Source of the DNA: Spirochaetota bacterium
GTDB lineage: Bacteria > Spirochaetota > Brachyspiria > Brachyspirales > JACRPF01
NCBI GenBank assembly: GCA_016214035.1
Contig: JACRPF010000001.1
Span: forward strand, 62,001-126,000
DNA: 64,000 nucleotides
Direction of reading: 5' to 3'
The notes below the pieces were generated by a model. That model had not been told where the DNA came from, ran no database searches, and saw nothing but the letters and a program-made list of their open reading frames with translations. How positions within the stretch are numbered: position 1 is the stretch's first letter; each line of letters opens with the position of its first letter. The translations under genes and the position numbers were made by a program. Positions 1-64,000 of this stretch are shown one piece after another.

Positions 1-1
1 A

Positions 2-2284
2 CAGGACGGTTCGCGCTGGATAGCGGTGACCGATATCACTCCCGAGATGAAACGGTATGTGCTTCTGCCGGCATATTTCAAGGCATGGGACACCAAAGCC
101 AAGGAGAAAGCCGGCATCGATATGGAACGTGTGGAAAAAATATCAATCGGTCTTGCCGGAAGCCACACCACGCGCGTTTCCCGGGGCGATCATTCGATAT
201 GGATTGATGCTATCGGCGTTGCGGAAAATCATTTCCGCGGCATCGATCTTTCCGCGACAATAAGCATCCCGGTATTCGGCGAGGATGACGATTCTGCGCT
301 CACGGGCGTCATCGCCGCCCGTCATGTGAAATCTTCGCCATTCGCTTCGGATGAAAAAATTGCAGTGCCGATGAAAGGCCTCTCCGCGGTGGGTTTCGGC
401 ATCCCCAATGAAAGCGTCTCTGTGCCGCTCATGGAAGCCGTCGACGCGCATGGAAGGAATCGCGGATATGCGGCGGGTATGCTCATGCATATCGGCGGCG
501 GTTACCGCGGATCGACATGGCTCTATTCGGGTATCACCGGCGATGCGTTCTATACAGCCCCCGCGTTTGCAGCGTTTCTCGCCAAAGCGCTGCGCTCGAT
601 GAAAAGCGGCGAGCTTTTGAAAAAAGCAGCCGTCGAAGATCAGACGCGGCCGAAAGGGCTTGCGCTCACCGCCGCGGCGCCGAAAGGATTCGTGCACATC
701 AAGGATGGACACTTCGCGTATCCGGATGGGCGGCGCATGTTCATCACCGGCTGCAATTATATCGGTTCGTTTGCCACCGCGGTACGGTTCTGCCAGGACG
801 AGAATTTCGATCCGCGCGAGATAGAGAATAATTTCCGCATGGCGCGCGACGCGGGCGTCAATGTCATGCGGCTCTTCCATGTGCACGGTCTCGTCGACGG
901 AATCATGAAGGGCGACCGACGGAAACTCGACACGATACTCGAACTCGCCCGGCGCTACGGCGTCTATCTCCTGGTGGAGACAAGTGCCGGATTATCTGAC
1001 ACCGGCGGCGACATGAACGATGTCTGCAATATACTCACGCATGTAGCCGATGCGCTCAAGGACGAGCCGATGGTGTTCGGCTACGACCTTCGCAATGAAC
1101 CGCCGGTAAGCTACATCGCGGGAAGAAACTTTCCGGCAGGCAACAAACCAGCGATACACACCACGAGACTCATCGACCTGTATCCTGACGATGCGGCGGA
1201 TATCAAAAAAATCATCGAGACGCGTCCGTCATGGCTGCGTCTGTCGTCGGCCGTCACGGGAAGCGATGCGGAGAATGCCATAGCCGCGATATATCTCTGG
1301 AACAAATATTCGCGTGAATACAACATCAGCAGCACCACATTCGGCGCACTGCCGGCGACGGGACTCCCCACGCCGCCGAAATGGGAACCGCTGGTAAAGG
1401 CAGTTGATCAGAGTTACGGTCTGTGGATACAGATGCAGAAGGACGCCGTACGGAAGGCAGACCCCAATCACCTCATCAGTGTCGGATACAATCAGGTTTT
1501 TGCCGCATTGCCGTGCAATGATAAACTTGACTTTGTGTCACATCACGTATACGGAAAACCGTTCTCATACGCCGAGGTTATAGAGAACATCACCACGATG
1601 GATCGCCTGAAAAAACTTTTCCCGTCGCAGCCGGTGAGTCTCGGCGAGTTCGGCTATTCCACCGGGATATCCATGCCCGGCAGCGGCAATCTTGATCCGT
1701 ACACCGCGAGCGTCGGCGAGATGATACACTATCTCTACGCCTTTGCGAACGGCTACGAGGGCTGCAAAAAATGGATGCTTGTCGATTGGCCGCTTGCCGT
1801 CATGTACCGTTTCGGCAGCTGGGGACAGCACGGCATTGAAGGCAAACGGTATGAGGCGCGTTTCGGCATCTACGCCTATGACGGGACCGCGCACGGCAAA
1901 CCGAAACCCATAGCCTATGCGCTCAAATTCTTACGCGACTATGCGGATACAACCGCACCTTCCGGCGGCATCGCGATTACCGAGGGAACGCTGACCATCG
2001 GAACGGTGTATGAATATACGAACAGCAATGCGCTCTTCGTGGGTAATAAAACGTACAAAACCGATCGGCTGGAATTCACGGCGGAAGAGCCGGTGAATGT
2101 GATGCTCTCATGGAATAAACGCATCCTGCGTATCATGGCAAGCGCCGACGCACGGGTGACGATAACACCGTCAGGATTCGGAGTGAATGGACAGACCGTT
2201 GATGGAAAACACGGCGGGCTGAAAAAAGACGGTAAACGCGTTGTTATCGATATGCTGGAAGGCGAAACGCTGACGATACGGTAA
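2..2284 (+). CDS. Secreted/cell-surface glycoside hydrolase, clan GH-A (GH5-like), 5' truncated
   Basis: The frame is open to the left edge of the window and reads sensibly from base 2 (QDGSRWIAVTDITPEMKRY), so the true start lies upstream and the GTG at 26 is not convincing. Residues 1 to about 220 look like beta-sandwich carbohydrate-binding domains. From about 230 a TIM barrel follows (FMITGCNY-type entry, GVNVMRLFHVHG, YGVYLLVETSAG). The likely acid/base Glu is in RNEPP (about residue 366 counted from base 2) and the likely nucleophile Glu is in SLGEFGY (about 549), the two-Glu pattern of clan GH-A retaining enzymes. A small C-terminal beta domain closes the protein. The substrate cannot be read from the sequence. 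It converges on the minus-strand GAF gene 4 bp downstream. Family-level call is fairly sure; exact GH family is not. Confidence 0.75.
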   Translation, partial: QDGSRWIAVTDITPEMKRYVLLPAYFKAWDTKAKEKAGIDMERVEKISIGLAGSHTTRVSRGDHSIWIDAIGVAENHFRGIDLSATISIPVFGEDDDSALTGVIAARHVKSSPFASDEKIAVPMKGLSAVGFGIPNESVSVPLMEAVDAHGRNRGYAAGMLMHIGGGYRGSTWLYSGITGDAFYTAPAFAAFLAKALRSMKSGELLKKAAVEDQTRPKGLALTAAAPKGFVHIKDGHFAYPDGRRMFITGCNYIGSFATAVRFCQDENFDPREIENNFRMARDAGVNVMRLFHVHGLVDGIMKGDRRKLDTILELARRYGVYLLVETSAGLSDTGGDMNDVCNILTHVADALKDEPMVFGYDLRNEPPVSYIAGRNFPAGNKPAIHTTRLIDLYPDDAADIKKIIETRPSWLRLSSAVTGSDAENAIAAIYLWNKYSREYNISSTTFGALPATGLPTPPKWEPLVKAVDQSYGLWIQMQKDAVRKADPNHLISVGYNQVFAALPCNDKLDFVSHHVYGKPFSYAEVIENITTMDRLKKLFPSQPVSLGEFGYSTGISMPGSGNLDPYTASVGEMIHYLYAFANGYEGCKKWMLVDWPLAVMYRFGSWGQHGIEGKRYEARFGIYAYDGTAHGKPKPIAYALKFLRDYADTTAPSGGIAITEGTLTIGTVYEYTNSNALFVGNKTYKTDRLEFTAEEPVNVMLSWNKRILRIMASADARVTITPSGFGVNGQTVDGKHGGLKKDGKRVVIDMLEGETLTIR

Positions 2285-2288
2285 CGTA

Positions 2289-2885
2289 TTACAGCGTGTC
2301 GGTATACAGTATGCCGAGGATATCATTCTCGGCAATTATCGGAAGCGCGATAATTGACATCTGCGCTTCTTTGCCGTCGATGGTAAGCTTTTTATTCTTG
2401 ATGACGACGGTCTTTTTGAGCTTCACCGCGGTGCGTATGACGTTGGCGGGGAATTCAAAATACGGCTTCTTCATGTCCTCGTGCGGAAAATCGATGAGCG
2501 ATTTTGCGGCAAGCTTTTTCTCGGCGGTCTTGAGGAATACGATGCCGCGTTTGGCTTTCATGAGCCCCATGAGCCCGTGCACCATATCCTCGAGCAGTAT
2601 GCCGGATTCCAGTATCGAATGCATGGACTGATTGACCGTTATCTTCTGCTCACCCATCTCGCGCAGATCCGTATCGCCGCTCTCTCCGTCGTAGATGACG
2701 CCCGCGCCGTGTATGTTTTCGTGCGCCTGAATGACCTTCTCGGCCTCCAGGCGCTCTTCCTGCGCGAGCGTGATGACGTTCGCGTGCGCTTCGGAAAGAC
2801 TTTCCAGATACGAGATATACTGCTCTTTGTCTTTGAGTGCTTTCTCAAGTTCCTGAATCTTCGTCTGTAATGATGCGTCGGACAT
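2289..2885 (-). CDS. Coiled-coil plus GAF-like domain protein, 198 aa
   Basis: The N-terminal 45 residues are a charged coiled coil (LQTKIQELEKALKDKEQYI). Residues about 75-198 resemble a GAF domain: a helix (ITVNQSMHSILES), a strand with RGIVFLK, and the terminal strand pair ALPIIAENDILGILYTD typical of the GAF C-terminus. No enzymatic output domain is present, so it probably acts as a small sensor or a partner of another protein, likely cytoplasmic. The ATG at 2885 was chosen over an upstream in-frame codon because GGAG sits 6 nt before it. It is monocistronic and convergent with the glycosidase. Ligand unknown. Confidence 0.65.
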   Translation of the reverse strand: MSDASLQTKIQELEKALKDKEQYISYLESLSEAHANVITLAQEERLEAEKVIQAHENIHGAGVIYDGESGDTDLREMGEQKITVNQSMHSILESGILLEDMVHGLMGLMKAKRGIVFLKTAEKKLAAKSLIDFPHEDMKKPYFEFPANVIRTAVKLKKTVVIKNKKLTIDGKEAQMSIIALPIIAENDILGILYTDTL

Positions 2886-2988
2886 ATGACACTCCGCTAT
2901 TCGGTTTGACACGCTGCCGTTATTAGATTACCGCATACAGTCTAAAATTGCAAGTAATAGAGCATTGTTGTACTCCCGCACTATGCCC

Positions 2989-3017
2989 TTGAAATCACCC
3001 CTACTTCGTAGTATGAT
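2989..3017 (+). promoter_or_regulatory. Sigma70-type promoter for the carbonic anhydrase-hisC unit
   Basis: TTGAAA at 2989-2994, a 17-nt spacer, then TATGAT at 3012-3017. Predicted transcription start is near 3024, only about 2 nt before the in-frame ATG at 3026 and about 26 nt before the ATG with a ribosome-binding site at 3050. Confidence 0.6.
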
Positions 3018-3049
3018 GTACATGTATGAATCTTCCGGTGAGGTACACC

Positions 3050-3787
3050 ATGAAAGCATATATCCTTTTGTGCGTCTTTGCGGCATGCATTATCCCGTCA
3101 TATGCCGCTCCCAACAATTCGCTTTCACGGCTTCAGGCGGGCAACAAGCGCTTTGTCTCGGGATATCCGCAGCATCCGAACACCTCCCTTTCACGCATAC
3201 GCGAGACGGCACGCAACGGCCAGCGCCCGTTCGCGGTGGTGCTCGCCTGTTCCGATTCACGCGTACCCGTTGAACTGATATTCGACGCCGGTATCGGCGA
3301 CATCGTTGATGTGCGCACGGTGGGTAATATCTGCGGCGTTACCGAGGCGGCCGGCATTGAATACGGCGCGGGATATCTCGGCGCACCGCTTGTAGTGGTG
3401 CTCGGGCACACGGGCTGCGGTGCGGTATCCGCCGCCGTTCAGGGTGCGGCGAACCCCGGCAATGTGATGCACATTTTTTCGGCAATAGCCCCCGCAGCGC
3501 GCGAAGCGATCCGTGTACACGGCCTCTGCTGCAAAGACAAAGTGCTCTCCGCGGCGGTTCAGAACAATGTGTGGAATTCCATAGAGCAGCTCTATAAAAG
3601 AAGCCCCCGCATCCGTCATCTCGCATGGCAGGGACGCGTTACCGTTGTGGGCGCCGTCTATGATGTGACCACCGGTTCGGTGTCCTGGCTCGGCAAACAC
3701 CCCACGGAACAATTTCTCATCCGGGAACGGTCGTTCATTCCCCGGATACCGTGGCCTCCCGTACTGACGTGGCCGTTCGGAAGGTAA
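3050..3787 (+). CDS. Periplasmic beta-class carbonic anhydrase, 245 aa
   Basis: Catalyses reversible hydration of CO2 to bicarbonate with a Zn site. The family motifs are intact: CSDSR (Cys67, Asp69, Arg71) and HTGCGA (His120, Cys123). A signal peptide (MKAYILLCVFAACIIPSYAA) is predicted, so the enzyme should be exported, unlike many cytosolic beta-CAs. I chose ATG 3050 because GGTGAGG precedes it and the signal peptide begins properly there. An in-frame ATG at 3026 lies right at the predicted transcription start and would add eight residues. The stop at 3785-3787 is one base before the ATG of hisC, and the RBS of hisC lies inside the end of this gene, so the two are co-transcribed and probably translationally coupled. 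The functional link with histidine or aromatic transamination is not obvious. Confidence 0.88.
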   Translation: MKAYILLCVFAACIIPSYAAPNNSLSRLQAGNKRFVSGYPQHPNTSLSRIRETARNGQRPFAVVLACSDSRVPVELIFDAGIGDIVDVRTVGNICGVTEAAGIEYGAGYLGAPLVVVLGHTGCGAVSAAVQGAANPGNVMHIFSAIAPAAREAIRVHGLCCKDKVLSAAVQNNVWNSIEQLYKRSPRIRHLAWQGRVTVVGAVYDVTTGSVSWLGKHPTEQFLIRERSFIPRIPWPPVLTWPFGR

Positions 3788-3788
3788 T

Positions 3789-4865
3789 ATGCCCTCAAAA
3801 AAAGCAAAGAACGCCGCGCGTTTTTATAATGAAATCACCCGGAGCCTTGAACCGTATATACCCGGTGAACAGCCGAAGGTGACCGGAAGCATCATCAAGA
3901 TAAACACGAACGAAAGTCCGTTTCCGCCGCCGCCGAAAGTGATACGCGCCATCAAACGCTTTCCATTTGAAGCGCTGCGGCTGTACCCCGAACCGGATAT
4001 ACACACGCTCAGGGCGGCTATCGCCGCACGGTATAACACCTCCGCAGACCGCATACATTGCGGCAACGGTTCGGACGAGATACTCGCCGATATTTTCAAC
4101 GCGTTCGCATCGAAAAAATCCCTGGCGGTGTTCACCGACCCCACCTATACGCTGTATGTCACGCTCGCGAAACGATTCGGCATCCCGAGCCGCAGTATCC
4201 CCACGGAAAGCGACTTCAGCATCGATCTTGACAAAATTCCCAACCGCGCAAACGTATTATTCTTTCTCGCCAACCCGAATGCGCAGACGGGACTTTTCAT
4301 ACCGATAGAAACTGTCCGTAAATTCCTTGCCGGTTTCAAAGGGCTTCTGATTCTCGACGAAGCGTATGTGGATTTTGCCGCCGAAAGCGGACTGTCCCTG
4401 GCAAAAGAATTCGACAACATAATCGTCACACGGACATGCTCAAAATCGTTTTCGCTCTGCGGCCTGCGCGTGGGCTACTGTTTCGCCAACCCCGTGCTTA
4501 TCGACGGTCTTGCGCGTGTGAAGGACTCATACAACCTGAACATTCTCTCTCAGCGCGCAGCGACTGCCGCCATGGAAGATTATGAGTATGTGATGCGCAA
4601 TGTGAAGCGTATCGTCGATGAACGCGAACGTGTGTTCTCCGTGCTCACCAAACGCGGATTCACGGTGCTCCCCGGCCAGGGGAATTTCCTGCTCGCCAAT
4701 CCCAATCGTATAAGCGCCAAGGAACTCTACGAAGCGCTGAAAAAGCGAAATATCTTTGTCAGGTATTTCAGCACCTCGCGGCTTCGCGATTACGTGCGCA
4801 TCACCATCGGCACACGGGCGCAGAACGATACGCTCCTGAAGGCGATACACGGGATTGTAGGATAA
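3789..4865 (+). CDS. hisC: Histidinol-phosphate aminotransferase
   Basis: A class I/II PLP aminotransferase of 358 aa, the usual length for HisC. It interconverts histidinol phosphate and imidazole acetol phosphate in histidine synthesis; HisC-type enzymes may also serve aromatic amino-acid transamination. Visible motifs: the N-terminal YIPGEQP and INTNESPFPPPP, GNGSDEIL, DEAYVDFA (Asp/Tyr contacting PLP), TCSKSFSLCGLRVGY with the Schiff-base Lys at about residue 219, and the C-terminal YVRITIGT that binds substrate carboxylate. No other his gene is in the window, so the gene is outside a his operon here. Start ATG 3789 follows GGAAGG, inside the preceding gene. Confidence 0.88.
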   Translation: MPSKKAKNAARFYNEITRSLEPYIPGEQPKVTGSIIKINTNESPFPPPPKVIRAIKRFPFEALRLYPEPDIHTLRAAIAARYNTSADRIHCGNGSDEILADIFNAFASKKSLAVFTDPTYTLYVTLAKRFGIPSRSIPTESDFSIDLDKIPNRANVLFFLANPNAQTGLFIPIETVRKFLAGFKGLLILDEAYVDFAAESGLSLAKEFDNIIVTRTCSKSFSLCGLRVGYCFANPVLIDGLARVKDSYNLNILSQRAATAAMEDYEYVMRNVKRIVDERERVFSVLTKRGFTVLPGQGNFLLANPNRISAKELYEALKKRNIFVRYFSTSRLRDYVRITIGTRAQNDTLLKAIHGIVG

Positions 4866-4888
4866 CGGAAGCGGCGGCAGAATTACCG

Positions 4889-5662
4889 CTATACCCCCGC
4901 ACTCATCTCCCGAAGCAGTTTCAACGACGCCGTGCCCTGCGCGTCGAAATTATCACTTTTCCCTTCAATACTGGCGCGTCCGGTGTAGTTAATGCTCTTC
5001 AGCGCCGCAAAGAAATCGGCGTAGCAATCTTCATCCTTCACCGCGGGAAGCACGCGACCGTTGCTGTTGATGACATGTACATGCTTCAGATCGGCGCCAG
5101 CTTTGCGGATGATATCCATCGACTCGTTTTCCTTGCGCATATGGAAAAGATCGGCAAGGAGTTTCACCGACGGATGCGCGATACGCTTTGTTACATCGAC
5201 GCCTTCGGATACGGTGTTGATGATGTTCGTCTCGCTTTTATTGAGCGGTTCAACGACGATGGTAATGCCGTATTTCCCGGCGATATCTCCCGCCATGCGC
5301 GCGACCTCGATATACTGTTCTACGGCTTTGGCGAAATCGAAACCGTCCGGACATTTCCGCGCGCCGCCGGAACCGAACACGACGACAACGGTACCGAGCT
5401 CAGCTGCGCGTGAAAAACCTTTCTCAAGATGCGCGGATATTTTTGCTTTGTCGACGACAGGCCCCACGACCTTTATGTCACCGGGGAAGAGGACATTGCA
5501 CGCCTCGCATTTTATCCCGGATGCCGCAACCGTTTCTTTTGTCTTCTTGAAAACCTCGTCGGTCATGGCTGTCAGCGACACGATGGATGGCTCTATGTAA
5601 TCGAATCCCATCGCCTCAACTTTACCGATATTCTCAACGCCCATGCACATGCCGATCTTCAT
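4889..5662 (-). CDS. Sugar phosphate isomerase/epimerase-like TIM barrel protein, 257 aa
   Basis: Xylose isomerase-like TIM barrel (AP endonuclease 2 superfamily) resembling D-tagatose 3-epimerase/hydroxypyruvate isomerase relatives. Candidate metal-binding and catalytic residues lie in VVEPLN (Glu), LLADLFHM (Asp/His), KHVHVINSNGR (His) and SIEGKS (Glu), the usual Glu-Asp-His-Glu set. Cytoplasmic; no signal peptide. GAGGAC lies upstream of the ATG. It follows the beta-propeller gene by only 19 bp on the same strand, so the two form an operon. The specific substrate is unknown. Confidence 0.75.
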   Translation of the reverse strand: MKIGMCMGVENIGKVEAMGFDYIEPSIVSLTAMTDEVFKKTKETVAASGIKCEACNVLFPGDIKVVGPVVDKAKISAHLEKGFSRAAELGTVVVVFGSGGARKCPDGFDFAKAVEQYIEVARMAGDIAGKYGITIVVEPLNKSETNIINTVSEGVDVTKRIAHPSVKLLADLFHMRKENESMDIIRKAGADLKHVHVINSNGRVLPAVKDEDCYADFFAALKSINYTGRASIEGKSDNFDAQGTASLKLLREMSAGV

Positions 5663-5681
5663 GCTGTCCTCGCTTTTGTTG

Positions 5682-6863
5682 TTATTGTATTATCGAGCCG
5701 ACGTCCATCGTATAGATGTGCCGGTGTCCTTCGTGAATTGAATCGAACGAGATGGTGTTGCCGTCGCGTGAAAATCGCGGATGCAGATCGCAGCGTATGT
5801 CCGTGCACGGCAGCGCGTCCATGCGCCCGTGATGGAGCACGGCGAGATTCATGCCGCGCTTGCGTTTGATATCGTACATGACCAGTTTCCGGTATCCATC
5901 CGCATCCGGATAGCTGTCGTAAAGTATGAAATTTTTATCGAGTGAATAACTGCAGTGGCCGTCGTAGGTAAAAAATCCCTTGTCGATGAGCGCATGATCG
6001 CGCGTGCGGTCGTTGAGAAGATTGAGCCCCGCGCCTTCACCCGCGTCGGCGTAGATGAGCAGTTCGTTCTTCGTGCGCCAGATGTAATGCGACGCCATGC
6101 CGAAATCCCCGAGCACGAAGACATCGCTGCCGTCGGTGTTCGCGGTAAGCGTTGCGGTTTTCCAGAATACGCCGCCGGACGAATTCGCCGATGCCATGGT
6201 GCGCAGCAGGAATACAAAGCGCGAACCGTCGGTGTTGAACGTAATATGATTCACGAGTAGCTTCATGCCCGCGAGGTCCACATCGTGAAACACTTCGCGA
6301 AGCGCGGCAAGCGGAATGATGAGCCTGCTTTCACCGCTGGAAAGATCGATGAGAAAAATGCCGTCGTCCTTCGGGAAATCATCCGCGGCAAAACGGTCGG
6401 GGATGCCCGCATAGCCGTACCCGGGACGGAAGTCGAACATGCGGCTGAAATTAATCGAGAGCGCATAACGTCCGGCCGGATCGACATTGGCTACGGGACG
6501 TGAAAGCGTACGTTCGACGCCGGTGACCGTGTCGAGAATGACGCCGCGATAAGCGCCGTTACGCAGCGCATTGTATATTATCGATGCGGGCTGCAATGGA
6601 TGCCACTGGAGCATCGCGCCCTGCTGGAAATTCCACGCATAGGTTTCGGCAAGCGGAATGAAACGATTATCGCGCATCCGTATCATACCGATATCCGCGC
6701 GGTCGGCGGGCGACGGCATGCGGTCCATGAACGGCACGCGATGCGCGAGATGGAAACGCCCGTCGGCGCTCCACGGCTCAATGTCGTAATAGCCGAAGAA
6801 ATAATGGCCGTCCTCACGCGTTAACCGCTCGAACGGCAGCAGCTGCTCTTTTATGCGCTTCAT
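5682..6863 (-). CDS. PD40/TolB-like beta-propeller protein of unknown function, 393 aa
   Basis: Repeated propeller-blade signatures are visible (WSADGRFHLAHR, NVDPAGRYALSINFSR, FNTDGSRFVFLLR, YSLDKNFILYDSYPD, FSRDGNTISFDSIHEG), as in WD40-like PD40/TolB proteins and oligogalacturonide-lyase relatives. The C-terminal HPRFSRDG...FDSIHEG pair is characteristic of that group. No signal peptide, so probably cytoplasmic. I place the start at Met 6863 (MKRIKEQLLPFE); an in-frame TTG at 6926 would add 21 residues of less convincing sequence. It is upstream of and operonic with the sugar isomerase-like gene, suggesting a role in sugar or uronate metabolism. This is inference only. Confidence 0.55.
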   Translation of the reverse strand: MKRIKEQLLPFERLTREDGHYFFGYYDIEPWSADGRFHLAHRVPFMDRMPSPADRADIGMIRMRDNRFIPLAETYAWNFQQGAMLQWHPLQPASIIYNALRNGAYRGVILDTVTGVERTLSRPVANVDPAGRYALSINFSRMFDFRPGYGYAGIPDRFAADDFPKDDGIFLIDLSSGESRLIIPLAALREVFHDVDLAGMKLLVNHITFNTDGSRFVFLLRTMASANSSGGVFWKTATLTANTDGSDVFVLGDFGMASHYIWRTKNELLIYADAGEGAGLNLLNDRTRDHALIDKGFFTYDGHCSYSLDKNFILYDSYPDADGYRKLVMYDIKRKRGMNLAVLHHGRMDALPCTDIRCDLHPRFSRDGNTISFDSIHEGHRHIYTMDVGSIIQ

Positions 6864-7024
6864 GACAGAGATAATATCCCATCCATTGCCGAAGGCAAAT
6901 GTCATCTGCTCTGAAAGGCATGTCAAAAATTCACACGATGAACGGATTTCATGCGCAATTCCGTGCTTGCTTTTACCTCAATAAATTATACATTATCCAC
7001 CGTTCCGACAAATGAGACACATCC

Positions 7025-10000
7025 ATGGCTGATCAAATTGAAATAATCAAAGCACGCGAACATAATCTGAAAAATGTTTCGCTTACCATTCCGCATCACA
7101 CGCTCACAGTAATGAGCGGCGTGTCGGGATCGGGAAAATCATCCCTCGCATTCGACACCATCTTCAAGGAAGGCCAGCGCCGGTATCTCGAATCGCTCTC
7201 GTCATATGCGCGCCAGTTCCTCGGCGTGATGAGCAAGGCGGATGTAGACCACATCGAGGGCCTGTCGCCGACGATATCCATCGATCAGAAAAGCGTGAAC
7301 AAGAACCCGCGCTCCACGGTGGGCACGGTCACGGAGCTTTACGATTTCCTCCGCCTCATGTTTGCGCGTCTCGGCATACCGCACTGCTCGTCGTGCGGCA
7401 CGAAGATAACCAAACAGAGCGAGGAGCAGATTGCCCGGACGGTGCTCCTGAACTTTCACGGCGAGAACATCCTCGTCCTTGCGCCCATCGTGATGGACCG
7501 CAAAGGTGAATACCGCAAGGAACTGGATGATCTGAAAACGGCAGGTTTCATCCGCGCACGCGTTGACGGTGCCGTGCTCAATCTCGAGGACGGCATGCCG
7601 GAACTCAAACGGTATGAAAAACACACCATCGAAGCGGTGATAGACCGTATCGCCGTTGAGGAAAAAAATCTTTCACGCATCGTCGAGGCGATTGAACGGG
7701 CAACAGCGCTCACCAAAGGCCTTGCCGCCATATATATCGTACACGCCGAAAGCAAAACAAAAGAAACAAAAGGCAAAAAAGCCGGCGATAAGACCAAGAT
7801 GCAGCTGCAGGCGGCCGAAAAAAAATTTTATCATCTGTTCACCACCGAGCGGTCATGCGCGAAGTGCGGCCACTCCATCCCCGCCATCGAACCGAATCTG
7901 TTCTCATTCAACAACCCCGCGGGTGCATGCCCGAGCTGCAGCGGTCTCGGCATCATCTATCACTTCAACGAGGAACTCATCGTCGGAGACAAGAATCTGT
8001 CCATGTATGACGGCGCGCTCAAATGTTTTGTGGATGATCACATAGCCTTCGATTACGACTACACGTTCGAGGATGTGGAAGCGCTGGCACGTCAGCATAA
8101 GATATCACTCAGAAAACCATGGAAGGAAATTCCGCTCGCCCACCGGAAGATACTGCTCTACGGCGGCGGAAAAGAGAACAGTGAGACAACCGGCATCGCC
8201 GAGCGGCTGAAATATCTGTATGAGACGTACCGCATACCGCACTATGAGAACTTTATGGAAGAGATCCCGTGCAAATCCTGCGGCGGAAGCAGACTGAACG
8301 GCGAGGCGCTGTCCGTGAAGTTCGACGGAAAGACCATAGCGGATTTTTCCGCCATGACCATCGACGAAGCGAAAAAATATTTCGACGGCGTAACGCTTGC
8401 CGGCAGTGCGCAAACGGTGGGTGAGCCGATTATAAAAGAGATACGCTATCGCCTCACCTTCCTCGAGCAGGTGGGGCTTACCTATCTCACCATAAACCGC
8501 GCGTCGCCGTCATTGTCCGGCGGCGAGTCGCAGCGCATACGCCTGGCGGCGCAGATCGGGAGCGGCCTTGAGGGCGTGCTCTATGTGCTTGATGAACCGT
8601 CCATCGGGCTGCATCAATCGGACAATAAAAAACTCCTCGCATCGCTTAAAACGCTCCGCGACAAACACAACACCGTCATCGTCGTGGAACATGACGAAGA
8701 GACGATACAGAGCGCTGATTATCTCGTTGACATCGGGCCGGGTGCGGGCGTAACCGGCGGCGAGATCGTCGGGATAGGATCGGTGGAGGACGTGAAGAAC
8801 TCACCGGCGTCGATCACCGGGCGTTACCTTCGCGGCGATGACTGCATCAAAATACCGGAAAAACGGCGCGCCGGCAACGGCACTGCCGTCGTCATCCGCG
8901 ATGCGCATCACAATAATCTCAACCATGTCGATGCGTCGTTCCCGCTCGGCACGTTCATCGCGGTGACCGGTGTTTCCGGTTCCGGAAAATCAACGCTCAT
9001 CGACACGATACTCAAACGGGCGCTTTTCAAACGCATCTATAAAGCCCGGATGAAACCGGGAAAGCACGAGGCCGTTGAAGGCATCGAGCACATCGACAAG
9101 GTCATCGAAATTGACCAGTCTCCCATCGGCCGTACACCGCGGAGCAATCCGGCCACCTACACGAAGGTGCTCACGCCCATACGCGACCTCTTTGCCAACA
9201 CGAACACCGCGAAGATGCGCGGCTACACGAAAAGCCGTTTCAGTTTCAACGTGGCCGGCGGACGATGCCCCACCTGCGAGGGCGCCGGCGTCGTATCGAT
9301 GGAGATGCAGTTTCTCTCCGACGTGCTCGTGCCGTGTGAGGAATGCAACGGCAAGCGCTTCAACGCCGAAACACTCGACGTCGAGTTCAAGGGAAAAACC
9401 ATCACCGATGTACTCGCCATGAGCGTGAACGAGGCGTACGATTTTTTCGAGAACATCCCGAGCATACGCCGCGTCCTTGAAACGCTCAGGGAGATAGGCC
9501 TCGGGTACATCGCGCTCGGACAGCCGTCGACAACACTTTCGGGCGGCGAGGCGCAGCGCATGAAGCTCGCGTCGGAGCTCTATAAAACGGCCACCGGAAA
9601 AACGCTGTATCTCCTTGATGAGCCGACGACCGGCCTTCACTTTGAGGATATTAAAAAGCTGCTGCACGCGCTTCAATCGCTCGTGGACAAGGGCAACACC
9701 GTCATCGTCATCGAACATAATCTCGACGTCATCAAATCCGCGGACCACATCATCGACCTCGGGCCCGGCGGCGGCAAACACGGCGGACGCATCATCGCAA
9801 CCGGCACGCCGGAAGCGGTGGCGAAAGAAAAAGAGTCGCTTACCGGAAAAGAATTGAAAGCGGTGCTGTATCCGGATAAACGGACTGCCGCACAGTCGCA
9901 GCGTGACCGTTCCGTCAAAAAACAGAAAGAGATCATCACGGTCACCGGCGCTAAAAAGCACAATCTGAAGAATATATCGCTCACGATACCGAAAAACACG

Positions 10001-12784
10001 TTCACGGTGATCACCGGACTTTCCGGATCGGGAAAGACATCGCTCGCGTTCGACACGATTTTCAAGGAAGGCCAGCGCAGATTCGTCGAATCGCTCTCCA
10101 CCTACGCGCGCCGTTTCCTCGGACGCTTCGAGAACACCGATGTGGACCGCATCGAGGGGCTTTCGCCGGCCATAGCTATTGACCAGAAAAACGTATCGCG
10201 TAATCCGCGCTCCACCGTCGCCACGGTCACCGAGATATATGATTATCTCAGACTGCTGTATGCGCGCATCGGCGTACCGTACTGCCCCGAATGCGGCACA
10301 AAACTCACGGCGCATTCGCCGTCGCTGCTCGGCAAGGAGATCGCAGCCGCGCATGCCGGAGAAAAATGCTACATCATCGCACCGCTCTATGACGCGGCGC
10401 TCAAACACCGGTTCGCCGTGCCGCAGGGAGAGATGGATGCGACGCATCTGAAGAAGATCATAGAGACAGCACGCACCGACAACTTCATGCGGCTTGTTAT
10501 CGATAAAGATGAATATCTTATCGAAGACATCAATGACGCCGTAATCAAAAAGCTCTGTCCGTCGAACGGGTCCTGCGTACAGTTTGCCGGCATCGTTATT
10601 GACCGCATTATACCCGAGGTATCAAAAGCGGCGCGTATCGCCGAGGCGCTCACGCAGGCTTTCTCGTACAGCGAGGGTGTGGCGCTCATCCGCGTGGGTT
10701 CGCGCGCGGAATACGTCACGAAATTCCCCGCCTGTCTCACGCACGGCATATTATTCGATGAAGAAGTGACGCCGCGCCATTTCTCGTTCAACTCGCACTG
10801 GGGCCAGTGCCCGGCGTGCAAAGGCATCGGCAGTTCGATGAATTTCGACCCGTCAAAGGTCATCATCGACGGGTCGAAACCGTTCTTCGCGGGTGCGCTC
10901 CACGAACGGCTGCACCGGTATTTCATCGAACCCGGCGGCTGGCTCCACGGGCCCATAGCGCGCCTCATGCGAACGCACCGGCTGCCGCAGAAGGCCTTGT
11001 ACGAGACGCCGTTCATCGACCTGAGCGAAAAGATCAAAGATGTCATCTTCAACGGCGACGGCGTCAACGACGGCATGGCGCAGACCATGAGCAAGTGGTA
11101 CAACTCGAACGACCTCATGAAAGAGGATTACAGCGAATATATCGATGATGTCATCACGCAATTCCTCACCGAGACGCCATGTCCGGAATGCAAAGGGATG
11201 CGGCTCACGCCGAAAATACTCGCGTTCCGCGTTGACGGCAGGAGCATCAGCGAAACGGCGAGAAAGACCGTTGCGGAGCTTGCCGCGATTTTCGGTACGC
11301 TTTCACAGAAGCTCAGCGATCGCGACAACATTATCGTCCGTGAAGTGATTCAGGAGATAGGCACGCGTGTCTCATTCCTCGAAAAAGTCGGGTTATCATA
11401 CATCTCGCTTGACCGCAGATTCGCCACACTTTCCGGCGGTGAATCGCAGCGCATACGGCTTGCAAGCCAGCTCGGGAGCCGCCTTACCGGTGTGCTCTAT
11501 GTGCTCGATGAACCCACGGTGGGTCTCCATCCGCGCGACACGGATAAACTCCTCGCAACGCTCAAGGAACTCCGCGACCTTAAGAACACACTCATCGTCG
11601 TTGAACACGACCGCGAGACCATCGATGCGGCCGACCACATCATCGATATGGGGCCGGCGGCGGGCGAACGCGGCGGCGAGGTGATGTTCAACGGCGGCCA
11701 TGAGGCATTCGGCAAAGCGGATACGCTCACCGCGCGATACATGCGCGGCGATGAAACAATAGGTGCGCTCAGAACATTACGTCCCGGCAGCGGCAGCGCC
11801 ATCGTCATACGCGGGGCGCGGCTCAACAATCTCAAAAACATCAACGCGCGCATACCGCTCAATACCATCACCACGGTTACCGGTGTCTCCGGAAGCGGCA
11901 AATCGTCGCTCGTTGTCGATACGATATACGCCGCCGTACGCGACGCGCTCAACCGGCGCACCGCCGCCCGCGACTACGACGCGCTTGAGGGGCTCATGCG
12001 GGACGGCAAGCCCGTCGTGCAGAACGTCATCCTCGTAGACCAGATGTCCATCGGCGGATCGATACGGAGTACGCTCGCGACGTATCTGAAAATATTCGAC
12101 CGCATACGCGCCGTGTACGCGAAAACGGAACTTGCGCGCGTCAAAGGATACACCTCATCGCGCTTCACCTACAACGGCCATGAGGGCCGCTGCAAATCCT
12201 GCGACGGCAAAGGCATAAAAAAAATAACCATGCACTTTCTCTCGGACCTTGAAGTGGTCTGTGACGAGTGCAAAGGGAAACGCTACAACAGCGAAACGCT
12301 TGCGGTGACGTTCAAGGGGCGCTCCATCGCCGACGTGTTCGCCTTCACGGTGGATGAAGCCGCCGTGTTCTTCGAGAACCACCGGGGGATACGCGAATCG
12401 CTCACGCTCCTGTCGCAGGTTGGCCTGGGCTACGTGAAACTCGGCCAGCGTCTCGACACGCTTTCCGGCGGTGAACTCCAGCGCCTGAAACTCTCCCGGG
12501 AACTTGCGCGCGGCAAAAGTGATCATACGCTCTACGTACTCGACGAACCGACGACGGGGCTTCATTTCGACGACGTAAAAAAGCTCATCGCGGCGCTCGA
12601 CCGGCTGGTGGACAACGGCAACAGCGTGCTCATGGTTGAACACAACCCTGATGTGATGCGGAACTCGGACCATCTCATCGATCTCGGCCCCGAAGGCGGC
12701 AACGGCGGCGGAACCATCGTCGCTGAAGGAACACCGGATGCGGTGAAGGCTCTGCGTAAGGGTTTCACCTGGAAGTATTTATAA
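7025..12784 (+). CDS. uvrA: Tandem-fused (double) excinuclease ABC subunit A, 1919 aa
   Basis: UvrA is the ATPase that finds DNA lesions for UvrBC. Ordinary UvrA is about 940 aa; this ORF is two full copies joined head to tail without a stop. Copy 1 has Walker A GVSGSGKSS (about residue 32), zinc Cys pairs near 278/302, the second Walker A near 648 and the C-terminal zinc finger CPTC...CEEC near 749-772. Copy 2 starts about residue 969 with Walker A GLSGSGKTS (about 998), the second Walker A near 1619, and CKSC...CDEC near 1722-1745. In copy 2 the first Cys pair of the N-terminal zinc module is CLTH, so one ligand is His or the site is altered. Both copies keep signature motifs (LSGGESQR, LSGGEAQR, LSGGELQR) and DEP Walker B motifs. 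Chlamydial UvrA is known to have such a fused form. It probably acts as a covalent UvrA dimer. Confidence 0.95.
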   Translation: MADQIEIIKAREHNLKNVSLTIPHHTLTVMSGVSGSGKSSLAFDTIFKEGQRRYLESLSSYARQFLGVMSKADVDHIEGLSPTISIDQKSVNKNPRSTVGTVTELYDFLRLMFARLGIPHCSSCGTKITKQSEEQIARTVLLNFHGENILVLAPIVMDRKGEYRKELDDLKTAGFIRARVDGAVLNLEDGMPELKRYEKHTIEAVIDRIAVEEKNLSRIVEAIERATALTKGLAAIYIVHAESKTKETKGKKAGDKTKMQLQAAEKKFYHLFTTERSCAKCGHSIPAIEPNLFSFNNPAGACPSCSGLGIIYHFNEELIVGDKNLSMYDGALKCFVDDHIAFDYDYTFEDVEALARQHKISLRKPWKEIPLAHRKILLYGGGKENSETTGIAERLKYLYETYRIPHYENFMEEIPCKSCGGSRLNGEALSVKFDGKTIADFSAMTIDEAKKYFDGVTLAGSAQTVGEPIIKEIRYRLTFLEQVGLTYLTINRASPSLSGGESQRIRLAAQIGSGLEGVLYVLDEPSIGLHQSDNKKLLASLKTLRDKHNTVIVVEHDEETIQSADYLVDIGPGAGVTGGEIVGIGSVEDVKNSPASITGRYLRGDDCIKIPEKRRAGNGTAVVIRDAHHNNLNHVDASFPLGTFIAVTGVSGSGKSTLIDTILKRALFKRIYKARMKPGKHEAVEGIEHIDKVIEIDQSPIGRTPRSNPATYTKVLTPIRDLFANTNTAKMRGYTKSRFSFNVAGGRCPTCEGAGVVSMEMQFLSDVLVPCEECNGKRFNAETLDVEFKGKTITDVLAMSVNEAYDFFENIPSIRRVLETLREIGLGYIALGQPSTTLSGGEAQRMKLASELYKTATGKTLYLLDEPTTGLHFEDIKKLLHALQSLVDKGNTVIVIEHNLDVIKSADHIIDLGPGGGKHGGRIIATGTPEAVAKEKESLTGKELKAVLYPDKRTAAQSQRDRSVKKQKEIITVTGAKKHNLKNISLTIPKNTFTVITGLSGSGKTSLAFDTIFKEGQRRFVESLSTYARRFLGRFENTDVDRIEGLSPAIAIDQKNVSRNPRSTVATVTEIYDYLRLLYARIGVPYCPECGTKLTAHSPSLLGKEIAAAHAGEKCYIIAPLYDAALKHRFAVPQGEMDATHLKKIIETARTDNFMRLVIDKDEYLIEDINDAVIKKLCPSNGSCVQFAGIVIDRIIPEVSKAARIAEALTQAFSYSEGVALIRVGSRAEYVTKFPACLTHGILFDEEVTPRHFSFNSHWGQCPACKGIGSSMNFDPSKVIIDGSKPFFAGALHERLHRYFIEPGGWLHGPIARLMRTHRLPQKALYETPFIDLSEKIKDVIFNGDGVNDGMAQTMSKWYNSNDLMKEDYSEYIDDVITQFLTETPCPECKGMRLTPKILAFRVDGRSISETARKTVAELAAIFGTLSQKLSDRDNIIVREVIQEIGTRVSFLEKVGLSYISLDRRFATLSGGESQRIRLASQLGSRLTGVLYVLDEPTVGLHPRDTDKLLATLKELRDLKNTLIVVEHDRETIDAADHIIDMGPAAGERGGEVMFNGGHEAFGKADTLTARYMRGDETIGALRTLRPGSGSAIVIRGARLNNLKNINARIPLNTITTVTGVSGSGKSSLVVDTIYAAVRDALNRRTAARDYDALEGLMRDGKPVVQNVILVDQMSIGGSIRSTLATYLKIFDRIRAVYAKTELARVKGYTSSRFTYNGHEGRCKSCDGKGIKKITMHFLSDLEVVCDECKGKRYNSETLAVTFKGRSIADVFAFTVDEAAVFFENHRGIRESLTLLSQVGLGYVKLGQRLDTLSGGELQRLKLSRELARGKSDHTLYVLDEPTTGLHFDDVKKLIAALDRLVDNGNSVLMVEHNPDVMRNSDHLIDLGPEGGNGGGTIVAEGTPDAVKALRKGFTWKYL

Positions 12785-12802
12785 CGCGGGCTTGAATCTG
12801 CG

Positions 12803-15800
12803 CTATACACCGGCGGGAAGAGTCACCGTGAACTCGGTGAACTGCTGCGGCCTGCTGATGATATGAATATCGCCGCCCATGCTTTTTACGATGCCGTAGG
12901 CAATAGAAAGACCGAGACCGGTGCCGAAACCTTCGGGCTTGGTGGTGAAGAACGGCGTGAACAGACTGCGCTTCACCTCATCGGACATGCCGCAGCCATT
13001 ATCACGAATGTTCATACGCACCATGCCGTCCGCGCATGAAGTACGTATCATAATCTCACCGGAATGACCGCGTTCGGACTCCATGCGTTCCTGAATGGCG
13101 TCTTTGGCGTTGGACAGGAGGTTGAGCACCACCTGCTCCATGCGAAACAGGTTTCCGCGTGAACGGGGCAGCGATTCATCGAGCGATTCGGCGATGCGCA
13201 CATTGCTGTTGCCGAACTGCGCTCCGATCATGCTGAGCACATTCGTAACGGCATCATTCACACTGAACGAACCGCCGGCATCCTCATGCTGCTCGCGTGC
13301 GAACGTGCGCACCTGCTCCACAATTTTCGTGATGCGCGATATATATCCTTTCATTGACTCGATTTTTCCCGCAGCGAACGCGCTGTCGCCGGGTTTGAGC
13401 AGCATAAGATCGAGCGCCATGGACAGAGCCATGAGCGGCTGGTTGAGCTCGTGAGCGATACCGGTGGCGAGTACCCCGAGCGACTTGAGCTTCTCCGTCT
13501 GCATGAGCGCCACCTCATGCTTTCTGAGCGACTCGAGCGCATCGTAGCGTTCGACGATCTTCCACGCGGAATCCATAAGATGCGTGAGCGTTTTCACGTC
13601 CGCGTGTGTATAACCGCCCTTTTTATTTCCCATACCCGCGACCGCGACGATGTGTTCACCGCTCAATACCGGTACGGTGAGAAAATTCGAAAGCTTCACG
13701 TGCCCTTCCGGGTATCCGCGCTTTTGGGGATGCGGCGCATCAAAATCATTCACCACGATGGCTTTGCGCTGCCGAACCACCTCGCCCCATATTCCGGTCT
13801 TTTCAAGCTGATACAGCGTCTGCGGATTCATCACCGCGCATTCCTTCATCACCTCACGCGACCAGGTGTTGAGCGTGAATTCCTTTTTCTCTTCGGAGTA
13901 GTGATAGATATACCCTATGGTACTGCCGGTAAGCGCGAGTGATTCGTTGAGTGTGAAATCGAGCAGGTCCTGCATGTCTTTCGCGCGGTACTGCGATATG
14001 TTCCAGAGACACTGCAGCATCGCCTCGCTTTCACGGAGTGCTTTTTCCACAGAACGCTGTGTGAGGGCCACCGCAAGCGAATCCGCCATGCGCTCGAGCA
14101 TCCCGATGAATTCCGCGGTAAACCGGTTCTTCCGGTGATCGTTGATTTGTATAAGGCCGATCGTTTCACCGCCGTTGCGCAGTGCCACCAGCGCCACCGA
14201 TTCATACCCCTCGCCGTTGCAGCGATTGCGGGTTCGAGCCTGCCGCTCCGCATCCGTGGTGGTAGCGAGGAGCTCAGTCGTACCGTTCGACCAGAAACTG
14301 CCGCGCGTGGTAAAAAAGTTTTTTGACGGATCGAACCGTTCCTGAAGAACATTGCCGCACATGCAGTCAAGCACCGGATTACCGGCGCTGTCGCGCGTAA
14401 GCTGGCCGTTGATGTCGGGCGTGCAGAGCGAGCTTTCACACTTCACAAATTCGGACGGAAAACCGCGCGTTTCAAAATACGGATAATCGTCGCCTTCCTT
14501 AAGACGTACACCGACCGCTTCACAGCCGGACCATTCCTTCAAATACATCGTGACCGCCTGGATGAGCTCGTGTTTGCCGTTCCGCGCGTTGATAAGCTTG
14601 AGCATCGATATTGTCGCTTCACGTTCGCGTTCATTCTGTTTCAGCGAGGTGATGTCGTTGAATATGACGGCGAACGTTCCGCGCTTGGGCGAGTACGCCC
14701 TGACATCGTAGTATCGGTCGAGTGCGCCGGAAAAGTCCTCGAACTGTATCGGCTCGCCGGTCAGCGCAACGCGGCCGTATCTCTCAATCCACACCGCTTC
14801 GGTAGCCGGCATGACTTCCCGCACGGTCTTTCCGATGATATCCGCGCGCTTCAAGCCGGTCATACGTTCAAACGCATCATTGACGGCGAGAAAACGGTAA
14901 TCCGTCGGCGTGCCGTCGACATCGCAGATGATCTCGTGCAGCGCGAACCCCGCACGCATTTCGCTGAACAGATGGCGGTATTGTTCTTCACTTTTTGTCA
15001 CCGATTCCTGCATGTGGTATTCATCGGTGACGTCACGGAACACCAGCACGGTCCCGATGATGTCGCCCCGCTCACTGCGGATGGGAGCCGCGCTGTCGGC
15101 AATCTGACGTTCCGTTCCGTCGCGGGCGATGAGCGCCGTGTGATTCGCAAGCCCGACGATAATCCCCTCCGTGAGCACGCGGAATACCGGATTCGCCGCC
15201 GGACGGCGCGTCTGCGCGTTGACGATGTTGAAAATCTCGGATAGACCGCGGCCGAATGCGTCGCGGGTTTTCCAGCCGGTGAGCGTTTCGGCGACATTAT
15301 TCAGCGATATCACATTGCCGGACGCGTCGGTGGCGATGACACCGTCGCCGATCGAGCGAAGCGTCGCCGATAGCCGCGCCTCGCTTTCCTGCAGTTTTCG
15401 CCCGGCCCTGCGCGATACGGCGAAACTAACCGCGGTGAGTATGGCTACGGAAATGATCGCGACAAGCGAATCGATGATAACACGGTTTTCCCGCACCAGC
15501 CCCGCGCCGAACGTAAGGACGAACCAGCCGCTCACCATGATGACAACGGTTATGGCGGGAACGACATACCGCATGAACGACGCGAATACGGATGTGCCGG
15601 TTATCAGTCTGGAAAACAGCGCATCGGGCATGATGAAGAGCAGCGCGGCCGCGAGCGCAAAAAACATGAGCGCACTGGCGAAAGGCACGGGGATGAATGT
15701 CCCGCCGTACAGGAGCGGGGCACCGTACCAGTAACCGGTGAGTATGACGGATACGGCGACGAGAATGACCATGCCGATGGTATCGCCGATCTGCCGTATG

Positions 15801-16240
15801 CGCCTTTCCGCCGGGAAGAGACCGGTGAGCACGAGCGCGGCATCCGCGAGAATAAAAAAGACCATTCCGATCGGCGACATACGCCCTATCTTAACGCCGA
15901 GAAAAACATCCGGCACGGCTACAATAAGATTCTCGATGTCAACCGGAATATGCGCAAGCCATACACCGAGGAGCGTGAATGCAACAAGACCCGCGGTGCC
16001 GGCGCATACGGATGCCGCGACGCGGAACGCCGTTTTCCTGGACTGCAGCAGCAATATGGCGAATGACGTCAGGAGGCCGCATATTGCTGCAACCGGAGGC
16101 ATGGGCGTGGAGTTCGACAGTAACCGCAGCTGCATGGAAGTTCCGGTGATCCACGACATAAGCACTGCGATGCAAAAAAGCATCATCATAACTGCAGATG
16201 CCGGCGCAGCAATCCGAACAACAGCGTTTTTAAACTTCAT
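12803..16240 (-). CDS. Membrane sensor histidine kinase with PAS-PAS-GAF-GAF inputs, 1145 aa
   Basis: The N-terminal ~300 residues contain about eight hydrophobic segments (MMMLFCIAVLMSWITG through VAIISVAILTAVSFAV), forming an integral-membrane input domain. Then follow PAS 1 (ATLRSIGDGVIATDASGNVI), PAS 2 (FALHEIICDVDGTP...FERMTGLKRADIIGK), a GAF domain with several Cys residues (CESSLC, CMCG), a second GAF (LQCLWNISQY...FLTVPVLSGEHIVAV), a HisKA H-box (ATGIAHELNQPLMALS) and a HATPase with DNGCGM and GTGLGLSIAYGIV. No receiver domain and no adjacent response regulator are present, so the partner is encoded elsewhere. Several upstream in-frame Met codons exist (16261, 16291); I chose 16240 because the hydrophobic N-terminus begins naturally there, but the start is uncertain. 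Signal unknown. Confidence 0.88.
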   Translation of the reverse strand: MKFKNAVVRIAAPASAVMMMLFCIAVLMSWITGTSMQLRLLSNSTPMPPVAAICGLLTSFAILLLQSRKTAFRVAASVCAGTAGLVAFTLLGVWLAHIPVDIENLIVAVPDVFLGVKIGRMSPIGMVFFILADAALVLTGLFPAERRIRQIGDTIGMVILVAVSVILTGYWYGAPLLYGGTFIPVPFASALMFFALAAALLFIMPDALFSRLITGTSVFASFMRYVVPAITVVIMVSGWFVLTFGAGLVRENRVIIDSLVAIISVAILTAVSFAVSRRAGRKLQESEARLSATLRSIGDGVIATDASGNVISLNNVAETLTGWKTRDAFGRGLSEIFNIVNAQTRRPAANPVFRVLTEGIIVGLANHTALIARDGTERQIADSAAPIRSERGDIIGTVLVFRDVTDEYHMQESVTKSEEQYRHLFSEMRAGFALHEIICDVDGTPTDYRFLAVNDAFERMTGLKRADIIGKTVREVMPATEAVWIERYGRVALTGEPIQFEDFSGALDRYYDVRAYSPKRGTFAVIFNDITSLKQNEREREATISMLKLINARNGKHELIQAVTMYLKEWSGCEAVGVRLKEGDDYPYFETRGFPSEFVKCESSLCTPDINGQLTRDSAGNPVLDCMCGNVLQERFDPSKNFFTTRGSFWSNGTTELLATTTDAERQARTRNRCNGEGYESVALVALRNGGETIGLIQINDHRKNRFTAEFIGMLERMADSLAVALTQRSVEKALRESEAMLQCLWNISQYRAKDMQDLLDFTLNESLALTGSTIGYIYHYSEEKKEFTLNTWSREVMKECAVMNPQTLYQLEKTGIWGEVVRQRKAIVVNDFDAPHPQKRGYPEGHVKLSNFLTVPVLSGEHIVAVAGMGNKKGGYTHADVKTLTHLMDSAWKIVERYDALESLRKHEVALMQTEKLKSLGVLATGIAHELNQPLMALSMALDLMLLKPGDSAFAAGKIESMKGYISRITKIVEQVRTFAREQHEDAGGSFSVNDAVTNVLSMIGAQFGNSNVRIAESLDESLPRSRGNLFRMEQVVLNLLSNAKDAIQERMESERGHSGEIMIRTSCADGMVRMNIRDNGCGMSDEVKRSLFTPFFTTKPEGFGTGLGLSIAYGIVKSMGGDIHIISRPQQFTEFTVTLPAGV

Positions 16241-16346
16241 GCGGGTGATTATATATCGCATGAGCCCAAAAAACAAACAATCGCGCTGCATGGGCCATTC
16301 GTTTGAAATGCAATAGAACGCCGACAAGTAAAGCGGGACAAAATAC

Positions 16347-16374
16347 TTGACACATACCGGTGATGCGGTACAAT
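16347..16374 (+). promoter_or_regulatory. Sigma70-type promoter upstream of the hemolysin III-like gene
   Basis: TTGACA at 16347-16352, 16-nt spacer, TACAAT at 16369-16374. Predicted transcript start is near 16381, giving a 5' UTR of about 45 nt. It lies in the divergent gap with the histidine kinase. Confidence 0.6.
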
Positions 16375-16425
16375 ATCGCATAATGATATGTCCGTACGAA
16401 ATCCAAATACATATCGCTGCAGATC

Positions 16426-17073
16426 ATGGACGCTGATTCATCCGCAGACAGGCAGACAAATCCCGAGGAGATAGTCAGCGCCGTAACACATGGTATCGGT
16501 GCGGCGTTTTCCATAGTAGGGCTTGTACTGCTGGTATCCATCGCCGCAAAAAAAGGCGATGCCTGGCGTATAACCTCGTTCTCGATATACGGCGCGACTC
16601 TTATTCTGCTCTATATGATGTCAATGCTCTTCCACGCGATATCCGGACCCGCCAAACGATTTTTCCAGTTCATGGACGGTGCGGCGGTATACCTCCTGAT
16701 TGCCGGCACCTACACCCCGGTGGCGCTCATTTTTCTGCGCGGCGTATGGGGATGGTCGATGCTCGGCATCATCTGGGGGCTGGCCATTATCGGGATATTA
16801 TTGAAAATATTTTCCGTCGGGAAATTCAACGTCGTCACCACCATCGTGTATGTCATCATGGGATGGCTTATCGTCATCGCCGTTAAACCGCTGATGAGTG
16901 CCGCGCCGAGAGAACTCCTCGTGTGGATAGTTGTCGGCGGCACATGCTATACCATGGGAGTGGTTTTTTATCTTTTGAAAAAAATGCCGTTCCATCATCC
17001 CGTCTGGCACCTGTTCGTACTCGGCGGGAGCGTCTGCCACTTTCTGGGATTTTTATGGTACGGGATGGGCTGA
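16426..17073 (+). CDS. Hemolysin III (YqfA/PAQR-type) integral membrane protein, 215 aa
   Basis: Seven hydrophobic helices span the protein. Family motifs are AVTHGIGAAFSIVG near the N-terminus, SMLFHAIS, FMDGAAVYLLIAGTYTP, and HHPVWHLFVLGGSVCHFLGF at the C-terminus, which together carry the conserved His/Asp residues of the CREST/PAQR superfamily (possible Zn hydrolase). Despite the historical name, cytolytic activity should not be assumed. It is transcribed divergently from the histidine kinase from a near-consensus promoter. It is convergent with livF, separated by 7 bp. No clear Shine-Dalgarno precedes the ATG. Confidence 0.85.
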   Translation: MDADSSADRQTNPEEIVSAVTHGIGAAFSIVGLVLLVSIAAKKGDAWRITSFSIYGATLILLYMMSMLFHAISGPAKRFFQFMDGAAVYLLIAGTYTPVALIFLRGVWGWSMLGIIWGLAIIGILLKIFSVGKFNVVTTIVYVIMGWLIVIAVKPLMSAAPRELLVWIVVGGTCYTMGVVFYLLKKMPFHHPVWHLFVLGGSVCHFLGFLWYGMG

Positions 17074-17080
17074 GCGCGGA

Positions 17081-17785
17081 TTATATCCCGAGATACGCTC
17101 GTTTGACATCCTCGTTCCCGGCAAGACGTTTCGCGTCGTCGGCGAGCACGATGCGTCCCGTTTCAAGGACATAGCCGCGTCCGGCGACTTTCAGCGCCAT
17201 GTGCGCATTCTGCTCCACGAGCAGTATCGTCACCCGCCGTTCGGTGTTTATCCGTCTGATGATATCGAATATCTGCTGTACGATAATCGGCGCAAGACCG
17301 AGTGACGGCTCGTCAAGGAGCAGAAGTCTCGGACTTCCCATGAGCGCACGCGATATCGCCAGCATCTGCTGTTCACCGCCGGAAAGTGTTCCGCCGGGCT
17401 GTCGGCGACGCTCGGCGAGTATCGGGAAAAGCGCGTAGAGCTCATCCATAGACGCCCGCACGTTCGCGCCGCGCCTGAGATGCGCGCCCATCGACAGATT
17501 TTCCTCAACGCTCATCTCGGCGAATATGCGCCGTCCTTCGGGAACGAGCGATATGCCCTGCGCGACGATGCCGTCCGCGGAGCTGTTGGTGATGTCGCGT
17601 CTGCAGAACCGTATACGCCCCGCACCGGCGCAAATGATGCCGGCTATGGTAAAAAGCAGCGTCGATTTTCCCGCTCCGTTCGCCCCGATGAGCGAGACGA
17701 TCTCGCCTTCGTTCACCGTGAGCGTAACGCCCTTGAGCGCCTTCACCGAACCGTAGGATGCTTCCAGGCCTTCTATCTCAAGCAT
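17081..17785 (-). CDS. livF: Branched-chain amino-acid ABC transporter ATP-binding protein LivF
   Basis: Cytoplasmic ATPase of 234 aa. Walker A GANGAGKST (34-42), signature LSGGEQQ (134-140), Walker B LLLLDEPSLGLAP; the SLGLAP sequence after Walker B and VPEGRRIF are typical of LivF. Start ATG 17785 is preceded by GGGGAGG and overlaps the end of livG by 8 bp, so translation is coupled. Last gene of the livHMGF operon; powers uptake of Leu/Ile/Val-type or related amino acids or amides. The exact substrate cannot be told. Confidence 0.92.
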   Translation of the reverse strand: MLEIEGLEASYGSVKALKGVTLTVNEGEIVSLIGANGAGKSTLLFTIAGIICAGAGRIRFCRRDITNSSADGIVAQGISLVPEGRRIFAEMSVEENLSMGAHLRRGANVRASMDELYALFPILAERRRQPGGTLSGGEQQMLAISRALMGSPRLLLLDEPSLGLAPIIVQQIFDIIRRINTERRVTILLVEQNAHMALKVAGRGYVLETGRIVLADDAKRLAGNEDVKRAYLGI

Positions 17786-18569
17786 CGGCCGCCTCCCCGA
17801 GATACGCCTCGATGACACCGCGATTATGACGTATTTCTTCCGGCCGTCCCTCGGCGATTATCCTGCCGTAATCCATCACCAGAATGCGCTCCGACAGCCG
17901 CATGACAAGATTCATATCGTGTTCGATGAGAAGAACAGCAAGCCCGTGCCGCTCACGGATGCAGAGAATAAGATCGTCAAGCTCGCGCGTTTCCTGCGGA
18001 TTCATGCCGGCGGCCGGTTCGTCGAGGAGCAGCAGGAACGGCTTTGCCGCAAGCGCGCGCGCTATCTCAAGACGCCGCTGCGCGCCGTACGGAAGATTTT
18101 TTGCCGCCTCATTACAGTACCGCTCGATACCGATTTCAACAAGGAGCCGGTACGATTCCTCGAGCACTGCTTTTTCTTCACGCCGTACGTGCGGCGATCC
18201 GAGCACGGCGCCGGCGATGGTTCCGCGCATATGTCCGTCCATGCCTATCATCACGTTTTCAAGCGCCGTCATCCCGCCGAAAAGCCTGATGTTCTGAAAT
18301 GTCCGCGCAATGCCGCTCCGGGTAATCGCATCCGGCGTCCGGCGTGTGATCACCTTCGGCTCTTTATCACCCGGGCGATGCACGCTGATTATACCGTGTG
18401 TGGGCTGATACAGTCCGCTCACGCAATTGAACACACTGGTCTTGCCTGCGCCGTTCGGTCCGATAAGCGCGGCAATCTCTTTTTCACGGACGGTGAAACT
18501 CACCTCGTCGACGGCATGAATGCCCCCGAAATGGAGCGCAAGACCGGTCACTGAAAGTATATCAGTCAT
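17778..18569 (-). CDS. livG: Branched-chain amino-acid ABC transporter ATP-binding protein LivG
   Basis: ATPase of 263 aa. Walker A GPNGAGKTS (about 37-45), the LivG hallmark GIARTFQNIRLF, the altered signature PYGAQRRLEIARAL and Walker B LLLLDEPAAGMNP. The start at 18569 (MTDILSV) follows GGAGCGGG and overlaps the livM stop by 8 bp. Pairs with LivF as the heterodimeric motor for the LivH/LivM permeases. Confidence 0.92.
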   Translation of the reverse strand: MTDILSVTGLALHFGGIHAVDEVSFTVREKEIAALIGPNGAGKTSVFNCVSGLYQPTHGIISVHRPGDKEPKVITRRTPDAITRSGIARTFQNIRLFGGMTALENVMIGMDGHMRGTIAGAVLGSPHVRREEKAVLEESYRLLVEIGIERYCNEAAKNLPYGAQRRLEIARALAAKPFLLLLDEPAAGMNPQETRELDDLILCIRERHGLAVLLIEHDMNLVMRLSERILVMDYGRIIAEGRPEEIRHNRGVIEAYLGEAADA

Positions 18570-19767
18570 CAACCCGCTCCGCTTCATTATTGTGACGGTA
18601 CTGCATACGCCGCGCGGGTATCAATCCGCCGGGACGGAATATCATGACCGCAACGAGGAGCGCCCCGTAGATGAGGAGGCGATACTGCGCGAACGCGCGG
18701 AGATATTCGGGGAGCAGTGTCATCACGAGCGCGGCGATGATGACACCGGGTACCGAACCGATGCCGCCGAGCACCACGATACCGAGCACGATGAGCGACT
18801 CCCAGATGGTGAAACTCGCCGGATTGATGAACTGTGTCTTTGCGGCGAACAGCACGCCCGCAAATCCCGCCCATGCCGCACCTGCAACGAAGGCGAGCAG
18901 TTTTATGCGTGGTACGTTGATACCCATCGCCTGACAGGCGAGTTCATCCTCACGCATCGCCACCCACGACCGTCCCAGCCGTGAATGTTCAAGACGGCGT
19001 ATCACCACAATCGTCATGAGCGCAAGCGCGAGCGCGATATAAAAGACGAGGCGGCTCGAATCGGCTATCGGCAGCGTCATACCGAAGAGCGCGGGACGGG
19101 GAATGTCGGCAATACCGCTCGGACCGAACGTCACTTCGCCCCAATTCTCAAGCACAAGCCGCATGATTTCGGCGAACGCAAGCGTCACGATGGCGAGGTA
19201 ATCCCCTTTGAGCCTGAGCAGCGGCAGCGCGATAAGCGCCGCGAGCGCCATGCTCACGATGCCCCCGAGCGGGAGCGCACACCAGAAATCGAGTTTGTAA
19301 TGATGATTGAGGAGCGCATAGGTATATGCGCCCGCCGCATAAAAGGCTACGTAGCCGAGATTAAGCTGTCCGCCGAAACCCACGACGATGTTGAGTCCCA
19401 GGCCGAGCATGACATAGATAAGCGCCGTACTCATGATGTCGGTCTGATACATCGGCATTACCCAGGGGAAAACGGCAGCGGCGATGATGATGCACCCCGT
19501 GAGCGAACGTGACGCGACGGGGTTCTCATGAAGCCGCTGACGCAGCGCATCGAGCACCGGCGTCCGTGTTTCCTCGCGTCTCCGTGCAAGCAGCGTATTC
19601 CAGAGCAGCGACAGCGGCAGCGCCGCCGCGAACACGATGAGGAGCATGAACGGGCGCAGCGACGCCGTTCGCTCCACCGCATCCGCCTTGAAAAGAACGA
19701 ACGGTATCGCCAGAAGCGTAAGCCATACGGCTGCCGCGATCGCGCGGACAATAACGTTCCGCCGCAT
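18562..19767 (-). CDS. livM: Branched-chain amino-acid ABC transporter permease LivM
   Basis: Integral-membrane permease of 401 aa with about ten hydrophobic segments. The conserved core LGLGLNIVVGFGGQLNLGYVAFYAAGAY and the coupling segment VAMREDELACQAMGIN are typical for LivM. The N-terminal ~95 residues form an extra two-helix extension relative to minimal LivM proteins. The start directly abuts the livH stop (TAG at 19768-19770). Confidence 0.9.
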   Translation of the reverse strand: MRRNVIVRAIAAAVWLTLLAIPFVLFKADAVERTASLRPFMLLIVFAAALPLSLLWNTLLARRREETRTPVLDALRQRLHENPVASRSLTGCIIIAAAVFPWVMPMYQTDIMSTALIYVMLGLGLNIVVGFGGQLNLGYVAFYAAGAYTYALLNHHYKLDFWCALPLGGIVSMALAALIALPLLRLKGDYLAIVTLAFAEIMRLVLENWGEVTFGPSGIADIPRPALFGMTLPIADSSRLVFYIALALALMTIVVIRRLEHSRLGRSWVAMREDELACQAMGINVPRIKLLAFVAGAAWAGFAGVLFAAKTQFINPASFTIWESLIVLGIVVLGGIGSVPGVIIAALVMTLLPEYLRAFAQYRLLIYGALLVAVMIFRPGGLIPARRMQYRHNNEAERVDD

Positions 19768-20670
19768 CTATACCTTCTCCTTGACGTTGCGGCCAAGAAG
19801 CCCTGCAGGCTTGATGACCAGTATCAGGATGAGCAGAATGAAGGCGAACGCATCCTCATAATCGCTTGAGATGTAACCGCTCGCAAAGCTTTCGGTGGCT
19901 CCGAGTATAAAACTGCCGAGCACCGCGCCGGGAATGGAGCCGATGCCTCCCAGCACCGCGGCGACGAACGCCTTGATTCCCGCGATGAGTCCTATCGTAA
20001 AATTAATCTGCCCCGTATGCGCGCTGATGAGCGTTCCGCCGAGTGCCGCTATCGCCGAACCCACGGCGAACGTAAACGCGATCACGCGATTGACATTCAC
20101 GCCGCAGAGCATGGCCATCGTACGGTCTTCGGCCGTCGCGCGCATTGCCCTGCCGAGTTTCGTTTTGCGCACAAGTACCGTGAAAACACCCATCGCGGCC
20201 GCCGTCACCGCGAGGATGACGAGCTGCGTGCTGTTGATAATCTGCTTCACCGGCGCCAGGAACGGAAACTCGGGTACGATCTGCGGGAACGGGATGAAAT
20301 TCGCCGTCTGCGTGAGCATGACGTAGTTCTGCAGAAAGAGCGACATGCCGATGGCGCTGATGAGCGGAGCGAGCCGCGGGGCGCTGCGCAGCGGACGGTA
20401 TGCGATGCTATCAACACTCACGCCGTAACAGGCGGCAACCAGCACCGCAAGCGTCAGCGCGAGAAAAAAGACCGCGGGCGCGGGAAGTGCAAACTGGTTC
20501 ATCACCGTAGCCGCGATGAGCGCGGTGAACGCGCCTATCATGTATATTTCGCCGTGCGCGAAATTGATGAGCCGGATAATACCGTACACCATGGTGTAGC
20601 CGAGGGCGAGGAGCGCATAGATACTGCCGCGCGTAAGCCCCCCGATGCATAGTCCGAAAAAGTAGTCCAT
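19768..20670 (-). CDS. livH: Branched-chain amino-acid ABC transporter permease LivH
   Basis: Permease of 300 aa with about eight hydrophobic segments. LALGYTMVYGIIRLINFAHGE is the diagnostic N-terminal motif; RAMRATAEDRTMAMLCGVN is the coupling helix; FVAAVLGGIGSIPGAVLG follows. Located 27 bp after the binding-protein gene and immediately before livM. Confidence 0.92.
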   Translation of the reverse strand: MDYFFGLCIGGLTRGSIYALLALGYTMVYGIIRLINFAHGEIYMIGAFTALIAATVMNQFALPAPAVFFLALTLAVLVAACYGVSVDSIAYRPLRSAPRLAPLISAIGMSLFLQNYVMLTQTANFIPFPQIVPEFPFLAPVKQIINSTQLVILAVTAAAMGVFTVLVRKTKLGRAMRATAEDRTMAMLCGVNVNRVIAFTFAVGSAIAALGGTLISAHTGQINFTIGLIAGIKAFVAAVLGGIGSIPGAVLGSFILGATESFASGYISSDYEDAFAFILLILILVIKPAGLLGRNVKEKV

Positions 20671-20697
20671 CAGCCGGTAGCCGTTACGCCGAATCCG

Positions 20698-21792
20698 CTA
20701 CTTCAATTCCACGTACGCGCCCTTGACCACCTGATACATGGAAAAACCGACACCGATGGCATCGCCTTGTTTGTCGAACGAGATCTTCCCGAGCGGCGTG
20801 TCTACGTACTCGCCTCTGAGCGCAGCACTGACCCCGTCATAGGATATCGTTTTCGCCTTGTCGATGGCATTGACGAGCGCCGTCATTGCGGCATAGGCGT
20901 TGAGATAGAACGCTCCGGCCTCGTCACCGTACGTCTTTTTGTGCTCGGCAAATGCCTGCACGGCCAATGGATTCTTCGTCGTGTCGCGCGGTCCGCTCGC
21001 GTACACACCCTCGGCGTACGTTCCCGCAACCTTGATGAAGGTATCGTACTTCACGCCGTCGTCGGAAATGAACGGTATTGTGACGCCGCGCTTACGCATC
21101 TGCGCGACGATCTTCGACGCCTCGGGATGATATCCGCCGAAGACGAGCGCATCGGCCTTCAAGTTCACGACCTTATTGATGATCGCCGTATAATCGACGG
21201 CGCCCGGCGTGACCCCTTCGAACAGCACCACATGGCCACGATCCTGCTCGGCAAAATAGCGTTTGACATATTCGGCGAACCCCTTGCCGTAATCGCCCTT
21301 ATCGTGCAGCACGGCGATGCGGAAACAGTTCTTAAGATTGCGCGTGAACGATGTTACCAGCATCGCCTGCGCGTTATCGGGCGCAATGGTGCGGAAAAAA
21401 TTCGGATACCGACCGCCGGTGAGATCCGGCGTTGTCGCCGACGGCGAGATGCAGATGATACCCGATGAACGGTAGATACCCACGGCGGATTTTGTCGCAC
21501 CGGAACAGATATGTCCGATGACGGCGATCACTTTTTCTCCGGCTATCTTCGAGGCAACATTCGCGGCGATCTCCGGTTTGCATGAGTCATCCTCGGTGAT
21601 CAGGCGTATCTTTCTGCCCTTGATGCCGCCCGCATCGTTGACCTTTTTTGCTATAATTTCGCACGCCTTGCGTGTGGGAATACCATACGACGCGAGGTCG
21701 CCCGAGAATGCGCCGACGACGCCGATTTTTATCTCATCCGCCGCGCATAGCGCCGACGCACAAATCACGAGACACAGAACGATCGCTTTCAT
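20698..21792 (-). CDS. livK: Branched-chain amino-acid-type ABC substrate-binding protein LivK
   Basis: Periplasmic type I binding protein of 364 aa. A signal peptide (MKAIVLCLVICASALCAAD) precedes IKIGVVGAFSGDLASYG, the standard start of the Leu/Ile/Val-binding fold. Other family signatures are VIGHICSGATKSAVGIY and YPNFFRTIAPDNAQA. Cys16 could be a relaxed spirochaetal lipobox Cys, but the preceding residues (SAL) are not canonical. First gene of livKHMGF; GGAGC lies just before the ATG. A TATAAT -10 element occurs on the minus strand at 21854-21859 but with no good -35, so the operon may need an activator. Ligand class (branched-chain amino acid, amide or urea) is not resolved. Confidence 0.9.
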   Translation of the reverse strand: MKAIVLCLVICASALCAADEIKIGVVGAFSGDLASYGIPTRKACEIIAKKVNDAGGIKGRKIRLITEDDSCKPEIAANVASKIAGEKVIAVIGHICSGATKSAVGIYRSSGIICISPSATTPDLTGGRYPNFFRTIAPDNAQAMLVTSFTRNLKNCFRIAVLHDKGDYGKGFAEYVKRYFAEQDRGHVVLFEGVTPGAVDYTAIINKVVNLKADALVFGGYHPEASKIVAQMRKRGVTIPFISDDGVKYDTFIKVAGTYAEGVYASGPRDTTKNPLAVQAFAEHKKTYGDEAGAFYLNAYAAMTALVNAIDKAKTISYDGVSAALRGEYVDTPLGKISFDKQGDAIGVGFSMYQVVKGAYVELK

Positions 21793-21958
21793 ACATGCTC
21801 CTTACGGATATTCCAGACGATGCAGTACGCCGCACCGTTGTTTATGCCGCATCATTATACCGTATGCACTTAAAAAAGGAAGATTCTGCACCATAGATTC
21901 GGAAACGGATCGGCCATACGATTATTACAGCGCAGCAAATCGCGACCGGATGGCGCTT

Positions 21959-22690
21959 TTATTTTGTCGCTTTGAACAGCGCCTCAATCGTTTCCGGTTT
22001 GAGCACCGCGTTATAGATACGCACGTCTTCGAGACACCCCTTGAAATAAGCGGCGGTCTGCGTCGGAAACGTACCGAACGTCAGCGTACCGCCTTTCGAT
22101 TCAATAGTGCCGTCCTTATAATTCTGTTTTTCAAACACCGGTTTCCCGTTGATGTACAGCGCCAGATATCCTTTCTGTTTGTCGTAGACGCCGACAACAT
22201 GATAGTAGGCATCGATATCATATCCGGCATCCGAAACGCAAATCTGTTCCGCCACTTCGCTGCCGACGCTGAAATAGAACTTCTTCTCCTGATACCAGAA
22301 TCCCCAGCCGCTTGAATGCGTCGTGTTCAGAAAACGCCCCATGATATTGCCGTCGGTGAGCGACTGCGGCTTAACCCAGAACGATATTGATATTGTTCGG
22401 GCAATACGGAGTGAAATTCCACTGCCGAAGCTCAGGGAATTACCGGAACCGTCGAAATAATATGCACCGTCCGCATTTCCCAAATGATCGACGGCATAGC
22501 TTGCTGCCGTACCGGAACGGATATCGCCGTGATTATTATTGCCGCTGTCGTCATAGTAATCGCCGGCAAGCGTATAATATGCGGCAAGACCTTCAATCTG
22601 GTTCTTTACGCTGAACTCATCCACCGCGCTGACGGTCAGCGGGCTTATCATAATCGCTGCGATCAGAACAACACGCGATAGCATAGTCAT
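21959..22690 (-). CDS. Secreted LamG/concanavalin A-like domain protein, 243 aa
   Basis: A signal peptide (MTMLSRVVLIAAIMISPLTVSA) is followed by one LamG-type jellyroll (about residues 30-240): GLAAYYTLAGDYYDDSGNNNHG, YYFDGSGNSLSFG, ISISFWVKPQSL, YHVVGVYDKQKGYLALYINGKPV, FKGCLEDVRIYNAVL. These are the standard strand motifs of the LamGL fold and commonly bind glycans. No catalytic domain is attached, so it is a stand-alone binding protein or an adhesin. AAGGAT precedes the ATG by 7 nt. Single gene with its own likely promoter. Confidence 0.8.
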   Translation of the reverse strand: MTMLSRVVLIAAIMISPLTVSAVDEFSVKNQIEGLAAYYTLAGDYYDDSGNNNHGDIRSGTAASYAVDHLGNADGAYYFDGSGNSLSFGSGISLRIARTISISFWVKPQSLTDGNIMGRFLNTTHSSGWGFWYQEKKFYFSVGSEVAEQICVSDAGYDIDAYYHVVGVYDKQKGYLALYINGKPVFEKQNYKDGTIESKGGTLTFGTFPTQTAAYFKGCLEDVRIYNAVLKPETIEALFKATK

Positions 22691-22725
22691 ACGGGATATC
22701 CTTTAAGTTGCAGTTGGCTGACAGT

Positions 22726-22752
22726 TTAATACAATTATGCCGGACTTGTCAA
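22726..22752 (-). promoter_or_regulatory. Possible promoter of the LamG protein gene
   Basis: On the minus strand TTGACA (22747-22752) is followed 15 nt later by TATTAA (22726-22731), or 16 nt later by ATTAAA. The -35 is perfect; the -10 is weak. The predicted 5' UTR is about 30 nt. Confidence 0.4.
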
Positions 22753-22791
22753 GAAATAAGCTATTCCGGCTTTCCGCTGACCGTACTGAAG

Positions 22792-25257
22792 CTATTTTCC
22801 GAGGATCTCGACATCCTCGGTGCTCTTCGCCTCGAACGTGAACACGCCGTTCACCGCGTGCACCTGGATATGGTCTTTATCTTTGATGGTGTTCCGCAGA
22901 ATTTCGTTGGATACATTATCCTCGATTTCCCGCTGTATGGTGCGGCGAAGCGAACGGGCGCCGTATTTCTTGTCATACCCTTTGGTGACGAGCAGCTCCT
23001 TCGCTTCTTCGGTAAGCGTGAGCGTGATCTGCTTCTGCGACAGCACGGAGCGCACCTCGTCAAGCATGATATCGACGATTGCCTTCACATGCTCGCGTTC
23101 CAGCGTGTGGAAAACAACCACGTCGTCGACACGGTTGATGAATTCGGGATTGAACACCTGCTTCACTTCATCCATGGCGATGCTTTTAATCTCCTCGAAC
23201 GAACGACCTATGTCCTCGTTCGTGAAACCGAAACTCGCGCCCTTTGCCATGTCGCGCGCACCCACGTTACTCGTCATGATGATGATGGTATTGCTGAAGT
23301 CAACACGGTGTCCGAGATTGTCGGTGAGCTGGCCTTCCTCGAGCACCTGCAGCAGGATGTTGAAAATATCCGGATGCGCTTTTTCAATCTCGTCGAAAAG
23401 CACAACCGCATACGGACGACGCCGTATCTTTTCGGTAAGGTCGCCGCCCTCATCGTAACCCACGTATCCCGGAGGCGCCCCGATGAGCCGTGACACAGCG
23501 TGCTTTTCCATAAACTCGCTCATATCGATGCGAATGAGCGCCTCACTGTCGCCGAACATGAAATCGGCGAGTGTTTTCGCGAGCGCCGTTTTTCCCACGC
23601 CGGTGGGACCCAGAAAGATAAACGAGCCCATCGGACGGCGATGATTTTTAAGCCCCGCGCGGGTGCGCCGTATCGCCCGTGAAATGGCGCGTATCGCCTC
23701 GTCCTGACCGATGATGGCCTTGTGCAGCTCCTCTTCCATGCGTACGAGCTTCTCGCTCTCGCTGCCGGAAATCTTGCTCAGCGGAATGCCGGTAATCTCC
23801 GAGACAACACGAAGGATATCCTCGACATCCACCACCGACGCCACCTTCTCCCTGCTGTCGCGCCAGTCGCGTTCGGCGTCGGTAAACTTTTCCTTCATCT
23901 TTTTGATTTCATCGCGGACCTGTGCCGCTTCCTCATATTTCTGTTTCGATACGAGCTTCTCTTTCTTCTTGGTAAGCTCATCTATATTTTTGGTGAATTC
24001 CTTGAAATCCTTGGGGCGTGTGGTATTGATAAGCCGCGCGCGGGCGCCCGCCTCGTCGATGAGGTCGATGGCCTTGTCCGGCAGATGCCGTTCCACGATA
24101 TAGCGTTTGGAAAGGAGCGCCGCCTGCCGGAGTGCTTCATCGGTATATTTCACCTTATGGTGATCTTCATAGCGCGAACGGATGCCTTCCAGTATGGCTA
24201 TGGTATCCTCGACGCTCGGTTCGGCAATGATGATCGGCTGAAACCTGCGGACGAGCGCGGTATCTTTTTCGATGTATTTCTTGTATTCGTTGAGCGTTGT
24301 CGCGCCCACGCACTGGAGTTCCCCGCGTGCCAGCGCAGGCTTCAGCATATTCGCGGCGTCCATAGCGCCTTCCGCACCGCCGGCACCGATGATTGTATGA
24401 AGCTCATCGATGAAGACGATGACATTGTTCGAGCGGCGAATTTCGGCCATCACGTTCTTGAGGCGCTCCTCGAACTCGCCGCGGTATTTTGTCCCGGCAA
24501 CGATTGACGCGAGATCGAGCACGAGCACACGGCGGTTGAGCAGTATGTCCGGCACCTCGTTCTCGATGATGCGCTGCGCGAGTCCCTCGACGATGGCGCT
24601 TTTGCCCACGCCTGGTTCGCCGATGAGGACGGGGTTGTTCTTCTTTCTGCGCGATAGTATCTGCACGACGCGCGTCACTTCCTTTTCCCTGCCCACGACA
24701 TTATCGAGCGCGTGTTCGCGTGCGAGCTTGGTGAGATCGCGGCTGAATTGATCGAGCGCCGGCGTGCGGTTCTTCTTCGCCTCGTCGGCCTCTTCATTGA
24801 CGGGCACTTTGCCGAGCCCGAGCATTTTCATTATCTCCTGCCGGAGCGTGTCGATCTCGAAACCGAGCGCGGTCATCACATTGAACGCGGTGTTCTGCCC
24901 CTCGCGCATGATGCCGAGGAGGAGATGCTCCGTGCCGATGCAGTTATGATTGAGCGCCCGCGCCTCGTCCGCCGCGCGGCTGATGAGACGCTGCACCCGC
25001 TGGGACGTCGGAACATTGCCGAGTATTTTCGTGTTGGTGGCATGGGTGGCGATGTTGTTCTCAATCTCGGATCTGAGTTTTTCCGGATCGAGCTTGAGCT
25101 TCATGAGCACGCGCGCGGCAAGCCCCTCACCCTCGCGGATGAGACCGAGCAGCACGTGCTCGGGGGTCACCATATCGTGGTTCAGGCGTTTCGCCTCTTC
25201 CTGCGCGTGGAATTCAAGCACTTTTTTTGCGCGCATGGTGAGATGAAATTGGAACAT
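22792..25257 (-). CDS. clpC: ATP-dependent Clp protease ATP-binding subunit ClpC
   Basis: AAA+ unfoldase of 821 aa that feeds substrates to ClpP. Domain order: double Clp-N repeat (1-145), AAA-1 with Walker A GEPGVGKS (213-220) and [11 protein letters not shown], a UVR-type middle domain (about 420-455, [17 protein letters not shown]), AAA-2 with Walker A GPTGVGKT (550-557), and the C-terminal D2-small domain. The UVR middle segment distinguishes ClpC from ClpB/ClpA. No clpP, mcsA or mcsB gene adjoins. Start ATG 25257 ([12 protein letters not shown]) follows GAGGAAA; upstream in-frame codons are in the promoter. Confidence 0.95.
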
Positions 25258-25288
25258 ACATTTTCCTCGCAGCGTCTGATGTAGTGTA

Positions 25289-25316
25289 ATTGTAATAAAT
25301 ATTAACTTTTTGTCAA
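25289..25316 (-). promoter_or_regulatory. clpC promoter
   Basis: Minus-strand TTGACA (25311-25316), 16-nt AT-rich spacer, TACAAT (25289-25294). Predicted 5' UTR of about 25 nt. No CIRCE-like or CtsR-like repeat is visible. Confidence 0.65.
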
Positions 25317-25363
25317 CGAAACATACGGCAGCGCCCATGGTCCCGTCACGGCGAAAACGTCCG

Positions 25364-28264
25364 TCAATTCGTCAGCGCGGTGTTCAGGTGAAGGTTTTCC
25401 TGCTTGAATCCGATGGAAGGATACGCCTTGAGTGTGATGAAAAACGATACCGTTTTGTCCCAGTAGGTTCCTTTCACCGAACCGGTCACCCCGAGCTCCG
25501 AAAGCGAGCGCGGCGCTATCTGCAGCGAAGCGCCGTACAGCCAGCCGTCGACCTCATGCGACAGCCCCATCGCGATCTGCTGCAGTTTGAAATTCGAACG
25601 CACCCGCTTCGCATTGTTGAAAAAGTTAATCGAATTCAGAAGATCGATGAACGGATTTTCGACCTCGATGCCGCGGGCCTTTGCATAGTCCGCATAATCG
25701 GGGAGATATGCATACAGGTGACGGTTGATGGAAGACGCCTGCAGGTAGAATGTGATGAATTCAGGAAACCGTATATCCATCGTGAACGACGCCGAGAATG
25801 AACTGGCATAAAAATTGATGAAGTCATAGTTGATATTCGCGTTCACGGCGGCGGCGAACAGGCGTCCGTCATTTGTCTTTTCGGATGCATACGGAATGAA
25901 AAGCGCAAGCGCCTCCTGCAGCGGCAGTTTCACCGAGGTGCCTGCCGAGACGGTGTTCGCATACAGCGTATTGTTCACGATATTATATCCCAGAGTGTAT
26001 GCTGCGGAGAACAGCGGATGTGTCAGCGTGGCCTGGCCGTTCACCGATGTCAGGGATATCCGCGACGGGTCATACGTCAGCTGTGCGTATGCCGCGTTGC
26101 TGTAGTAATACGGGATGCGCAGGTCATATCCGCTCTGCGCCGTGAGCGACATGCCGGCGTCAAGATCCTTGATATAGAACAGACCGTACCCCGTGAAACC
26201 GGTCTCGATATTCGCGCTCACCTGATGCATGCGGAATCCGCCGTACGGCTCATTGGGTTCGTATTCGCCTATCTTGTAATCTATGGAGTAATAGACCGAG
26301 CCCGAAAGCCGCGGTGTGATATAGCGCGCGACATTGCTCACCAGATCCGGCGGCAGGAACAGCGAGAGCGCATGCGTTGATGCCGTTGTCGTGTAGGTGT
26401 TTTTCCGGTCGATGATCAGGTCGTTGATAAGCGGATTTGCGGTGTTCTGCCGCTGGAAGGCTACGGAAAGCGACGGCGTATAGTTCAGGAACGGAAGCGA
26501 GAAACCGCGGCTGAGCGACCCGTTCCCGCCGATGACATCGCGCTCGCTCAGGACAGCGTTCAGTTCGCTCGCGAGCGCAGGATTGTTGGAGAACGCTATC
26601 ATAGGTTTTTCCGCATACAGTATCGTATGCGAATACTGCACGCCGAAATTATAGCCGATATTGAACGCCGTCTGGTTGGTATTCGTCTGCCGGTCGATGA
26701 CGCCGCCGTAGCTGAAGGCGATACTCGGCAGGAGCAGGGCGCCGGGTTTGAATTTATAGTCATCGTTATTGATGCTGTCAGGCGCTGAAAGATTGCGCAC
26801 GCGCGTCTCGGTGTAGGCGGCATTGAGCGAGAACGAATGCGTCGAACCGCGGTTGAGAAATGATACCGTGTGCGGCACGCCCGACTCCGTATCATACTCG
26901 CTCCGGTTGACGTTCTCGCTTGCCATCTGATACTGCAGCGACTGGAACTGGCGGAACAGATCGAACACCGGTTTTTTACGCTCGTAATCGTTGCGGAAGT
27001 AGAGGTCGCTCATGAGCGCGGTATTCCATCTGAGCGACGTCTCTTCCGGGCCGTTGCGGTTGAGATACAGCGTTCCGTCCGCCGCCACCTTGTACCGGTA
27101 TGATAGCGGCGAACTCACCGTGCTGTTCGTGGGGAAATAATTGACCAGGCGCGACAGGCCGAAATCGCTGTTGGGCGAAAAGAACGTATACGCCTTGCGC
27201 GATAGTGCGTTCATCAGATTGAAATGAAGTGCATACGCAGGCCCATTCAGCGAGAGTTCATCGCCCGCAAAAAGACCCAGTTTCTGATACAGGTCGAAGC
27301 GCAGATGATGCGGCAGCGAGAGAAACGAGATATCTTTCGAGTTCTGCACATACAGCCCTTCGCGCAGCGACGAACCGAATGAGGAGTGGATGCCGGTACC
27401 CCAGTAATTCTGCACGAACAGCGGAAAATAAAAAAACGGCTGCGCACCCACCTGATACGCCATCCCCAGCGCCATGACCTTTTTCTGCTCCCAGATATAG
27501 GTCTTGTTGACGCTGAAAAAATATGACGGCGGAACCAGCGACGATGTTGTGAGCGCTGCATTGTCGGCGAAGAATCGCCCGTCGGTGAATTTGATGATGT
27601 CACTGTAGATGGTGATGCCCTGCTGTCTGAGGAATGACGTCCCTTTATGCAGCACGCCCACCTTTGTGGAACGGTTAAGCGAGAACCACACGCCGGTGAT
27701 CATCTGTTCACCGTTGTCGATAGAGATGCCGTCAAACCCGAACACCTCATCGGATGTTACGCTGTAGATAATGGTGCCTGCGGTGATGGTGAAATCATAT
27801 ATCTTCAGTTTCACCGAACCGACGATGCGGATGAGTTCCTCCTCCGTCGCCCCGGTACGCACCGTATAGCGTTCAACATTATCCGCGCCGATAAGCCGTA
27901 TGCCGCCGCCCTCAAGCACGCGTTTGCTCCGCGGCTGCTCGGCAAGACTTCCCTGTTCAACAACGGCGCTTGTATTCGTGCCGGTGACAAGCTCCAGTAT
28001 TTTTTTCCGGATGATATCTTCGCTGTCCGCATCGAGCACGGGTATTTTGTACAGCCCCGCCACTTCGACAAGGTCCTTGCGCCGCATGATGTTCAGAAGC
28101 GCCACAAACGCCTGCGGCCGTTCCTCATCACGCGTCACGCCCGCGGGCGCATTGGTCTTGGATTTCTGTGCGGATACCGGCTGCGCCGCCTGTTTCGGCT
28201 GCTCCGGGAACGCCGGGATGGCGATAAGGATGATGAGTGCTGGAAGCAGCCAACGACAATACAT
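25364..28264 (-). CDS. LptD-like outer-membrane LPS-assembly protein, 966 aa
   Basis: A signal peptide ([22 protein letters not shown]) is followed by a low-complexity linker. A periplasmic OstA-like beta-jellyroll portion comes next (about 130-300: [58 protein letters not shown]). A long C-terminal barrel of alternating strands rich in Tyr/Ser/Asn ends in an aromatic-rich tail. The stretch [25 protein letters not shown] is the plug/barrel transition conserved in LptD, and the overall arrangement resembles the treponemal LptD-like protein. The likely role is insertion of LPS or another glycolipid in the outer membrane. Start ATG 28264 follows GAGGAA; the gene lies 19 bp after tyrS in an operon. 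Confidence 0.7.
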
Positions 28265-28283
28265 GCCGGTATTCCTCGGCGCG

Positions 28284-29504
28284 CTAGTTCGCCTTTTGTT
28301 TGAGACGGAAAAATTTACGTTTGCCGACCTTGAGAATACGGTCACGTGAAAGGTCTATGACAGCGGCCGCGTCCTCTATCTTTTCGTCGTCAAGACGCAC
28401 GCTGCCCTGCTCGAGATAGCGGCGAAGCTGCGAATTACTCTCCGACGGCAGTACCGATTTCAACGCGGCGAAAATCGCGATGCCGTTCTCAAGTGTGATA
28501 TCCTCGATGTCGTCCGGAATGCCGCCGCCGGAAAAAATACGCGAGAATTCGGCTTCGGCCGCGTCGGCATCCTTCGCGCTGTGATACATGCCCACGACCG
28601 TTTTCGCAAGCAGCACCTTCACGTCGCGCGGATTCTTGCCGGCGGTCATCTCCTGCGCATGTCGTTCGATGTCGGTCATCGGCAGGTCAGTAAGCAGCTC
28701 CATATACCGGGTAATCAGATGGTCGGGGATGCTCATAAGCTTGCCGAACATGTCCTTCGGGCTCTCGTTGATGCCCACATAGTTGCCGAGGCTTTTTGAC
28801 ATCTTCTCGACGCCGTCAAGGCCCTCCAGTATGGGCATGGTAACGATGACCTGCGGCTCAAGTCCGTATTCGCGCATAAGCTCGCGTCCGACGAGCAGAT
28901 TGAATTTCTGGTCCGTCCCGCCGAGTTCGACATCCGCATTGAGCGCCACCGAATCGTATCCCTGCACGAGCGGATACATGAACTCAAGCATGGCAATGGG
29001 CTTGCCTTCCTTGTAGCGTTTCGTGAAGTCGTCGCGCTCGAGCATGCGTGCCACCGTGTAGCGCGATGTGAGCGAGAGTACATCGGAAAATTTCATCCGC
29101 TCGCACCAGTGTGAGTTGAACTCGATGACGGTCGTCTCTTTATCGAGTATCTTGTATACCTGTTCCTTGTATGTCTCGGCGTTGAGGAGCACATCCTCAC
29201 GCGAGAGCTGCCGGCGCGTCTTCGAACGGCCGCTCGGGTCGCCGATCATGCCGGTGAAGTCGCCGATGAGGAAGACCACCTTGTGACCGAGTTCCTGAAA
29301 ATGCCGCATCTTGCGCAGGAGCACGCTGTGCCCGAGATGAATGTCCGGCGCCGTGGGGTCGAATCCCGCCTTGATGACCAGCGGCTTCCCCGTTTTTTTC
29401 GATTTTACCAGTTTCGCGACAAGTTCATCCTCGGAGATTATCTCGGCGCAACCGCGTTGTATTTTTGCTACCGCTTCGCGTATTGTCGGATCAAGTTCTT
29501 CCAT
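28284..29504 (-). CDS. tyrS: Tyrosyl-tRNA synthetase
   Basis: Class I aminoacyl-tRNA synthetase of 406 aa. HIGH motif as HLGH (56-59), KMSKS exactly at 234-238, Tyr-binding QGYDS and [13 protein letters not shown], and a C-terminal S4 RNA-binding domain (about 340-406). The HLGH and LVGREL features fit the TyrZ-like subclass (about 400-420 aa). Start ATG 29504 (MEELDPT) was preferred because AAAGGAC precedes it; a more distal start at 29540 has no such site. First gene of an operon with the LptD-like gene. Confidence 0.95.
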
Positions 29505-29708
29505 GTGCAGTCCTTTGTGGTGTAACACCGCCGCCCGCATTTATTAATCTGAATGCTTTTGTACAATGTACAGCGTTTCTGCAGTGTTGAGGCATTATAG
29601 CAAACAATGAGAAAAACGCAAACAAATCACGATAAACACCGCCCGCATCACGCGGCTTTTGCGCTTTTTTATATCGCCCGAATCAGTTCCTGCCGGTATC
29701 AACAGCAA

Positions 29709-30524
29709 TCATCCGTTGTTCAAGCCGGCCAGCAGCATCTCCCGGTCACGCGGCAGACGTCCTTCAAGCGGAATATAATTCGACGCATGGTTCGCGCGGA
29801 ATATCGTCGTACAATTCACTCCGGCGATGAACTCACGCAGCTCACGCCGGTGATCATCGGGGGTATACGCTGCAAAATCGTTCTCCCGGAGAAGATCAAT
29901 GCCGTCATGCATGAGCGCAAGCATGTTGGTGTATGTCGGCGCAATATCGTTTACGACAGCGGCGCTTGCACGCGCATGCTCGTGCGAACGTGAACGTCCG
30001 CCGAGACCGACGATGAGCGTCACCGATAGACGAAGGCCGGCATTCATCACGCGCTTTGCCTGCGTAATCATCTCCCGCGGGGACGAGTTCTTGTTCATAC
30101 GCGCAAGCGTTTCCGCATCACCCGACTCTATGCCGAGATACAGTACCCGCATGCCGGCGTTTTTCAAGGCGCAGAGGTCATCATCGTTTTTATTTTTTAT
30201 TGATAGTGCCGAGGCATATGAGGCGAATCGACGGACCGACGGAAAGCGGTCCCGGATAATGCTCATCGCTGAAAGAATGTCGTTTGTATCCGCCATGAGC
30301 GAATCGCCGTCGGCAAGGAATGCCCGTTCGATATCCGATGGATAATACCGTTGAAGCTCGTCACCGTGGCGGATGAACTCGTCCGCGGCACGGACACGGT
30401 AGCGCTTCATCGAATACATGGCGCAGAAACGGCACCGGTTATTCGGGCACCCTATCGTCAGCTGCGCGATAAGCGAGTTCGCTTCTGCGGGCGGACGGAA
30501 CAGCGGGGTCTCATATGTTTCCAT
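29709..30524 (-). CDS. Radical SAM protein, 271 aa
   Basis: The [4Fe-4S] cluster motif is GCPNNRCRFCAMY (Cys26, Cys31, Cys34), a CX4CX2C spacing that occurs in a YgiQ-like uncharacterised radical SAM subgroup instead of CX3CX2C. Also visible are the downstream barrel elements AFLADGDSLM, RFASYASALSIKNK, VLYLGIESGDAETLARMNK and VTLIVGLGG, the usual SAM-binding strands. No cobalamin-binding or TRAM domain. The reaction is unknown. Monocistronic between tyrS and a secreted hypothetical. Confidence 0.8.
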   Translation of the reverse strand: METYETPLFRPPAEANSLIAQLTIGCPNNRCRFCAMYSMKRYRVRAADEFIRHGDELQRYYPSDIERAFLADGDSLMADTNDILSAMSIIRDRFPSVRRFASYASALSIKNKNDDDLCALKNAGMRVLYLGIESGDAETLARMNKNSSPREMITQAKRVMNAGLRLSVTLIVGLGGRSRSHEHARASAAVVNDIAPTYTNMLALMHDGIDLLRENDFAAYTPDDHRRELREFIAGVNCTTIFRANHASNYIPLEGRLPRDREMLLAGLNNG

Positions 30525-30597
30525 CAGAACAGTATATCAGAAAACAACAATGCGCCAAGACGGATTGCAGTATGCAGTGACTCAGACCGTAATCGGT

Positions 30598-31479
30598 TTA
30601 GAACTTCGTGCTGACCAGAAACGCATTCGGCGACACGCGAACGCTGAATACGCCGGAAGTGATGGCTGCAGCAACACATACGCCCGCGCCGATTGCCAGT
30701 GCGGGTATCAGTGTCTTTCCTTCATTCTGCCACTTGGCGAAATCCGTGCGGTAACTATCCCATATGACCGTATTCCAGTTCGTCTCGGCAGAAATGGGCT
30801 TCACCGGTTCAAACACCGTCTGATGCATGATCGCATAGGTACCGGCGCCGAGAGCCGCAGTACCGAAAAGCGCCGCGCCCCAGAAGAGAAGCGTGCTCAT
30901 GCCGACATCGCCCGGTGTCAGTTCCCATGTCTGCGTACCGCCGTCATTCTTGATGCGAAAACTGATACCCGTATTGATAGGGTTCTGGACATTCTGCTGT
31001 GCGAAACGAAACACATATGTATCGTCCTTGGTTCCGGACATAACATATATCTTTCCCGGAGCCGGATCAACTGCAAGACGGTCGTTATAATTCTCACTCA
31101 CATATGTCCCCGCTCCGGCGCCTCCGGTCACTGTAGTGTACGTTTTGCTGATAACTTCACGAAAATACACCGAAATCTTTTCGCTTTCGTCCTTCGCGCG
31201 GACAATGATGCGTGTAACATCAGAACCTTCCAGCATCGCTTCGGAAGAAACGCCCGCTTTGAGCTGTATCACACCTTCACTATTCGTAACGGGAACACCG
31301 TTCTTCATCTGGAAGTATTTTTCACCGAAATTCTGGGTAAAGCTCGGATACCGGACGAAATAGGCTTCTTTGACATCAACGCGCGTCGCCGTAATGCCGC
31401 TGGGGGCTTTTCCGCCGCCTTGTGCGAACGAAAGAAACGAACATGCCATGGCGATACTCAATACCGTGATTGTTCTCAT
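30598..31479 (-). CDS. Secreted/membrane protein of unknown function, 293 aa
   Basis: A signal peptide (MRTITVLSIAMACSFLSFAQ) precedes a beta-rich region of about 170 residues with no recognised domain. The C-terminal third has two hydrophobic stretches (STLLFWGAALFGTAALGAGTY and LIPALAIGAGVCVAAAITSG) that look like membrane segments, similar in layout to small spirochaetal envelope proteins. GGAGG lies 5 nt before the ATG. Monocistronic; a promoter with an inverted repeat is just upstream. Function not assignable. Confidence 0.65.
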   Translation of the reverse strand: MRTITVLSIAMACSFLSFAQGGGKAPSGITATRVDVKEAYFVRYPSFTQNFGEKYFQMKNGVPVTNSEGVIQLKAGVSSEAMLEGSDVTRIIVRAKDESEKISVYFREVISKTYTTVTGGAGAGTYVSENYNDRLAVDPAPGKIYVMSGTKDDTYVFRFAQQNVQNPINTGISFRIKNDGGTQTWELTPGDVGMSTLLFWGAALFGTAALGAGTYAIMHQTVFEPVKPISAETNWNTVIWDSYRTDFAKWQNEGKTLIPALAIGAGVCVAAAITSGVFSVRVSPNAFLVSTKF

Positions 31480-31491
31480 CGATGCCTCCGA

Positions 31492-31509
31492 TATACTAGT
31501 AATAGTATA
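31492..31509. repeat. Inverted repeat TATACT-N6-AGTATA overlapping the promoter of the 30598-31479 gene
   Basis: Perfect 6-bp arms (31492-31497 and 31504-31509) spaced by 6 bp. A further AGTATA lies at 31511-31516. The repeat covers the predicted -10 and start region, as an operator would. Confidence 0.45.
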
Positions 31510-31532
31510 AAGTATATTCCCTTTCCCGGCAA
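31504..31532 (-). promoter_or_regulatory. Promoter of the secreted protein gene at 30598-31479
   Basis: Minus-strand TTGCCG (31527-31532), 17-nt spacer, TATACT (31504-31509). Predicted transcript start near 31497, about 18 nt before the ATG, with the Shine-Dalgarno in between. Confidence 0.5.
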
Positions 31533-31581
31533 TCGTCTACACACTCCATTGTGCACCCGCTCGGCCGCCCCCCTTCCCGTT

Positions 31582-31815
31582 CTATATCGCAAAAGGAATA
31601 TCTTCAAAAGATATCTTCTGACCTTTTATATGTATCGATGTTGCCGCAAGTGCATGACACATCCGGATAAACGTTGTAACAGCAAGATCTATCTGCATCC
31701 GTTCGATCAGCCCGACCGTATTACGATGCACTCCCGATATCAGCGCAAGCGCTTGCCGGCTATAACCTAATAATCTACAGCGATAACATATGCAGACGGC
31801 AATCGGGGCAATCAC
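31582..31815 (-). CDS. Small XRE-type helix-turn-helix protein (possibly a remnant), about 77 aa
   Basis: Residues GYSRQALALISGVHRNTVGLIER are a good match to the recognition part of an XRE/Cro HTH (turn at ISGVHRN, recognition helix TVGLIER), followed by DLAVTTFIRMCHALA as in the fourth and fifth helices. The N-terminus is weak: the first codon is GTG with no well-spaced Shine-Dalgarno, while a GGAGGAG lies about 24 nt upstream and the frame stays open to a TGA near it. It could be a small repressor with a non-standard start, or a decayed copy. It lies about 100 bp downstream of the promoter with the inverted repeat described nearby. Confidence 0.4.
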   Translation of the reverse strand: MIAPIAVCICYRCRLLGYSRQALALISGVHRNTVGLIERMQIDLAVTTFIRMCHALAATSIHIKGQKISFEDIPFAI

Positions 31816-31859
31816 GCTCTTACGGAAAAGAAATGTTTCTCCTCCGCCGTATCGTCACT

Positions 31860-34292
31860 CTATTTCAGCGGATATGTCTTCCGCTGCCATTCGAATATGG
31901 ACGGCACCGCGGGTACGGGACGCGGGGCGATTTCATACGGAAACACCGCATTACCGCTGTCAACGAACGGTTTCGCCCGTCCGCCGATGGCAGGCGCTGC
32001 GGCACCGTAGAATTTGTTATCCCTGAATTCGCTGCCGATGCAATCCGGATCGTTGAGCAGGATAGCCGGATTCTGCGCGCCCTTAAGACAGAACACATTT
32101 CCGGTAACGATATGGTCGAAGCTCGCCATACGGAAATAGATGCCGCGCCCCTTCTCAACCAGGAAACGGTTGTACAGGATAATCCAGTTCTCGTTCATGC
32201 CCTTGATCTGCATGCCGTCCTTCGGCGACGACGTGTCGCAGTTGTATATCACGTTGCGCGGGCCGATGGGGCCGTGCGCGTCGTCCTCCGGCGGTGTGGC
32301 GAACATGCCGAAACCGTAGTCGCCGTCCTTGCCGTCGGGCTGTATCACGCAGTTCTCGAAAAGATTTTCATGCGACCAGCCGCAATGCCACTGCGCGTCG
32401 CTGCCGTGGAACGTGGAATTGCGAATCACCGTTCCGGCGCACGCCCAGTTGAGGTTCGGTCCGTGACGCAGCTCGAAGGATTCAACATTCTCCATGAGAC
32501 AGTCGAACGAACGTTCGAACCCCGCGTACGCCGTGCCGCCGCCGCCCTTGAACCAGGCGTCGTCGAAAATGCAGTCACGTATCTCGCCGTGTTTCGAGTT
32601 CAGAAAATAGGGGATGTTCCTGCCGGACTTTATCGTCTTCACGTTCTTCACCCAGCATTCCCAGGAGTAGGTGAGCGATGCGCTGTTAATCCATAGATTT
32701 TCCGTCTGCTCGATGGTTAGGTCTTCGATACCGCACCGCTCGATGGTCCTGATTCTGCTGACGAAGGAACCGTCGATGACGGGAAAATCGATGCGCATCG
32801 GCTGATCAAAAGAAACCGTGCCGCCGTCAATCTTGGTGATGCGGTACTGATTCACGCGATACGAACCCCATTTGCAGGCGTTCTTCACAAGCTCGTTCCA
32901 GCGCTGCGATGCCGGCGCTTCAATCTCGAACACATCGCCCACGGCGAACGATGACGCGTCTTCGAGCGTAACCGATGTTCCGCCGCGAATACCGTCCTTC
33001 ACCAGTTTTATCCTGGCGCCGACTTTTTCACCGGTAAACTCGATGACACCCGGCATGCCCGGCGCGCGTTCCGCCGGCGGTGTTTCCGAGACAATGACAT
33101 CCATATCAGCAGTCGCCTTCGTGCCATCGGCATATTCGGCCTGCGCGGTGACGGTCTGCTTTCCGGCTCCCGTTTTTTTTAAAATATCGCCGTTCCACAC
33201 GCGAAGCGAAAAGGTGTTGCCCCAGTGCGCATGATACGCGGCGGTACGTATGGCGCTTCCCTTCGCCGACAATACTATGCCGCGGAGGTTCTCCGGATTC
33301 GCATGCACCTCGAAATAGCCGAACGGCGCATTCGGCGTGACGCCGTAGAACACGACCGATTTTTTCGGTATCGCATAGTTGAAAACCAGTTTTGTTTTGT
33401 CGCGTCCGGCACCTCGTATGACCACGCGGTCGTTGGTAATCGCAACACTGGCGCCGAGGTTATAGCTGCCGGCGGGAATAAGTATCGCTCCGCCCGCATT
33501 CCCGAGCTTCTGCGCCGCATCCATTATCGTCTGTGCAATGTCGGTGTCAGGAGTAACCTTTCCCGAAAGATCCACGGCCACCGGTACTCCCGGAATACCG
33601 CCGCGCATGCCCGCATAACGGAAGTCGGGATACACGATACCGTCGGGTCCCACGATATCGGCTGCGGTCAGTTTGTCCTTCTCTTCGGGTTTTATTTTGT
33701 ACTGGGGCTCCCACGGCCGCAATCCCGATTTCGATACCTCGGCCTCATATATGATGACATCATCAATATCTTCGGTAACCACTGCGCCGCTGTATGAATG
33801 AAACCATACACGAACAAATGCCGTTTTTTCAGGCGCATATGCGGACACTTCCGCTTTCGTCCAGGATTTTACACCCGGCAGACCCGCAAGCTCCGGAGGG
33901 TTCACGGGTATCTGGTTTTTTTCGGCGTCAAGAAATTGTATATACATCCCTGCTCCGCCGGTGCCTTTGACGCACCGTGCATAACACTGCGCCCGGTATT
34001 CCTTGCCGGCAACGGCGGGGAATGCCGGCGAGAACAACGACGAACCCAATTTTGTTGACGCATCGTTCACACGAAGTCCGCCCTTGCCGGTGCGCGCGGC
34101 TTCGGCGCTTGCTTCCGTCATGCTGCTGTCATCGGGGCCTACCGTCCATCCTTCAAGACCGTTCTCAAATCCGGCGTTGGGTATATCGTATGCTTTCCCC
34201 TTTATACCGCCCTGCGCGGAGACTATCCCGGAAAATATCAACGCAACGGTAACGATAAGCACATGCCGTTTCATGGAATTGATACGATACAT
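31860..34292 (-). CDS. Secreted right-handed beta-helix (pectate lyase-superfamily) protein with N-terminal CBM, 810 aa
   Basis: A signal peptide (RHVLIVTVALIFSGIVSAQGG) is followed by a carbohydrate-binding-like jellyroll (about 35-190: IPNAGFENGLEGWTVG, AGMYIQFLDAEK, AFVRVWFHSYSG). The remainder is a parallel beta-helix with pectate-lyase-3-like entry (DIAQTIMDAAQKLGNAGGAILIPAGSYNLG), an inserted Ig-like segment (about 370-420) and coil repeats (IEDLTIEQTENLWINS, VKNVKTIKSGRNIPY, MENVESFELRHGPN). Exported polysaccharide lyase/hydrolase or binding protein; catalytic residues cannot be assigned. Start at ATG 34292 because AAGGAGCC precedes it. Single transcription unit. Confidence 0.75.
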   Translation of the reverse strand: MYRINSMKRHVLIVTVALIFSGIVSAQGGIKGKAYDIPNAGFENGLEGWTVGPDDSSMTEASAEAARTGKGGLRVNDASTKLGSSLFSPAFPAVAGKEYRAQCYARCVKGTGGAGMYIQFLDAEKNQIPVNPPELAGLPGVKSWTKAEVSAYAPEKTAFVRVWFHSYSGAVVTEDIDDVIIYEAEVSKSGLRPWEPQYKIKPEEKDKLTAADIVGPDGIVYPDFRYAGMRGGIPGVPVAVDLSGKVTPDTDIAQTIMDAAQKLGNAGGAILIPAGSYNLGASVAITNDRVVIRGAGRDKTKLVFNYAIPKKSVVFYGVTPNAPFGYFEVHANPENLRGIVLSAKGSAIRTAAYHAHWGNTFSLRVWNGDILKKTGAGKQTVTAQAEYADGTKATADMDVIVSETPPAERAPGMPGVIEFTGEKVGARIKLVKDGIRGGTSVTLEDASSFAVGDVFEIEAPASQRWNELVKNACKWGSYRVNQYRITKIDGGTVSFDQPMRIDFPVIDGSFVSRIRTIERCGIEDLTIEQTENLWINSASLTYSWECWVKNVKTIKSGRNIPYFLNSKHGEIRDCIFDDAWFKGGGGTAYAGFERSFDCLMENVESFELRHGPNLNWACAGTVIRNSTFHGSDAQWHCGWSHENLFENCVIQPDGKDGDYGFGMFATPPEDDAHGPIGPRNVIYNCDTSSPKDGMQIKGMNENWIILYNRFLVEKGRGIYFRMASFDHIVTGNVFCLKGAQNPAILLNDPDCIGSEFRDNKFYGAAAPAIGGRAKPFVDSGNAVFPYEIAPRPVPAVPSIFEWQRKTYPLK

Positions 34293-34419
34293 CACTGGCT
34301 CCTTCAATAATAATATGACGCAGCTATCAGTATAGGCGATACCGGCGACACTGTCTTGGAAAAAGAAGACATCGCATTGAAGAAAGCGGACGCAGGTGCC
34401 GTAACCGGAAATGAAACGG

Positions 34420-35502
34420 TTATTTTTTTGCCATCATCGAGGTGAAATCATCAAACAGATAGCGGCTGTCATGCGGCCCCGGTGCGCTTTCGGGGTGATA
34501 CTGCACGGCCATAATGGGAAGTTTTTTATGCCGAATTCCCTCGTTGGTCATATCGTTGAGGTTCATATGTGTGTATTCGGCGATATTTTTGATGGACTCA
34601 TAATCGACCGCGAATCCGTGGTTCTGCGCCGTGATCTCGGTTCTTCCGCTCGCCATATGCTTCACCGGCTGATTGCCGCCGCGGTGACCGAACTTGAGCT
34701 TGTAGGTCTTTCCGCCGAACGCCAGACCGAGCATCTGATGCCCGAGACAAATGCCGAAGATCGGCTTGTATTCCATCAGATCACGTATGTTATCGATGAC
34801 ACCCTTGACGCCCGCGGGGTCACCGGGGCCGTTCGAAAGAAAAACACCGTCGGGTGAAAATGCTTTTATCTCTTTCGCGGCCGTCGTCGCGGGAAACACG
34901 CGCACATGGCAGTCGTGCGCATCGAACAGCCGCAGCATATTCGTCTTGATGCCGAAATCATACGCGGCGATGCGGAACTTTTTACCGTCGGCCTTATTGT
35001 AGTCATACGCCTTTTCCGTAGTCACCAGCGACACGAGGTCTTTGCCCATATGCGACTCGCTCTTGCGCGCCTTGTCAACGACATCGTCGGGATTGGTGTC
35101 GACGACGCTGATGTACGCCTTCATCGCGCCCTTGTCGCGCACATGCCGGGTAAGTTTCCGTGTGTCGATATTTTCAAGCGCGACTATCTTATTGTCGATC
35201 AGGTAATCGCCGAGGCTCTGCACCGCTTCATGGTTCGAATATATTTTAGAATATTCCTTGACCACAAATCCCGAGACCCGCACCTTCGCGGATTCCGTAT
35301 CGGTCTTCGTGACGCCGTAGTTGCCGATGAGGGGATACGTCATGGCGACGATCTGCCATGTGTACGACGGGTCGGTGAGTATCTCCTGATACCCGCTCAT
35401 GCTGGTATTGAAGACGATCTCTCCGAACGTTTCACCCTCGTAGCCGAACGAAACGCCTTCAAAGACCGTTCCGTCCTCAAGCGCAAGATATCCTTTTTTC
35501 AT
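34420..35502 (-). CDS. carA: Carbamoyl-phosphate synthase small (glutaminase) subunit
   Basis: Class I amidotransferase of 360 aa, the normal length. It supplies ammonia from glutamine to CarB for arginine and pyrimidine synthesis. N-terminal domain hallmarks: LEDGTVFEG, GEIVFNTSMSGYQEILTDPSY. The glutaminase domain has the nucleophile Cys252 in GICLGHQMLG, with the catalytic His/Glu in VQYHPESAPGP. carB is not in the window. A strong minus-strand terminator (35539-35567) separates it from the upstream gene. The ATG follows AAGGAT. Confidence 0.95.
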   Translation of the reverse strand: MKKGYLALEDGTVFEGVSFGYEGETFGEIVFNTSMSGYQEILTDPSYTWQIVAMTYPLIGNYGVTKTDTESAKVRVSGFVVKEYSKIYSNHEAVQSLGDYLIDNKIVALENIDTRKLTRHVRDKGAMKAYISVVDTNPDDVVDKARKSESHMGKDLVSLVTTEKAYDYNKADGKKFRIAAYDFGIKTNMLRLFDAHDCHVRVFPATTAAKEIKAFSPDGVFLSNGPGDPAGVKGVIDNIRDLMEYKPIFGICLGHQMLGLAFGGKTYKLKFGHRGGNQPVKHMASGRTEITAQNHGFAVDYESIKNIAEYTHMNLNDMTNEGIRHKKLPIMAVQYHPESAPGPHDSRYLFDDFTSMMAKK

Positions 35503-35538
35503 CGCAGTGCATCCTTATATCGTTGTTCAGCCTATAAA

Positions 35539-35567
35539 AAAAGCGAGGCATACGATGCCTCGCTTTT
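35539..35567 (-). terminator. Intrinsic terminator downstream of the 35583-36536 gene
   Basis: A 12-bp perfect stem (35539-35550 with 35556-35567) with a 5-nt loop, running on the minus strand into a run of T. It lies 16 bp after the stop of the upstream gene and before carA. Confidence 0.85.
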
Positions 35568-35582
35568 GTTGCAACACATTGA

Positions 35583-36536
35583 TCATTTCGCTCCGCCGGC
35601 GGGTGTGGGAGCAGTCGTGGGCGCGGCGGCCTTTTCCTTTTTCTCAGCCGATTCGATGGCGCGCTCTTCGGTCTTGCCGTAGTTAAGCCCGAGCTTGTCG
35701 AAGTATGTCTGATACTTCGTGCGGAAACGCGCCGTGAACGGATTGATGATGGGAGCGTATTCTTTGACAAGCTGCATGAGCTTGTAATCTTTCTTCTGCT
35801 GATCCGCCTTATTGATAAGCTCGGTCAGGTCCCAGAGATTATCGAACATCAGATTTAAATGATGCCGCTGCATGACCGAATCGCTCAGATTGATGAGCGC
35901 GAAATTATAGTTCAATCCCGCAAGATAATTATTGACGGTGATAAGCTCTTCATCGGATGGCACAACCCCCGAATCGACGAGATAAGAGAAATCCTTGAGC
36001 GCGTGCATCATCGAGTAGCGCGTCCCGTAGAACAGATTCAGTATCCCGCTATAAAGATACAGCCGGTATTCAACGGCGGACACATCATTCGAACGCGAAC
36101 TGTCGACGAGTATTGACGGTTTGATATAATTGAAAATCTGAAATCCCTTCTCGATTCGGTCCAAACCGAGACGGATGTTCGGGCCCATCTCCATGGAGCG
36201 GGAGATGACATTGTAATTATTGAGCGTGGACTCGAATTCATTGCTTGTCTGTCCGAGATGGTCGCGTTTATATTCCTCGATGATCTTATCGGCCTTGATC
36301 TGCACCCTGACAAGATAATCGTCGCGGACTTCGTCAAGCAGTTTCTTGAGCGCCTCGAAATCTTTCGTATCGTTTTTACTGTCCGTCGATCGCAGGAACG
36401 GGAACGTGGGGGCGAAGCGATGCAGGCTCTGCACGATATTCGAGGATGAATCATTTGTTTTCTTTGCATCGGTCTGCGCGAACGCGGACACGGCGAGCGC
36501 GAATGACATTGCGCACACAAGAACGATCCTTACCAT
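35583..36536 (-). CDS. Secreted helical protein of unknown function, 317 aa
   Basis: A signal peptide (VRIVLVCAMSFALAVSAFAQ) is followed by an all-helical, charged protein (LKKLLDEVRDDYLVRVQIKADKIIEEYKR and further amphipathic helices) ending in a low-complexity Ala/Pro tail (AAAPTTAPTPAGGAK). No catalytic motif seen. It is likely periplasmic and structural, perhaps spirochaete-specific. Start ATG 36536 follows AAGGAG. The stop of holB is 12 bp upstream, so it is co-transcribed with holB and ends at the terminator at 35539-35567. Confidence 0.65.
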   Translation of the reverse strand: MVRIVLVCAMSFALAVSAFAQTDAKKTNDSSSNIVQSLHRFAPTFPFLRSTDSKNDTKDFEALKKLLDEVRDDYLVRVQIKADKIIEEYKRDHLGQTSNEFESTLNNYNVISRSMEMGPNIRLGLDRIEKGFQIFNYIKPSILVDSSRSNDVSAVEYRLYLYSGILNLFYGTRYSMMHALKDFSYLVDSGVVPSDEELITVNNYLAGLNYNFALINLSDSVMQRHHLNLMFDNLWDLTELINKADQQKKDYKLMQLVKEYAPIINPFTARFRTKYQTYFDKLGLNYGKTEERAIESAEKKEKAAAPTTAPTPAGGAK

Positions 36537-36547
36537 GGCGGTGCTCC

Positions 36548-37972
36548 TTACTCCTGTGAATTCTGTCGACGCCCGGAAGCGGAACGCGCAAGCCACTGGT
36601 GCAGCATCACTGCCGCCGCAACCACGATTAGCCGCCCGTTGACATTCATTGAACGTACCCGCTTGAGGTATCCGTCGAGTTGTTCAACGCAGAGTATAAT
36701 GCTTTCCATGGAAATGTCAACAAAGAGCGGCTGTATTTTTCGGGCGAGTTCCGAATGCGGTGCGGGTCCACCGGCTTTCGCCGCGGCCGCGGCTTCGGTG
36801 CATGCGCGTATCATGTCCTCAAGAAACTGCTCGGTCACGCCGTCTTTTGCACCGGAGATGAACGCCGCCATGTGCACCGGATCTCCGGAGATGATGGCGT
36901 CGATAAGCTCCCCCGCCGGACCCGTATTCCCCTGCGCTGCGGCAGCCCCCGTTCCCGACGTCCGCCGGATGCCGCGTCCAATGCTTCCCGGCGTTTCCAG
37001 GGCGAGAGCACGCGCCTGTGCCTCGGGATAATGAAATGCTTTTTCATATACGTTGACGAGCGCGTCCTTGTTGAGCGCACCGAAATGCAGCTGCATGGTC
37101 CGTGACGACAGCGGATTGATGACACCCTTGGGAACGGCATCAAGATGCGAGGTAATAAGTATGAAGAGATTATCTGGCGGCGGTTCCTCCAGCGTGTGCA
37201 GGAAGATGTTCGCGCACATGGACTCCATGCGGTCGAAGTTCTCGATGATGACCACACGGCGTCCGCCCGCGGGTTTCCGCTCGACGCGGGAGATAACCTC
37301 GCGTATTGTATCGATGGGAATGGTCGTGTGCGTAATATTACTGTACAGTTTATCCAGCGTATCAAAAAAGTCCTTGAGCTCAATCGCCTTGCGGCCGCCC
37401 AGATGCCCCCGCGCGGTTTCTATGGCGGCAAGCGCCTCTTCCTCAAAAATGCGCTTCAGGTCCTTCGCGCCCGTCAGGGTTAGGCGCGTAATCGTTCCCG
37501 CCACGGCGAGATAATGCGCTTCAAGCGATACGGCGCGGTTCTTGTCTGATTTGACACCGACCATATGCTCTTTCGGCAGCGATGCCGGATAGGTATCATA
37601 GGCGGGAAGCAGACGGTTTTCCACGCGGTTGAGAATACTCCGGACGGCGGAGACGAACGACCTGAATCCCTGCGGTGACGGAAACGCCAGAAGACGCTCA
37701 TAGAGAAACCGGGCTACGTTATTCCGGTCATCGGTGGCGACGACGAGCACATCAGGGTGGCGGTAATCGTTGATGGCGGTGCAGGACGGGCACGCGTCGC
37801 AATAGGTGCCGTCCTTCTTTTCGCAGAAGAGCGCTTTGGTGAAATTGAGCGCGCTCTCATATTTTCCCACGCCTTCATCGCCGTGGAAGAGATATGCGTG
37901 GTGCAGCCGCTCCTCGCGGCAGACGCCGTAGAGAATTTTGAGCGATACGCTCTGACCGAATACGCGGGCCAT
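36548..37972 (-). CDS. holB: DNA polymerase III delta' subunit (HolB-like clamp-loader ATPase), 474 aa
   Basis: The AAA+ N-terminus contains Walker A GDEGVGKY (31-38, where Tyr replaces the usual Ser/Thr), the four-Cys zinc module Cys50, Cys58, Cys61, Cys64, HPDVLVV, and the sensor segment FDRMESMCANIFLHTLEEPPP that marks delta'/tau. About 110 residues are inserted between the zinc module and IDTIREVISRVERK (about 100-210), which is not usual. The altered Walker A is in line with delta' being a non-hydrolysing clamp-loader wrench. A C-terminal ~110-residue helical domain with an Ala/Gly-rich linker follows. It is co-transcribed with the secreted helical protein downstream. Confidence 0.8.
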   Translation of the reverse strand: MARVFGQSVSLKILYGVCREERLHHAYLFHGDEGVGKYESALNFTKALFCEKKDGTYCDACPSCTAINDYRHPDVLVVATDDRNNVARFLYERLLAFPSPQGFRSFVSAVRSILNRVENRLLPAYDTYPASLPKEHMVGVKSDKNRAVSLEAHYLAVAGTITRLTLTGAKDLKRIFEEEALAAIETARGHLGGRKAIELKDFFDTLDKLYSNITHTTIPIDTIREVISRVERKPAGGRRVVIIENFDRMESMCANIFLHTLEEPPPDNLFILITSHLDAVPKGVINPLSSRTMQLHFGALNKDALVNVYEKAFHYPEAQARALALETPGSIGRGIRRTSGTGAAAAQGNTGPAGELIDAIISGDPVHMAAFISGAKDGVTEQFLEDMIRACTEAAAAAKAGGPAPHSELARKIQPLFVDISMESIILCVEQLDGYLKRVRSMNVNGRLIVVAAAVMLHQWLARSASGRRQNSQE

Positions 37973-38561
37973 AGGTCAATGCATCCGCAGCGGAGCATAG
38001 CAGTGCTTTAATGTGTTCACGCGGCACAGTATAGAACATACATCATGTCACGTCAATAGCGCTGCACGGCGGTTGTCATGCAGCGATAATGTTCCGATGT
38101 ACAGGCATGTCGAACCGGTATATATGGCACGTACTCCTGCGTGAGCAGTGCGTACATCCGTTGCCAAAGCGTACACACGGTCTCATGCCGGTGAACTGCC
38201 CGCAGGATCACGGCAGCATATCGTTTATACACAAGCCGGAACGGTGTACAAGTCCGCAAAAATAGTGTACAGCCTGCAAAAGAAGCCGGAACGGTGTACA
38301 AGTCCGCAAAAATAGTGTACAGCCTGCAAAAGACGATTGGAACACCGGCCGATCCTTCTTACGTGCAACAAATGCCGGCTTACGGACAGCGTGAGCTGGT
38401 GCACGTTGAGCGTACGCTGGAATATTTTTGTTGTTTTGGGATTCATGCCCCCCCACCCGACATAACACTTCACCCGATCTCGTCCTGTTTTTATATGTCC
38501 GTAACACTCGATGAGCTCTTATTATTCGTGATCCAATAATAGCATACTAATATTCTGAATA
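37973..38561. other. 589-bp intergenic gap with repeats and no supported gene
   Basis: The gap lies between holB and the PorV-like gene, both on the minus strand. Short minus-strand open frames here are generated by the 50-bp repeats and have no ribosome-binding site or recognisable domain. Scattered GTAC-containing sites occur at about 38131, 38151, 38170, 38246, 38267, 38296 and 38317. I see no RNA gene. Confidence 0.6.
38233..38332. repeat. Two perfect 50-bp tandem repeats containing TGTACA sites
   Basis: Unit 1 is 38233-38282 and unit 2 is 38283-38332, identical over all 50 bases. Each unit carries two TGTACA palindromes whose starts are 21 bp apart. A looser version with GTACA boxes about 19 bp apart lies upstream around 38151-38175. 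Confidence 0.9.
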
Positions 38562-39830
38562 CTATTCGCCATTCAATGCCGTCTGAGCCTTTTGAATATT
38601 TTTCTGAGCCCGTTCGTATAGACTCGACGAAGCGGGTATTTTACTCCACAGATCGATTGCTCGCGCATAATCCTTTGCTTTCGCCGCAGTCAATCCTTGG
38701 CGAAGCAGTTCATCATCCTCATTCGCCGTTGTTTGCGGAATTTCATTTTTCGTAGCCTGTACGACTTCTTTCACATTCACGCTATCTGAAGAATTTGTGA
38801 CGGGTAGTTTCTGATTATCAATTGCCTTTGATTTTATCGCAGGAATTGCCGTGACCGATGGGGCGAATCGATATGCGAATTCGGTTTGAATGGCATGACG
38901 TATTCCAAAACCGTTGATCATGATGGCCGCGTAATCAACACCGACAGTCGCCTGACCTCCGATGGTATATTTTACTCCGCATCCCGCTGAAGGCACCAGA
39001 CTGCCGTCATCATATCGGCAACCGCCCCGGAGGAAAAGCATCTGCATTAACGAATACTCGACGCCCCCGGCGATGGCAAGTCGCGATGATGCGTCCAGCG
39101 ATGCGTCACACATCACCCGGATGACCATGCTGTCAAATACGTGCAGCGCATAACCGATACCGGCGATATATGCCGCCGGAAGAACGATATTCCGAAACGT
39201 TGACACCGTTCCGCCAAGATCACGGATATATATCCCGAGAGAAAGATCGCTGTACGGGATGACGTTCACCAGTGAGGCAACACATCCCGCACTCCCGGAT
39301 ACCCCGAACATCGTATCGCGATCTATCGTTTCTGCGATATATTTTCCCATTGCGCCGATATCAAGCCGCAGCGGTGTGCCGATGAAATTCGCGATTGATA
39401 CCGCCGCGCCTATACCGGCGCACAGCGATGATGCTGCTAGCGATTCCCCAACACTATTGTTGTCAGTGAAGTTGCCGATGATATCACCATAGGAAACGCC
39501 ACAAGCGAACGATCCGACACTCAGCCATGGATTGATACGCACAACACCGCCGGCATTCCAAAGTGCCGCTGTTGACAGGCTGTATGAATCATTGAAAAAA
39601 AGCGGGTCATATGACACCGTAAGCGTGAAATCGTGTTCCATCCCACCCATTGTTGCGGGATTGTGGAACAGACCGTCACTCGATGATAACAATACCGCCG
39701 ACGCATTGCCGAGAGCGGCGGTGCGTGCGCCGTTGTTTATGGTGAGAAAATCGAACGCCTCAGTCCCGTATGCCCCGTCAAGCACCGCTGCAGCGGCGAT
39801 CATGCAGAGGATATATAATGCTTTTGTCAT
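38562..39830 (-). CDS. PorV/UPF0164-like outer-membrane barrel with C-terminal TPR-like region, 422 aa
   Basis: Signal peptide (MTKALYILCMIAAAAVLDGAYG), then the PorV/PorQ-type FadL-like opening FLTINNGARTAALGNASAVL and GLFHNPATMGG, followed by alternating barrel strands (about 60-310). A Ser/Thr/Asn linker leads to a C-terminal TPR-like helix pair (ELLRQGLTAAKAKDYARAIDLWSKIP). In Bacteroidetes, PorV is a shuttle of the type IX secretion system; in spirochaetes such proteins are envelope barrels of unknown role. It begins 15 bp after the stop of the beta-helix gene that carries a sorting-type C-terminal domain, so the two form one operon. Confidence 0.75.
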   Translation of the reverse strand: MTKALYILCMIAAAAVLDGAYGTEAFDFLTINNGARTAALGNASAVLLSSSDGLFHNPATMGGMEHDFTLTVSYDPLFFNDSYSLSTAALWNAGGVVRINPWLSVGSFACGVSYGDIIGNFTDNNSVGESLAASSLCAGIGAAVSIANFIGTPLRLDIGAMGKYIAETIDRDTMFGVSGSAGCVASLVNVIPYSDLSLGIYIRDLGGTVSTFRNIVLPAAYIAGIGYALHVFDSMVIRVMCDASLDASSRLAIAGGVEYSLMQMLFLRGGCRYDDGSLVPSAGCGVKYTIGGQATVGVDYAAIMINGFGIRHAIQTEFAYRFAPSVTAIPAIKSKAIDNQKLPVTNSSDSVNVKEVVQATKNEIPQTTANEDDELLRQGLTAAKAKDYARAIDLWSKIPASSSLYERAQKNIQKAQTALNGE

Positions 39831-39845
39831 TTGGCTTCCTCCCTG

Positions 39846-42800
39846 TTACCGCGCGACCAGTACTTTGACGGTTCTCGATTTGTTCAGCGACGGCGAACGG
39901 ACTATGCATATGTAAATTCCAGCCGTAACCGCCGCATCCTGTTTGTTGCGTACATCCCATATTGCCCGTCCGAGCAATCCGTCTGGCGTATTTTTATCAA
40001 CAGTAACTTCGGATACGAATTTGCCAGTTACCGTATATACAGTAATGACAGCATCCGCTGTGAGATTAACGAAAACGATACCCGGCTCCGCGCCGCGATA
40101 CGGGTTGTTGAGTGTTTTTATTTGAGCAAGATCGCTCCGCATGCTGAACATGCCTGACAATATTGTGTCGAGATCATATGCATATGCACTGACGCGATCC
40201 CGTGATGTCACACGCATCCGTATATCTATCTTTTTCGTTGTATCTATTCCTGACGGATACCAATACGAGACATAATCCCCGTTGCTGCAGTTTACCGGTG
40301 CATTGCTGATCGATGCTGCGGCTATCGCCGTCCAATTGCTCTTGCCGCTTTCCGTGTATTCAAACGTTCCAGTCATAAGATCTGTCGTATTGCTGTCATA
40401 GAGGGAATATGACAGTGCAACATACCCTAACGCGACATCCGGTACTGCTGAAAAATTGGATATCACCGGTATATAATTGACCGTTGTAACCAGGACAACC
40501 GCGGCCGGCGAATACCACCCCTCATTATCATTCGTATCAACTGCTGTCACATAGTACCTGTATGTGTTGGTAACCTGCGGTGTATCCGTATAATTGGTTG
40601 TTCCGGCAGATACCGTCGCCACGAGTTCGGAGTCAAGTATGTCATGGAATGTAGGCGCTGTGGATCGGAAGATATTGTAATGCGACAGCCCCCCATTGGT
40701 CACCGGCGACCATGCCACATTCACCTCCCGAATCGCATTCGTTGCCGCAGTAACCAAAGCCGGGCAGTCGGGCGGCGTGATGTTTTTTGTGAAATCAATA
40801 GGGGTTAGTCTCCAGGGTGCAACATCAAAGACGTTAGAACTTACTGACATGTTTGAAAATGTCCGCGTACCGTAATAATTGCTTACCGCAAAACAGAAAT
40901 TTATCAGCGTTCCAATATATAAATTCCTGGTATTATTCTGAAAGTTATTAAACGCAATCGTATTTGTAGAAATCCAACTTATTATGCAGCCATATGAATT
41001 ATTTTTCATTATGTTATAACATATGGTATTCAACTCACATGCTCCCGAAATACATATTGCCGCTGCCGTATTCGAAAACATATTGCTCATTATCAGATTT
41101 GTTTTTGCGGAATAAATGAATAAACCATACGAAAAGTTTCGAGTAAAATAATTGCCTGCTATTATATTACTACTTACTCCGGAATTAAAATTATATATCC
41201 CATAACTATTGGAAATGATCGCATTTGAAAGGAATACGCTGTTCGATAATCCGTTGTTTATATAAATACCGTAATAAAAACTGATTATGCTGTTCGAAGC
41301 GATGAAATGGCTGTTCTGTGGGCCATTAAAATAAATACCGTTGCCGGACGAATAGGGATATATAACCGAGCTCATCAATTCATTGCAGACAATCGAGGTG
41401 CCGCGCGTCGTCGTACCGCCTTTGCCGATATAAATTGCCGAGCTGGTATTGCTGATGAATCGGTTATTATACACATAGTTGGATATGCCTGTGGCAAGTC
41501 CGGAATAATTCAGTTGTACCAAATTACTGGCGATCATCGTTCCGACACTGAGGCATGCATCAATACCGTATACATTATACCCGTTCGCAATAACATCATT
41601 GCCTACAATAGCGTTCGATGTTGCGTTGGAATACATAAATAGTATGCCTTCCCCGAAATTCGAGGTGATATGCGAACCGGATATCGTATTCCCGTGCGAC
41701 CACACACGTATCCCGCATTGGTTGCTGAAAAGAGATGCCGCGCGTATGGTAGTATTCGTTGCATTGGTGAAGAGCGCGATTGCATTCGATACAGATACCG
41801 ATATGGTTATATTCGATAAAAGCATACCGCCGCTATCCATAATCGCTATCCCCATGGCGTATGAAGTGAATTGAAGGTCGCGAATTGTACATGCGGTACA
41901 ATTTGAAAAAAATATTCCCGTAGATGCGAAATCACCGCGAAGCTGCGGGGTAAATGCGATATTGGATGCCTTTGTTATCGTTACACCGCTTCGCCCATTT
42001 ACCACCGCGCCGGCTCCCTGAATATTCATGAGAACATGCAGCGTCTCGTTGTCCGCAACTGCGCTGCACGCAGACGCGAGGTCAATATAACGGACGCCGG
42101 TGTTTGTGTTCGACACCGCATAGCCGCCGTTGAATGTGATCGATGCGGGTGCTGAATACCAGCTCTCATTGCCATTCGTATCGACAGCCGTGGCAAAATA
42201 GTAGTACATGCCGCTGACACCCGGTGTGTCGACAATATTAGTGGCATTACTTGCATACGCCCGGCAGATGATATCTCCATCGCTGAGGTTGGAATAATTG
42301 TTGCCGATAGTCCTGAAAATAATATAGTTTGAGAAATCCGCATTGGTGCAAGCATCCCATCTCACGTAAACATTATCGGAATTACCGACATTCGTCTGGG
42401 CAATAATCCCACTGACTATATCCGGAGTGGCTGTTTCGCGGGTAAAGTCAATCGGACCATTTCGCCATGGTTCAATTGTTGGAGTCCCGGTCAGACTGAT
42501 TCTTTTCAAGGCATATTGGCGATCGCCGAAATAATTACTTTCATACAATGCACCTGTTCCGGCACTCCCGGTGATGTTGTAACGCCTATTATTGTATATG
42601 GCATTATCAATTATCGTTGAATACGAGATTGATGACAACGTCAGTCCGTCGAATGTACTGTTTATTATCATGTTACTGACGGCAGTATTTGATGCCCCGA
42701 TAATCAATATACCGTTATAGCACCCGTTGATGCTATTGCGTGAAATATACATGTATGATCCTGAATGCACCATACCATATGATGTGTTTGATTCACAGAT

Positions 42801-43502
42801 GTTGTTAACCGCCCGGATCTCATTTGATACACTATTGATTCCAGTTGACACACGGAAGAAGTAATTGCTTTTAGCATTAACAGATTCACCAAAGAAAATA
42901 CGAATTCCATAATCATGAGTACCGGTAAATGTGTTGGAAAAAGCTCCGCTATTTGCCCCTATGGTATTGGTGAACAACACACCCGTTCTGCCGTTATTAA
43001 TAAATTGATTTAACAGAGCCGTGCAATTGCTTGATATATCCGCATATATTGCAGAACCACGAACTATACTGTATGAATTACCTCCCATGTTGCTCCAATA
43101 ACTATTGTTACTGAACATAATATATTTCGCAGTGACATCAGCTGCATTGCTGATATTTACACCTCGTTCCCAATTCATAACGGTAATATTGCTTATCGTT
43201 ATGTTTGATGAGTTCCTGATGTCAATTCCGAAATTCGAAGGACCGTTGGTACCACACAAGATCACTTCATTAGGCACGAACGGGTCTTTGGTTATGATGA
43301 TATTCGATTTATTAGTGACCATTACCGAATTTGAGCTGTCCCGAAGTAGATAGACAATGGCATTTGACGATGCTGCGTCAATGGCATCCTGCAGATTGGT
43401 ATAACTGAATCCGGTAACCAAGTTCCTGGCGACTATCTGGGCTTCGCTGACGAACGCTAAAACGAACAATGCGGTCAGGATGATGATAATGGATTTTCGC
43501 AT
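39846..43502 (-). CDS. Secreted Asn/Ser/Thr-rich beta-helix protein with FN3 domains and sorting-type C-terminal Ig domain, 1218 aa
   Basis: Signal peptide (RKSIIIILTALFVLAFVSEAQ). Two long right-handed beta-helix blocks are made of Asn-rich coils (e.g. SNNITISNITVMNWERGVNI, NTIAFNNFQNNTRNL), as in NosD-like/PbH1 proteins. Each block is followed by an FN3-like domain (NADFSNYIIFR...; NGGLSHYNIFRSTAP...). The last ~100 residues (NNPYRGAEPGIVFVNL, ITVYTVTGKFV, AIWDVRNKQDAAVTAGIYICIV) match the FlgD-like/type A C-terminal sorting Ig fold. Codon use and base composition are lower in GC than neighbours. A consensus promoter (43621-43648) and GAGAGGTG support the start at 43502. Downstream partner is a PorV-like barrel. 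Confidence 0.8.
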   Translation of the reverse strand: MRKSIIIILTALFVLAFVSEAQIVARNLVTGFSYTNLQDAIDAASSNAIVYLLRDSSNSVMVTNKSNIIITKDPFVPNEVILCGTNGPSNFGIDIRNSSNITISNITVMNWERGVNISNAADVTAKYIMFSNNSYWSNMGGNSYSIVRGSAIYADISSNCTALLNQFINNGRTGVLFTNTIGANSGAFSNTFTGTHDYGIRIFFGESVNAKSNYFFRVSTGINSVSNEIRAVNNICESNTSYGMVHSGSYMYISRNSINGCYNGILIIGASNTAVSNMIINSTFDGLTLSSISYSTIIDNAIYNNRRYNITGSAGTGALYESNYFGDRQYALKRISLTGTPTIEPWRNGPIDFTRETATPDIVSGIIAQTNVGNSDNVYVRWDACTNADFSNYIIFRTIGNNYSNLSDGDIICRAYASNATNIVDTPGVSGMYYYFATAVDTNGNESWYSAPASITFNGGYAVSNTNTGVRYIDLASACSAVADNETLHVLMNIQGAGAVVNGRSGVTITKASNIAFTPQLRGDFASTGIFFSNCTACTIRDLQFTSYAMGIAIMDSGGMLLSNITISVSVSNAIALFTNATNTTIRAASLFSNQCGIRVWSHGNTISGSHITSNFGEGILFMYSNATSNAIVGNDVIANGYNVYGIDACLSVGTMIASNLVQLNYSGLATGISNYVYNNRFISNTSSAIYIGKGGTTTRGTSIVCNELMSSVIYPYSSGNGIYFNGPQNSHFIASNSIISFYYGIYINNGLSNSVFLSNAIISNSYGIYNFNSGVSSNIIAGNYFTRNFSYGLFIYSAKTNLIMSNMFSNTAAAICISGACELNTICYNIMKNNSYGCIISWISTNTIAFNNFQNNTRNLYIGTLINFCFAVSNYYGTRTFSNMSVSSNVFDVAPWRLTPIDFTKNITPPDCPALVTAATNAIREVNVAWSPVTNGGLSHYNIFRSTAPTFHDILDSELVATVSAGTTNYTDTPQVTNTYRYYVTAVDTNDNEGWYSPAAVVLVTTVNYIPVISNFSAVPDVALGYVALSYSLYDSNTTDLMTGTFEYTESGKSNWTAIAAASISNAPVNCSNGDYVSYWYPSGIDTTKKIDIRMRVTSRDRVSAYAYDLDTILSGMFSMRSDLAQIKTLNNPYRGAEPGIVFVNLTADAVITVYTVTGKFVSEVTVDKNTPDGLLGRAIWDVRNKQDAAVTAGIYICIVRSPSLNKSRTVKVLVAR

Positions 43503-43620
43503 ACAACACCTCTCGCTGCACTGCATCAATGTAAGGACGTTGCAGATTAGCGTATACGCCCTTTTTGCATCAAAGCATAATCCGGTATGCACTTGTATCA
43601 TACCAATTACTGATATTTAA

Positions 43621-43648
43621 AGTATACCACCTGTCCATTTTTTGTCAA
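43621..43648 (-). promoter_or_regulatory. Consensus promoter for the beta-helix/PorV-like operon
   Basis: Minus-strand TTGACA (43643-43648), 16-nt spacer, TATACT (43621-43626). The 5' UTR is about 110 nt. The only promoter seen for the two-gene operon. Confidence 0.65.
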
Positions 43649-43715
43649 TAATAATTAACCTATGACTCAGAAAACCTTGATAAGAGTGTTAACCTGTCAC
43701 GATTTTGGCGATCCG

Positions 43716-43738
43716 GAGGGCATAAGCGCAGTGCCCTC
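43716..43738. repeat. 7-bp stem hairpin between the beta-helix operon and the DUF1835 gene
   Basis: Arms GAGGGCA (43716-43722) and TGCCCTC (43732-43738) with a 9-nt loop. There is no U run on either strand, so termination is not supported. The remainder of the 43602-43840 gap holds the promoter noted and nothing else recognisable. Confidence 0.4.
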
Positions 43739-43862
43739 TCTGCTGCTCGTCCTGATATTACCGCAATAGAGGTGTATAAAATATGTAGCAGCTATGGAAT
43801 TATCGGATATATTGCATTACAATTATGATATTACTATGCAATGCAAAAGGAAAGTACCATCC

Positions 43863-43883
43863 ATGAACACTATCCGTACATGA
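43863..43883 (+). other. Six-codon leader reading frame (MNTIRT) coupled to the DUF1835 gene
   Basis: ATG at 43863 sits about 8 nt after AAAGGAAAG. Its TGA (43881-43883) overlaps the ATG of the DUF1835 gene (43880-43882) in an ATGA arrangement. This suggests reinitiation or a leader peptide. It may be chance. Confidence 0.35.
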
Positions 43884-44752
43884 CTGATATTATGATAAAA
43901 TCCACACTTCATATAACGAGCGGCGACACCTCCGGCGGCAATCTCGCGAAAGCGGGAATTCCCGGCGATGTCTTTGTCTGGCACGACATTCTCTACGACG
44001 GTCCCCGCAACCCCGGCTGGCCGGATGACGAAACGCTTTCAGCACGCGCACAATTCCTTGAGCGTGAAACCGGCGGCGGACTTTCACAGGCGCATGTGCT
44101 CGATGTACTTCGTGATCAGTATCATATACTGTCCCGCGCACAGGATTATGAACGTATCGTGCTCTGGTTCGACGCCTGTCTGTTCGATCAATCCATGCTG
44201 GTGCATATCCTCACCTGCCTGCGGCACTATGTTCAAACGGCGGAGCTCATCTGCATCGATGCATTTCCCGGCATTATACCGTATAACGGCATCGGACAGC
44301 TCAGCCCTGAACAACTCGCCTCGGTGTATGGACAACGCACTCATGTCACCGATGAGCAGTTTACATTCGCCGAAACCGCGGACCGTGCATTCGCGGTGCA
44401 GGACGTAGCAGGTTTTCATACTATCGCAACGATGAAAGATGCGCCGATAGCCTGGGTCCCCGCGGCTGTACGGCGTTGGCTGCTGGAATTTCCCGACGCA
44501 TACACCGGACTCGGGCAGCTTGAACGGCTGGCGTTGGAAGCGATACGCAGCGGACACAATAAACCCGTTGCGATTTTCAAAGCTGTTGCGGCAGAGGACA
44601 CGCCGCCGCAGTACTGGGGCGACACGACGCTCTGGGCGAAGATAAACGGATTGGCCGATAAGCAGCTTGTCCGCATCGACGGGCCCGCCGGCAGACTGCC
44701 GCAATGGGGCGCTTCGGATAAGATAAAAGGATATATGATAATTCCGTTGTGA
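43880..44752 (+). CDS. DUF1835-domain protein, 290 aa
   Basis: The opening STLHITSGDTSGGNLAKAGIPGDVFVWHDILYDGP is the hallmark of DUF1835 proteins (LHIxxGDxxGxxL...VxVWxDxLxxGP). IVLWFDACLFDQSMLVHIL follows. The C-terminal part (QLERLALEAIRSGHNKPVAIFKAVAAE...LWAKINGLADKQLVRIDG) matches the helical companion domain of the family. Cytoplasmic; molecular function unknown. Start is uncertain: ATG 43880 has no Shine-Dalgarno of its own but overlaps the TGA of a six-codon reading frame at 43863-43883 (ATGA overlap) that does have one (AAAGGAAAG); ATG 43892 is the alternative. Confidence 0.75.
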   Translation: MTDIMIKSTLHITSGDTSGGNLAKAGIPGDVFVWHDILYDGPRNPGWPDDETLSARAQFLERETGGGLSQAHVLDVLRDQYHILSRAQDYERIVLWFDACLFDQSMLVHILTCLRHYVQTAELICIDAFPGIIPYNGIGQLSPEQLASVYGQRTHVTDEQFTFAETADRAFAVQDVAGFHTIATMKDAPIAWVPAAVRRWLLEFPDAYTGLGQLERLALEAIRSGHNKPVAIFKAVAAEDTPPQYWGDTTLWAKINGLADKQLVRIDGPAGRLPQWGASDKIKGYMIIPL

Positions 44753-44767
44753 GCGGCAGGCAAAGCC

Positions 44768-45085
44768 TTATGTGCGCGTAATCGTAAATGTCACGTCTTT
44801 CGGCAGCGCGAGATTGCAGGCGACTTCAACCGCTTTTACTATGGCCGCCGGCACCGGACATGCCGCATGTTTGAAATGCTTGTCCGCGGCCTGGTAAACA
44901 GCCGACGCCGAGAACTTCGCGAACGTCACGCCGTAGCCTTCGACGGCGGAAAGCTCAGCCTCAAGCGCCTTGATGGACGGACATTCGGAATCTATCGTCA
45001 CGTGCACCGTCTGCATATCGGACGACTCGGCATGAATGACCGACGGAAGTCCGCAGATACCGGGATCGACTGCTACGTTGACCAT
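44768..45085 (-). CDS. DUF6951-like small Cys-containing protein, 105 aa
   Basis: MVNVAVDPGICGLPSVIHAE at the N-terminus and ACPVPAAIVKAVEVACNLALPKDV at the C-terminus match a family of small proteins with three conserved Cys (in GICG, ECPS and ACPVP). Their spacing suggests a metal or redox site. Cytoplasmic, no signal peptide. ATG 45085 has AAGGAGC in front and lies 16 bp after the hemerythrin stop, so it is co-transcribed with the hemerythrin. The pairing hints at an O2, NO or metal-related role, which is inference. Confidence 0.7.
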   Translation of the reverse strand: MVNVAVDPGICGLPSVIHAESSDMQTVHVTIDSECPSIKALEAELSAVEGYGVTFAKFSASAVYQAADKHFKHAACPVPAAIVKAVEVACNLALPKDVTFTITRT

Positions 45086-45101
45086 TGCTGCTCCTTCGTT
45101 T

Positions 45102-45518
45102 TCAAAACACGCCGTTGCTGTTGAAGAACGACATATACTTCTTATCGACGTTGAGAATATGCGTGATGAGCCATCCGCGCATGAACTCCAGGATGCGGTG
45201 CTCGAGCGTCCGTTCCTCATCGCTTCTCATCTTCCCGAATTCCGAAAGCGTATCGAAAAAGGCATCATGCTCTTTTTTCTGTTCGTCAAAATCGGGGTAA
45301 TGATGTTTCGCCATGAGCTTTTCCTCGGTGGAAAAATGGAGGATGGCGTATTCACGGAGCGCACTGATCGTATCCGCCGCTGCAACACCGCCGCGGTGTT
45401 CTCCGGCAAGTGCGTCATGCAGACCGGCAAGCAGCGAAAAAAAACGCTTGTGCTGCTCGTCCAGTTCGCGGACGTGTACGCTGAATTCGAGCTGCCATGC
45501 CGGCCGTGTAATATTCAT
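45102..45518 (-). CDS. Bacteriohemerythrin, 138 aa
   Basis: A di-iron O2-binding four-helix bundle. All diiron ligand motifs are visible: HVRELDEQHKRFF (His, His), AILHFSTEEKLM (HxxxE), KKEHDAFF (His), WLITHILNVDKKY (HxxxxD). The entry WQLEFSVHVRELDEQH is standard. Length is typical. The start at ATG 45518 (MNITRPAW) is preferred over TTG 45536. It has no Shine-Dalgarno, and a good promoter predicts transcription starting right at it, so the message may be leaderless. Downstream partner is the DUF6951-like gene. Confidence 0.9.
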   Translation of the reverse strand: MNITRPAWQLEFSVHVRELDEQHKRFFSLLAGLHDALAGEHRGGVAAADTISALREYAILHFSTEEKLMAKHHYPDFDEQKKEHDAFFDTLSEFGKMRSDEERTLEHRILEFMRGWLITHILNVDKKYMSFFNSNGVF

Positions 45519-45525
45519 ATGGTAT

Positions 45526-45553
45526 ACTATACTCAACTGCGGGATATTTTCAA
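45526..45553 (-). promoter_or_regulatory. Promoter immediately upstream of the hemerythrin start codon
   Basis: Minus-strand TTGAAA (45548-45553), 16-nt spacer, TATAGT (45526-45531). Transcription is predicted to start within 1-2 nt of the ATG at 45518. Confidence 0.5.
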
Positions 45554-45566
45554 TCGGGGCGCGTAT

Positions 45567-46379
45567 TCAGCGAAGCGCATTGACCTCACGGTATTCCTGC
45601 GGCGACAGCCGGACATGTTTCCTGAAAAACCTCGAGAAATAGAATTCATCCTGAAACCCGAGCTCGTGGGCGATATCCTTCACTTTACGGTCGGTGAGAA
45701 GCAGGAGTTCCCGCGCGCGCATCGTCGCCTTTGATGCGATGTAATCGGTGAGCGTAAGGCCGGTATCCTTCTTGAAATGCCTTGAAAGCGACGGCAGCGT
45801 CATCCCCATCTCCTCGGCCATCGCACCGAGCGATATTCCCGTGAATTTCCTTCCGTCAAGATAATTGAAAAGTGTCTTGTATTTCTCGGCTACCGCGATG
45901 CTCCGGCGCACGTCGTCGATGCGGTTGTCAGAGGCGAACTGTCCGAGGAGACCGATGATAGCCGCCTTGGCATGAAGCACATCCTGCATGCGCGTGCTTT
46001 GCGAAAGCCGTTTCAAAAGCGCACCGATGCCTTTCGGACTCGGAATACGCCGCGCCTCGGGAACGCCGTCGAATATGTCACGGCCGGGATATACCTCGAG
46101 CCGGAAATGGACATAGTACTTTTCCATGGATGACGGACAGCGGTATGAATACGTAGTCCCGAGCGGGATAAGATACGTGTTACCCGGGGCGAGTTCTATC
46201 CGGCCGCGCTTGTTCTCGATATAACCATTCCCTTTGGTGACACAATAGAGACGGTTGAACGGCGAACAGACGTTTTCATGATTCCAGTGATTGTCGGCCC
46301 GGTAATAGGCCTGTGTGAGCACTTCGAGACGGATGTTGTTGATGATGGAATCAAATGAGGCCGGTGATTGCTGCTGCAT
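45567..46379 (-). CDS. AraC-family transcriptional regulator with N-terminal cupin, 270 aa
   Basis: N-terminal sugar-binding/cupin-like domain (about 1-150: FNRLYCVTKGNGYIE, LAPGNTYLIPLGTTYSYRCP, YYVHFRLEVYPG). The C-terminal AraC HTH pair is about 170-270: SLGAMAEEMGMTLPSLSRHFKKDTGLTLTDYI and ELLLLTDRKVKDIAHELGFQDEFYFSRFFRKHVRLSPQEYR, the standard second HTH. Start ATG 46379 follows CGGAGC; the first 19 residues from an upstream codon are unlikely. The promoter overlaps the opposing promoter of the LytM-like gene. It may control the adjacent hemerythrin pair or itself. Confidence 0.88.
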   Translation of the reverse strand: MQQQSPASFDSIINNIRLEVLTQAYYRADNHWNHENVCSPFNRLYCVTKGNGYIENKRGRIELAPGNTYLIPLGTTYSYRCPSSMEKYYVHFRLEVYPGRDIFDGVPEARRIPSPKGIGALLKRLSQSTRMQDVLHAKAAIIGLLGQFASDNRIDDVRRSIAVAEKYKTLFNYLDGRKFTGISLGAMAEEMGMTLPSLSRHFKKDTGLTLTDYIASKATMRARELLLLTDRKVKDIAHELGFQDEFYFSRFFRKHVRLSPQEYREVNALR

Positions 46380-46412
46380 TGCTGCTCCGGGAACGCGGCG
46401 CCAGCCCGCGTC

Positions 46413-46441
46413 TTGACATAACAGTAAAATAATCATATCAT
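46413..46441 (+). promoter_or_regulatory. Promoter for the LytM-like gene
   Basis: TTGACA (46413-46418), 17-nt spacer, TATCAT (46436-46441). Predicted start near 46448, 5' UTR about 70 nt. Confidence 0.55.
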
Positions 46442-46458
46442 AAGACCGATAATGTCAA
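46432..46458 (-). promoter_or_regulatory. Promoter for the araC-type gene at 45567-46379
   Basis: Minus-strand TTGACA (46453-46458), 15-nt spacer, TATGAT (46432-46437). Its -10 overlaps the -10 of the opposing promoter. Confidence 0.5.
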
Positions 46459-46515
46459 GGTAGCGTGTGTTGCCCTAACGACAGCTGATTTTTACTATTT
46501 TCCAGCGGAAGTGCC

Positions 46516-47421
46516 ATGAAATTCAAGGACAAGGTGAAAGAATTCGCCCGTACCGTCGACGCCAAAGGTCGCGAGCGCATTACCATCATGTTCGTTCCGC
46601 ATTCCCAGAAAAAGATCAAAAGCTTCCATATATCATATTATGCGATATTCACCTCGGTCGCCGTTATCGGCGTGCTTTCATTCCTCTCGTTCTCGCTGAT
46701 GACGGGCACTTCGATGCGGGCGAATGAGCGGTCATTCCTCACGCATCAGCAGCAGGAAGCGAATTATCAAATCGGCATATTCCGTGACAAGGTCCGCCGC
46801 TTCACCAATGAGATGAAATACCGGTCAGATCTGTCACGACTGTTCGTCTCGGCGGGTTTTATCCGTCCGGGCGACTCCATACTCGCCATGGGCGGACGCG
46901 ATGACGAGATTACCACCTCCAACGACACCGCAATCGAGGGCGAGGATTTCACCGACCTCGAAAACGTCGTCAATGAGCTTTCGTTAAGCCGCCGCTACAT
47001 GGACAAAATACAGCAGTACATCCGGACACGGAAATCGTTCATAGACTGCATCCCTCATCTGTGGCCGCTGCCGCCGGGGACAGGCGTCATCGCCAAGCAC
47101 TTCAGCGACAAAGACCGATATGCAGACCGCGGCCTGTATATCGACGCCATGCCGGGCACGCCGCTTCGCGCAGCCGCAAACGGAACGGTGGCTTCGGTAG
47201 AACACAATGCCGGCGGTTCGGTGAAACTATCAATTCTGCATCAATACGGCTTCAAGACCGTATACTGCGGCGTCGGAAAGACCGATCTCAAACCGGGCCG
47301 CGCCGTCACCAAGGGCGAGATCATCGGGGCTATGGCCAGCACCGGAAAACCGCTCCTGTATCAGATAATCGTTGCCAGTACGCTTGTTGATCCGGAATCA
47401 TTCATCACCGGGAATTATTGA
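46516..47421 (+). CDS. Membrane-anchored LytM/M23-like protein with degenerate active site, 301 aa
   Basis: A short cytoplasmic N-terminus with the ITIMFVPHSQKKIKSFHISYY sequence seen in spirochaetal M23 proteins is followed by one membrane helix (about 41-63). A periplasmic coiled coil (about 70-170) leads to a LytM-like beta domain (about 185-290; TPLRAAANGTVASVEHN, VTKGEIIGAMASTGKP). The Zn ligands are missing: the HxxxD motif reads ADRGLYID (204-210) and the final HxH reads LLYQII (280-285). It is therefore probably not a peptidase but an amidase activator (EnvC/NlpD-like) or scaffold. GAAGTGCC precedes the ATG. A 44-residue gene follows on the same strand. Confidence 0.8.
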   Translation: MKFKDKVKEFARTVDAKGRERITIMFVPHSQKKIKSFHISYYAIFTSVAVIGVLSFLSFSLMTGTSMRANERSFLTHQQQEANYQIGIFRDKVRRFTNEMKYRSDLSRLFVSAGFIRPGDSILAMGGRDDEITTSNDTAIEGEDFTDLENVVNELSLSRRYMDKIQQYIRTRKSFIDCIPHLWPLPPGTGVIAKHFSDKDRYADRGLYIDAMPGTPLRAAANGTVASVEHNAGGSVKLSILHQYGFKTVYCGVGKTDLKPGRAVTKGEIIGAMASTGKPLLYQIIVASTLVDPESFITGNY

Positions 47422-47443
47422 ATCACGTCGCAAGGATGGGATT

Positions 47444-47578
47444 ATGTCGTATAAGCTTGACGGCGCAAAGTTCGCCACCATAGAAGAACTGATCGAAGCG
47501 TTGTATCCGCTCTATGCGGACAAGATGAGCAAAGAAGAATTCGTGAAATACGTAAAGGAAAACGCGGTACAGGGCTGA
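47444..47578 (+). CDS. Small conserved-looking protein, 44 aa
   Basis: MSYKLDGAKFATIEELIEAL... is a compact acidic helix-turn-helix-like peptide with no membrane segment. The start ATG at 47444 has GGATGGGA at a good distance. It begins 22 bp after the LytM-like stop on the same strand, so it is probably co-transcribed. No family recognised; its regular amphipathic pattern and its own Shine-Dalgarno support a real gene. Confidence 0.55.
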   Translation: MSYKLDGAKFATIEELIEALYPLYADKMSKEEFVKYVKENAVQG

Positions 47579-47590
47579 TTGTTCCCCTGT

Positions 47591-48391
47591 TCAGAAGAAC
47601 TTCGAGAACGCTTTCTGTCCGCCGTCGCTGTCCTTGAACATCCCCATTTTATATAGCAACCGTGTTGTAGCCAGCGCAAAACCGCCTTTGATAGGCGTAC
47701 GCGGAAAAAGCTTCACCAGTGGTGTGCGTTTCTGTATCGACAGCATCACCTTTTCTTCATCGTTCACTATGGGGCCTAGCAGGTGCAGGTCCTCGGGAAT
47801 GCCGAATTTCTTCATGACCGCCTGTATCTCGCGGTACAGATTCACCGCCCAGTCGATGTTCTTGACGCGGTTGACAAGCAGGTTCAGGCTGCCGCAGAGT
47901 TTATTGGCGCTCACCACTTTGATGACGCGATACAGATCGGTAAGCGCGGTAACCTCGGGATTGGCGATGAATACAATCTCATCGGAAATCTGATAGAATT
48001 TCAGCAGTTCCTGCCGTATGCCGGCCGCATGGTCGATGACGACGAAATCGTAGTTTTCCTTGATCACTTCAAGATCGCGCACCAGCCGGTTGAAGTTGTA
48101 TTCGTTCTCGAACTGGATAAATCCGAGTATGTTGACACCGGCGGAGATGACATCAACTCCGAAATCGCTCGTGATGATGGTATCGGCAAGCGGAATGACG
48201 TTTTCAAAATAACGCTGAAACCGGTTTTCCGGCTTGACATGCAGCAGTATGAACACGTTCGAACAGTTGATGTCCATGTCGATAACAAGCACGCGGAATC
48301 CGCGTTCGGCAAGCTCAACGGCCGTATTGACCGCACAGAATGTTTTTCCGACCCCGCCCTTGCCGCTCGTAAATGATAGTATTTTTCCCAT
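47591..48391 (-). CDS. MinD/FlhG-like P-loop ATPase, 266 aa
   Basis: Deviant Walker A SGKGGVGKT at the N-terminus, with the Lys signature of ParA/MinD ATPases. Walker B-like VLVIDMDINCSN and YDFVVIDHAAGI follow, then switch segment FIANPEVTALTDLYRVIKV. It resembles FlhG/YlxH-type MinD proteins more than chromosome ParA. No membrane-targeting helix is obvious at the C-terminus, and no FlhF or flagellar gene adjoins. Role in positioning of an envelope or flagellar structure is inference. ATG 48391 has GGGAAA about 10 nt upstream and lies 7 bp after the stop of a small HEAT-like gene. It converges on the 44-aa gene. Confidence 0.8.
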   Translation of the reverse strand: MGKILSFTSGKGGVGKTFCAVNTAVELAERGFRVLVIDMDINCSNVFILLHVKPENRFQRYFENVIPLADTIITSDFGVDVISAGVNILGFIQFENEYNFNRLVRDLEVIKENYDFVVIDHAAGIRQELLKFYQISDEIVFIANPEVTALTDLYRVIKVVSANKLCGSLNLLVNRVKNIDWAVNLYREIQAVMKKFGIPEDLHLLGPIVNDEEKVMLSIQKRTPLVKLFPRTPIKGGFALATTRLLYKMGMFKDSDGGQKAFSKFF

Positions 48392-48398
48392 GCTGCTG

Positions 48399-48593
48399 CT
48401 ATTTCCCGGCGTATTTTGCAAGCACCGCACTCACCTGGGCGCGTACGTCATCGTCCCAGTCGAGCATCATATCTTTCAGTTTGCGTATTATTTTGGCCCT
48501 GTCGCCGCCCGCGGGCATTACACCTATCAGTTCCAGACCTTTGAGCCTGTCTGCCGGTTCTTCGCTGTCAAGAAGTTGCCAATAATCTTCCAT
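48399..48593 (-). CDS. Small HEAT-repeat-like helical protein, 64 aa
   Basis: Two helix pairs (YWQLLDSEEPADRLKGLELIGVM; KLKDMMLDWDDDVRAQVSAVLAKYAGK) match a single HEAT-like repeat with the characteristic D-D-x-R-x-x-V turn. It is too short for a full array, so it may be a helper or adaptor. It precedes the MinD-like gene by 7 bp and both probably come from the promoter at 48623-48650. Start ATG 48593 follows GGAAGC. Confidence 0.6.
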   Translation of the reverse strand: MEDYWQLLDSEEPADRLKGLELIGVMPAGGDRAKIIRKLKDMMLDWDDDVRAQVSAVLAKYAGK

Positions 48594-48622
48594 AAAATGC
48601 TTCCATGCGGTGGATAAATTCA

Positions 48623-48650
48623 ATTCTATCAGAAGCATAAAAAATAGCAA
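48623..48650 (-). promoter_or_regulatory. Promoter for the HEAT-like/MinD-like operon
   Basis: Minus-strand TTGCTA (48645-48650), 16-nt spacer, TAGAAT (48623-48628). Divergent from the rpmB promoter 9 bp away. Confidence 0.5.
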
Positions 48651-48658
48651 GTCAGACC

Positions 48659-48686
48659 TTGACAATTCGACGGATTATCCTATAAT
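48659..48686 (+). promoter_or_regulatory. Strong rpmB promoter
   Basis: Perfect TTGACA (48659-48664) and TATAAT (48681-48686) with a 16-nt spacer. Predicted start near 48693; 5' UTR about 75 nt. Confidence 0.75.
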
Positions 48687-48700
48687 AGCACCGTTTCATA

Positions 48701-48724
48701 CGCGCTCATACAGCGCGTTTTTTT
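48701..48724 (+). terminator. Intrinsic terminator-like hairpin inside the rpmB leader
   Basis: Stem CGCGCT (48701-48706) with AGCGCG (48712-48717), loop CATAC, followed by seven T. It lies 8-25 nt after the predicted start of the rpmB transcript and before its Shine-Dalgarno, so it would act as an attenuator; no upstream plus-strand gene exists for it to terminate. Confidence 0.6.
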
Positions 48725-48767
48725 ATCTTTTAACACCGTGTAAACAAGAGCCACGAAGGAGCTATTT

Positions 48768-48959
48768 ATGGCGCGTTCATGTGATATTTGCGGAAAAGAG
48801 ACCATCCGCGGCAATCGGGTAAGCCACTCGAACAGAAGAACGAGACGCGTGTTCCGCGCGAACCTGCGTACCGTGAAAGCGAATGTCAAAGGCACCGTGA
48901 AGACGCTGCGCGTCTGCACATCCTGCATCTCGGCAAACAAGGTCGTCAAAGCGGTCTAG
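48768..48959 (+). CDS. rpmB: 50S ribosomal protein L28
   Basis: 63 residues, the usual size. Motifs: MARSCDICGKETIRGNRVSHSNRRTRRVFRANL and VCTSCISANKV. Zinc-ribbon Cys pairs CDIC (5-8) and CTSC (near 50-53) mark the zinc-containing (C+) form. AAGGAGC lies 8 nt before the ATG. Followed 11 bp later on the same strand by the ispH fusion gene, so they may be co-transcribed. Confidence 0.95.
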   Translation: MARSCDICGKETIRGNRVSHSNRRTRRVFRANLRTVKANVKGTVKTLRVCTSCISANKVVKAV

Positions 48960-48970
48960 CTTAAAGCCGG

Positions 48971-50692
48971 ATGAAGATTGAGATCGGCAGCTATGCCGGC
49001 TTCTGTCGCGGCGTCAGACACGCCGTTGACCGCTCATTCCAGATCGCACGATCATCGCACATACCCGTAGTCACCGACGGGGAACTGATTCATAACCCCC
49101 AGACACTTGCGCTGCTTTCGGCACACGGCATACAACCGCTCACGGCCGATGAAACACTGAAGGACAAGACCGTCATCGTCCGGGCGCATGGCGTCACGCC
49201 GGCGCGGCTCGCGGAGCTGAAGAGCAATGCCGGCACCGTCATCAATCTCACCTGCCGCGACGTCGCGAAGGTGCAGGCGATAATAAAAAAACATTCGGCG
49301 GCGGGTGCCGCGGTCATCATCTTCGGTAAACCCGATCATCCCGAGGTCATCGGACTCACCGGTTTTGCACAGCAGGCGTACGTCGTACAACGCGCTGCCG
49401 ATGTCGATGCGCTGCCGCCGCTCGGGAATGTGCTTCTCGTCTCGCAGACTACGATGGAGCAGGAACAGTTCGCACTTGTCGCAACGCGCGTGCGGGAACG
49501 GTTCGCCGGCGCGGAAGTGGTAAACACCATCTGCGCCGCCACCGAAGAACGTCAGAAGGAAGTGAAGGAAATGGCCGCGCGTAACGACGCGATCATCGTG
49601 GTGGGCGGATCGAAAAGCTCGAACACAAAACGTCTTGTTGAAATAGCCGCGGCGCACGTGGATGCGTTTGCCGTTGAAACGGTAGCCGACGCGCTCGCTA
49701 TCGATATATCGCAATACACGCGCATCGGCATTACCGCGGGCGCATCAACGCCGGACTGGCTCATCGAGGAAGTCGCGGCTGCCGTGCGGGAAAAAGCGCT
49801 CAATCCGGTGATGCGGCTGGGGGAACTCGCCGTACGTTTCGCGGTATACAGCAATCTCTTCGTCGCCGCCGGGGTGCTCCTCCTCTCGTTCGCGGTTGCC
49901 GACATCAGCGGCATGCGGTATCCGCTCATATTCTCGCTCATCGGCGTGCTCTATTATTTTTCCATGTCGGTACTCAATAACTACACCAACAGACACACAC
50001 TGCGCCTGCACGATCGGCGCCGGTACGATTTTGTCTACCGTTTCCGCATTTTGTTCACGCTTGTGTTCGTCGCCGCCATTGCCGCAACGCTCATCGCCGC
50101 ACGCGCTATCAACCGCGACATCTTCATGCTCACCATGTTCTCGCTCACGCTCGGCATCGCATACAACATGAGCTTCCTGCCCATCCCCGAAAAATCACGG
50201 CTTCTCTTCTTCCGTCTGCGCGGCATCCCCGCGTTCAAGTCGTTCGTCATATCGGTTGCGGTGATGGTGCTTCTCAACGGCCTGCCCGCGCTCGTGGACA
50301 CCGGACGGGTGTTTGCGCACCGGTGGGATTTTTTCTTCTCGTGCCTCTTCGTGCTCACGCTGATACTGACCCGCCAGACGCTGCTCGAATTCAAAACCGC
50401 GCAGACCGACCGCATCAGCGGCGGCGGCGGACTGGTGACGCTCTTCGGCAGAAAACCGCTCCTGGTCATACTGTTCGCGCTTCAGGCCGCCGGCATCATC
50501 GCATTCATCATCGGATGCTCGGCCGGTATCATGCCGTACCGCAAGCTGCTCTATCTGGTGCCGCTCATCTGCAATATCGTGCTTATAGCGCTGGCATCGA
50601 ACGTTACGCTGCTCAGGACGCGCTTCGGCTATGAATTTCTCATCGATTCGAATTTATTCATTGCGGGTCTGATAGGACTTGCGCACCTGTAA
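48971..50692 (+). CDS. ispH: 4-hydroxy-3-methylbut-2-enyl diphosphate reductase (IspH) fused to a UbiA-like membrane domain, 573 aa
   Basis: Residues 1-275 form a complete IspH, the last enzyme of the MEP pathway (HMBPP to IPP/DMAPP). The three Fe-S Cys are Cys12, Cys95 and Cys188; substrate His are His41, His73, His123 and the proton-relay Glu125; VVGGSKSSNTKRL and GITAGASTPDWLIEEV are intact. Residues about 290-573 hold eight or so membrane helices. Two polar segments resemble the UbiA prenyltransferase motifs: SVLNNYTNRHTLRLHDRRRYD (336-353) in place of NDxxDxxxD, and TRQTLLEFKTAQTDRISGGGG (468-487) in place of the second Asp motif. The first motif lacks most of the Asp residues, so the C-terminal domain may be non-catalytic or modified. 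GGATG-type spacing from rpmB suggests co-transcription. Confidence 0.9.
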   Translation: MKIEIGSYAGFCRGVRHAVDRSFQIARSSHIPVVTDGELIHNPQTLALLSAHGIQPLTADETLKDKTVIVRAHGVTPARLAELKSNAGTVINLTCRDVAKVQAIIKKHSAAGAAVIIFGKPDHPEVIGLTGFAQQAYVVQRAADVDALPPLGNVLLVSQTTMEQEQFALVATRVRERFAGAEVVNTICAATEERQKEVKEMAARNDAIIVVGGSKSSNTKRLVEIAAAHVDAFAVETVADALAIDISQYTRIGITAGASTPDWLIEEVAAAVREKALNPVMRLGELAVRFAVYSNLFVAAGVLLLSFAVADISGMRYPLIFSLIGVLYYFSMSVLNNYTNRHTLRLHDRRRYDFVYRFRILFTLVFVAAIAATLIAARAINRDIFMLTMFSLTLGIAYNMSFLPIPEKSRLLFFRLRGIPAFKSFVISVAVMVLLNGLPALVDTGRVFAHRWDFFFSCLFVLTLILTRQTLLEFKTAQTDRISGGGGLVTLFGRKPLLVILFALQAAGIIAFIIGCSAGIMPYRKLLYLVPLICNIVLIALASNVTLLRTRFGYEFLIDSNLFIAGLIGLAHL

Positions 50693-50698
50693 CGCGGA

Positions 50699-52141
50699 TT
50701 ATTTCAGATACGGTTTCGGACGCGCATGTATCTCGGAAGAGAGCGCGCTTTCATGGACCGCGCCGTTCTCGTCAAATGCGCTTACGGCGAAGTAATAGAG
50801 CGTATCATTGCTGAGTCCGCTCACTGTAAAATTCGTCATCCTGCCGCGCACGATAAGCGGAGAATTTCCGCAGTCGTAATAGCCGCGCTCGTTGCCGTAG
50901 TATATCTTGTATCCCGCGATAGACCGGTCCGGTACCGCTTCCCATCGGAGCGTTACCGCGCTGTTCTGCGCCTGCGCCAGGAGACCTGTCGGTACAAGCG
51001 GAGGTTCATCGTCACGCCAGCGGACCGTGATGGCGTTTACCAGGGGACTGTGCTGCCGTGACGGTTCGGCGACAAGTTCCGTCTTCACCTGGATATAGCG
51101 CCCGCGCACATTGCTGAGTGACGCGTCCGATGGTATATACACCCACGGTATCGTCTCATTATCAGGGAGAAAATATCTGCCGCTCACGCGGTACATGAGC
51201 CGGACATCGCTGCCGCCCGGCTCGGTGCTGTCGCATCGGATACGTTCGATGAGCATATCTTCGCGAAGGTCCTTAACCGCCGAAAGCATCACGCCGGTAC
51301 GCGCGGTATAGCGGCTCGCGGTAAAACGCCGGACTGCACTGGTATTCACCGAGAGTTCATCGAGAACGCCGGTAAAGCCATCCCCGATGACCAGCGGATT
51401 ATGATCGTCTTTTGAGAAACTGCCTATCAATACATTTCCGTCTTTCCCGCCGCTGTCGGTGGCGAAAATTTCCGTTTCTTCGTTTCCGTCGCAAAACATA
51501 ACCAGCCTGCCGCGCGGTGCTTCATAGCGGAGCGCATGATGATGCCACACGCCGGGTTTGAGGAACGTCTCGCCGCGCATGACGAACGAACGCGCATCCG
51601 TACCGCGGAATATGTTGATGAACTCCCAATGCAGTTTTCCCTGTGCGATATACGCGCATATGCCTTCGCGTTTCACCTCGCCGCGCTCGATGAACGAACC
51701 GGTGCGTGAAAGGATATCGGCCCCGGTGAGCGTCTGCGCGGGCTTCACATGGAATGAGATGGTCATGCTGCCGATGCGGTCTGTGGTAAAAAAAAGAGCA
51801 CGGTCGCTGCCGGTGATGCGGATGCCGCTTCCTTTTCGCGGGAACAGGAGCGCACTTTCTGTATACACTTTTTCGGGGGTAAACGCAACATTTGGTGCAA
51901 TCGCGGCGGTGTAATTCCCCGCGGCATCGGCAAGGTTACCGTCAAAATGGAACAGCATATCGGTGCCGTCTGCCGGGTCTGAACGGTCATCCAGAAGCCG
52001 CACCGCTTTGGTGCCGTTTGACGCAGTATAATATGAGATATTCGTCGCAAAATACACATCACCGAAGCCGCTGCCCGCGCCGATGGTGAACTGGCCGCAG
52101 AACAGTATAGGGGCTATGAGAAAGAAAAATAAAAATCTCAT
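50699..52141 (-). CDS. Secreted LamG plus fibronectin type III protein, 480 aa
   Basis: Signal peptide (RFLFFFLIAPILFCGQF). Residues about 60-265 are a LamG/ConA-like jellyroll (MLFHFDGNLADAAGNYTA, MTISFHVKPAQTL, VWHHHALRYEAPRGRLVMFCDG, GVLDELSVNT). A middle beta domain follows (about 265-370), then an FN3 domain (about 375-475: VTLRWEAVPDRSIAGYKIYYGNERG, TLYYFAVSAFDENG). Extracellular glycan-binding or adhesive role. ATG 52141 is preferred (GAGGAT lies upstream), the alternative being TTG 52159. The 52160-52373 gap upstream holds nothing recognisable. Confidence 0.75.
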   Translation of the reverse strand: MRFLFFFLIAPILFCGQFTIGAGSGFGDVYFATNISYYTASNGTKAVRLLDDRSDPADGTDMLFHFDGNLADAAGNYTAAIAPNVAFTPEKVYTESALLFPRKGSGIRITGSDRALFFTTDRIGSMTISFHVKPAQTLTGADILSRTGSFIERGEVKREGICAYIAQGKLHWEFINIFRGTDARSFVMRGETFLKPGVWHHHALRYEAPRGRLVMFCDGNEETEIFATDSGGKDGNVLIGSFSKDDHNPLVIGDGFTGVLDELSVNTSAVRRFTASRYTARTGVMLSAVKDLREDMLIERIRCDSTEPGGSDVRLMYRVSGRYFLPDNETIPWVYIPSDASLSNVRGRYIQVKTELVAEPSRQHSPLVNAITVRWRDDEPPLVPTGLLAQAQNSAVTLRWEAVPDRSIAGYKIYYGNERGYYDCGNSPLIVRGRMTNFTVSGLSNDTLYYFAVSAFDENGAVHESALSSEIHARPKPYLK

Positions 52142-52373
52142 GACGCGGCGTATCCTCAAAGGTGATACTATATTTTCGGAATAAACGGGAAATGCTTTAG
52201 CTTTTGGATTTGGTTGGGCGGATGGGATTCCGCACTGTCGCTTGGTGAGTAAAGTGTTTCTTCGCTTAGGCGCTATATATAAAAAGGGTGTGGTATTACT
52301 CTAATTTCAGTTTTATCTCGCTCGAACGCTGATATGCTTGTTTTGTGGGCTCTGTTCGGAATATATCCCGGAG

Positions 52374-52922
52374 TCATAGTTTCAATATTCCGCCAAAAGC
52401 GATTTTCTCAGTTGTTATCTGTATATACGGCGCTATCATGCTCACTCGATATTTGTCTCTGAATGTATTGTATGATATGACTGACAATGCCGTTGACAAC
52501 CCCATCGATGCTGCGGTAAGAAGTAAGTTATATCTGATATCACCAAATCCACCCGCCTTTTCGCTTATGCCGCCGATCATCCACGGCAGACCATATCCGA
52601 GGAAAGAAGCCACCAATGTAAGCCAATAACTCCCATTTTGCTTATAATATTCACCAAATATGTATACTGTTGTCGGGCATATTACTATATAAGTCACGTT
52701 ATAAAAAAGAGAAAAATAGAATGTTTCCTGTGCCGTTGCTCCATTAAACGTCTTGTCCGCGACATACCAGCCAAGCCAGGCCATCCCGAATGCCGCTGCG
52801 AATCCGGCAGAAACGCTTGCCGCAGATTCTATAAATATAAGGTCTGCCGCATTTATTTCATTCGTCACGCCTGCGCAGAGGCATGATGTACAGATCAATA
52901 GTACCATGATGCTCTTTCTCAT
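52374..52922 (-). CDS. Membrane protein of unknown function, 182 aa
   Basis: N-terminal signal or anchor (MRKSIMVLLICTSCLCAG), then four hydrophobic segments (VSAGFAAAFGMAWLGWYVA, FYFSLFYNVTYIVICPTTVYIFG, YWLTLVASFLGYGLPWMIGG, YNLLLTAASMGLSTALSVISY). No recognised family. Base composition is a little AT-rich compared with neighbours. Single gene downstream of the GH operon on the same strand, separated by 161 bp with a perfect palindrome. Confidence 0.6.
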   Translation of the reverse strand: MRKSIMVLLICTSCLCAGVTNEINAADLIFIESAASVSAGFAAAFGMAWLGWYVADKTFNGATAQETFYFSLFYNVTYIVICPTTVYIFGEYYKQNGSYWLTLVASFLGYGLPWMIGGISEKAGGFGDIRYNLLLTAASMGLSTALSVISYNTFRDKYRVSMIAPYIQITTEKIAFGGILKL

Positions 52923-53030
52923 ATATCATTGCCTTATGCCGAAAATGGAAACCCGGATACGACTATTTATTTCAGCGGCACAGAATGTATTTTATCACTG
53001 CGCAAGGATTTGTCCACCATAGTATCGTGC

Positions 53031-53054
53031 GGCAAGGGAGCATGCTCCCTTGCC
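53031..53054. repeat. Perfect 24-bp palindrome after the GH32/43-like gene
   Basis: Two 12-bp arms (53031-53042 and 53043-53054) are exact reverse complements with no loop. No T run follows on the minus strand, which is the direction of the flanking genes. Confidence 0.85.
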
Positions 53055-53083
53055 TTTCTCCCCGCGCACGTAATCTTAATCGC

Positions 53084-54076
53084 TTACAAAAACCATGCTC
53101 GCAGTTGTTCCTCATCATTGATAAAACGAACTTCGGGATTGGCAACAGACCAGTCCACTTCGCCGAACCGTATCGTGCCGGATGTCGCAAGAAGCGATTT
53201 CGTACCGCGTTCCTTGACGAACTCGACGGTATATGCGCCGGACCAGAAGTCTCTGCCGGACGAATAATCGAATGAATCCATCCGGTCGCTTTTGTATATC
53301 CAGTTTTTTATTGGACTGTCATGCCGCACTTCATGCGTCAGGAGATACCATCGATCATTTCTGCGGAACAGATTGCTCGACTCCAATTGTCCCTGAGGAT
53401 GATTGCCTTCAAGCCGCGCCTCATATCCATCCGTACGTCCGGTGAGAATAGGTCCGTGGCATTTCCAATGATTGCTATCATCGGTACTTGTCAACGCAAT
53501 GCAGGATGCTCCCGCGGAAGTGTTGGCCGTATATGTCATGAACAGTCTGCCGTTCTCTATAAAGAGATGCGGATCACGACAGCTCGCGATGCCGTCAGTA
53601 CGCCAAAACGCCCAGCTGCAATCTTTTGCGGGACTCAGCGGATTGTCCGGTGATCGTTCCCAGCGGAATAGATCGTCGCTGAACGCAAAACCGATATCCT
53701 GCGAGCAGAGATGATTCAATCCCGTATACGCCATCAGAAAACGATTTTTCCAGCGTATGATGTACGGTGCCCAGACATGACCGTTCTCCCATGAATCCGG
53801 ACGCACCCACATGACAGGTTCATGCACGTCCCAGTTGAGAAGGTCCGCTATCGATGCGTGGCAGAAGAATACCTCATGACCGGGATAGAACGGCGTGCCT
53901 TCCTGCAGCCGCCGCTCGATGGCAAAAAAATGATATCGCCCCCCGTGTTCGATGACGCAGAAATCACCGAGCATCCCGCCGACGGGCCGGAAACCATCGC
54001 TAAGGTTGATGCGCCGATGACCGTAGAAATCCCGCCGCATACCGAACAACTTTGTTTCAAACTCGATAGAGTTCAT
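53084..54076 (-). CDS. GH32/GH43-like five-bladed beta-propeller glycosidase, 330 aa
   Basis: Cytoplasmic-type protein (no signal peptide) with the clan GH-F/GH-J propeller layout: GDFCVIEHGGRYHFF (Asp38 as nucleophile-like), VWAPYIIR (WAP motif, near 102-104), SCRDPHLFI (RDP at 167-169) and QLESSNLF (Glu232 as acid/base-like). These three acidic residues are the catalytic set of this superfamily. Start ATG 54076 follows GGAGCCC; it lies 23 bp after the stop of the large LamG/GH42-like gene and is operonic with it. It likely acts on fructan, arabinan or xylan-type oligosaccharides inside the cell; the substrate is not decided by the sequence. Confidence 0.7.
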   Translation of the reverse strand: MNSIEFETKLFGMRRDFYGHRRINLSDGFRPVGGMLGDFCVIEHGGRYHFFAIERRLQEGTPFYPGHEVFFCHASIADLLNWDVHEPVMWVRPDSWENGHVWAPYIIRWKNRFLMAYTGLNHLCSQDIGFAFSDDLFRWERSPDNPLSPAKDCSWAFWRTDGIASCRDPHLFIENGRLFMTYTANTSAGASCIALTSTDDSNHWKCHGPILTGRTDGYEARLEGNHPQGQLESSNLFRRNDRWYLLTHEVRHDSPIKNWIYKSDRMDSFDYSSGRDFWSGAYTVEFVKERGTKSLLATSGTIRFGEVDWSVANPEVRFINDEEQLRAWFL

Positions 54077-54099
54077 TGCGCGGGCTCCATACACGGCAA

Positions 54100-57000
54100 T
54101 CATTTTTTATCAATTTTATATAAATACGTCTCTCCCGCCTTCAGATCAAACTCGACCGCCGTTCCGCGCACCGGAGTTCCGGGTCTGCCGATCGGCGTGA
54201 AGACGGCATCGTGCTTCCAGCGCACCGGACGCACGCCCGATTCCAACGGATGCAGCATGAGAAAATTCTGCCCGACCTCGACAACCGTACCGGGCTTGGT
54301 AACACGCCATGCGCCGGCGTACCGGGCGAGCACCGCTATCATCTCCCGCGAAAGCAGCCGCGTACCGATGAACACCGATTTCCAAGTGCCGTTATCCTTC
54401 ACCGCCATGCCGGGTTTTTCAGCGTCCGCATATGCGGCAAGCATTGTCGCCGCGGGGTCTGCGGGAACAATCGTATACTGCTGTTCTGTCTTGATGCCTT
54501 CACGCTTCGCGTTGAATTCCTTCGCTTGACCGATCTCGCCGGGGCCGCCGCTTATCAGCTGAAAACCCGCCGAGCCGCTCAGTACTTTTACCGCAAGGAC
54601 GTTCACTCCTTTTTTCAACCGTAGTGTAAACCGGTGATCATTGACCGAATACTCGCCTTTTCCGTTTCCTTTTTCCATGGTATTGTACACCGGCACTCCG
54701 TTCACATACCAGGACATCCACCAGTCGGCGCCGGAGCCCATCTCGATATCACAATCGCTGTCGCTCATCATCTCCGTCATCACCCACGCGCCGACGCCTT
54801 CCCTGGCGCTCACACCGAGCGTCTTTGCAAGATCGATGATGCCGTTCACGGTGATCACGTTCGCATCGATGCGCCGTCCCGCGATGGACATCGCTGCCGG
54901 AATGGAACGCAATTCGCTGACCGGATCAGCATCCGTTTTTGCGATAGGTCCATAGACGCGCCATGTACGCGGCCACGCAACAGCATCGGTTGTTTTTTTC
55001 GAAGCTTTCCATTCGACCAGCGGGTGTGATGTATCATAGACCCCGGTGAATACCGGTACCGTTTCAGCCGGCACCAGTTTCATCCCCGCAGCTTTTTCAG
55101 TTGCGGCGGACGACATCCGTGACTGCGCATATCCCGTGTCGTGCAGAAAAACAATAACTGCGCCGTCTTTTTTTATTTTTTCAATCGCCTCGATGTTCCG
55201 CGGATTCAGATCGAGCGCATTCTGAAATATATACAGCTTCGCCGGCGGTATCTTTCCGTCACGAAGGTCCGCCATATGCCACTGACCGTACGGTGTGCCG
55301 CTGGCAAGGAATTCATTCTGCTGCAGCTGAATCCAAATCCAGGGAAGCGTCGCAAGACCGCTCCGCGCGAAATCGATGCTCTTTTCATCATAGATGAGCG
55401 CCACATCCTGCATGGGCTGAGACACCGTCGAGGGCTTCACCCATCGCGCCGTATCGACAAGGAATTTCATTTCATCGATTATCTCCGGGGCGTCAAAGCT
55501 GTATGCCGGTCCGAACACATGATTCCAGAGTACGCCCGCGCCGGTGGCCCACATGTGCGAAATCTCACGCCGCCACATGGCCGTAAGCATACCGATGTTC
55601 TCGGCATGTCCCATGGACAACGCACCGGCGCTTATGCCGGTTGCGACAGCGCCCGTTTTCGGCGGCGGCTGCAGATACGTGGGATGGTCGAGGTCAACGC
55701 AGAATATCTTCCCGTTCGCCGCCATCGAGGCAAGATAGGCGTTGATACCGCCAAGATTCGGCGGTATGCGCTGATTGTATGACGCCTGATGCAGAAAAAA
55801 ATCAAGATTCGCGCTGTGATTCGCCTCCTCAACATGTGAGGAATCACGGCGCGCCTGACTCTCCCCGACGCATGCGCCTACGATGACCGGCCGAGTTGCG
55901 CCGGACTTTATCGTCTTAGCCCAATAATCTATCAGAGACTGACGGGCATCGGTCTGGAATCGTTTCCAATCCATCGCCTGCCGTTCCTTGACCGGATCGT
56001 GGAACGTCGCCCCGCCGACAAGATCGGACGGCGGCGGCGGTTCGACGTCATCAAACGACCGAATGCTTTTCCCCCACGCCCCGGACACTGCTGCCGGCGT
56101 GCCGTACTTGGCGGCGATATATTTTTTCCATGCCTTGCGTCCCGCGGGACTGTAATCCCCCCACAGCTCCGTTTTACTCGCCAGAAATCCGTTGGGCATA
56201 TTCCAGTGATAGAGCTGCGCGTCCTGTCCGCCGCCGATGAGATATCCGACGACCGCGTTTCCCGGAACGAGTTTCTCGATATCGGCGATGAGATTGGTGA
56301 GCATAGCGGCAATCTCGTCGCGGAACACCTCGGAGTGAAACGACCAGAACGTGCGGTGCATCTGACCCGGCCCCGGAACGGTGATGCCGTTCGTAAATCC
56401 CATGGTATGCGATTCGCCGTACGCGTACTCGCCGCGCTCATTCTGAAGACATTCACCGGGATGTTCCGACGGCCACTCCGCATACGGATCTATCCACAGC
56501 CACAGTATTATCTTCGCGTTCGAATTTCCCTGCAAAGGACGCCAGAGCATTTTTTCAAGATCGGCTGCATCGTACCTGTCCTTTCCGGTCCAATAGGGTT
56601 TCATATAGACATTGGCGTGCCAACCATGCCCGGACTTTTCCGACGCGAACCCGAGATTGAGCTGCACATTGATGATGTCCATGCCCGCCTTGAAATACGG
56701 CTGTATGTTTATCTGTTTATACGGCCCGAGCATCCATACATCGCCGCCGTACATAATGGAAGGTTTACCATTGATCTCAAGCACCGGGGCTTCTCCCGCA
56801 CGCTGCGTGACCCGCGCCGTTTGCGGTCCCCGTGTCTTTATCGCGCTGATGAGCTCATCACTCACCGGAGCAACAGCTTCCGGCACGCGCGCTATTTTTC
56901 CCGCCACATTCGTACCGGCGGTAGTCGCCGCTGCAACCGCTGACGACCACGGCACTCCCGCGATTATCTCACTCGCGGCGAGCGCGCGCGGCCACACGCG

Positions 57001-58206
57001 GATGTCGTCGATATCTCCGTTAAACCAGAATGCGTACTTCGGGCTCGCGGGGTTCGCCACACCGACAGCGGCTTCATAGGGATATTGAAACACCGTGCCG
57101 GTAAATTTCGTCTCACCGGCGGCCTCGCCGTCGACATAGAGACTGACCTTACCGGCAGCCGCGTCAAACACACCGGTAATGCGATGCCACGCTCCGGGAT
57201 CATACGTCTTTTTCGAGACAGCGGTAAACCCCGTCTTATCCGTATTGTAGATGCCGAAATAGAAATGCCGGTCGCTGTCGTATCCCAGATCGTTATGAAA
57301 ACCTTTGCGTCCGAATATCGTAGCGCGTATTACGGGAACGGCTGCCGGTTTTGCCCATGCCTCGAACGTGACACTCGATTCGAGCTTCGGCAGCGGAACG
57401 ATACGATAGCCTGTTGCGCCGTCAAAACGAAGACCTTTGCCGGTCTTCCCGGCAACGCCCGCAACATTGCCTATGGCCTCGGCACCGGGTCCGTCGTTAA
57501 AATCCCATGCGGCAACCGGAGGAGCGCTCACCGGCTGACCCGTCGTGTTCGCATTATCGGTTTCAGGTTTTGCTTCCGCGCCGCCGATCTCGCTCTCTGA
57601 AAGCACCGAGTTCCACACGCGTATATCGTCGATATCACCGTTGAACCAGAACGCATACTTCGGGCTGTTCGGATTCGCCGCACCGATGGCGGCTTCCTTA
57701 TTATACGCAAACACGGTACCGGTAAATTTTGTTTCTCCGGCAAGTTCTCCATCCACATACAACCGGACCTTTCCGGCAGCCGCATCGAACACGCCGGTAA
57801 TGCGATGCCACTCGCCGGGAGCATACGTCTTCTTCGAGACAGCGGTGAACCCCGCTTTCTCCGTATTGTAAATACCGAAGTAGAAATGCTGATCACTGTC
57901 ATAACCCAGGTCGTTATGAAAACCGCGGCGGCCGAATATCGTCGCGCGCAATGCGGGAACGGCTGCCGGTTTTGCCCACGCCTCGAAGGTGAAGCCCGCA
58001 TTAAACTCCGGCACCGGAACGGTGAGCGAACCCGTTGCGCCGTCGAACCGAAGACCCTTGCCGGTCTTTCCCGCAACGCTTTCTACGGAGCCGGTAACCC
58101 CGGCGCCGGGGCCGTCATTGAAATCCCATGTGACAGCCGGGGGCACTGCAAACAGCACGGGAATCATTATAGCAATAATCAGGGTGACATGAACATTGAT
58201 GCGCAT
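54100..58206 (-). CDS. Giant secreted LamG-LamG-GH42-like TIM-barrel protein, 1368 aa
   Basis: Signal peptide (MRINVHVTLIIAIMIPVLFAVP), then two nearly identical LamG domains (about 25-205 and 232-412) produced by a 621-bp intragenic duplication. A beta-galactosidase-like TIM barrel (about 465-760) contains GDVWMLGPYKQINIQPYFKAGMD, ILWLWIDPYAEWP and VVGYLIGGGQDAQLYHWN. In related proteins the last motif has Glu, but here position 664 is Gln, so the acid/base residue may be lost. A Rossmann-like/trimerisation domain follows (about 930-1050), then a C-terminal jellyroll (about 1090-1240). GGAGGTTT precedes the ATG. Exported; carbohydrate target unknown. First gene of an operon with the GH32/43-like gene. 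Confidence 0.8.
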   Translation of the reverse strand: MRINVHVTLIIAIMIPVLFAVPPAVTWDFNDGPGAGVTGSVESVAGKTGKGLRFDGATGSLTVPVPEFNAGFTFEAWAKPAAVPALRATIFGRRGFHNDLGYDSDQHFYFGIYNTEKAGFTAVSKKTYAPGEWHRITGVFDAAAGKVRLYVDGELAGETKFTGTVFAYNKEAAIGAANPNSPKYAFWFNGDIDDIRVWNSVLSESEIGGAEAKPETDNANTTGQPVSAPPVAAWDFNDGPGAEAIGNVAGVAGKTGKGLRFDGATGYRIVPLPKLESSVTFEAWAKPAAVPVIRATIFGRKGFHNDLGYDSDRHFYFGIYNTDKTGFTAVSKKTYDPGAWHRITGVFDAAAGKVSLYVDGEAAGETKFTGTVFQYPYEAAVGVANPASPKYAFWFNGDIDDIRVWPRALAASEIIAGVPWSSAVAAATTAGTNVAGKIARVPEAVAPVSDELISAIKTRGPQTARVTQRAGEAPVLEINGKPSIMYGGDVWMLGPYKQINIQPYFKAGMDIINVQLNLGFASEKSGHGWHANVYMKPYWTGKDRYDAADLEKMLWRPLQGNSNAKIILWLWIDPYAEWPSEHPGECLQNERGEYAYGESHTMGFTNGITVPGPGQMHRTFWSFHSEVFRDEIAAMLTNLIADIEKLVPGNAVVGYLIGGGQDAQLYHWNMPNGFLASKTELWGDYSPAGRKAWKKYIAAKYGTPAAVSGAWGKSIRSFDDVEPPPPSDLVGGATFHDPVKERQAMDWKRFQTDARQSLIDYWAKTIKSGATRPVIVGACVGESQARRDSSHVEEANHSANLDFFLHQASYNQRIPPNLGGINAYLASMAANGKIFCVDLDHPTYLQPPPKTGAVATGISAGALSMGHAENIGMLTAMWRREISHMWATGAGVLWNHVFGPAYSFDAPEIIDEMKFLVDTARWVKPSTVSQPMQDVALIYDEKSIDFARSGLATLPWIWIQLQQNEFLASGTPYGQWHMADLRDGKIPPAKLYIFQNALDLNPRNIEAIEKIKKDGAVIVFLHDTGYAQSRMSSAATEKAAGMKLVPAETVPVFTGVYDTSHPLVEWKASKKTTDAVAWPRTWRVYGPIAKTDADPVSELRSIPAAMSIAGRRIDANVITVNGIIDLAKTLGVSAREGVGAWVMTEMMSDSDCDIEMGSGADWWMSWYVNGVPVYNTMEKGNGKGEYSVNDHRFTLRLKKGVNVLAVKVLSGSAGFQLISGGPGEIGQAKEFNAKREGIKTEQQYTIVPADPAATMLAAYADAEKPGMAVKDNGTWKSVFIGTRLLSREMIAVLARYAGAWRVTKPGTVVEVGQNFLMLHPLESGVRPVRWKHDAVFTPIGRPGTPVRGTAVEFDLKAGETYLYKIDKK
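57000..57520 (-). repeat. LamG copy 2 of an intragenic duplication
   Basis: High nucleotide identity to 57621-58141, offset 621 bp (207 codons). Encodes the second LamG domain. Confidence 0.8.
57621..58141 (-). repeat. LamG copy 1 of an intragenic duplication
   Basis: High nucleotide identity to 57000-57520, same reading frame. Confidence 0.8.
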
Positions 58207-58232
58207 AGAAACCTCCGGTACGGGATGATATC

Positions 58233-58261
58233 AATATACGCGACATCTGCGGTTTCGTAAA
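58233..58261 (-). promoter_or_regulatory. Promoter of the LamG/GH42-like operon
   Basis: Minus-strand TTTACG (58256-58261), 17-nt spacer, TATATT (58233-58238). The -35 is weak, as expected of an activator-dependent promoter. Confidence 0.5.
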
Positions 58262-58278
58262 TGGATAAAACGGAAATG

Positions 58279-58306
58279 ATTTGCATTATCAGCTGAAATG
58301 CCGCAT
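58279..58306 (-). promoter_or_regulatory. Proposed AraC operator upstream of the LamG/GH42-like gene
   Basis: On the minus strand ATGCGG (58301-58306), 15 nt, TGCAAAT (58279-58285), then 17 nt to the -35. The same arrangement occurs at 61292-61320. Confidence 0.55.
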
Positions 58307-58329
58307 CAGCGACAGCACTTCAGCACTGT

Positions 58330-61224
58330 TCACCGCTCCGCATACACCCGCACTTCCCCCAATCCGAAATTACCGCCGTTACCGTCGGTCTTGCTTACAC
58401 TGATAAAACGGAACGGTTTTCCGTCCGGCAGCAGAACCTTCCAGAGCTCGCCGAACGGCGCGGCGTCCCGTCCGATGCTGCCGAGTATGACCGCATCTTT
58501 CATGTCGGGGTCGTTACTTCCGCGCACCGCGATATTGCGCCGTATCGCCTCATTATCCCACGACACCCTGAAGCATATCTGAATTTCCGAGACCGGCATT
58601 TCGGCACCGAGATCGATAGTTGCCGAGCCCAGTTTGTCTCCGCCGCCCGGCACCCACTCGGAATTGAATTTCCCGTCGGTGACATTGTCCGCCTTGAAGG
58701 ACGTATTATACATACTCGATACGGTCACCGGTTTTTTGAGTGCGATGTTCTCACGCACCGGCGGCGTCACTCCGGTCACGAGCGGCGGCACGATGATGAA
58801 CGGCACGCCGTCGCGCGGCGATGAGACCGGCCCGGGCTCCGTGCTGCCGTCTGCCGGCGCGTTCTCACGGGTGAACAAGATCCGGTCGAAGAACCATCCG
58901 GTGATGCGTCCCGTTATCTTCAGGTCATACACCCCGGCTTCAGGTACGCTCACGTCGAGCGGTTTTCCCGATGCGGCTGTTATCCAGGCGAATTCCTTTC
59001 TGCATGTCACCGGGCCGATGTCACGTCCGGCAAAGGAGACCAGTGCGTGCGCCTCCTTGTCGGAATCACCTTTGCCGCGAAGACAGATGCGGTACGTACC
59101 CGGCGTGATCACTTTTATCCGGTAGCTGAGCGTCGGCAATTCGGTGAACGCCGTGCCGCGTTCATACACGGGTTTATTCGCCATGAGCACATGCTTTGAT
59201 GCAAACCCGTCGAACCATCCGTGCACGCCCACAAAACTGAACGCACAGCGCTCGAGTCCCGTATACTCCGCATAATCGCGCGCGTCGATGATGACCGAAC
59301 CGTTCTCCTCGAGAAACGGCGTCTGATACACCGAACGGTCGACTGCCGGCGTGCCGGGTTCGAACATAAGCGCGGCGGGATGTTTCAGTCCGGATGTCCG
59401 TATCACCGGCTGCGGTTCGGCGGGAAGTGGCGGCAGTGCGTCAAGCAGATGCCGGTATTCCGGTTCAAGCCCTGACGCTGCAATGACGGCACGCGCATCT
59501 TCGGGCCACACCCGGTCGGGGCATATCACCACGTTCGATATGACGACATTCTGCGGCTTGTAGTTCACCGCATTGCCGGTTGTCGTATACGTATTTTCAA
59601 TCAGGATGTCGCTGTTGCCGTTCAAATTGAAAACGGCATGGTCGCCGCGGCAGAGTTCGATCACATTGCCGATGTCGTGATAGCCGGCGCTGCCTTCATC
59701 ATGATACAATGCCGCGGTGTTGAAAGACGTGAAGGCATTCCCCACGTAGTTCGAACGGTATCCGGAACCGATGCTGCGGCTGAGCGAATAAATGGCCGCG
59801 CCGTCAACGCATTTCCGGTTGAAGTCGAATATGCGGTTCGCTTCGACGATAGTCCTTTGTGACAGCGTATTCTTCGAGCTCCATCCCCAGCCCACGGAAA
59901 CGGCCGTGTAATCCGCACCACGTATGTCATTGTGCGCTATCGTCGTGTCTTCGCTGTAGAGCACCGAAATGGCCGCCGAACCGTGATACTCTTTTCCTGT
60001 CTCGCGGAGCACATTATTCGCTATGACGACGCGTTTTGCCGCAGACCCCGCGTCCTTCTTTGTCGTCCCGATGTTCACCGCCGCCGCCGCGATATCGCAG
60101 AACACATTCCCGCGAATGATGATGCCGGATACATTGCTGCTGAAGTTGACCGCCGATTTCCCGGAATGGATGAACGTGCAGTTCTCGATGACGATATTAC
60201 TCACGCCGCTGCCGGATACCATTGCCGGAAGGATATAGGACTCAGACCCGCCTGCACCCACCATCACGGTGGTCTGCGTGGGTGCGCATCCCTCCATGTC
60301 CGGCTGCGTCCAGGTGTCATACTGAAACGTGATGCCGTCAAAACGGATATTGCATACCGGGCCGTCGCTGCCGCCTTCAAACCGTATGAACGTTTCGGCT
60401 GACGGGACGATGCAGACGGCGGTGTTCAGCGGCACATCACGCGGCGGCTTGCAGTAGAGATAGTTCTCACGACGGTCAAAATACCAGCTGCCGGGAGCGT
60501 CGATGAACTCCGGTGCATTATCGAGAAACATATATCCTTTCAGGTTCATCTCGAAATTGAATTTATACAGATAGTAATACAGAAATGGTTTTCGGATTTT
60601 CAGATATGACCACTCACCCGCCGCGGAGATGCCGTCAACGGGGATCATATAGGTCCGCCAGTTGACGTTCTGACGCACCAGCAAGTCCTCCGGATGCCCG
60701 ACGGCGCGGATATCGGCGCTGCGGACCACGAAGGCGTCCCTGTCTTCGCTCATCCCGAAAAGCTGCAGCGGTCCTGAATGCGCACGCCGCATCCGCACAC
60801 CGTTGATATAGAACTGGCGCGTGTTTTCTATCAGCGGCACATGCGCCCGGTATATGCCGTCCTTCCACGGCTTCCACCCGGTCACCTGAATGCCGCCGTC
60901 GAATACCGGCCGCTCGCCGGGATATGCGGCATACGCAACCGTACGCACCGGACTGCCGTCCCCGGGGCCGAACACGACGGTTTTTTCACAACGGTATGTT
61001 CCGCCGCGCAGATAGACGATGATATCACCGGTGCCGGTTTCAGACCTGAGCATCGTGCGGACTTCGTTCCGCGCGCGTTCGAGTGTCTTAAACGGCAGCG
61101 TTCTGCCGTCTGCGACATCTGAACCTTCCGGCGAGATGATGACGGCATTTTTTGCCGCCGCAGCGGCGTCAGCCATATTCACCATACATACTGCGGCGAT
61201 AAACATAGAAACATGAAAACGCAT
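58330..61224 (-). CDS. Secreted right-handed beta-helix protein with C-terminal discoidin-like domain, 964 aa
   Basis: Signal peptide (RFHVSMFIAAVCMVNMADAAAA). A parallel beta-helix (about 25-600) opens like the DUF1565/PbH1 family (ISPEGSDVADGRTLPFKTLERARNEVR, VYLRGGTYRCEKTVVFG) and has coil repeats (SNIVIENCTFIHSGKSAVNF, SGIIIRGNVFCDIAAAAV). Next come beta-sandwich domains (about 660-830) and an F5/8-type C domain (about 840-964: NIALKKPVTVSS, TDGKFNSEWVPGG, IDLGAEMPVSEIQI) that binds galactosides or similar glycans. Start ATG 61224 follows GGAGG. Probable extracellular polysaccharide lyase/epimerase or binding protein. Its promoter carries the proposed AraC operator. Confidence 0.8.
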   Translation of the reverse strand: MRFHVSMFIAAVCMVNMADAAAAAKNAVIISPEGSDVADGRTLPFKTLERARNEVRTMLRSETGTGDIIVYLRGGTYRCEKTVVFGPGDGSPVRTVAYAAYPGERPVFDGGIQVTGWKPWKDGIYRAHVPLIENTRQFYINGVRMRRAHSGPLQLFGMSEDRDAFVVRSADIRAVGHPEDLLVRQNVNWRTYMIPVDGISAAGEWSYLKIRKPFLYYYLYKFNFEMNLKGYMFLDNAPEFIDAPGSWYFDRRENYLYCKPPRDVPLNTAVCIVPSAETFIRFEGGSDGPVCNIRFDGITFQYDTWTQPDMEGCAPTQTTVMVGAGGSESYILPAMVSGSGVSNIVIENCTFIHSGKSAVNFSSNVSGIIIRGNVFCDIAAAAVNIGTTKKDAGSAAKRVVIANNVLRETGKEYHGSAAISVLYSEDTTIAHNDIRGADYTAVSVGWGWSSKNTLSQRTIVEANRIFDFNRKCVDGAAIYSLSRSIGSGYRSNYVGNAFTSFNTAALYHDEGSAGYHDIGNVIELCRGDHAVFNLNGNSDILIENTYTTTGNAVNYKPQNVVISNVVICPDRVWPEDARAVIAASGLEPEYRHLLDALPPLPAEPQPVIRTSGLKHPAALMFEPGTPAVDRSVYQTPFLEENGSVIIDARDYAEYTGLERCAFSFVGVHGWFDGFASKHVLMANKPVYERGTAFTELPTLSYRIKVITPGTYRICLRGKGDSDKEAHALVSFAGRDIGPVTCRKEFAWITAASGKPLDVSVPEAGVYDLKITGRITGWFFDRILFTRENAPADGSTEPGPVSSPRDGVPFIIVPPLVTGVTPPVRENIALKKPVTVSSMYNTSFKADNVTDGKFNSEWVPGGGDKLGSATIDLGAEMPVSEIQICFRVSWDNEAIRRNIAVRGSNDPDMKDAVILGSIGRDAAPFGELWKVLLPDGKPFRFISVSKTDGNGGNFGLGEVRVYAER

Positions 61225-61245
61225 AGATCCTCCGTGTTCGTCATC

Positions 61246-61274
61246 AGTATAGAGCATCATGTGCCGGCGGTCAA
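61246..61274 (-). promoter_or_regulatory. Promoter of the beta-helix/discoidin gene
   Basis: Minus-strand TTGACC (61269-61274), 17-nt spacer, TATACT (61246-61251). Confidence 0.6.
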
Positions 61275-61291
61275 TGTATAATCCGGCCGAT

Positions 61292-61320
61292 ATTTGCACT
61301 TTTTGGAATGCACACCGCAT
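61292..61320 (-). promoter_or_regulatory. Proposed AraC operator upstream of the beta-helix/discoidin gene
   Basis: On the minus strand ATGCGG (61315-61320), 16 nt, TGCAAAT (61292-61298), then 17 nt to the -35. The ATGCGG end touches the -35 of the divergent araC promoter (61320-61325), so binding could also autoregulate that gene. Confidence 0.55.
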
Positions 61321-61347
61321 TGACAGGCACCGCCCGCATTATATGAT
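61320..61347 (+). promoter_or_regulatory. Promoter of the AraC gene at 61357
   Basis: TTGACA (61320-61325), 16-nt spacer, TATGAT (61342-61347). Transcription is predicted near 61354, about 3 nt before the ATG. Confidence 0.6.
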
Positions 61348-61356
61348 GAACGTATC

Positions 61357-62196
61357 ATGCGAAAGAAAAAACTGAACGGCGGACATGCGGACACCTTCAG
61401 CATACACGTGCGCAGCGCCGGCCGCGCGATACTCGACTCCGGATATAACCATCCGCTGTTCGTCTCAGCCGACCATGATCTTCATTACACCACCAAAGGA
61501 CGGGGAACGATATTCATCAACGGCACCGGATATCCGGTAACCGCGGGCGATATCGTCATCGTACGCCCGGGGGAATCGTTCCGGGTCACGGCGGATGACG
61601 GCCTGCTCGAGCGCTTCTACATACATTTTGATAGTACGTCATCGTCCGGACCGGAACCGCTTCTTGCGCGGCGATTCATGGTTGCCGACCTCAACGAAAC
61701 ACATATGCTGTGCACGCGCATCGTCAAAGAAAAACTCGCCGGCGATATCCATGCACGGGCCATGTGCGGCGCATTACTCACTGAACTGCTCGTCCCGCTG
61801 CTGCGCAATTCCCGAAAGAGCACCGACGGCGGCATCAGCCCGCAGGTACGGAAAAATCTCGAGCGGCTGCAGCAGGTGCGTGAACATCTGAAGCAGCACT
61901 GCACCGCACAGGTGAGCCGCCGCGAACTTGAAGACATCGCGCAGCTCAGCATCAATCACCTTGAACGGCTGTTCAAGGCGTTCAGCGGCTACACACCGCA
62001 TCAGTATCAGCTGAAATGCCGCATCGACCGCGCCCGGGAATTGTTCATCGCCGGCGGGAGGACCATAACGGAAATTGCGGCGATGACCGGCTACAGCGGT
62101 CTGCACAAGTTCAGTGATTCATTCAGGAAATGGACCGGCATGCGTCCGTCGGAATACATCAAACGCGTGAATCCCGAGATAATCGACCGGAACTAG
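61357..62196 (+). CDS. AraC-family regulator with N-terminal cupin, 279 aa
   Basis: N-terminal cupin (about 15-115: ADHDLHYTTKGRGTIFINGT, VTAGDIVIVRPGESFRVT, LLERFYIHFD) senses a sugar in related proteins. The C-terminal two-HTH domain is at about 170-275: VSRRELEDIAQLSINHLERLFKAFSGYTPHQY and TITEIAAMTGYSGLHKFSDSFRKWTGMRPSEYI. No Shine-Dalgarno precedes the ATG, and the promoter above places transcription at the start codon, so the message is probably leaderless or nearly so. Divergent from the beta-helix gene and upstream of a Gfo/Idh gene; it is the likely regulator of the surrounding carbohydrate genes. Confidence 0.9.
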   Translation: MRKKKLNGGHADTFSIHVRSAGRAILDSGYNHPLFVSADHDLHYTTKGRGTIFINGTGYPVTAGDIVIVRPGESFRVTADDGLLERFYIHFDSTSSSGPEPLLARRFMVADLNETHMLCTRIVKEKLAGDIHARAMCGALLTELLVPLLRNSRKSTDGGISPQVRKNLERLQQVREHLKQHCTAQVSRRELEDIAQLSINHLERLFKAFSGYTPHQYQLKCRIDRARELFIAGGRTITEIAAMTGYSGLHKFSDSFRKWTGMRPSEYIKRVNPEIIDRN

Positions 62197-62210
62197 CGGT
62201 ACGCGCTAAG

Positions 62211-62246
62211 GTGATTTCGGGTAAATGAATAGTGATTACGGGTAAA
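62211..62246 (+). repeat. Two 15-bp direct repeats 21 bp apart upstream of the Gfo/Idh gene
   Basis: GTGATTTCGGGTAAA (62211-62225) and GTGATTACGGGTAAA (62232-62246) differ at one position. A 21-bp period (two helical turns) is typical for AraC-type binding sites; the second copy abuts the likely -35 region of the Gfo/Idh promoter (candidate -10 near 62262-62271). Confidence 0.6.
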
Positions 62247-62320
62247 GACTTCAACGCCGTTTATGCATATTTTCCCTGTACACGGACGATCGATAGACAG
62301 TCCGTGACAGGAGATAATCC

Positions 62321-63379
62321 ATGGAACCCGTACGTATCGGCATCATCGGCTGCGGCGTCATCGGCACCGGCTCCCATCTTCCGGAAGCGGCTGATTCAAA
62401 ACTCGTGACGGTTACGGCCGTCGCCGACATCATCGAAGAACGCGTAAAAAATGCCGCCGGGCGTTTTAACATTCAAAAGACATACGCGAGCGGAGATGAA
62501 CTCATCGACGACCCGTCGATAGAAGCCGTCGTACTTGCAATGCCGGCGGGTGACCGGTTCGCGCTTGCGCGCCGTGCTCTTGCAAAGAAAAAACATGTGC
62601 TTCTGGAAAAACCGGCGGTGCGGACGCTTGCGGAAATGCGGACGCTCATGGCGGAACGGGGCGACCGCGTCGTCGCCTGCTGTTCACCGCGTTTTCTTGC
62701 GGCGCCCTCGGCACAGGCGGCGCGTCAGTGCGTGAGCGAAGGCACGCTCGGCGACCTTCGCGTGGTGCGCGCCCGCGCGGTGCTCGCCGCGGGACCTGCG
62801 CCGAAGAATCCGCCGCCTCCCTGGCGCGTAAGCCATGAACGCAACGGCGGCGGCATACTCGTCAACTGGGGCTGCTACGACCTCGATTATCTGTTCGGCA
62901 TCACCGGCTGGAAGCTCAGGCCCGAACGCGTATCCGCCAAAGTATGGCCGCTCGCGGAACATCTTAAAAGCCGGGTGGACCCGTGTTCCGATGCGGAGAA
63001 CCATTTCGCCGCGCTCATCCATTGTCAGAACGGAACGGTCATCAGCTTTGAACGGGGCGAATTCGTCTCGGCGGCAACCGATCAGGCGTGGCAGATACTC
63101 GGCAGCAAAGGGTCGCTTCGCATGCACATGCTCGCGGGCAGGAACAAGGAGCTCTATCTCGACCGCTCATCGGCGGATGGCGTAGCAACCGATGTCATCT
63201 GGCGCGGCGACGAAGAGAAATTGCAGAACACGCGCTATGTCCTTGAGGATTTTGCAACTGCCATACGGACCGGGTCAACGCCGCTCACACCGCTTGAGCA
63301 TTCGCTCATCCTTCAGCAGATCACCGATGCCGTGTATGCATCGGCGCGTGAAGGCCGCGAGATAGTCATCGAACGATAA
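62321..63379 (+). CDS. Gfo/Idh/MocA-family NAD(P)-dependent oxidoreductase, 352 aa
   Basis: N-terminal Rossmann fold with GIIGCGVIGTG (7-17) and EKP (96-98, the conserved Lys of the family). The C-terminal alpha/beta domain carries NWGCYDLDYLFGITG (Asp/Tyr) and catalytic His-containing stretches. It oxidises or reduces cyclic polyols or sugar derivatives; the substrate is unknown. AGGAG precedes the ATG. Followed 22 bp later by a sugar isomerase gene on the same strand, so they form an operon, probably under AraC control. Confidence 0.88.
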   Translation: MEPVRIGIIGCGVIGTGSHLPEAADSKLVTVTAVADIIEERVKNAAGRFNIQKTYASGDELIDDPSIEAVVLAMPAGDRFALARRALAKKKHVLLEKPAVRTLAEMRTLMAERGDRVVACCSPRFLAAPSAQAARQCVSEGTLGDLRVVRARAVLAAGPAPKNPPPPWRVSHERNGGGILVNWGCYDLDYLFGITGWKLRPERVSAKVWPLAEHLKSRVDPCSDAENHFAALIHCQNGTVISFERGEFVSAATDQAWQILGSKGSLRMHMLAGRNKELYLDRSSADGVATDVIWRGDEEKLQNTRYVLEDFATAIRTGSTPLTPLEHSLILQQITDAVYASAREGREIVIER

Positions 63380-63401
63380 ACAAATACAAAAGGAGTTCTC
63401 T

Positions 63402-64000
63402 ATGAAAGTATCATTCATGTCATGGCTGTATCCGCATCTTGATCTCGACGGGCTTATCGCAAAAGCAAAACGGTTCGGCTATCAGGGGATCGAGTTCCGC
63501 ACTGAGGTACAGCACGGACACGGCGTTGAAACCGTCATGTCTGCCGCAGAGATCGAAACGGTCAAAACGAAGATGAAGAATGCGGGACTCGACGCGTGCT
63601 GTCTTGCGCCGGGCGTAAAATTCGTCAGCCCCGATAAAAACGAACGCGACGCCGAACTTCAGAAGCTCTATGCGTATATAAAACTTGCGGCATCGCTCGG
63701 TGTGCCGTGCATACGGTTTTTCGCGGACACGATCCCCAATAAAGGACGGGGCACGCGCGAGGAATCGTACCGCATTCAGGCGGAATACATGCGTCAGGCT
63801 GCGGATGCTGCCGGCGAGGCCGGAGTACGGCTCTGCCTTGAGACGCATGGAAACTTCCGCGCATATGACGCGGGCGAGCTGCTCTACCGCACGGCGTATC
63901 CCGCAGCGCTTTGGATCAACTGGCATCTGGCGCACTGCATCAATCACGGCGAGGATGTGGACGAGGCGTACCGTCACGTGAAAGGCCGCGTGTGTCATGC
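63402..64000 (+). CDS. Sugar phosphate isomerase/epimerase-like protein, 3' truncated by the window end
   Basis: 199 codons are present and the frame is open at the right edge. MKVSFMSWLYPHLDLDGLIAKAKRFGYQGIEF is the start of the xylose isomerase-like TIM barrel, with the metal-binding Glu in LCLETHG and the INWHLAHCINHG segment visible. AGGAG (63391-63395) lies 6 nt before the ATG. Second gene of the Gfo/Idh operon; Gfo/Idh plus this enzyme class often act together on inositol or rare sugars. Paralogous to the gene at 4889-5662 only at fold level. Confidence 0.85.
   Translation, partial: MKVSFMSWLYPHLDLDGLIAKAKRFGYQGIEFRTEVQHGHGVETVMSAAEIETVKTKMKNAGLDACCLAPGVKFVSPDKNERDAELQKLYAYIKLAASLGVPCIRFFADTIPNKGRGTREESYRIQAEYMRQAADAAGEAGVRLCLETHGNFRAYDAGELLYRTAYPAALWINWHLAHCINHGEDVDEAYRHVKGRVCH

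Follow-up and report, generated by a model that had tools for sequence, protein, structure and literature searches.

What does a multi-helix membrane domain do when it is joined, in one reading frame, to IspH, the enzyme that supplies a cell with isoprenoid precursors? The gene that raises this question lies at positions 48971-50692 (+) of the window, the whole 64,000-nucleotide stretch of Spirochaetota DNA analysed here, and is a single ATG-to-TAA frame of 573 amino acids. Residues 1-275 (48971-49795, +) are an IspH domain (Pfam accession PF02401, E=4e-77). Residues 276-573 and the stop codon (49796-50692, +) encode a membrane domain with ~9 predicted transmembrane helices, for which PF01040, AlphaFold and Foldseek point to the UbiA fold.

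Rao et al. described both IspH-RPS1 and IspH-UbiA fusions in 2015 (PMC4746011). The initial annotation was thus mistaken in holding that no IspH of this architecture had been described and that known IspH fusions were limited to ribosomal S1. IspH-RPS1 resembles the window's protein in that IspH is enlarged by a C-terminal partner, but this partner consists of ribosomal S1 repeats, is soluble and is unrelated to UbiA. The 47 IspH-UbiA proteins of Rao et al. come primarily from Desulfobacterales and are all stated to occur in sulfate-reducing anaerobes; their UbiA part contains two DXXXD repeats (PMC4746011). These published fusions have been read as joining isoprenoid supply to use, on the grounds that both aspartate motifs are present. 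A full-text literature search with the term IspH-UbiA returned, outside Rao et al. (2015), only a mention in a reference list. The branch described here is new in that it is spirochaete-wide and mostly without DsrA, and its UbiA domain is degenerate yet strongly selected and occurs almost only fused.

Distribution of the fusion in Spirochaetota

Among the 296 Spirochaetota genomes sampled, we identified the full-length fusion in about 65, including single-contig ones. It is present in 2/2 members of the window's family (f1), in 28/29 members of a second family of the same order (f2) and in many other families; in the wider clade, all named records are Spirochaetota MAGs. A profile built from the membrane domain alone detects 68 genomes of this sample at E<1e-30, and in 65 of them the domain lies within a frame of more than 500 residues. 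Of the three apparent exceptions, G127 and G218 fall at contig ends, and G194 at contig ends plus an assembly gap. UbiA domains of this type are almost never found unfused.

That relatives carry the same joined frame bears on a doubt raised in the initial annotation, namely that a sequencing error near residue 280 had merged two genes. No stop codon or frameshift lies near that residue and the frame recurs in about 65 genomes, so we reject the sequencing-error reading. The related notion that two adjacent genes were joined by annotation or assembly error found nothing in its favour and has a negligible probability on the same grounds, since the apparent exceptions are themselves contig ends or a gap.

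Searched as a single protein against genome contigs, the window's domain returned no relatives; the plasmid collection gave no match to it and the viral contigs no relative. An alignment-based scan of genome contigs returned 22 Spirochaetota loci and one weak match in Nonlabens (29% over 68 residues, E=1e-4). Mapping the fused label onto the IspH tree takes 5-6 changes, a count that includes several rows on long branches and at least one ‘free’ row (L064) from a genome whose fusion is split by contig ends and a gap. With such rows, the tree is compatible both with one ancient fusion followed by losses and with several fusions.

The gene rpmB (ribosomal protein L28; Pfam accession PF00830, E=5e-17) occupies positions 48768-48959 (+), 11 bp upstream of the fusion gene, and the two are probably co-transcribed. 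The rpmB-ispH order is retained at all loci of the window's order (f1 and f2), including one (L035) without the UbiA domain. Members of the wider Spirochaetota clade have a different neighbourhood, in which type II secretion genes (J, K, PilM/L-like and M) and an unassigned N-like gene lie directly before IspH-UbiA. This run, seen from about 4 kb upstream of the fusion gene in L074-L094, is conserved at 22 loci. Because the neighbours differ between rpmB in the window's order and type II secretion in the wider clade, no common operon partner names a function.

A dsrA match over the cut-off was found in 11 fused genomes, a count of DsrA matches only and not of physiology. The window's genome has no dsrA match and by this marker differs from the hosts of the fusions of Rao et al., all of which are reported to be sulfate reducers. 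The spirochaete fusions extend the known distribution of IspH-UbiA well past sulfate reducers.

The IspH half

PF02401 spans residues 6-272 and scores 259.6 bits against a cut-off of 24.5; TIGR00216 is likewise over its cut-off (245.6 versus 187.85). We checked 11 residues associated with the [4Fe-4S] cluster and the substrate (Cys12/95/188, His41/73/123, Glu125, Thr160, Ser216, Asn218 and Ser259). All are present in the window's protein, in agreement with the initial annotation that this half has every catalytic residue, and all are identical in 62/62 aligned fusions. The window's genome encodes a single IspH, the fused one, together with one IspG. Among the genomes of the window's order, 31/31 have one IspH each, and in 30/31 it is fused. 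From the sole IspH and the IspG of the genome, we infer that the fusion gene supplies the cell's HMBPP reductase.

At the f2 locus L035 (1959-2888, +), the UbiA domain has been lost, the encoded IspH is 309 amino acids long and the next gene is unrelated. IspH is thus not strictly dependent on the domain, and this natural deletion suggests that IspH can work without the UbiA part.

A different fusion is found at L065 (1214-2848, +), where a GHMP kinase domain (Pfam accession PF00288, 1.6e-18) followed by a LytB domain (Pfam accession PF02401, 6.7e-80) forms an IspE-IspH protein of 544 amino acids. This gene sits between dxr-like and ispG-like genes. The same MAG also carries an IspH-UbiA fusion and thus has two IspH genes in one genome.

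A UbiA-like domain with a decayed metal site

Profile matches and a predicted fold support the assignment of the C-terminal domain as a UbiA homologue. Searched alone, the C-terminal 293 residues have PF01040 as their sole significant match (E=6e-5, 22.9 bits, short of the gathering score of 34.2). This match drops from the list when the whole protein is searched, so the UbiA match is weak on its own. PF01040 is matched by 28 of the 37 relatives in the alignment of the domain (best E=7.6e-10), with no other Pfam family at E<=0.01. A free-standing UbiA protein from another Spirochaetota genome, with both motifs intact (PF01040, E=1.8e-22) matches the fused-domain profile at ~1e-28. The AlphaFold model of the domain, computed only from the window and related loci found in our searches, has a mean pLDDT of 87.2 and a pTM of 0.85 (mean pLDDT of the full-length model, 83.9). 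Compared with the PDB by Foldseek, the domain model has only UbiA-family proteins among its first twelve matches, the best being ApUbiA (4od4, E=1.7e-5, TM 0.63/0.68). Our own profile-profile comparison with four UbiA enzymes gave scores so weak (E 7e-5 to 0.14) that it served only to set the motif register, and we draw no proof of homology from it; helix 1 lay outside the profile alignment. The initial annotation had seen a resemblance to UbiA and proposed a structure and profile comparison to check it. The PF01040 match, the intact free-standing relative and the modelled fold all agree with that resemblance, and the best matches are UbiA-family proteins and no unrelated fold.

The free-standing UbiA gene (L128, 193-1068, +) is the closest free relative of the fused domain that we found. 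It is adjoined by a second, split-frame UbiA-like copy (L128, 1119-1965, +).

The window's domain shares its predicted fold and helix count with the UbiA superfamily (AfUbiA, ApUbiA and chlorophyll synthase). It also keeps the first Asn of motif 1, the conserved Tyr and the last Asp of motif 2, but it lacks most of the Mg2+-binding aspartates and is joined to IspH. In AfUbiA, N68, D72, D198 and D202 bind Mg2+, R22 and K146 bind diphosphate, and Tyr139 functions in carbocation stabilisation; GPP binding was lost in each of the single mutants D72A, R22A, K146A and N68A (PMC4106721). We counted the corresponding columns over 62 aligned fusions, 31 from the window's side of the family and 31 from the wider side.

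The first aspartate motif (residues 336-344; 49976-50002, +), located from these columns and the UbiA profile alignment, reads NNYTNRHTL in place of the canonical NDxxDxxxD; only the first Asn is retained and there is no acidic residue. The N68 equivalent is retained (Asn336 in 60/62 fusions). At the D72 position, all 31 sequences on the window's side have Asn and 21/31 on the wider side have Asp or Glu. All 62 fusions have a hydrophobic residue at the D76 position. The second polar motif, RQTLLEFKTAQTDRISG (residues 468-484; 50372-50422, +), was placed by the same columns and by alignment with chlorophyll synthase. It contains T476xxxD480 in place of DxxxD, with Glu473 upstream. The canonical first Asp is Thr476 here, and only 2/62 fusions have Asp at the D198 position; the D202 equivalent is retained (Asp480 in 62/62). 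Arg468 is found in 61/62 fusions and an acidic residue at 473 in 58/62. Tyr398 (50162-50164, +), which aligns by inference with AfUbiA Tyr139, is Tyr in 61/62. The presumed R22 equivalent, mapped by eye, is Tyr in 30/31 sequences on the window's side and Arg in 27/31 on the wider side, and the presumed K146 equivalent, also mapped by eye, is retained on the wider side only, in most members.

These alignments support the loss of the canonical metal site. By the same comparison the decay is graded and most advanced in the window's branch, in which the D72, R22 and K146 equivalents appear lost. With most of the Mg2+/diphosphate site gone, canonical prenyl transfer is very probably gone as well. 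Residual catalysis is possible on the wider side, where most members keep the presumed Arg and Lys and 21/31 keep an acidic residue at the D72 position. The initial annotation had placed two UbiA-type polar loops at residues 336-353 and 468-487, noted that the first lacks the Asp of UbiA and suggested that catalysis may have been lost. The motifs lie where it placed them, and the suggested loss of catalysis is well supported by NNYTNRHTL and by the first Asp of motif 2, missing in 60/62 fusions.

The domain could instead be an active non-canonical prenyltransferase that is fed DMAPP/IPP, or a longer prenyl diphosphate, by the IspH to which it is joined. Its metal site would be rearranged (Asn336, Glu/Asp473 and Asp480) and resemble that of chlorophyll synthase, a proposal that fits the near-invariance of these three positions and of Tyr398. 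In chlorophyll synthase, too, motif 2 is missing its first Asp, and the NDFKSVEGD of that enzyme aligns at the same place as the second polar motif. For the fusions of sulfate reducers, Rao et al. favoured an active prenyltransferase on the strength of the two DXXXD motifs that those proteins have (PMC4746011). In the window's branch, however, motif 1 has no acidic residue and the diphosphate-binding Arg and Lys appear lost, and single losses at equivalent AfUbiA positions abolish GPP binding (PMC4106721). We consider an active enzyme unlikely.

Compared by description, the Desulfobacterales ‘Rosetta stone’ IspH-UbiA proteins share with the window's fusion an N-terminal IspH, a C-terminal UbiA-like domain of ~9 helices and a separate quinone prenyltransferase in the host. 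The window's fusion differs in its Spirochaetota host, in its degenerate motif 1 and in lacking the two DXXXD repeats.

The separate enzyme in the window's genome is a second, MqnP-like UbiA with intact motifs. In 29 f2 genomes, the PF01040 profile found no UbiA besides the fused one; it misses the fused domain in many of these genomes too, so other UbiA proteins are not proven absent there. A role as the menaquinone prenyltransferase is unlikely for the fused domain, given the intact MqnP-like gene and the f2 genomes that show only the fused UbiA.

Selection on the UbiA domain and its candidate role

Among 176 pairs of f2 sequences, the median dN/dS is 0.095 for the UbiA part versus 0.077 for IspH. 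The UbiA domain is under strong purifying selection and is no relic. Eight domain columns are at least 95% conserved over the 62 sequences, and three of these are AfUbiA active-site positions (hypergeometric P=0.001, in a test that assumes independent columns and was applied to related sequences at positions chosen after alignment). The inner polar residues Asn336, Tyr398, Arg468 and Asp480 are kept, as is Lys423.

A passive membrane anchor, which would merely localise IspH and whose remaining conserved polar residues would serve folding, is consistent with the lost catalytic acids and with the clean loss of the domain at L035, where IspH was kept. A purely passive role is hard to square with the strong purifying selection and with the retention of three positions of the active site. 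These positions are selectively retained despite ~20% overall identity, and one hydrophobic helix would be enough for an anchor. We regard this explanation as doubtful.

The reading that we prefer, at a probability of about 0.5, is that a functional IspH is held at the membrane by a pseudo-prenyltransferase with a ligand pocket, a domain that would position or sense isoprenoids and carry out no transfer. The C-terminal domain would descend from a Mg2+-dependent prenyltransferase and would hold IspH on the cytoplasmic membrane, at the membrane face beside prenyl-lipid synthesis. IspH is a cytosolic enzyme, and the pockets of UbiA proteins face the cytoplasm, as established for AfUbiA; the fusion would thus bring IspH to the pocket's mouth. 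The positive charge of two loops (residues 340-358 and 400-419) is consistent with an active site on the cytoplasmic side. The domain may bind an isoprenoid or a polyprenyl (phosphate) but neither transfer it nor ionise a prenyl diphosphate, and such binding might place IspH or adjust it to the level of product. In the spirochaete branch the fusion is kept, the metal site is lost and some hosts seemingly have no other UbiA. This combination challenges the supply-use reading of the published fusions and favours a role in structure, positioning or sensing.

The closest parallel is UBIAD1, a UbiA-fold protein that attaches to HMG-CoA reductase and governs the breakdown of that enzyme (PMC9314443, PMC8641950). 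By analogy, the built-in pseudo-prenyltransferase might sense membrane isoprenoids and regulate the final MEP-pathway step by feedback, a tentative suggestion that we consider rather improbable. The likeness, a UbiA-fold protein physically coupled to an isoprenoid-supply enzyme, is one of logic only and not of fusion descent: UBIAD1 and HMG-CoA reductase are separate eukaryotic proteins linked to the mevalonate pathway, and UBIAD1 is catalytically active.

Follow-up and report, generated by a model that had tools for sequence, protein, structure and literature searches.

A predicted AraC-type tandem operator at two neighbouring secreted polysaccharide-active genes of a Spirochaetota bacterium, with copies elsewhere in its family

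Genes and promoters at the locus

The window (the whole stretch of DNA analysed, 64,000 nucleotides) carries two adjacent genes for secreted, polysaccharide-active proteins on the minus strand and a gene for an AraC-family regulator on the plus strand. The genes and their promoters are:

53084 to 54103, minus strand: GH32/GH43-like gene, in overlap with the 3' end of the GH42 gene (open reading frame list and Pfam)
54100 to 58206, minus strand: gene for a secreted protein of 1368 aa that has a GH42-like domain and two LamG (Laminin_G_3) domains (Pfam)
58233 to 58261, minus strand: promoter of the GH42/LamG gene, TTTACG, 17 nt, TATATT (sequence)
58330 to 61224, minus strand: secreted beta-helix/F5_F8 type C (discoidin) gene, 964 aa, with ATG 61224 behind CGGAGG
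61246 to 61274, minus strand: promoter of the beta-helix gene, TTGACC, 17 nt, TATACT (sequence)
61320 to 61347, plus strand: araC promoter, TTGACA, 16 nt, TATGAT, with the ATG at 61357 (sequence)
61357 to 62196, plus strand: gene for an AraC-family regulator, divergent from the beta-helix gene, the candidate binder (Pfam)

The beta-helix gene starts at ATG 61224 and not at 61320, the start of the longer open reading frame, and the Pfam match of its product to F5/8 type C is weak. The GH32/GH43-like gene is probably in the same operon as the GH42 gene. In the 54100-58206 protein, the two LamG-type domains are about 78% identical to each other, and the pair reads as a recent internal duplication. 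The product of 61357-62196 has the layout of the AraC family, with an AraC_binding N-terminal domain (PF02311, E 2e-8) and a C-terminal domain with two HTHs (HTH_18, PF12833, E 7.5e-22). Nine bases separate the araC -10 from the ATG, and a ribosome-binding site is not visible, so the araC mRNA is probably leaderless or nearly so.

Upstream of the GH42/LamG gene, the minus strand reads ATGCGG, 15 nt and TGCAAAT (58306-58279), then 17 nt, TTTACG (58261-58256), 17 nt and TATATT (58238-58233), while upstream of the beta-helix gene it reads ATGCGG, 16 nt and TGCAAAT (61320-61292), then 17 nt, TTGACC (61274-61269), 17 nt and TATACT (61251-61246). The boxes and spacings given for both secreted genes in a first-pass annotation of this DNA are therefore matched letter for letter, and TGCAAAT occupies the identical position in the two promoters, 17 nt upstream of the -35.

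Within the window the ATGCGG/TGCAAAT pair was found twice against 0.02 expected, and none of 100 shuffles gave two matches. The genome scan proposed with that annotation, for the exact pattern with N14-17 in all 5.21 Mb (22 contigs), returned four matches, namely the pair at both secreted genes and two others that look like chance, one in the coding region of an iron-sulfur flavoprotein and one at the end of an unrelated open reading frame. Among 366 upstream regions, 0.4-0.6% of promoter pairs had some 6-mer and 7-mer in common at matching spacing and position when words and spacing could be chosen freely, and the words in common were mostly -35 and -10 words. Because of this rate, the two boxes alone, at neighbouring genes, are modest evidence and no more than suggestive.

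Register and half-sites of the operator

The half-sites proposed in the first-pass annotation, ATGCGG and TGCAAAT, differ in sequence and so cannot make up the direct repeat expected of AraC half-sites, and nothing strong was found at lag 20-22 in both promoters in that register. The actual direct repeat lies in another register. Both promoters belong to a wider class, described below, in which T[ACG]CA abuts the -35 and a second such word lies 20-21 bp upstream, with the form TGCA-N16-TCCA followed directly by TTTACG at the GH42 gene and TGCA-N16-TACA followed directly by TTGACC at the beta-helix gene; TGCAAAT therefore comprises the last bases of the distal half-site and the first bases of the spacer. 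Within the 17-nt spacer of the earlier description lies the proximal half-site, which abuts the -35 with its TVCA at positions -4 to -1 ahead of the hexamer.

The operator can be written CC-N6-TGCA-N8-CC-N6-TRCA|TTKAC, in which a half-site of roughly CCAAAWANTGCA is repeated directly at a distance of 20 bp. In AraC/XylS-type operators, a half-site is expected to have two boxes separated by about one helical turn, each contacted by one HTH motif. Here CC and TGCA/TRCA recur 8 bp apart from start to start, but the first box has two bases only, and is GC in the distal half-site of the GH42 gene. The half-sites have the direct orientation and the distance of about two helical turns (20-21 bp) found in tandem class-II operators of the AraC/XylS type. 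The four half-sites are:

58262 to 58273, minus strand: GH42/LamG operator, proximal half-site CCGTTTTATCCA, abutting the -35 (match to TGCAAAT-N13-TVCATTKAC and promoter alignment)
58282 to 58293, minus strand: GH42/LamG operator, degenerate distal half-site GCTGATAATGCA (exact to TGCAAAT-N13-TVCATTKAC)
61275 to 61286, minus strand: beta-helix operator, proximal half-site CCGGATTATACA, abutting the -35 (exact pattern match and promoter alignment)
61295 to 61306, minus strand: beta-helix operator, distal half-site CCAAAAAGTGCA, whose TGCA begins TGCAAAT (exact pattern match)

The beta-helix copy is exact to the full operator pattern, and the GH42/LamG copy has two mismatches. The period of 20 differs slightly from the usual 21. 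The earlier view that the two promoters have an AraC-type site in common is thus borne out by geometry and recurrence, with the binder a prediction from sequence.

Copies of the operator elsewhere

A promoter in held-out sequence (C22:53464) closely resembles the beta-helix site and led to the search pattern TGCAAAT-N13-TVCATTKAC, with which two sites that had not been used to build it were found, one in this genome at C11:6808 and one at C57:21390 of the sister genus G001. All five sites (beta-helix, GH42, C11, C22 and G001 C57) have CC in common at a position outside the search pattern, and a second CC 20 bp upstream is common to four of the five, giving the operator formula CC-N6-TGCA-N8-CC-N6-TRCATTKAC. 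In 392 genomes of the phylum, the exact operator was matched four times, three times in this genome and once in the sister genus, all within one family, and the pattern read backwards as a control gave no match in the same genomes. At every copy, the -10 follows at 17 nt.

In this genome, the exact operator precedes the beta-helix gene, a secreted GDSL acylhydrolase gene on C11 (site C11:6800-6836) and a gene for a secreted LamG/acetyl-xylan esterase protein on C22 (site C22:53377-53413). The small regulon claimed at first holds as a small set of secreted polysaccharide-active genes, but it reaches beyond the locus, with two more exact sites on other contigs. In the sister genus, the operator heads an operon of two genes on G001 C57, the first at 21494-23461 and the next beginning near 23471, both with secreted products. 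Among the beta-helix homologues of G001, this second gene gives the best match (E 4.5e-45, with about 30% identity). Since G001 has eight beta-helix homologues, orthology of the two genes is likely but not certain.

TGCAAAT was missing upstream of the GH42 homologues examined in the sister genus, and none of those homologues directly adjoins an orthologous AraC gene. In three of them a similar stretch, TTTCC...CATTG, is retained at the -35, which is suggestive only. Also in G001, two promoters less than 3 kb apart (C64:25067 and C64:27850), one of them divergent from an AraC gene, have TGCAARCGAA...TRCATTTAC in common. This arrangement of two nearby promoters with one shared paired site and an AraC gene is like that in the window, but its inner half-site sequence is without CC and the sites therefore presumably belong to another regulator of the same kind.

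A wider promoter class in the genome

Direct repeats of 17 nt with a period of exactly 21 bp were enriched upstream of genes (10/253, and 7/249 in a second set) relative to about 0.6 at other periods in the same upstream samples, an excess as expected for a genome rich in AraC proteins. When 597 promoters were aligned on the -35, TCCA abutted it in 15, against 1.7 expected. TCCA, TGCA or TACA abutted the -35 in 35 promoters, 16 of which had a second such word 20 bp (nine) or 21 bp (seven) upstream, whereas each other spacing gave about 0.4. Leaving out the GH42 and beta-helix promoters, 14 of 33 still had the upstream word at one of these two spacings (binomial p 8e-14). The class words were picked after the first sample had been viewed, the safeguards being 700 kb of held-out sequence and the spacing control: in the held-out sequence, TCCA abutted the -35 in 7 of 231 promoters, and a second word at 20 bp was found in 3 of 9 TVCA promoters versus 4 of 222 others. 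A count free of any promoter model gave the same spacing peak, with 14 at 20 bp, 8 at 21 and 6 at 22 (control 0, 2 and 1).

Class genes have AraC neighbours more often (42% vs 14%, p 0.003) and more often encode proteins with signal-like starts (84% vs 40%, p 1e-4), and their products include GH29, GH5, sulfatase, CBM4_9 and beta-helix proteins. When the recognition helices of the AraC proteins near class promoters were compared, no obvious residues in common were found. We put forward only tentatively that a very large set of AraC proteins in this bacterial family (at least 150 HTH domains per genome) works through one shared plan, T[ACG]CA at the -35 with a second 20/21 bp upstream, the inner bases (here CCAAAWAN) distinguishing one paralogue from another. 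If so, many polysaccharide regulons would be readable from sequence alone. The 20/21-bp spacing rule offers a direct route to predicting further regulons and to testing the pairing of AraC proteins with their sites.

Comparison with known systems

At the araBAD I1-I2 site of Escherichia coli, the promoter-proximal box is TCCA-like, TAGC...TATCCATA, and about 4 bp of the -35 are covered by the proximal half-site. The present operator resembles it in that its half-sites are directly oriented, lie about two helical turns from each other and place the proximal copy at the -35; class members in this genome have TATCCA or GTCCA as the last bases before the -35. It differs in that the proximal half-site abuts the -35 with no overlap, and its targets are secreted polysaccharide-active proteins and not sugar catabolism.

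The Pm repeats recognised by XylS have a period of 21, against 20 in the operator here. At Pm, XylS binds two 15-bp direct repeats, TGCA-N6-GGTA, with box A 5' and box B 3' (PMC5481539). Pm of the Pseudomonas putida TOL system is alike in its two direct repeats upstream of the promoter, in each of which 6 bp separate a TGCA box from another box (PMC5481539). Here, however, CC-N6-TGCA is read towards the promoter (reverse complement TGCA-N6-GG), so that the half-site faces the opposite way. A XylS site was rejected as an identity for the operator, since it requires TGCA-N6-GGNTA repeats towards the promoter and the orientation here is reversed; the operator may nevertheless work like one. We class it as a new operator of an already known kind, the AraC-type tandem site.

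Polymer-degrading uncultured bacteria have genomes with hundreds of AraC regulators that lack known sites. In the present case, the operator is resolved almost to single bases and recurs in a sister genus ahead of a homologous gene.

Candidate regulator and mechanism

The reading we favour, with a probability of about 0.6, is that both promoters carry tandem class-II activator sites of the AraC type, that the AraC protein encoded at 61357-62196 is their likeliest regulator, and that the regulon is dispersed. A dimer of the regulator, bound to the two direct half-sites, would contact sigma-70 RNA polymerase at the -35 and activate rather than repress, much as in the class-II activation of araBAD by AraC and of Pm by XylS. 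The beta-helix gene would be driven via the full site, and the GH42/LamG gene, probably with the GH43-like gene behind it, via the degenerate site. Because the same operator precedes the C11 and C22 genes, it is predicted to control the GDSL acylhydrolase and the LamG/acetyl-xylan esterase as well, forming a dispersed regulon of secreted polysaccharide-active proteins. The enzymes joined by the operator come from three contigs (GH42-like, beta-helix, acetyl-xylan esterase and acylhydrolase) and may act on one acetylated polysaccharide, and the inducer of the 61357-62196 protein would presumably be a sugar released from the target polymer.

The first-pass annotation had also placed a copy of the site over the araC -35. 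Its box at 61315-61320 (minus strand), an ATGCGG outside the conserved operator, does share one base with TTGACA at 61320, but that copy is the same beta-helix site read from the other side. Between the end of the beta-helix operator (61306) and the start of the araC -35 (61320) there are 13 bp, and araC has no separate site. From its position, binding at the beta-helix operator could possibly also affect araC (autoregulation).

The 61357-62196 protein may not be the binder, because the genome has at least 150 AraC-type HTH (HTH_18) domains; among the best 150 HTH_18 matches, none is within 57 kb of the C11 site. In the alternative that follows, the operator would be a genuine AraC-type site bound by another AraC protein, for example that of C22:49448-50224, whose gene and the C22 site are about 3 kb apart, and the sites are indeed spread over three contigs. 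The 61357 gene would then control something else, such as the Gfo/Idh/MocA gene, in front of which, directly behind araC, there is a different and clean 21-bp direct repeat. On the other side, the 61357 AraC gene alone adjoins any of the genome's four sites (GH42 included), two of which lie in its locus. We consider another binder a real but unlikely alternative and regard the 61357-62196 protein as the likeliest regulator. No orthologue of this protein was found in 60 relatives at E<=1e-20 and no close relative in GTDB contigs; its best match in the sister genus (30%, E 2e-19) is no clear orthologue, yet the operator persists there.

The repeat behind araC, GATTTCGGGTAAA / GATTACGGGTAAA (62213-62246, period 21), is probably the site of another AraC protein, or possibly of the 61357-62196 protein. 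Its core CGGGTAAA-N13-CGGGTAAA occurs in exact form nowhere else in the genome, and since the CGGGTAAA repeat (62218-62246) is also absent from both secreted genes, it was set aside as the operator of the 61357-62196 protein.

The ATGCGG box and a probable araC relic

At the GH42 gene, ATGCGG (58301-58306) lies inside a short stretch resembling the coding DNA of araC:

58284 to 58336, plus strand: probable araC relic (similarity to araC coding DNA)

Positions 58284-58307 are identical to araC coding positions 62002-62025 at 23 of 24 nt, and the similarity continues in frame to 58336, with 18 of 27 nt identical past a 3-nt gap. This match was the best of 20,828 comparisons of araC with intergenic DNA (score 43; at most 34 in the reversed control) and beat 3000 shuffles (25 vs 19 at most).

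In the model of the first-pass annotation, ATGCGG and TGCAAAT would be the half-sites of a two-gene regulon with a further copy at the araC -35. Both boxes do occur at both genes with nearly equal spacing, but ATGCGG is missing at the C11, C22 and G001 C57 operator copies, the GH42 copy of the box lies within the probable relic, and the repeat is in the other register described above, making this model very improbable. Still less probable is a chance resemblance of two sigma-70 promoters aided by shared hexamers: the word-pair rate of 0.4-0.6% leaves some room for it, but the exact operator is confined to four copies in one family, one of them upstream of a homologous gene, and the 20/21-bp spacing signal is sharp. 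Least probable of all is the copying of one promoter from the other with no need of a shared regulator, since, although the genes are adjacent, their protein domains differ, the DNA between the conserved positions differs, no extended upstream homology is seen beyond the operator, and unrelated genes elsewhere have the same conserved positions.

An araC relic is the simplest reading of 58284-58336, with a short conversion from the neighbouring gene as a possible alternative. The relic supplies part of the GH42 distal half-site, and its origin may lie behind the degenerate state of that half-site. Similar short matches to the 3' ends of araC genes were seen in other intergenic regions, for example C1:117965-118178 and C1:128735-129006.
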